From the NCBI GenBank assembly GCA_030691225.1, contig JAUYES010000229.1, positions 1 to 11,633 on the forward strand: a stretch of 11,633 bases of DNA, read 5' to 3'. This stretch comes from Holophaga sp. GTDB lineage: Bacteria > Acidobacteriota > Holophagae > Holophagales > Holophagaceae. This document shows, in pieces, positions 1-11,633 of the stretch (the first letter of the stretch is position 1; each line of letters starts with the position of its first letter). The notes beneath the pieces were generated by a model. The model was given only the letters and a program-made list of their open reading frames with translations, had not been told where the DNA came from and made no database searches. A program made the position numbers and the translations under genes.

Positions 1-7
1 AAGGGCG

Positions 8-505
8 GTGAGCCAATTGGAAAGGGTGAAAATGCTTGCCGCGCGCCTGTTCCGCGACAGATGGGTTGTTGCATATGTGCTTCTGCGCCTAGCTCTCGCT
101 GGCATTTTCATCGCTGCCAGCGCGGACAAGATCCTGCACCCGCAGGACTTCGCCGCAGTTGTTCGGGACTACCGAATCCTGCCACCCGACCTGGTCAATC
201 TGACGGCTATTGTCTTGCCCTGGCTGGAACTGGCGCTGGGCATCCTGCTGCTTGCCGGGCGGATGCGCCTGGGAACGCTGCTCCTCGTCAACGTCTTGCT
301 GTTGAACTTTCTTGGCGCGCTTGTGATGAACCTCTTCCGGGGAATCGACGTCAATTGCGGGTGCTTCTCCACCACGGGAACAGCACCGCTTCCGATGTCC
401 TGGTACATTCTTCGCGATGGGGTTTTCGTCTTCATGGCCATGGGCGCGGCCTGGGTATACCGGACGCGGCTTTGGCAAGAGCGCGGCGGCGCTCAGCAGT
501 CTTAG
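8..505 (+). CDS. MauE/DoxX-family integral membrane protein
   Basis: This is a 165-residue, very hydrophobic protein with about four membrane helices, near residues 19-39, 63-84, 88-110 and 132-150. After the first helix comes an S-A-D-K-I-L-H-P segment leading into D-Y-R-I-L-P-P, typical of the DoxX/MauE superfamily, and a Cys-Gly-Cys pair (C117, C119) follows helix 3. Members of this group are thought to act in redox or thiol chemistry at the membrane, for example by supporting disulfide formation; the exact substrate here is unknown. The GTG at 8 overlaps a possible upstream stop (GTGA), suggesting coupling to a gene beyond the left edge. An ATG at 32 preceded by AAAGGG is a credible alternative start. 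The next gene follows after 18 bp, so the two are probably one operon. The family call is fairly firm and the role is inference. Confidence 0.8.
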   Translation: MSQLERVKMLAARLFRDRWVVAYVLLRLALAGIFIAASADKILHPQDFAAVVRDYRILPPDLVNLTAIVLPWLELALGILLLAGRMRLGTLLLVNVLLLNFLGALVMNLFRGIDVNCGCFSTTGTAPLPMSWYILRDGVFVFMAMGAAWVYRTRLWQERGGAQQS

Positions 506-523
506 AAAACGAGCAGACTGCCG

Positions 524-775
524 ATGGAGACCCGCGTGACCTACACGCCCAATATCCTGGATGCTCCGGAGGAAGAACTTGTTTGCTACTGCTCCAAGGT
601 CAGCAAGGGCGACATTCTTCTCGCCATTCGTCACGACGCAGCGACGCTTGCGGACATCAAGGCAATTACCGGCGCATGCGCGGTTGGTCGTTGCGAGGAA
701 CTCAATCCTCGCGGGCGATGTTGTTCGAAGGAAATTCTGGCGTTAACCTGCAACCAAGCTGGAGACCAAAGATGA
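524..775 (+). CDS. BFD-like [2Fe-2S]-binding protein
   Basis: This is an 83-residue protein with the cysteine layout of BFD-like (bacterioferritin-associated ferredoxin) [2Fe-2S] domains: V-C-Y-C (C21, C23), then A-C-A-V-G-R-C (C52, C57), then N-P-R-G-R-C-C-S-K-E-I (C66, C67). The first two and later spaced cysteines would ligate the cluster. The N-P-x-G-x-C-C segment resembles stand-alone relatives and the N-terminal domain of CopZ-type copper chaperones, where I recall that the first C of the C-C pair can be selenocysteine. It probably acts in the cytoplasm as a small electron-transfer or iron/copper-handling protein. The ATG at 524 has only a weak ribosome-binding site; a GTG at 536 is possible. 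Its stop TGA (773-775) overlaps the next ATG (772-774), so the downstream zinc-ribbon gene is translationally coupled to it. Confidence 0.8.
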   Translation: METRVTYTPNILDAPEEELVCYCSKVSKGDILLAIRHDAATLADIKAITGACAVGRCEELNPRGRCCSKEILALTCNQAGDQR

Positions 776-1131
776 AATGCCCGAAGTGTACTATCACCCT
801 ACTGCTGGCCGAGAGACAGGGCGTGGAAATCGACTACTGCCCGGAATGCCGAGGCGTCTGGCTGGACCGGGGAGAATTGGACAAGATCATCGAAAAGATG
901 AGCGCACAGGAGCAACCAGCACAGGGGCAGCATGCCGTCCAAGTTGGACAGAGGCAGGTGAATTGTGCCTCCCACATCGAGCAGCCCATGCCTTCAGGCT
1001 TTGGCCACCACCCGCAGCAGGGCCACCACGGCGGGCATCATGGCGACAAGCACGGACACAAGTATGGCCATGAACAACATGGTTACAAGCACAAGAGGAA
1101 ATCCCTCCTCGGCGAGCTGTTTGACTTCTAG
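772..1131 (+). CDS. TFIIB-type zinc-ribbon protein with His-rich tail
   Basis: This is a 119-residue protein. Residues 1-42 form a zf-TFIIB-type zinc ribbon: C-P-K-C (C3, C6) and Y-C-P-E-C-R-G-V-W-L-D-R-G-E-L (C23, C26), which should bind one zinc. A low-complexity Gln-rich linker follows. Residues 79-108 are rich in His, Gly and Lys in repeated H-H-G/H-G-H/K-H steps, and the end is K-S-L-L-G-E-L-F-D-F. The His-rich tail is a plausible sink or sensor for Ni, Zn, Cu or Co, but the metal cannot be read from sequence. The start is set by the ATGA overlap with the preceding [2Fe-2S] gene. The same reading frame stays open far upstream to 61 but there it only shadows the two previous genes. Proteins of this family are common in metal and stress loci and their molecular function is largely unknown. 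Confidence 0.85.
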   Translation: MKCPKCTITLLLAERQGVEIDYCPECRGVWLDRGELDKIIEKMSAQEQPAQGQHAVQVGQRQVNCASHIEQPMPSGFGHHPQQGHHGGHHGDKHGHKYGHEQHGYKHKRKSLLGELFDF

Positions 1132-1267
1132 CCGCATCGAGTGCGCGGGAAAGGTCCCGCAATGGGGGAGCATGGGCGGGGTCACACTCGTCCCCCCCGC
1201 CCGCAGATGGACGCAACGGCCTTGTGGTGCTGTTTCGTCGGCCATGAATGAGACCGGTTCATCATTT

Positions 1268-1302
1268 GCCCGCCCTCGCACTCATGTTGAGTGGAGGCGG
1301 GC
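1268..1302 (+). repeat. Hairpin upstream of the Deg protease gene
   Basis: The arms 1268-1284 and 1288-1302 pair through GCCCGCC/GGCGGGC and CACTCA/TGAGTG, with two small bulges and a TGT loop. No T-run follows, so this is not a simple terminator. It lies 12 bp before the GGAGG (1315-1319) of the downstream gene and could act in the 5' leader or as RNA processing or stability structure. Confidence 0.5.
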
Positions 1303-1325
1303 GAGACCCCTTTCGGAGGCTCACC

Positions 1326-2471
1326 ATGAACACACAGCCAAGCGGTGATCCGTTCCTGCGCAGGTTGAAATGGGTCACCATTGCGGTGATAACCGTGCTC
1401 GCCGTCTGGCAGGGGCTGCCCTGGGCCGAACACATGCTTAGCCGGGGAGCCGCAGAGCCGAGAGCCGTCACTCCGCGTGGAGATTTCGCCGCAGACGAAA
1501 AGAACACCATTGAACTGTTCGAGAGTTCCCGTGACGCCGTGGTTTTCATCTCAACCACGCAACGCGTCATGGAAGCTTGGAGCCGCAATATCTTCACCAT
1601 CCCACGCGGCACTGGCTCCGGGTTCGTCTGGGACGACAAGGGGCATGTCATCACGAACTACCACGTGGTGGCAGGAGCTGCGGAAGCGCGGGTGCGGTTT
1701 TCGGATGGGAAGGAGCATGCCGCAACACTGGTGGGGGCAAGCCCCGCGCATGACCTTGCTGTGTTGCGAATCGTTACGGGCGACAAACGCGTCCCATTGC
1801 CCCTCGGCACATCACAGAACCTCAAGGTCGGCCAGAAAGTGTTCGCCATCGGCAACCCGTTTGGCCTCGACTGGACCTTAACCACCGGCATCATCTCCGC
1901 GCTGGACCGCTCGCTCAAGGGCGAGGACGGAGGTATGATTGAGCATCTCATCCAGACGGATGCGGCCATCAACCCAGGAAGTTCGGGCGGTCCGCTTCTT
2001 GACTCAGCCGGTCGCCTCATCGGGGTGAACACCGCCATCTACAGCCCGTCGGGGGCATCCGCCGGGGTTGGCTTCGCCATTCCCGTGGACACCGTGAACA
2101 AAGTGGTTCCCGCGCTGGTTGCGAAAGGGAAGTATCTCCGTCCGTCCCTTGGCATCAAGGTTGATCAGCGTCTGAACGACATGATCGCAAGCCGAATGGG
2201 CGTCACGGGCGTGCTGGTGCTGGGCGTGCAACCCGGCTCTGGGGCCGCTGCCGCCGATCTCTTGGCCGCAAGCTTCGCACAGGACGGCACCTTTGTCCCT
2301 GGAGACATCATCATAGCAGTGGAGGACAAGAAGATTGACAGTGTGCAAGGACTGCTTGCGCGGCTGGATGACTTCCAGATTGGAGAGACCGTCCGGTTGA
2401 CCATTTTGCGGGAAGACAAACGCATGGAGCGCAACGTCCGGCTCCAGGCAGAGGGGGCGGTGAAGCGTTAG
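1326..2471 (+). CDS. HtrA/Deg-family trypsin-like serine protease with one PDZ domain
   Basis: This is a 381-residue S1C protease. Residues 15-33 form an uncleaved-looking N-terminal membrane anchor after a short basic segment, so the enzyme should sit in the periplasm. The catalytic triad is visible: H113 in T-N-Y-H-V-V, D143 in A-H-D-L-A-V-L, and S220 in N-P-G-S-S-G-G-P-L. One PDZ domain covers about residues 275-372, including the P-G-D-I-I-I-A-V turn; DegP has two PDZ domains and DegS has one, so the layout is DegS-like. The role is degradation of misfolded or regulatory envelope proteins. I chose the ATG at 1326 because GGAGG (1315-1319) lies 6 bp before it, although the frame is open from 1248. 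It is 194 bp from the zinc-ribbon gene, so it may share that transcript or have its own promoter. Confidence 0.93.
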   Translation: MNTQPSGDPFLRRLKWVTIAVITVLAVWQGLPWAEHMLSRGAAEPRAVTPRGDFAADEKNTIELFESSRDAVVFISTTQRVMEAWSRNIFTIPRGTGSGFVWDDKGHVITNYHVVAGAAEARVRFSDGKEHAATLVGASPAHDLAVLRIVTGDKRVPLPLGTSQNLKVGQKVFAIGNPFGLDWTLTTGIISALDRSLKGEDGGMIEHLIQTDAAINPGSSGGPLLDSAGRLIGVNTAIYSPSGASAGVGFAIPVDTVNKVVPALVAKGKYLRPSLGIKVDQRLNDMIASRMGVTGVLVLGVQPGSGAAAADLLAASFAQDGTFVPGDIIIAVEDKKIDSVQGLLARLDDFQIGETVRLTILREDKRMERNVRLQAEGAVKR

Positions 2472-2810
2472 CAGCCTTCCTGGCGAGGACAACCCCATGT
2501 ATCTGATTTTGTGCTCACCCATGCCGCGAGTCGGCACAAAATAGCGGCAGCCATGATTTTGAGGCGGGAGGAAGCCCTTGAACTCTGAGATGCGAGATCG
2601 GTGCTTGACGATGTGTTCCACAGAGAAGGCCACGGAGAATTGCCCTGTCCTCTCCATCTTCCGCACCGACTTTGTGGGTGCTCATGCACAGAGGGCGAAG
2701 AGCAACCGACGTCAACTGGACCCTGGGCAAGCATGATCCGTCTGTTCAAAGAGCCGGGCCGCAACTTGGCGCAGTACGCCCCCGCCCGCGCAGCACACTG
2801 GAAAATCTAG
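2472..2810. other. Gene-free stretch between the protease gene and lnt
   Basis: I recognise no gene here. It contains an 8-bp perfect inverted repeat, TTTTGTGC (2507-2514) and GCACAAAA (2534-2541), with no T-run after it on the + strand. The - strand has a protein-like open frame of about 50 codons, from a GTG or ATG near 2666-2675 running down into the end of the protease gene, with no match that I recognise. It might be a decayed gene. No convincing promoter for lnt stands out, and the ATG of lnt at 2811 has only a weak ribosome-binding site. Confidence 0.4.
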
Positions 2811-4307
2811 ATGCGGCGACAGCATTTTCTGGTCGTTGCGGCGGCCCTCGGCGCGTGGGTGGGCTACGCCAACCCCTGGGGGCAGTTCCCACTGGCGGCA
2901 TTGACCTTGCCTGCGGGGTTGGCTGCGTTGGGACTGGATGCGGAGAGTCCTTGGGCGGCATTCAAACGCGCATGGGTGGCCGGAACCCTGACCGCCTTGG
3001 GGTGCCTGTATTGGGTATACTGGCCCGTGCGTCGGTATGGCGGAGTTCATTGGCTTTTGGCCCTGCCGATGCCGGTCCTCCTGGCCATGATCATGGCCGT
3101 ATACTTCGGTCTATTCGGTATGGTGGCTCAAGTGGCGGGGAAACGCCTGCCACCGCTTCAGGCCCTGCCATGCCTTGGCCTGGCTTGGACCATCATGGAG
3201 CTCGCCATGGCCACTTTGCTTTCCGGTTTTCCCTGGCTGACCCTGTCGGCTACCTTTATACGCTGGCCCATCACCACACAACTCGCCGCATACATTGGCG
3301 GCCATGGACTCTCCGGCGTGCTGGCCCTCATAGCGACCGGCGTGGCACTGGCCCCTCGCTCAAGGGCCTGCGCCGTTACCTCCCTTGCCACAGCGCTTCT
3401 GGTCTGCGGCCTGGGATGGCTGCGCATACAGTCTTACTCGGAATCCACACCACCGCGCACCGTAGCAATCATCCAGGGCAACATCGACCAGGGCCTCAAA
3501 TGGGACCCCAGTTACCAGCAGCGCACCGTGGCGAAATACGTCTCCTTGAGCCGCAGAGCCTTGGCCAACAATCCGGAACTCATTGTCTGGTCCGAGACCT
3601 CTATGCCCTTCTACTTCCAGGACGACACGGCGTTGCGCGCCCCGGTCCTCGATTTTCTACGCTCCACAAACGCTAGCCTCGTTCTAGGCTCCCCGGCCTA
3701 TAAGGTGAACCCTGCTGGACCACCCACTCTATTCAACCGTGTCTTCCTGTTGAGCGGATCAGGCGCAGCTCCCCGATGGTACGACAAGGAGCATCTCGTG
3801 CCATTTGGCGAATACATGCCTTTCGCTGAATGGCTGCCCTTCCAAAAGCTGGTGAGTGGGATTGGCGATTTTGCGCCTGGCCGAAATGAAACGAGGCTCG
3901 CCGCTGGCGGCTTTGTCCTGGGGGCGCTCATCTGCTACGAGGCCATCTTTGCGGGACTGGCCCAGGACCGCGTATCCCAAGGCGCGAACCTGCTTGTGAA
4001 CGTCAGTAACGATGCCTGGTTCGGGGACACCTCCGCGCCGCCCCAGCATTTGCAGCTCGCCGCGCTGAGAGCCATCGAGCAAGGGCGCTGGATGGTGCGC
4101 GGCACGAACACTGGCATATCGGCCTTCATCGACCCGCTGGGACGAATCAAAGAAGCTGGCCCGCAATTCGCGGATGTCGCAGCCGTTGGGCAGGTGCATC
4201 TGCGCACGGAACCGACCCTATTTCACCGGTTGTACTGGGCGCTGCTTGCCGCAACCGGAGGGTTAGCCGCGCTCTTTGCTTATCTAGTCCGGAATGCTCG
4301 GCAGTAG
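2811..4307 (+). CDS. lnt: Apolipoprotein N-acyltransferase
   Basis: This is a 498-residue inner-membrane enzyme that transfers an acyl chain from a phospholipid to the N-terminal diacylglyceryl-cysteine of lipoproteins, the last step of lipoprotein maturation. Residues 1-210 hold the usual five to six membrane helices, including S-G-F-P-W-L-T-L (138-145). Residues 216-465 form a nitrilase-type catalytic domain, and a final helix covers about 470-493. The triad can be placed at E262 (V-W-S-E-T-S-M-P), K326 (Y-D-K-E-H-L-V-P-F-G-E-Y) and C375 (L-I-C-Y-E). N-V-S-N-D-A-W-F-G (397-405) and R-G-T-N-T-G (430-435) are family signatures, and the length is normal. Its place beside a periplasmic protease suggests a laterally acquired or second copy tied to envelope or metal stress (lnt was also named cutE for copper tolerance), but that is inference; it may be the only copy. 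Confidence 0.95.
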   Translation: MRRQHFLVVAAALGAWVGYANPWGQFPLAALTLPAGLAALGLDAESPWAAFKRAWVAGTLTALGCLYWVYWPVRRYGGVHWLLALPMPVLLAMIMAVYFGLFGMVAQVAGKRLPPLQALPCLGLAWTIMELAMATLLSGFPWLTLSATFIRWPITTQLAAYIGGHGLSGVLALIATGVALAPRSRACAVTSLATALLVCGLGWLRIQSYSESTPPRTVAIIQGNIDQGLKWDPSYQQRTVAKYVSLSRRALANNPELIVWSETSMPFYFQDDTALRAPVLDFLRSTNASLVLGSPAYKVNPAGPPTLFNRVFLLSGSGAAPRWYDKEHLVPFGEYMPFAEWLPFQKLVSGIGDFAPGRNETRLAAGGFVLGALICYEAIFAGLAQDRVSQGANLLVNVSNDAWFGDTSAPPQHLQLAALRAIEQGRWMVRGTNTGISAFIDPLGRIKEAGPQFADVAAVGQVHLRTEPTLFHRLYWALLAATGGLAALFAYLVRNARQ

Positions 4308-4759
4308 CACGGAACCCGTGTTGAGGAGATTGCCAACGGTTGATCCTCTCGAACCCGAAAACAGCAGAGACCATTACTGTGGCGGGGCGGGCAGAGCCAG
4401 TTTCGTGTCATCAATGCAGACCATAGCGGCTGAGATGTCGCCGTTGTGCTTCTCCAAAACAGCAGGACGTTCTAACCGGCGAATTTCTTCGTGTCTTTGC
4501 GGCCCCAAGTGGGGCCGCTTCTTTTGACTCCTAATCCCGTCGTTCTTTTCCGTTTTATGCGCTTAAATAGCAGGTCTAGTGGTCCCAAGAAGAGCTTCTC
4601 CCTTGGCATCCTTCGTTACGCATTGTCCGGACACGAACGCCTGGTTCCGGCGCTGCCAACTGCCGCCCAAGCGCCTGAATCATTGCCCTTCTAAATCTTA
4701 TCCTCGGGCTCATCTACGAACCATCGGCAGGCGCCGCGGGAAAAGGCTGCGGACAGCAC
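4308..4759. other. Gene-free stretch between lnt and the feo promoter
   Basis: No recognisable gene lies here. The region holds a small palindrome directly after the lnt stop (CACGG 4308-4312, CCGTG 4316-4320), the terminator listed at 4499-4525, and a - strand open frame from 4562 to a stop at 4374-4376. The last ~40 codons of that frame read like a real protein end (E-E-I-R-R-L-E-R, then K-H-N-G-D-I-S-A-A-M-V) but there is no ATG start and no family I know. From 4526 to 4759 I see nothing beyond spacer sequence. Confidence 0.4.
4499..4525 (+). terminator. Rho-independent terminator downstream of lnt
   Basis: A perfect 8-bp stem, GCGGCCCC (4499-4506) and GGGGCCGC (4511-4518), encloses an AAGT loop and is followed by TTCTTTT. 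It would end transcripts running out of lnt and insulate the feo operon. Confidence 0.85.
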
Positions 4760-4788
4760 TTGACAATGAATTTCAATATCAATATATC
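4760..4788 (+). promoter_or_regulatory. feo operon promoter with overlapping Fur-like site
   Basis: TTGACA at 4760-4765 is a perfect -35 box. With a 17-bp spacer, TATATC at 4783-4788 matches four of six bases of the -10 consensus. The spacer and -35 overlap an AT-rich imperfect dyad, TGACAATGAATTTCA (4761-4775), which fits 11 of 14 fixed positions of the TGATAATnATTATCA Fur core, and an A/T-rich extension continues to 4785. Position and gene content together suggest Fe-Fur repression of the operon under iron sufficiency. Confidence 0.65.
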
Positions 4789-4843
4789 TGCGCTCGACGG
4801 CGCAGGCCCAAGTGGGCGCGCCCAAACAAAGGAGTACCGAGTC

Positions 4844-5065
4844 ATGTGGCAAGAAGTCGCTGTCTACGTGCTATTGGCGCTGGGCATGGGGTTCACACTC
4901 TTGGGTTTCTACAGAAAGCTTACCGGCAAGTCTTCCTGCTGCGGAGGGGGATGCACCTGCAAAGGGTCATGCGGTTCCGGGCATTCAGAGGGACCGGGCG
5001 ATGGCGTCCATGGGACAACGAGGCTGCGCTTGCTTACCGGCAGGGACTCCTGCTGTCCTCGCTGA
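4844..5065 (+). CDS. FeoB-associated Cys-rich membrane protein
   Basis: This is a 73-residue peptide beginning M-W-Q-E, with one membrane helix at about residues 5-22, a short basic turn (Y-R-K-L-T-G-K) and then a Cys/Gly-rich segment: C32, C33, C37, C39 and C43. This is the layout of the small FeoB-associated Cys-rich proteins found in feo operons. The helix would hold the cysteines near the cytoplasmic face of FeoB, where they could bind Fe(II) or an Fe-S cluster; the true role is unknown. An AAAGGAG (4828-4834) lies 9 bp before the ATG. The usual place of this gene is after feoB, whereas here it leads the operon. The last ~25 residues (after H47) look unlike the family and end in R-D-S-C-C-P-R, so a frameshifted or extended tail is possible. 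Confidence 0.75.
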   Translation: MWQEVAVYVLLALGMGFTLLGFYRKLTGKSSCCGGGCTCKGSCGSGHSEGPGDGVHGTTRLRLLTGRDSCCPR

Positions 5066-5107
5066 CCTGTTCTTGCAGTGAACCAACCAAAGCAGAAGGA
5101 AATACCC

Positions 5108-5350
5108 ATGAATTCGTGCATCACCCTGCGTAGCGCGCAGGTAGACCAGAGATTGCGCATCTGCTCCATTGGCGCCCAGGGAGAGTTGGGCCGTAGAATT
5201 CGAGACATGGGTCTCATCCCCGGCGCGGAGATCACCGTGGTGGGCAAGGCTCCCCTCCGGGATCCTGTGGCCTTGCGCCTGCGGGACTTCACCCTCACTT
5301 TGCGCAACAGCGAAGCCGATCATATCGTGGTCGAGCCTGCGGAGAGATAA
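5108..5350 (+). CDS. feoA: Ferrous iron transport protein A
   Basis: This is an 80-residue cytoplasmic SH3-like protein of normal FeoA size. It contains the family core: G-E-L-G-R-R-I-R-D-M-G-L-I-P-G (about 30-44), then I-T-V-V-G-K-A-P-L-R-D-P-V-A-L-R-L-R, and it ends with the D-H-I-V-V strand. FeoA is needed for full Fe(II) uptake and probably binds or modulates FeoB. I chose the ATG at 5108 because AGAAGGA (5094-5100) stands 7 bp before it and the protein then matches the family length; a GTG at 5078 is in frame but lacks such a site. It follows the Cys-rich peptide gene after 42 bp and is 1 bp from feoB. Confidence 0.93.
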   Translation: MNSCITLRSAQVDQRLRICSIGAQGELGRRIRDMGLIPGAEITVVGKAPLRDPVALRLRDFTLTLRNSEADHIVVEPAER

Positions 5351-5351
5351 G

Positions 5352-7643
5352 ATGGAAAAACAGACATACACAATCGGCCTTGCCGGTAATCCAAACTGTG
5401 GCAAGACGACTATGTTCAATGCCCTTACCGGCGGCCACCAACGTGTGGGGAACTGGCCGGGGGTCACTGTCGAAAAAAAGATCGGCAAAGTCACTGCGGG
5501 CGACATCGAAATCGATGTGGTTGACCTGCCTGGGACCTATTCTCTCACCTCCTACGCCGACGATGAACGAGCGGCGCGCAATTTCCTCATTGATGACAAG
5601 CCCGCTGTCGTCATTGATGTGCTCAATGCCGATTCCCTTGAACGCAATCTCTACTTGGCCATCCAAATGATGGAACTCGGGGTGCCCCTGGTCCTCGCCC
5701 TCAATATGATGGATGAGGTCCGCAAGAACGGCAAAGAAATCAACGTCGGTCTTCTTGCCCAGCTCATGGACAGCCCAACGGTGGAAACTGTTGCGCGATC
5801 GGGCATCGGCAAGCGAGAACTCATCAACGAGGCAATACGGGTCGCTCAGGCCAAGAACGGGAAGGCTGAGCCGCTGCGCATTTCATACGGTCCGGATTTG
5901 GACCCCGTGCTTGACGAAATGGAGCTGAACATCTCGAAAGCTAGGCTTTTGTCCGACAAGGGGCCCGCCCGCTGGGTCGGCATCAAATACCTGGAAGGTG
6001 ACGCCTCAATCAGACGCCAAGGGCGCGAACGGAACGAGAGTGTCTCGCGAGTTCTTGAGGCGATGGTGGAGAATGTGTCCCGGCATCTCAAGGCAACCTT
6101 GGGCGCCACTCCTGACGCCATCATCGCCGACTACCGTTACGGCTTTTTGGCTGGTATCGCCAAACAGGTGGTGAGCTATACCAGGACCAATGCAAGCCGT
6201 ATCGCCCTGTCTGACCGCATGGATAGAGTTCTGACCCAACAGGTTCTCGGCCCCCTCATCATGGCTGCCACCATTTATCTGATCTACGTCCTGACATTCA
6301 CTGTGGGCAAGATACCCATGGACTGGATGCAGACTGGGTTTACTTGGCTGGGGAAGACAGTTGAGGCCGCCATGCCTGAAGGGATGCTGCGCTCGCTCCT
6401 GGTTTCCGGCATCATTGCCGGTGTGGGAGGAGTGCTTGGCTTTGTTCCACTCATCATGATTATGTTCTTTTTGCTTTCTGCCCTTGAGGACTCCGGCTAC
6501 GTTGCGCGCATGGCCTATATGGTAGACAGGATTTTTCGCATTTTTGGTCTTCACGGGGTCTCTGTCCTCCCGCTCATCGTGTCCGGCGGTATCGCGGGTG
6601 GTTGCGCCGTTCCGGGCGTCATGGCCACCAGGACGCTCCGGAACCCCAAGGAAAAGCTGGCAACCGTGCTCGCTGCGCCGCTCATGGCCTGTGGAGCAAA
6701 GGTCCCTGTTTTCCTCATGCTTGCTGCGGCATTTTTCCCAGGCGAGGAAGCCAAGGTCATGTCTATCGTGACCTTGTGTGGCTGGATCGCTGCTTTGTTC
6801 GTGGCGAAACTTTTACGCTCCACCTTGATCAAGGGCGAGAGCACGCCTTTCGTCATGGAATTGCCCCCATATCGCATGCCGACCCTGCGCGGTCTGTGTA
6901 TCCATACGTGGGAGCGCTCCTGGCAATATGTCCGCAAGGCTGGCACAGTCATCCTCTGCATTTCCATTCTGGTCTGGGCGGCCATGACCTTCCCGGCGCT
7001 CTCTGAAGACCAGGCCAAACCCTTCGAAGACCGCATCGCCGCGATCCAGGTCCAAGCTGGCAACGCCAGGGCAAACCTTGAGGAAACAGAAGCCACGCCC
7101 GCAGAAAAGGCAGAAAAACTTGGAGATTTCAACGCCAACGCGGGGAAAGCCCAGGCAGAAGCCAAGACCACGGGTGATGCTGTTGAAGTCACAGATCCCA
7201 CTGCAGAAGCCCTCAAGACGGTTGAGGCCGAAAAATCCGAAGCCTCTCTGCGTAACTCTTTGGCTGGACGCGCTGGCGCAGTCCTGGAATCGGTGATGAG
7301 CCCCGCAGGTTTCAACTGGCGGGTGAACATTGCGCTCTTGGGCGGATTCGCCGCGAAAGAGGTCATTGTTGCTACTCTAGCCACTGCTTACTCTCTCGGT
7401 GAAATCGACACCAAGGCGGCCGCGCCCCTCTCCGAGACACTTGCGCAGGACAAGAGCTTCCCCAAGGCCGCTGCTGTGGCCCTCATCGCTTTCGTCCTGC
7501 TCTACGCTCCCTGCATGGTGACCGTTGTCACCATGGCCAAGGAGGTCGGATGGCGATGGGCGACCTTCGCTGTGGGCTTCAACACCGTCCTGGCGTACAT
7601 GGTCGCAGTGGTCATCTTCCAGGCTGCGCGGTTTATGGGTTAA
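5352..7643 (+). CDS. feoB: Ferrous iron transport protein B (GTP-dependent Fe(II) permease)
   Basis: This is a 763-residue inner-membrane Fe(II) transporter. The N-terminal G domain shows G1 G-N-P-N-C-G-K-T (12-19), the G2 region N-W-P-G-V-T-V (34-40), G3 D-L-P-G (58-61), G4 N-M-M-D (118-121) and G5 around S150. A helical region that controls GTP release follows to about 285. The membrane part holds two Gate repeats and the core: S-A-L-E-D-S-G-Y-V-A-R (376-386), G-C-A-V-P-G-V-M-A-T-R-T-L (417-429), A-C-G-A-K-V-P-V (446-453), and F-A-A-K-E-V-I-V (666-673). Cysteines C418 and C447 in the core are typical. Residues ~553-635 form an unusual Ala/Glu/Lys/Thr-rich hydrophilic insert between membrane segments. 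The ATG is 1 bp after the feoA stop, so translation is coupled. Confidence 0.96.
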   Translation: MEKQTYTIGLAGNPNCGKTTMFNALTGGHQRVGNWPGVTVEKKIGKVTAGDIEIDVVDLPGTYSLTSYADDERAARNFLIDDKPAVVIDVLNADSLERNLYLAIQMMELGVPLVLALNMMDEVRKNGKEINVGLLAQLMDSPTVETVARSGIGKRELINEAIRVAQAKNGKAEPLRISYGPDLDPVLDEMELNISKARLLSDKGPARWVGIKYLEGDASIRRQGRERNESVSRVLEAMVENVSRHLKATLGATPDAIIADYRYGFLAGIAKQVVSYTRTNASRIALSDRMDRVLTQQVLGPLIMAATIYLIYVLTFTVGKIPMDWMQTGFTWLGKTVEAAMPEGMLRSLLVSGIIAGVGGVLGFVPLIMIMFFLLSALEDSGYVARMAYMVDRIFRIFGLHGVSVLPLIVSGGIAGGCAVPGVMATRTLRNPKEKLATVLAAPLMACGAKVPVFLMLAAAFFPGEEAKVMSIVTLCGWIAALFVAKLLRSTLIKGESTPFVMELPPYRMPTLRGLCIHTWERSWQYVRKAGTVILCISILVWAAMTFPALSEDQAKPFEDRIAAIQVQAGNARANLEETEATPAEKAEKLGDFNANAGKAQAEAKTTGDAVEVTDPTAEALKTVEAEKSEASLRNSLAGRAGAVLESVMSPAGFNWRVNIALLGGFAAKEVIVATLATAYSLGEIDTKAAAPLSETLAQDKSFPKAAAVALIAFVLLYAPCMVTVVTMAKEVGWRWATFAVGFNTVLAYMVAVVIFQAARFMG

Positions 7644-7913
7644 AGCCTTCTATCTCCGCTCTCCCTCCCCCCACCCTGTGTGAGTTTCCGGGGCATGTCT
7701 CTGGAAGCTCACACAGGGTCCTTCGCATCCCAGCGCCTCTACATTACGCTGGCATAGAGAAATTACCGGCTTCCCGAAAGCTGGAATGTCCAAAGTATGG
7801 AAATTCTCGTTTGGGTTTGGCTCACCCCGAACCGAAGGGGTTTCCCTATGAAGAAATCGCGTCACGGATTTGCAAATCGCGCTCATTCTACACTGAGGTC
7901 TATCCCGGAAAAA
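7644..7913. other. Gene-free stretch after feoB with hairpins and a possible leader peptide
   Basis: The strongest structure is the hairpin listed at 7673-7719. A second stem, CCAGCG (7730-7735) and CGCTGG (7747-7752), and a third, ACCCC (7824-7828) and GGGGT (7837-7841), follow. A 21-codon open frame starts at ATG 7786 (M-S-K-V-W-K-F-S-F-G-F-G) and its TGA (7849-7851) overlaps an ATG at 7848 in the frame that leads toward the next gene. It has no strong ribosome-binding site, so a leader peptide is only a possibility. I recognise no family in it. Confidence 0.35.
7673..7719. repeat. Long hairpin downstream of feoB
   Basis: Perfect 12-bp arms, ACCCTGTGTGAG (7673-7684) and CTCACACAGGGT (7708-7719), extend inward with TTCC/GGAA pairs and two mismatches, giving a stem of about 19 bp. 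No T-run follows on the + strand, so it is more likely a 3'-end stability or rho-related structure for the feo transcript than a classical terminator, or else a protein-binding dyad. Confidence 0.65.
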
Positions 7914-7993
7914 ATGGCTGCGGCTGGCCAAGGCAAGGCACCCTGTGCTCCCCAGGCGGCCCAGAAGGTCCCCCCGAGCCGAGCCTCACCGCC
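7914..7993 (+). other. Probable frameshifted 5' end of the moeA-like gene at a C6 tract
   Basis: The frame from ATG 7914 (also open from ATG 7848) encodes M-A-A-A-G-Q-G-K-A-P-C-A-P-Q-A-A-Q-K-V-P-P with G/C-biased codons, but then runs out of frame with the downstream gene. Six consecutive C residues lie at 7970-7975. One added C would read P-P-E-P-S-L-T-A-V-P-V straight into the MoeA-like protein. This could be a real disabling mutation, a slippage or phase-variable tract, or a base-calling error. Confidence 0.55.
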
Positions 7994-9019
7994 GTGCCTG
8001 TGGCCGAGGCCGTGGGCCACAAGACCCTGCACGACATGACGCGCATCGTTGCCGGAGAAAGCAAGGGCGTGGAGTTCCACAAGGGGCACGCCATTTCCGG
8101 CGGCGACGTGTGCCGTCTGCAGACCATGGGCCGGGTCCACGTGTACCTGGAGCAGGAGACGCCCAGCGGCTTCATCCACGAGAACGAGGCCGCGCTGGCC
8201 TTCGCCAGGCTCATGGCGGGCGAAAACGTCGCCTTCGACGAGACCCCGCATGAGGGCAAGATCAACTTCCGGGCCACCAAGACCGGCGTGCTGGTGCTGG
8301 ACCGCGAGCGCCAGGAGGCCTTCAACCTAGTGCCCGACGTCATGGCCGCCAGTCGTCACCACGGCGTGCTGGTGGAGGGAGGCAAGGAGTTGGCCGGAGC
8401 CCGCGCCATTCCGCTCTACCTCTCGGCCGAGAACTTCCGCAAGGCTCAGGCTCTGCTCGCGGCCGGGCCGCTGTACAGCATCGCTCCCATCAAGCCCGCG
8501 CGCGTGGGCGTGCTGGTGACGGGCACCGAGGTTTTTCAGGGCCTCATCAAGGACAAGTTCGCGCCCGTCATCCGCGAGAAGGTGGAATGTCTGGGCTCCC
8601 AGGTCGTCGCCGTGGACATCGTGCCCGACGACGCCGAGCGCATCGCCCAAAGCGTGGGCAAGATGCTCACCGCCGGGGCGGACCTCATCGTCACCACGGC
8701 CGGGCTTTCGGTGGACCCGGACGACGTGACCCGCAAGGGGCTCCTCGCCGCGGGCCTGACGGACATGCTCTACGGCGCGCCGCTCTTGCCTGGGGCCATG
8801 ACGCTCCTGGGCCGCCTCGCCAGCCCGGCGAGCAGCACACGCGTCATGGGCGTGCCCGCCTGCGCGCTGTTCCACAAGGCCACCAGCTTCGACATCCTCT
8901 TGCCGCGCGTGCTGGCCGGCGTGGACCTCAAGCGCGCTGACCTGGCCGAAATGGCCGAGGGCGGCTTCTGCCTCAACTGCAAGACCTGCGTGTACCCCAA
9001 GTGCTGCTTCGGCAAGTAG
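7994..9019 (+). CDS. MoeA-like molybdopterin-binding protein with Cys-rich C-terminus
   Basis: This open frame gives 341 residues if read from the GTG at 7994. Residues ~1-165 match the N-terminal region of small MoeA-like proteins (V-P-V-A-E-A-V-G, then H-D-M-T-R-I-V-x-G-E-x-K-G). Residues ~168-310 form a MoCF/MoeA molybdopterin-binding fold, with V-G-V-L-V-T-G-T-E-V-F (171-181) and L-I-V-T-T-A-G-L-S-V-D-P-D-D (231-244). The C-terminal tail carries C326, C329, C332, C337 and C338. It may bind molybdopterin during cofactor insertion or delivery, with the tail holding a metal or Fe-S centre; this is inference. No ribosome-binding site precedes the GTG, and the true start is probably ATG 7914 with a frameshift between. 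GC content is clearly higher than in feoB. It ends just before a strong terminator. Its last 168 bp recur in decayed form further right. Confidence 0.8.
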   Translation: MPVAEAVGHKTLHDMTRIVAGESKGVEFHKGHAISGGDVCRLQTMGRVHVYLEQETPSGFIHENEAALAFARLMAGENVAFDETPHEGKINFRATKTGVLVLDRERQEAFNLVPDVMAASRHHGVLVEGGKELAGARAIPLYLSAENFRKAQALLAAGPLYSIAPIKPARVGVLVTGTEVFQGLIKDKFAPVIREKVECLGSQVVAVDIVPDDAERIAQSVGKMLTAGADLIVTTAGLSVDPDDVTRKGLLAAGLTDMLYGAPLLPGAMTLLGRLASPASSTRVMGVPACALFHKATSFDILLPRVLAGVDLKRADLAEMAEGGFCLNCKTCVYPKCCFGK

Positions 9020-9049
9020 GAAACGGCTGAATAATGCCTCGCACGTAGG

Positions 9050-9078
9050 AAGGCCCCGCTGTGAGACGGGGCCTTTTT
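9050..9078 (+). terminator. Rho-independent terminator of the moeA-like gene
   Basis: A 9-bp perfect stem, AAGGCCCCG (9050-9058) and CGGGGCCTT (9067-9075), with an 8-base loop runs into TTTTT. It sits between two convergent genes and mainly suits + strand transcripts, though it may also slow those arriving from the - strand. Confidence 0.88.
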
Positions 9079-9098
9079 ATGTTGCCGGAGGGATTGGT

Positions 9099-9656
9099 TC
9101 ACGAACCGCAGTGCGGACAGCCCTTCGGCTTGCGGATGTAGTCCATGATGCTCCCCCTGGCATCCAGTTCCAGGTGGCAACAGTCCTCTATCATCCGCCG
9201 GACCAGGAGCCGCCCGCGCAGAACCCTGGACTTGACCGCAGGCAGGGATATTCCCAGACGCTCTGCCACCTCGCGTTGTTTGACTCCCTCCAGATCGGCC
9301 AAGACCAATGCCGCACGGACTTTTTCTGGCAAGGCTTCGATCATTGGCCTCAGGCAGGACTCCATGTCTTCCGGGGAGGCGCTGCTTGGCTCAAGGCCGG
9401 GGTCGGCCAACTCCTCCGGGAGTTCACTCGTTGGCCGTTTGCTCCGAAAGTAGTCCGTCACGGCATTGCGCGCCACGGTGAACAGCCAGGCCCGCAGGTG
9501 GTCTACCCGCTGCACTGAAGCAAGGCTTGTCAGCATCTTGAGGAACACGTCATGGAGAATGTCCTCGGCCTCGGCCGGTGACCGCACCCGCTTCAGGATA
9601 AAGGATTTGAGTTCGCCCCGGTGTGCCTGCCAGATCATTTCCAGCTTCTGCCGCAT
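9099..9656 (-). CDS. sigZ: ECF-type RNA polymerase sigma factor, SigZ-like
   Basis: This is a 185-residue sigma-70 family protein of the extracytoplasmic-function type. Region 2 lies at about residues 12-75 (A-E-D-I-L-H-D-V-F-L-K-M, then L-R-A-W-L-F-T-V-A-R-N-A-V-T-D-Y-F-R), and region 4 at about 105-155 (L-A-D-L-E-G-V-K-Q-R-E-V-A-E-R-L-G-I-S, then V-K-S-R-V-L-R-G-R). After region 4 comes C-C-H-L-E-L-D-A-R-G and then K-G-C-P-H-C-G-S at the end, a cysteine-bearing tail typical of the SigZ-like branch. No anti-sigma gene is adjacent, so the tail may itself sense metal or redox state; that is inference. The start lies 11 bp after the arsM stop on the - strand, with GAGG upstream, so the two form one operon. 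Confidence 0.9.
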   Translation of the reverse strand: MRQKLEMIWQAHRGELKSFILKRVRSPAEAEDILHDVFLKMLTSLASVQRVDHLRAWLFTVARNAVTDYFRSKRPTSELPEELADPGLEPSSASPEDMESCLRPMIEALPEKVRAALVLADLEGVKQREVAERLGISLPAVKSRVLRGRLLVRRMIEDCCHLELDARGSIMDYIRKPKGCPHCGS

Positions 9657-9667
9657 GCGTCGCGCCT

Positions 9668-10465
9668 CTATTCTTTGACTGCCTCAATCGCCGCCGAGGC
9701 GACGACTCCGCCCAGGCCCAGGCCAGGAAACATCTCGTCCATCATCCGGCCGCTTTCCGGGTTGAGCCGGATGGACACCTGCTGGAACCCGGCTGCGCGC
9801 ATCATCTCCTCCAGAACCTCCACCCGTGCAGCCCCGGCCACGCACTCTGCGTGGAGCATGACGTTCGCCCGGATGTCATCGGCCATGTCCGCCACTGCCA
9901 CGATGTCCGCGATGGCCAGCCTGCCGCCTCTCTTCAGCACCCGGTAGGCCTCCCGGAACACCTGCCCTTTGTCCGTGCTCAGGTTGATTACGCAGTTGGA
10001 GAGCACGACATCGGCCTCTGCGTCGGCCACAGGCAGGTGCTCGATTTCGCCTAGGCGGAACGTGGCGTTGACGCACTGGGCGGCCACCGCGTTTCTCCTC
10101 GCCTTTTCCACCATCTCCGGCGTCATGTCCACGCCGATGATGTGCCCCGTCTCGCCCACCTGGCGGGCGGCGAGGAAGCAGTCGAAGCCACCGCCGCTGC
10201 CCAGGTCCACCACCACCTCGTCGGGCCTGAGGGCCGCTATGGCATGGGGGTTGCCACAGCCAAGGCCCATGTTCGCCCCCTCAGGAACGCTTTGCAGGTC
10301 CCCTTTGGAGTAGCCGACCGACATGGCCAGCGCCTCGGACGTGGCCTGACCTTGCGGGCTACAGCACCCGCTGCCGCAGCCGCAGCCGGCCGTACCGGCG
10401 AGTGCTGTTTCCGAGTACCTTTTGCGGATGGTTTCCCTGATCTCGCTGTCCCTGTTCGCTTTCAT
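9668..10465 (-). CDS. arsM: Arsenite S-adenosylmethionine methyltransferase
   Basis: This is a 265-residue SAM-dependent methyltransferase that converts As(III) to methylated species. The N-terminus has a Cys cluster, C-G-C-G-S-G-C-C (28-35). M-G-L-G-C-G-N-P (66-73) contains C70, and the SAM-binding motif V-V-D-L-G-S-G-G-G-F-D (85-95) follows. C158 (L-S-N-C-V-I-N-L) and C208 (H-A-E-C-V-A-G) complete the arsenic-binding set that corresponds to C72/C174/C224 of the algal enzyme CmArsM. The length is normal. I chose the ATG at 10465 because GGAGG (10473-10477 complement) lies 7 bp before it; the frame runs open to 10807 but upstream it crosses a pseudogene fragment. It leads the operon with the sigma factor gene. 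No arsR, arsB or acr gene is in the window, so regulation may run through the sigma factor. Confidence 0.92.
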   Translation of the reverse strand: MKANRDSEIRETIRKRYSETALAGTAGCGCGSGCCSPQGQATSEALAMSVGYSKGDLQSVPEGANMGLGCGNPHAIAALRPDEVVVDLGSGGGFDCFLAARQVGETGHIIGVDMTPEMVEKARRNAVAAQCVNATFRLGEIEHLPVADAEADVVLSNCVINLSTDKGQVFREAYRVLKRGGRLAIADIVAVADMADDIRANVMLHAECVAGAARVEVLEEMMRAAGFQQVSIRLNPESGRMMDEMFPGLGLGGVVASAAIEAVKE

Positions 10466-10481
10466 GTCTTCGCCTCCAGAT

Positions 10482-10540
10482 GCCGCTTTCGCGGCGTGTT
10501 GTGCAGTGAAGACGGGCGAAGGGGCAAAAGGATGCATCCT
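10482..10540 (-). promoter_or_regulatory. arsM leader: GAAA-loop hairpin and a 12-bp palindrome
   Basis: On the - strand, GCCGC-GAAA-GCGGC (10495 down to 10482) forms a tetraloop hairpin directly before the arsM ribosome-binding site. Further upstream, AGGATGCATCCT (10529-10540) is a perfect 12-bp palindrome that could be an operator. No clear -35/-10 pair for a housekeeping sigma factor is visible, which leaves room for an ECF promoter. Confidence 0.4.
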
Positions 10541-10588
10541 GTGCGAGAGCGGGAGAAATCCCACCAGAGGTTCTGTGCGGGTGATGGC

Positions 10589-10755
10589 GTGCCGGCTTGC
10601 GCCCTGTTCCACAAGGCAACAAACTGCGACATCCTCTTGCCGCGTGTGCTGGCCGGTGTGGAATTGAAACGTGCCGACCTGGCCCAGATGGCCGAGGGCG
10701 GCTTCTGCCTGGGCTGCCGCACCTGCGTGTACCGAAGTGCCCTTTCGGGAAGTAG
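10589..10755 (+). pseudogene. Displaced 3' fragment of a moeA-like gene (copy 2)
   Basis: These 167 bp align from end to end with the last 168 bp of the intact gene (8852-9019). They translate as V-P-A-C-A-L-F-H-K-A-T, then C-D-I-L-L-P-R-V-L-A-G-V, A-E-G-G-F-C-L-G-C-R-T-C-V-Y, and differ by scattered changes, many of them synonymous. A 2-bp loss after the Tyr codon breaks the frame; restoring it gives P-K-C-P-F-G-K and a TAG stop at 10753-10755. Homology may begin near 10555 in another frame (P-T-R-G-S-V-R-V-M). It is therefore a remnant of a related but different allele, not a recent copy. Confidence 0.85.
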
Positions 10756-10772
10756 CGTAGTGCAAAGACGCA

Positions 10773-10797
10773 TCGTTCCGGTCCGCTCCGATTCGGA
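10773..10797 (+). repeat. CGTTCCG-rich motif, copy 1
   Basis: This run of TCCG steps (CGTTCCGGTCCGCTCCGATT...) starts about 20 bp after the stop of the copy 2 fragment. The same arrangement recurs after copies 3 and 4. Confidence 0.7.
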
Positions 10798-10822
10798 TTG
10801 TCCTCATGGGTGACGTGCCCTC

Positions 10823-10930
10823 TTACGCGCATAGGGTTCCGCCAGGCATGGGGTGCGTCTAATTGCCAGCCAGGGCCAGGGGAGGGGGGCGTTGTGGATG
10901 CATGCCCCGGCTCCTCGTTGCTCGCCCCTT
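10823..10930 (+). repeat. Trailer repeat, copy 1
   Basis: This ~108-bp segment matches 11472-11583 with small indels. Shared blocks are TTACGCGC, GCCAGGCATGG, AATTGCC, CCAGGG and CGTTGTGGATGCA (10890-10902 and 11541-11553). It leads directly into the next moeA-like 3' fragment. Confidence 0.75.
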
Positions 10931-11082
10931 TCACAGCCAAATAACCACGCGCTGCAACATCCCGCTGCTGCGCGTTCTGGCCGACGTGGGGCCGGTTGGC
11001 GCGACCTGGCGGACAGCCCCGATAACGGCTTGTGTGCTTGGCTGGCGCACCTGCGTGTATCCCAAGCACCTCTCTGGAGTAG
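10916..11082 (+). pseudogene. Decayed moeA-like 3' fragment (copy 3)
   Basis: These 167 bp align with copy 2 along their whole length but are more diverged. GCAACATCC, CTGGCCGACGTGG, GCGACCTGGC and GCGCACCTGCGTGTATCCCA (11044-11063) keep the order and spacing, ending at a TAG (11080-11082) in the place of the original stop. The protein frame is broken in the middle, but L-R-V-L-A-D-V and W-R-T-C-V-Y-P-K survive. Confidence 0.75.
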
Positions 11083-11097
11083 CGAAGAACCAGCATG

Positions 11098-11123
11098 TAC
11101 CGTTCCGTTCCGCTCCGTTCCGG
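11098..11123 (+). repeat. CGTTCCG-rich motif, copy 2
   Basis: This is TACCGTTCCGTTCCGCTCCG and onward, placed 15 bp after the stop position of fragment copy 3. It immediately precedes fragment copy 4. Confidence 0.7.
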
Positions 11124-11138
11124 GGTGGTTTCTTCCGA

Positions 11139-11304
11139 GTGCCAGCATGCGTGTCGTTCCGCAAAGCCACCAGCTTCGTATCCTCTTGCCACGCGTGCTC
11201 ATGGGCATGGAGTTTCCCCCGGTTTGACCTGACGGACATGTCCGATGGCGGTCTTTGCCTGACTGGCGCGCCAGCGTGTACTCCAAGCCCTCTTCGGAAA
11301 GCAG
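11139..11304 (+). pseudogene. Decayed moeA-like 3' fragment (copy 4)
   Basis: These 166 bp align with copies 1-3: GTGCCAGCATGCGTG, then AAAGCCACCAGCTTCG, ATCCTCTTGCCACGCGTGCT (11179-11198) and D-L-T-D-M-S-D-G-G-L-C-L. The stop codon position now reads CAG (11302-11304), so the ancestral TAG is lost, and small indels break the frame. Confidence 0.78.
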
Positions 11305-11318
11305 TGGAGAATCAACAC

Positions 11319-11342
11319 GTACCGTTCCGGTCCGATCCGGAT
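11319..11342 (+). repeat. CGTTCCG-rich motif, copy 3
   Basis: GTACCGTTCCGGTCCGATCC and onward, again placed about 15 bp after the former stop position of the preceding moeA-like fragment (copy 4). Confidence 0.7.
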
Positions 11343-11403
11343 TTTCATCTTACGCGTGCGCGCCCTCGCGCGCGCGAAAGACAAAGGCGAAATGCAAGAA
11401 AGA

Positions 11404-11424
11404 CATCGGAACGGATCGGAACGT
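11404..11424 (-). repeat. CGTTCCG-rich motif, inverted copy 4
   Basis: ATCGGAACGGATCGGAACGT is the reverse complement of the same motif. With copy 3 (11319-11342) it forms a long inverted pair enclosing about 60 bp. Confidence 0.7.
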
Positions 11425-11471
11425 ATAATTTATGACCTTCTTGATTAAGAAAGGAAGAAAAAGAAGAAGAT

Positions 11472-11583
11472 TTACGCGCGCGCGTTGGGCGCCGCCAGGC
11501 ATGGGAGTGTCAAATTGCCCTCCAGGGTATGGGCGGGTGCCGTTGTGGATGCACACGCAGGCGCCGCGTTGCTAGCCCCGCTC
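11472..11583 (+). repeat. Trailer repeat, copy 2
   Basis: This is the second copy of the segment at 10823-10930, shifted by about 650 bp. As in the first copy it runs into the beginning of another moeA-like 3' fragment. Confidence 0.75.
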
Positions 11584-11633
11584 ACGGCCGATTAGACATC
11601 AAATTCCGGCTTGGATGGAGCCGATTAGTCATC
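11567..11633 (+). pseudogene. Start of a fifth moeA-like 3' fragment, cut by the window edge
   Basis: GTTGCTAGCCCCGCTCACGG (11568-11587) lines up with the start of fragment copy 3 (GTTGCTCGCCCCTTTCACAG, from 10918). Similarity fades after about 11600, where a short direct repeat begins, so the fragment may be interrupted there. Confidence 0.45.
11587..11633. repeat. Short direct repeat at the right edge
   Basis: GCCGATTAGACATC (11587-11600) recurs as GCCGATTAGTCATC (11620-11633), 13 of 14 bases alike with a 33-bp period. Such spaced repeats are found near the ends of some insertion sequences, for example the IS21 family, but no transposase is in view. Confidence 0.5.

Follow-up and report, generated by a model that had tools for sequence, protein, structure and literature searches.

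Several described systems resemble the locus presented here. Partial gene duplicates and tandem pseudogene fragments share with it a 3' gene piece, a tandem register, indels and frame breaks, but the unit of the present array adds about 150 bp of non-gene DNA, and its copies are strongly diverged. Prophages and islands can integrate at the 3' ends of genes, as does prophage e14 at icd, and the locus is similar in its ~170-bp gene 3' ends and their direct orientation; however, no integrase was found with the array, no element lies between its ends, its register is tandem, and its edges are not identical. Two further families are represented by partial copies. An insertion sequence of the IS3 family is recognized by its terminal repeat and the start of OrfA, but just its left end is retained. 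FmdE family proteins with a MoCF domain are matched over about their last 346 residues, at 88 to 96% identity to those of Humidesulfovibrio, whereas the N-terminal part bearing the FmdE domain is lacking. Here, we describe an array of fmdE 3' ends next to a sigma factor/methyltransferase gene pair and weigh the explanations for its origin.

Source contig and the truncated fmdE copy

The window, i.e., the whole stretch of 11,633 bp that was analyzed, is a complete contig from an assembly of 837 contigs with a completeness of 76%. The 30 relatives assigned to this assembly give only weak matches to the fmdE-like protein of the window (at most 38% identity, with any match in 14 of the 30). Given these weak matches and the high identity to Humidesulfovibrio proteins, the contig is probably misbinned, its source being a Humidesulfovibrio-like organism; the local finding is unaffected by this. 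The features to the left of the array are as follows.

7765..7889, + strand: decayed left end of an IS3-family insertion sequence, with terminal repeat and OrfA start (similarity to copies in the genus)
7947..9019, + strand: 5'-truncated copy of fmdE, an FmdE-MoCF fusion gene (DNA and protein similarity, domain scan)
9050..9085, no strand assigned: hairpin and T-run, an apparent terminator located between the convergent genes for the fmdE copy and the sigma factor (by eye)
9099..9656, - strand: ECF-type sigma factor gene (Sigma70_r2 and Sigma70_r4_2)
9668..10465, - strand: methyltransferase gene (Methyltransf_31; start codon picked by eye), which we take, by eye, to be ArsM-like

The Pfam scan covered 18 of the 82 ORFs listed for the window. 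Rfam gave no match at gathering thresholds over the whole window and a single chance-level match (E = 0.26) in the array region; a tRNA search of the window found none, and plasmid and phage records contained no match.

The original prediction described the long gene as an intact moeA-like gene, but it was found to be truncated at its 5' end. Full-length relatives are FmdE/MoCF fusions of about 558 amino acids with the domains FmdE (PF02663), PF23475 and PF00994. About 210 of their N-terminal residues are missing from the window copy, the translation of which has a Pfam match to MoCF_biosynth alone, so that the combination of an N-terminal FmdE domain with a MoCF domain that characterizes the fusion is not present. 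Similarity to the full genes at the DNA level starts at 7947 for the closest one (L009) and at 7917 to 7991 for L010 to L019, and the protein match extends back to 7880, which places the 5' break between ~7880 and 7947. The ratio dN/dS of the long copy to three native genes was 0.23, 0.15 and 0.15, as compared to 0.13 to 0.17 among the natives, and no stop codon was found, suggesting that the truncation is recent or that the remainder is still constrained. Next to fmdE in L009 to L019, the flanking genes of the window were absent. A hairpin similar to the one at 9050..9085 was seen by eye beside the same sigma factor gene in L107 and L106.

The fmdE break is at most 58 bp from the IS3-family left end. 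Matches to 7765-7889 with 73 to 81% identity occur in 6 of 15 genomes of the genus, at 12 places in all. The copy in one relative (L226) runs on into OrfA (HTH_Tnp_1) and OrfB (rve), the pair of reading frames that characterizes the IS3 family, and the window holds the left end only. Solo left ends, as at 7765-7889, were also seen at 5 of the 12 fetched places (L222, L223, L224, L225 and L230). They span about 135 to 172 bp, and no right end was seen in the flanking DNA that was fetched; two more of the places reach contig ends.

Organization of the array of fmdE 3' ends

The array consists of three units, numbered 2 to 4, that are composed of a gene end (A), a tail (T) and, in two of them, a spacer (B).

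10577..10756, + strand: A2, fmdE 3' end, first array copy, frame broken near its end (similarity)
10757..10825, + strand: T2, tail common to the array copies (similarity to T3 and T4)
10826..10930, + strand: B2, spacer (76% identity to 11479-11594; the similarity to B4 reaches 10943)
10931..11081, + strand: A3, fmdE 3' end with several indels, clear match from ~10945 (similarity)
11082..11138, + strand: T3, tail containing a 5-bp repeat in 4.6 copies and not followed by B (similarity, Tandem Repeats Finder)
11139..11304, + strand: A4, fmdE 3' end with several indels (similarity)
11305..11375, + strand: T4, tail (similarity)
11376..11478, no strand assigned: about 100 bp present in unit 4 only, between CGCGCGCG runs (unlike T2 and B2, z = 0.5 and 0.6)
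11479..11594, + strand: B4, second spacer copy (similarity to B2), which includes the fragment claimed at 11567

The prediction that three fragments match the 168-bp end of the long gene (8852-9019) was borne out. The alignments scored 217 (A2), 90 (A3) and 142 (A4), while the best of 300 dinucleotide shuffles reached 47, 44 and 40, respectively, and the identity to the gene end was 82 to 84% over 10577-10756, 69% over 10945-11066 and 73% over 11139-11304. A probable fourth fragment at 11567 did not hold up, scoring 18 against a best shuffle of 35 (z = -0.1) and lying in B4. The 3' flank that the fragments were said to share was recovered for T2/T3, T2/T4 and T3/T4 (z = 7.2, 11.6 and 10.0; reached by none of 200 simple shuffles), and the fragment tails are indeed unlike the sequence that follows the long copy (z = 0.6, -0.6 and 0.0). 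Identical start and end points were also part of the prediction. However, the clear match to the gene starts at ~10577 in A2, at ~10945 in A3 and at 11139 in A4, and the similarity among the fragments does not end at the stop codon but passes it into the tail T. The native frame through the tail of the protein is kept by none of A2, A3 and A4, and no Pfam domain was identified in seven ORFs of the array region.

In A and T, unit 2 aligns colinearly with unit 4 (10589-10830 to 11139-11375, E = 3e-24), and so do the B parts of the two (10826-10943 to 11479-11594, E = 5e-21); B occurs only twice in the window. The spacings between the A parts are 328 and 221 bp, and that between the B parts is 653 bp, i.e., 2 x 328 - 107 + 104. 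The repeat in T3 (11100-11122) has the motif CCGTT, which is found inverted in the 100-bp insertion (11405-11423). The contig end (11633) falls inside the array; two near copies of GCCGATTAGNCATC with a start-to-start distance of 33 bp lie at this end (11587-11633) and are perhaps the start of another repeat.

No clear similarity was detected between T or B and the sequences that follow fmdE in 14 relatives (28 comparisons with 40 shuffles each; best z = 3.6, for B2). A search of 15 genomes of the genus with T2+B2 gave nothing under E = 0.01, the weak matches being of 18 to 32 bp with a best E of 0.011, and the stretch from T4 to the contig end, used as a query, had no match outside the window in its own assembly.

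Gene ends in related genomes

The arsM-like/sigma block is 85 to 88% identical in strain BO58 (G042), where about 136 bp of a decayed fmdE end lie beside the sigma factor gene in the same orientation. On the arsM side the similarity stops at window position 10546, and the array was not found in the 8 kb fetched beyond. At the protein level, the BO58 fragment has fmdE proteins of other kinds as its six best matches (76 to 81% over 37 residues); the fmdE of BO58 itself is not among these six, and a tree leaves the origin of the fragment unsettled. In G048 and G049, the block adjoins another gene, by eye an AMP-ligase.

A protein search with the 57-residue end returned seven proteins, including one encoded in the window. 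P0124 starts with a stretch resembling the translation of window 10500-10577 and then continues into the gene end, in frame to the native stop; this protein is the apparent counterpart of A2, and its junction indicates that the array start is genuine and occurs elsewhere too. Two other proteins, P0121 and P0123, are frames of 57 residues and may be isolated ends or the ends of frame-broken full genes, and P0122 and P0126, on contigs of 944 and 579 bp, are probably cut genes.

In a wider family search with the last 57 residues, at least 248 of 288 genomes had a match. Four short-frame candidates for isolated 3' ends among the matches listed were checked: those in G111 and G301 are full length, that in G078 is full length in two frames, and that in G283 is cut by a contig end. 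Two more short-frame matches lie near contig starts, in G326 and G089. Second matches within four genomes of the genus were rejected as isolated ends since they match the long copy over its whole length and are thus paralogues (L086 to L089); this check covered matches other than G133:C6, G080:C8 and those of 28 to 50 bp. On G049:C37 and G080:C8, an integrase match lies upstream of an fmdE paralogue, by position at most ~2 kb from its estimated start. In more distant relatives, a Pfam scan of 38 of the 56 listed ORFs downstream of fmdE showed no integrase among 25 of its 65 families.

Origin of the array

It is concluded with moderate confidence that the array derives from a captured fmdE 3' end beside the arsM-like/sigma pair, which was tandemly duplicated and then decayed. 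In a Humidesulfovibrio-like bacterium, a 3'-terminal fmdE piece of ~180 bp would have come to lie before the arsM-like/sigma pair and, together with other DNA, would have formed an A+T+B unit of ~328 bp. Ordinary tandem duplication, through slippage or unequal crossing-over, may then have multiplied this unit head to tail. Unit 3 would later have lost B (~107 bp), unit 4 would have gained ~104 bp, and the units would have decayed through base changes and small indels. The long copy at 7947-9019 would be a separate, younger fmdE copy, truncated at its 5' end by the loss of the first ~210 codons beside the IS3-family remnant. The sequence matches, their register, the 5' truncation and the IS remnant are direct observations, from which we infer both this order of events and the mechanism of duplication.

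Under tandem duplication, the fragment edges look alike because the fragments are copies of one unit, and the three spacings result from a single period of 328 bp with one loss and one gain; with these two allowed, the units are colinear at a constant period. At its threshold, Tandem Repeats Finder did not report the 328-bp array, as expected at such divergence. Several observations count against tandem duplication. The decay is uneven, the identity being 82 to 84% for A2, 69% for A3 and 73% for A4, whereas units that were duplicated together and free of selection should decay alike. A3 and A4 score 88 and 142 to the gene end but 87 and 111 to A2, and only 78 to each other, so that a derived ancestor common to the A parts is not clearly evident. 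In a tree of gene ends, the fragments are on long branches with poor support, which is too weak for dating them. Furthermore, the plain 328-bp form is present in one unit only, and the others require a loss or a gain.

According to an alternative that appears unlikely, the fragments are relic attachment sites: an integrative element would have targeted the fmdE 3' end, rebuilt it and displaced the old end, the elements being lost later. This would fit with the directly oriented gene ends (8852-9019 and 10577-10756) that flank the accessory gene pair, the patchy distribution of this pair (strong matches in 3 of 11 genomes and the leader in two more, G133 and G080), and the situation in BO58, in which a decayed fmdE end occupies the same position next to the sigma factor gene. 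It is kept at this level on account of the unequal decay, the closeness of A3 and A4 to the gene end, and the finding that the end nearest the gene is the least decayed, which sequential displacement would give too. However, repeated site-specific integration, as originally proposed, gained no support from the Pfam searches or from the tandem register in which the spacers are shared. In 11 genomes, a search for Phage_integrase at E = 1e-6, which covered the tyrosine type only and gave matches in every genome, placed none of them within 60 kb of fmdE where the two share a contig, and none on the contig that holds the BO58 fragment. The nearest match on an fmdE contig is at ~68 kb (G043:C17), those on G080:C3 and G170:C1 are more than 170 kb away, and the remaining eight fmdE contigs and the BO58 fragment contig have none. 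Given that the search was confined to the tyrosine type and that some of the contigs with fmdE are short (G047, 5,491 bp; G045, 6,413 bp) or stop close to the gene (G044), this result weakens the integration model without overturning it. Further arguments against it are the seven array ORFs without a Pfam domain, the viral contigs, in which nine stretches matched a pattern but none is a relative of the last 57 residues, and the downstream neighbors of fmdE, one being common to 7 of 11 relatives and another to 3 of 11; the remaining one (L012) has no shared neighbor, its contig ending near the gene. In addition, G048 and G049 carry the arsM-like/sigma pair without an fmdE end. The identical crossover point of attachment relics was not found, though decay could blur the edge.

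It appears distinctly unlikely that the fmdE 3' end is a recurrent target of capture or integration in Humidesulfovibrio, served by an undescribed recombinase or transposition process with the arsM-like/sigma pair as one cargo. Isolated ends in the window, in BO58 and perhaps in P0121 and P0123 would be in line with this, and most of them begin near the MGVPAC codon; the match in BO58 begins ~30 bp after this point.

We consider it very unlikely that a small mobile repeat captured the gene end and spread by itself. T and B are common to the units and foreign to fmdE, but the searches with T2+B2 in the 15 genomes of the genus and with T4-to-end in the assembly, as well as those of plasmid and phage records, argue against such a repeat. 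The original suggestion of a repeat element with a captured gene end nevertheless came close in that a repeat unit with a captured end is present; it fails in that this unit is a local tandem repeat and not dispersed. An assembly chimera or a misbinned contig is a still less probable source of the array. The assigned relatives only weakly match the fmdE protein, and the contig ends inside a repeat; however, misbinning leaves the local sequence unchanged, and BO58 carries the gene end beside the sigma factor gene. A chimera is unlikely since the first junction, from leader to gene end, recurs in the independent protein P0124 (longest contig, 37,477 bp). A reservoir of alternative Cys-rich tails for gene conversion can practically be dismissed: the copies share the tail-coding part only and P0124 keeps the frame, but none of the three window fragments does so, the supposed recipient gene is truncated, an isolated end was seen only in BO58 among the 15 genomes of the genus (the two second matches G133:C6 and G080:C8 aside), and the variability of the tail is not unusual (mean entropy over 46 proteins of 0.40 bits for the last 57 residues and 0.57 for the Cys-rich last 33, as compared to 0.64 in the rest).

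Should the fmdE 3' end be a recurrent target after all, it would represent a new integration target in sulfate reducers, moving an apparently arsenic-related gene pair. For the tandem duplication favored here, the locus serves as a caution that equal-looking fragment edges can arise by tandem duplication of one unit.
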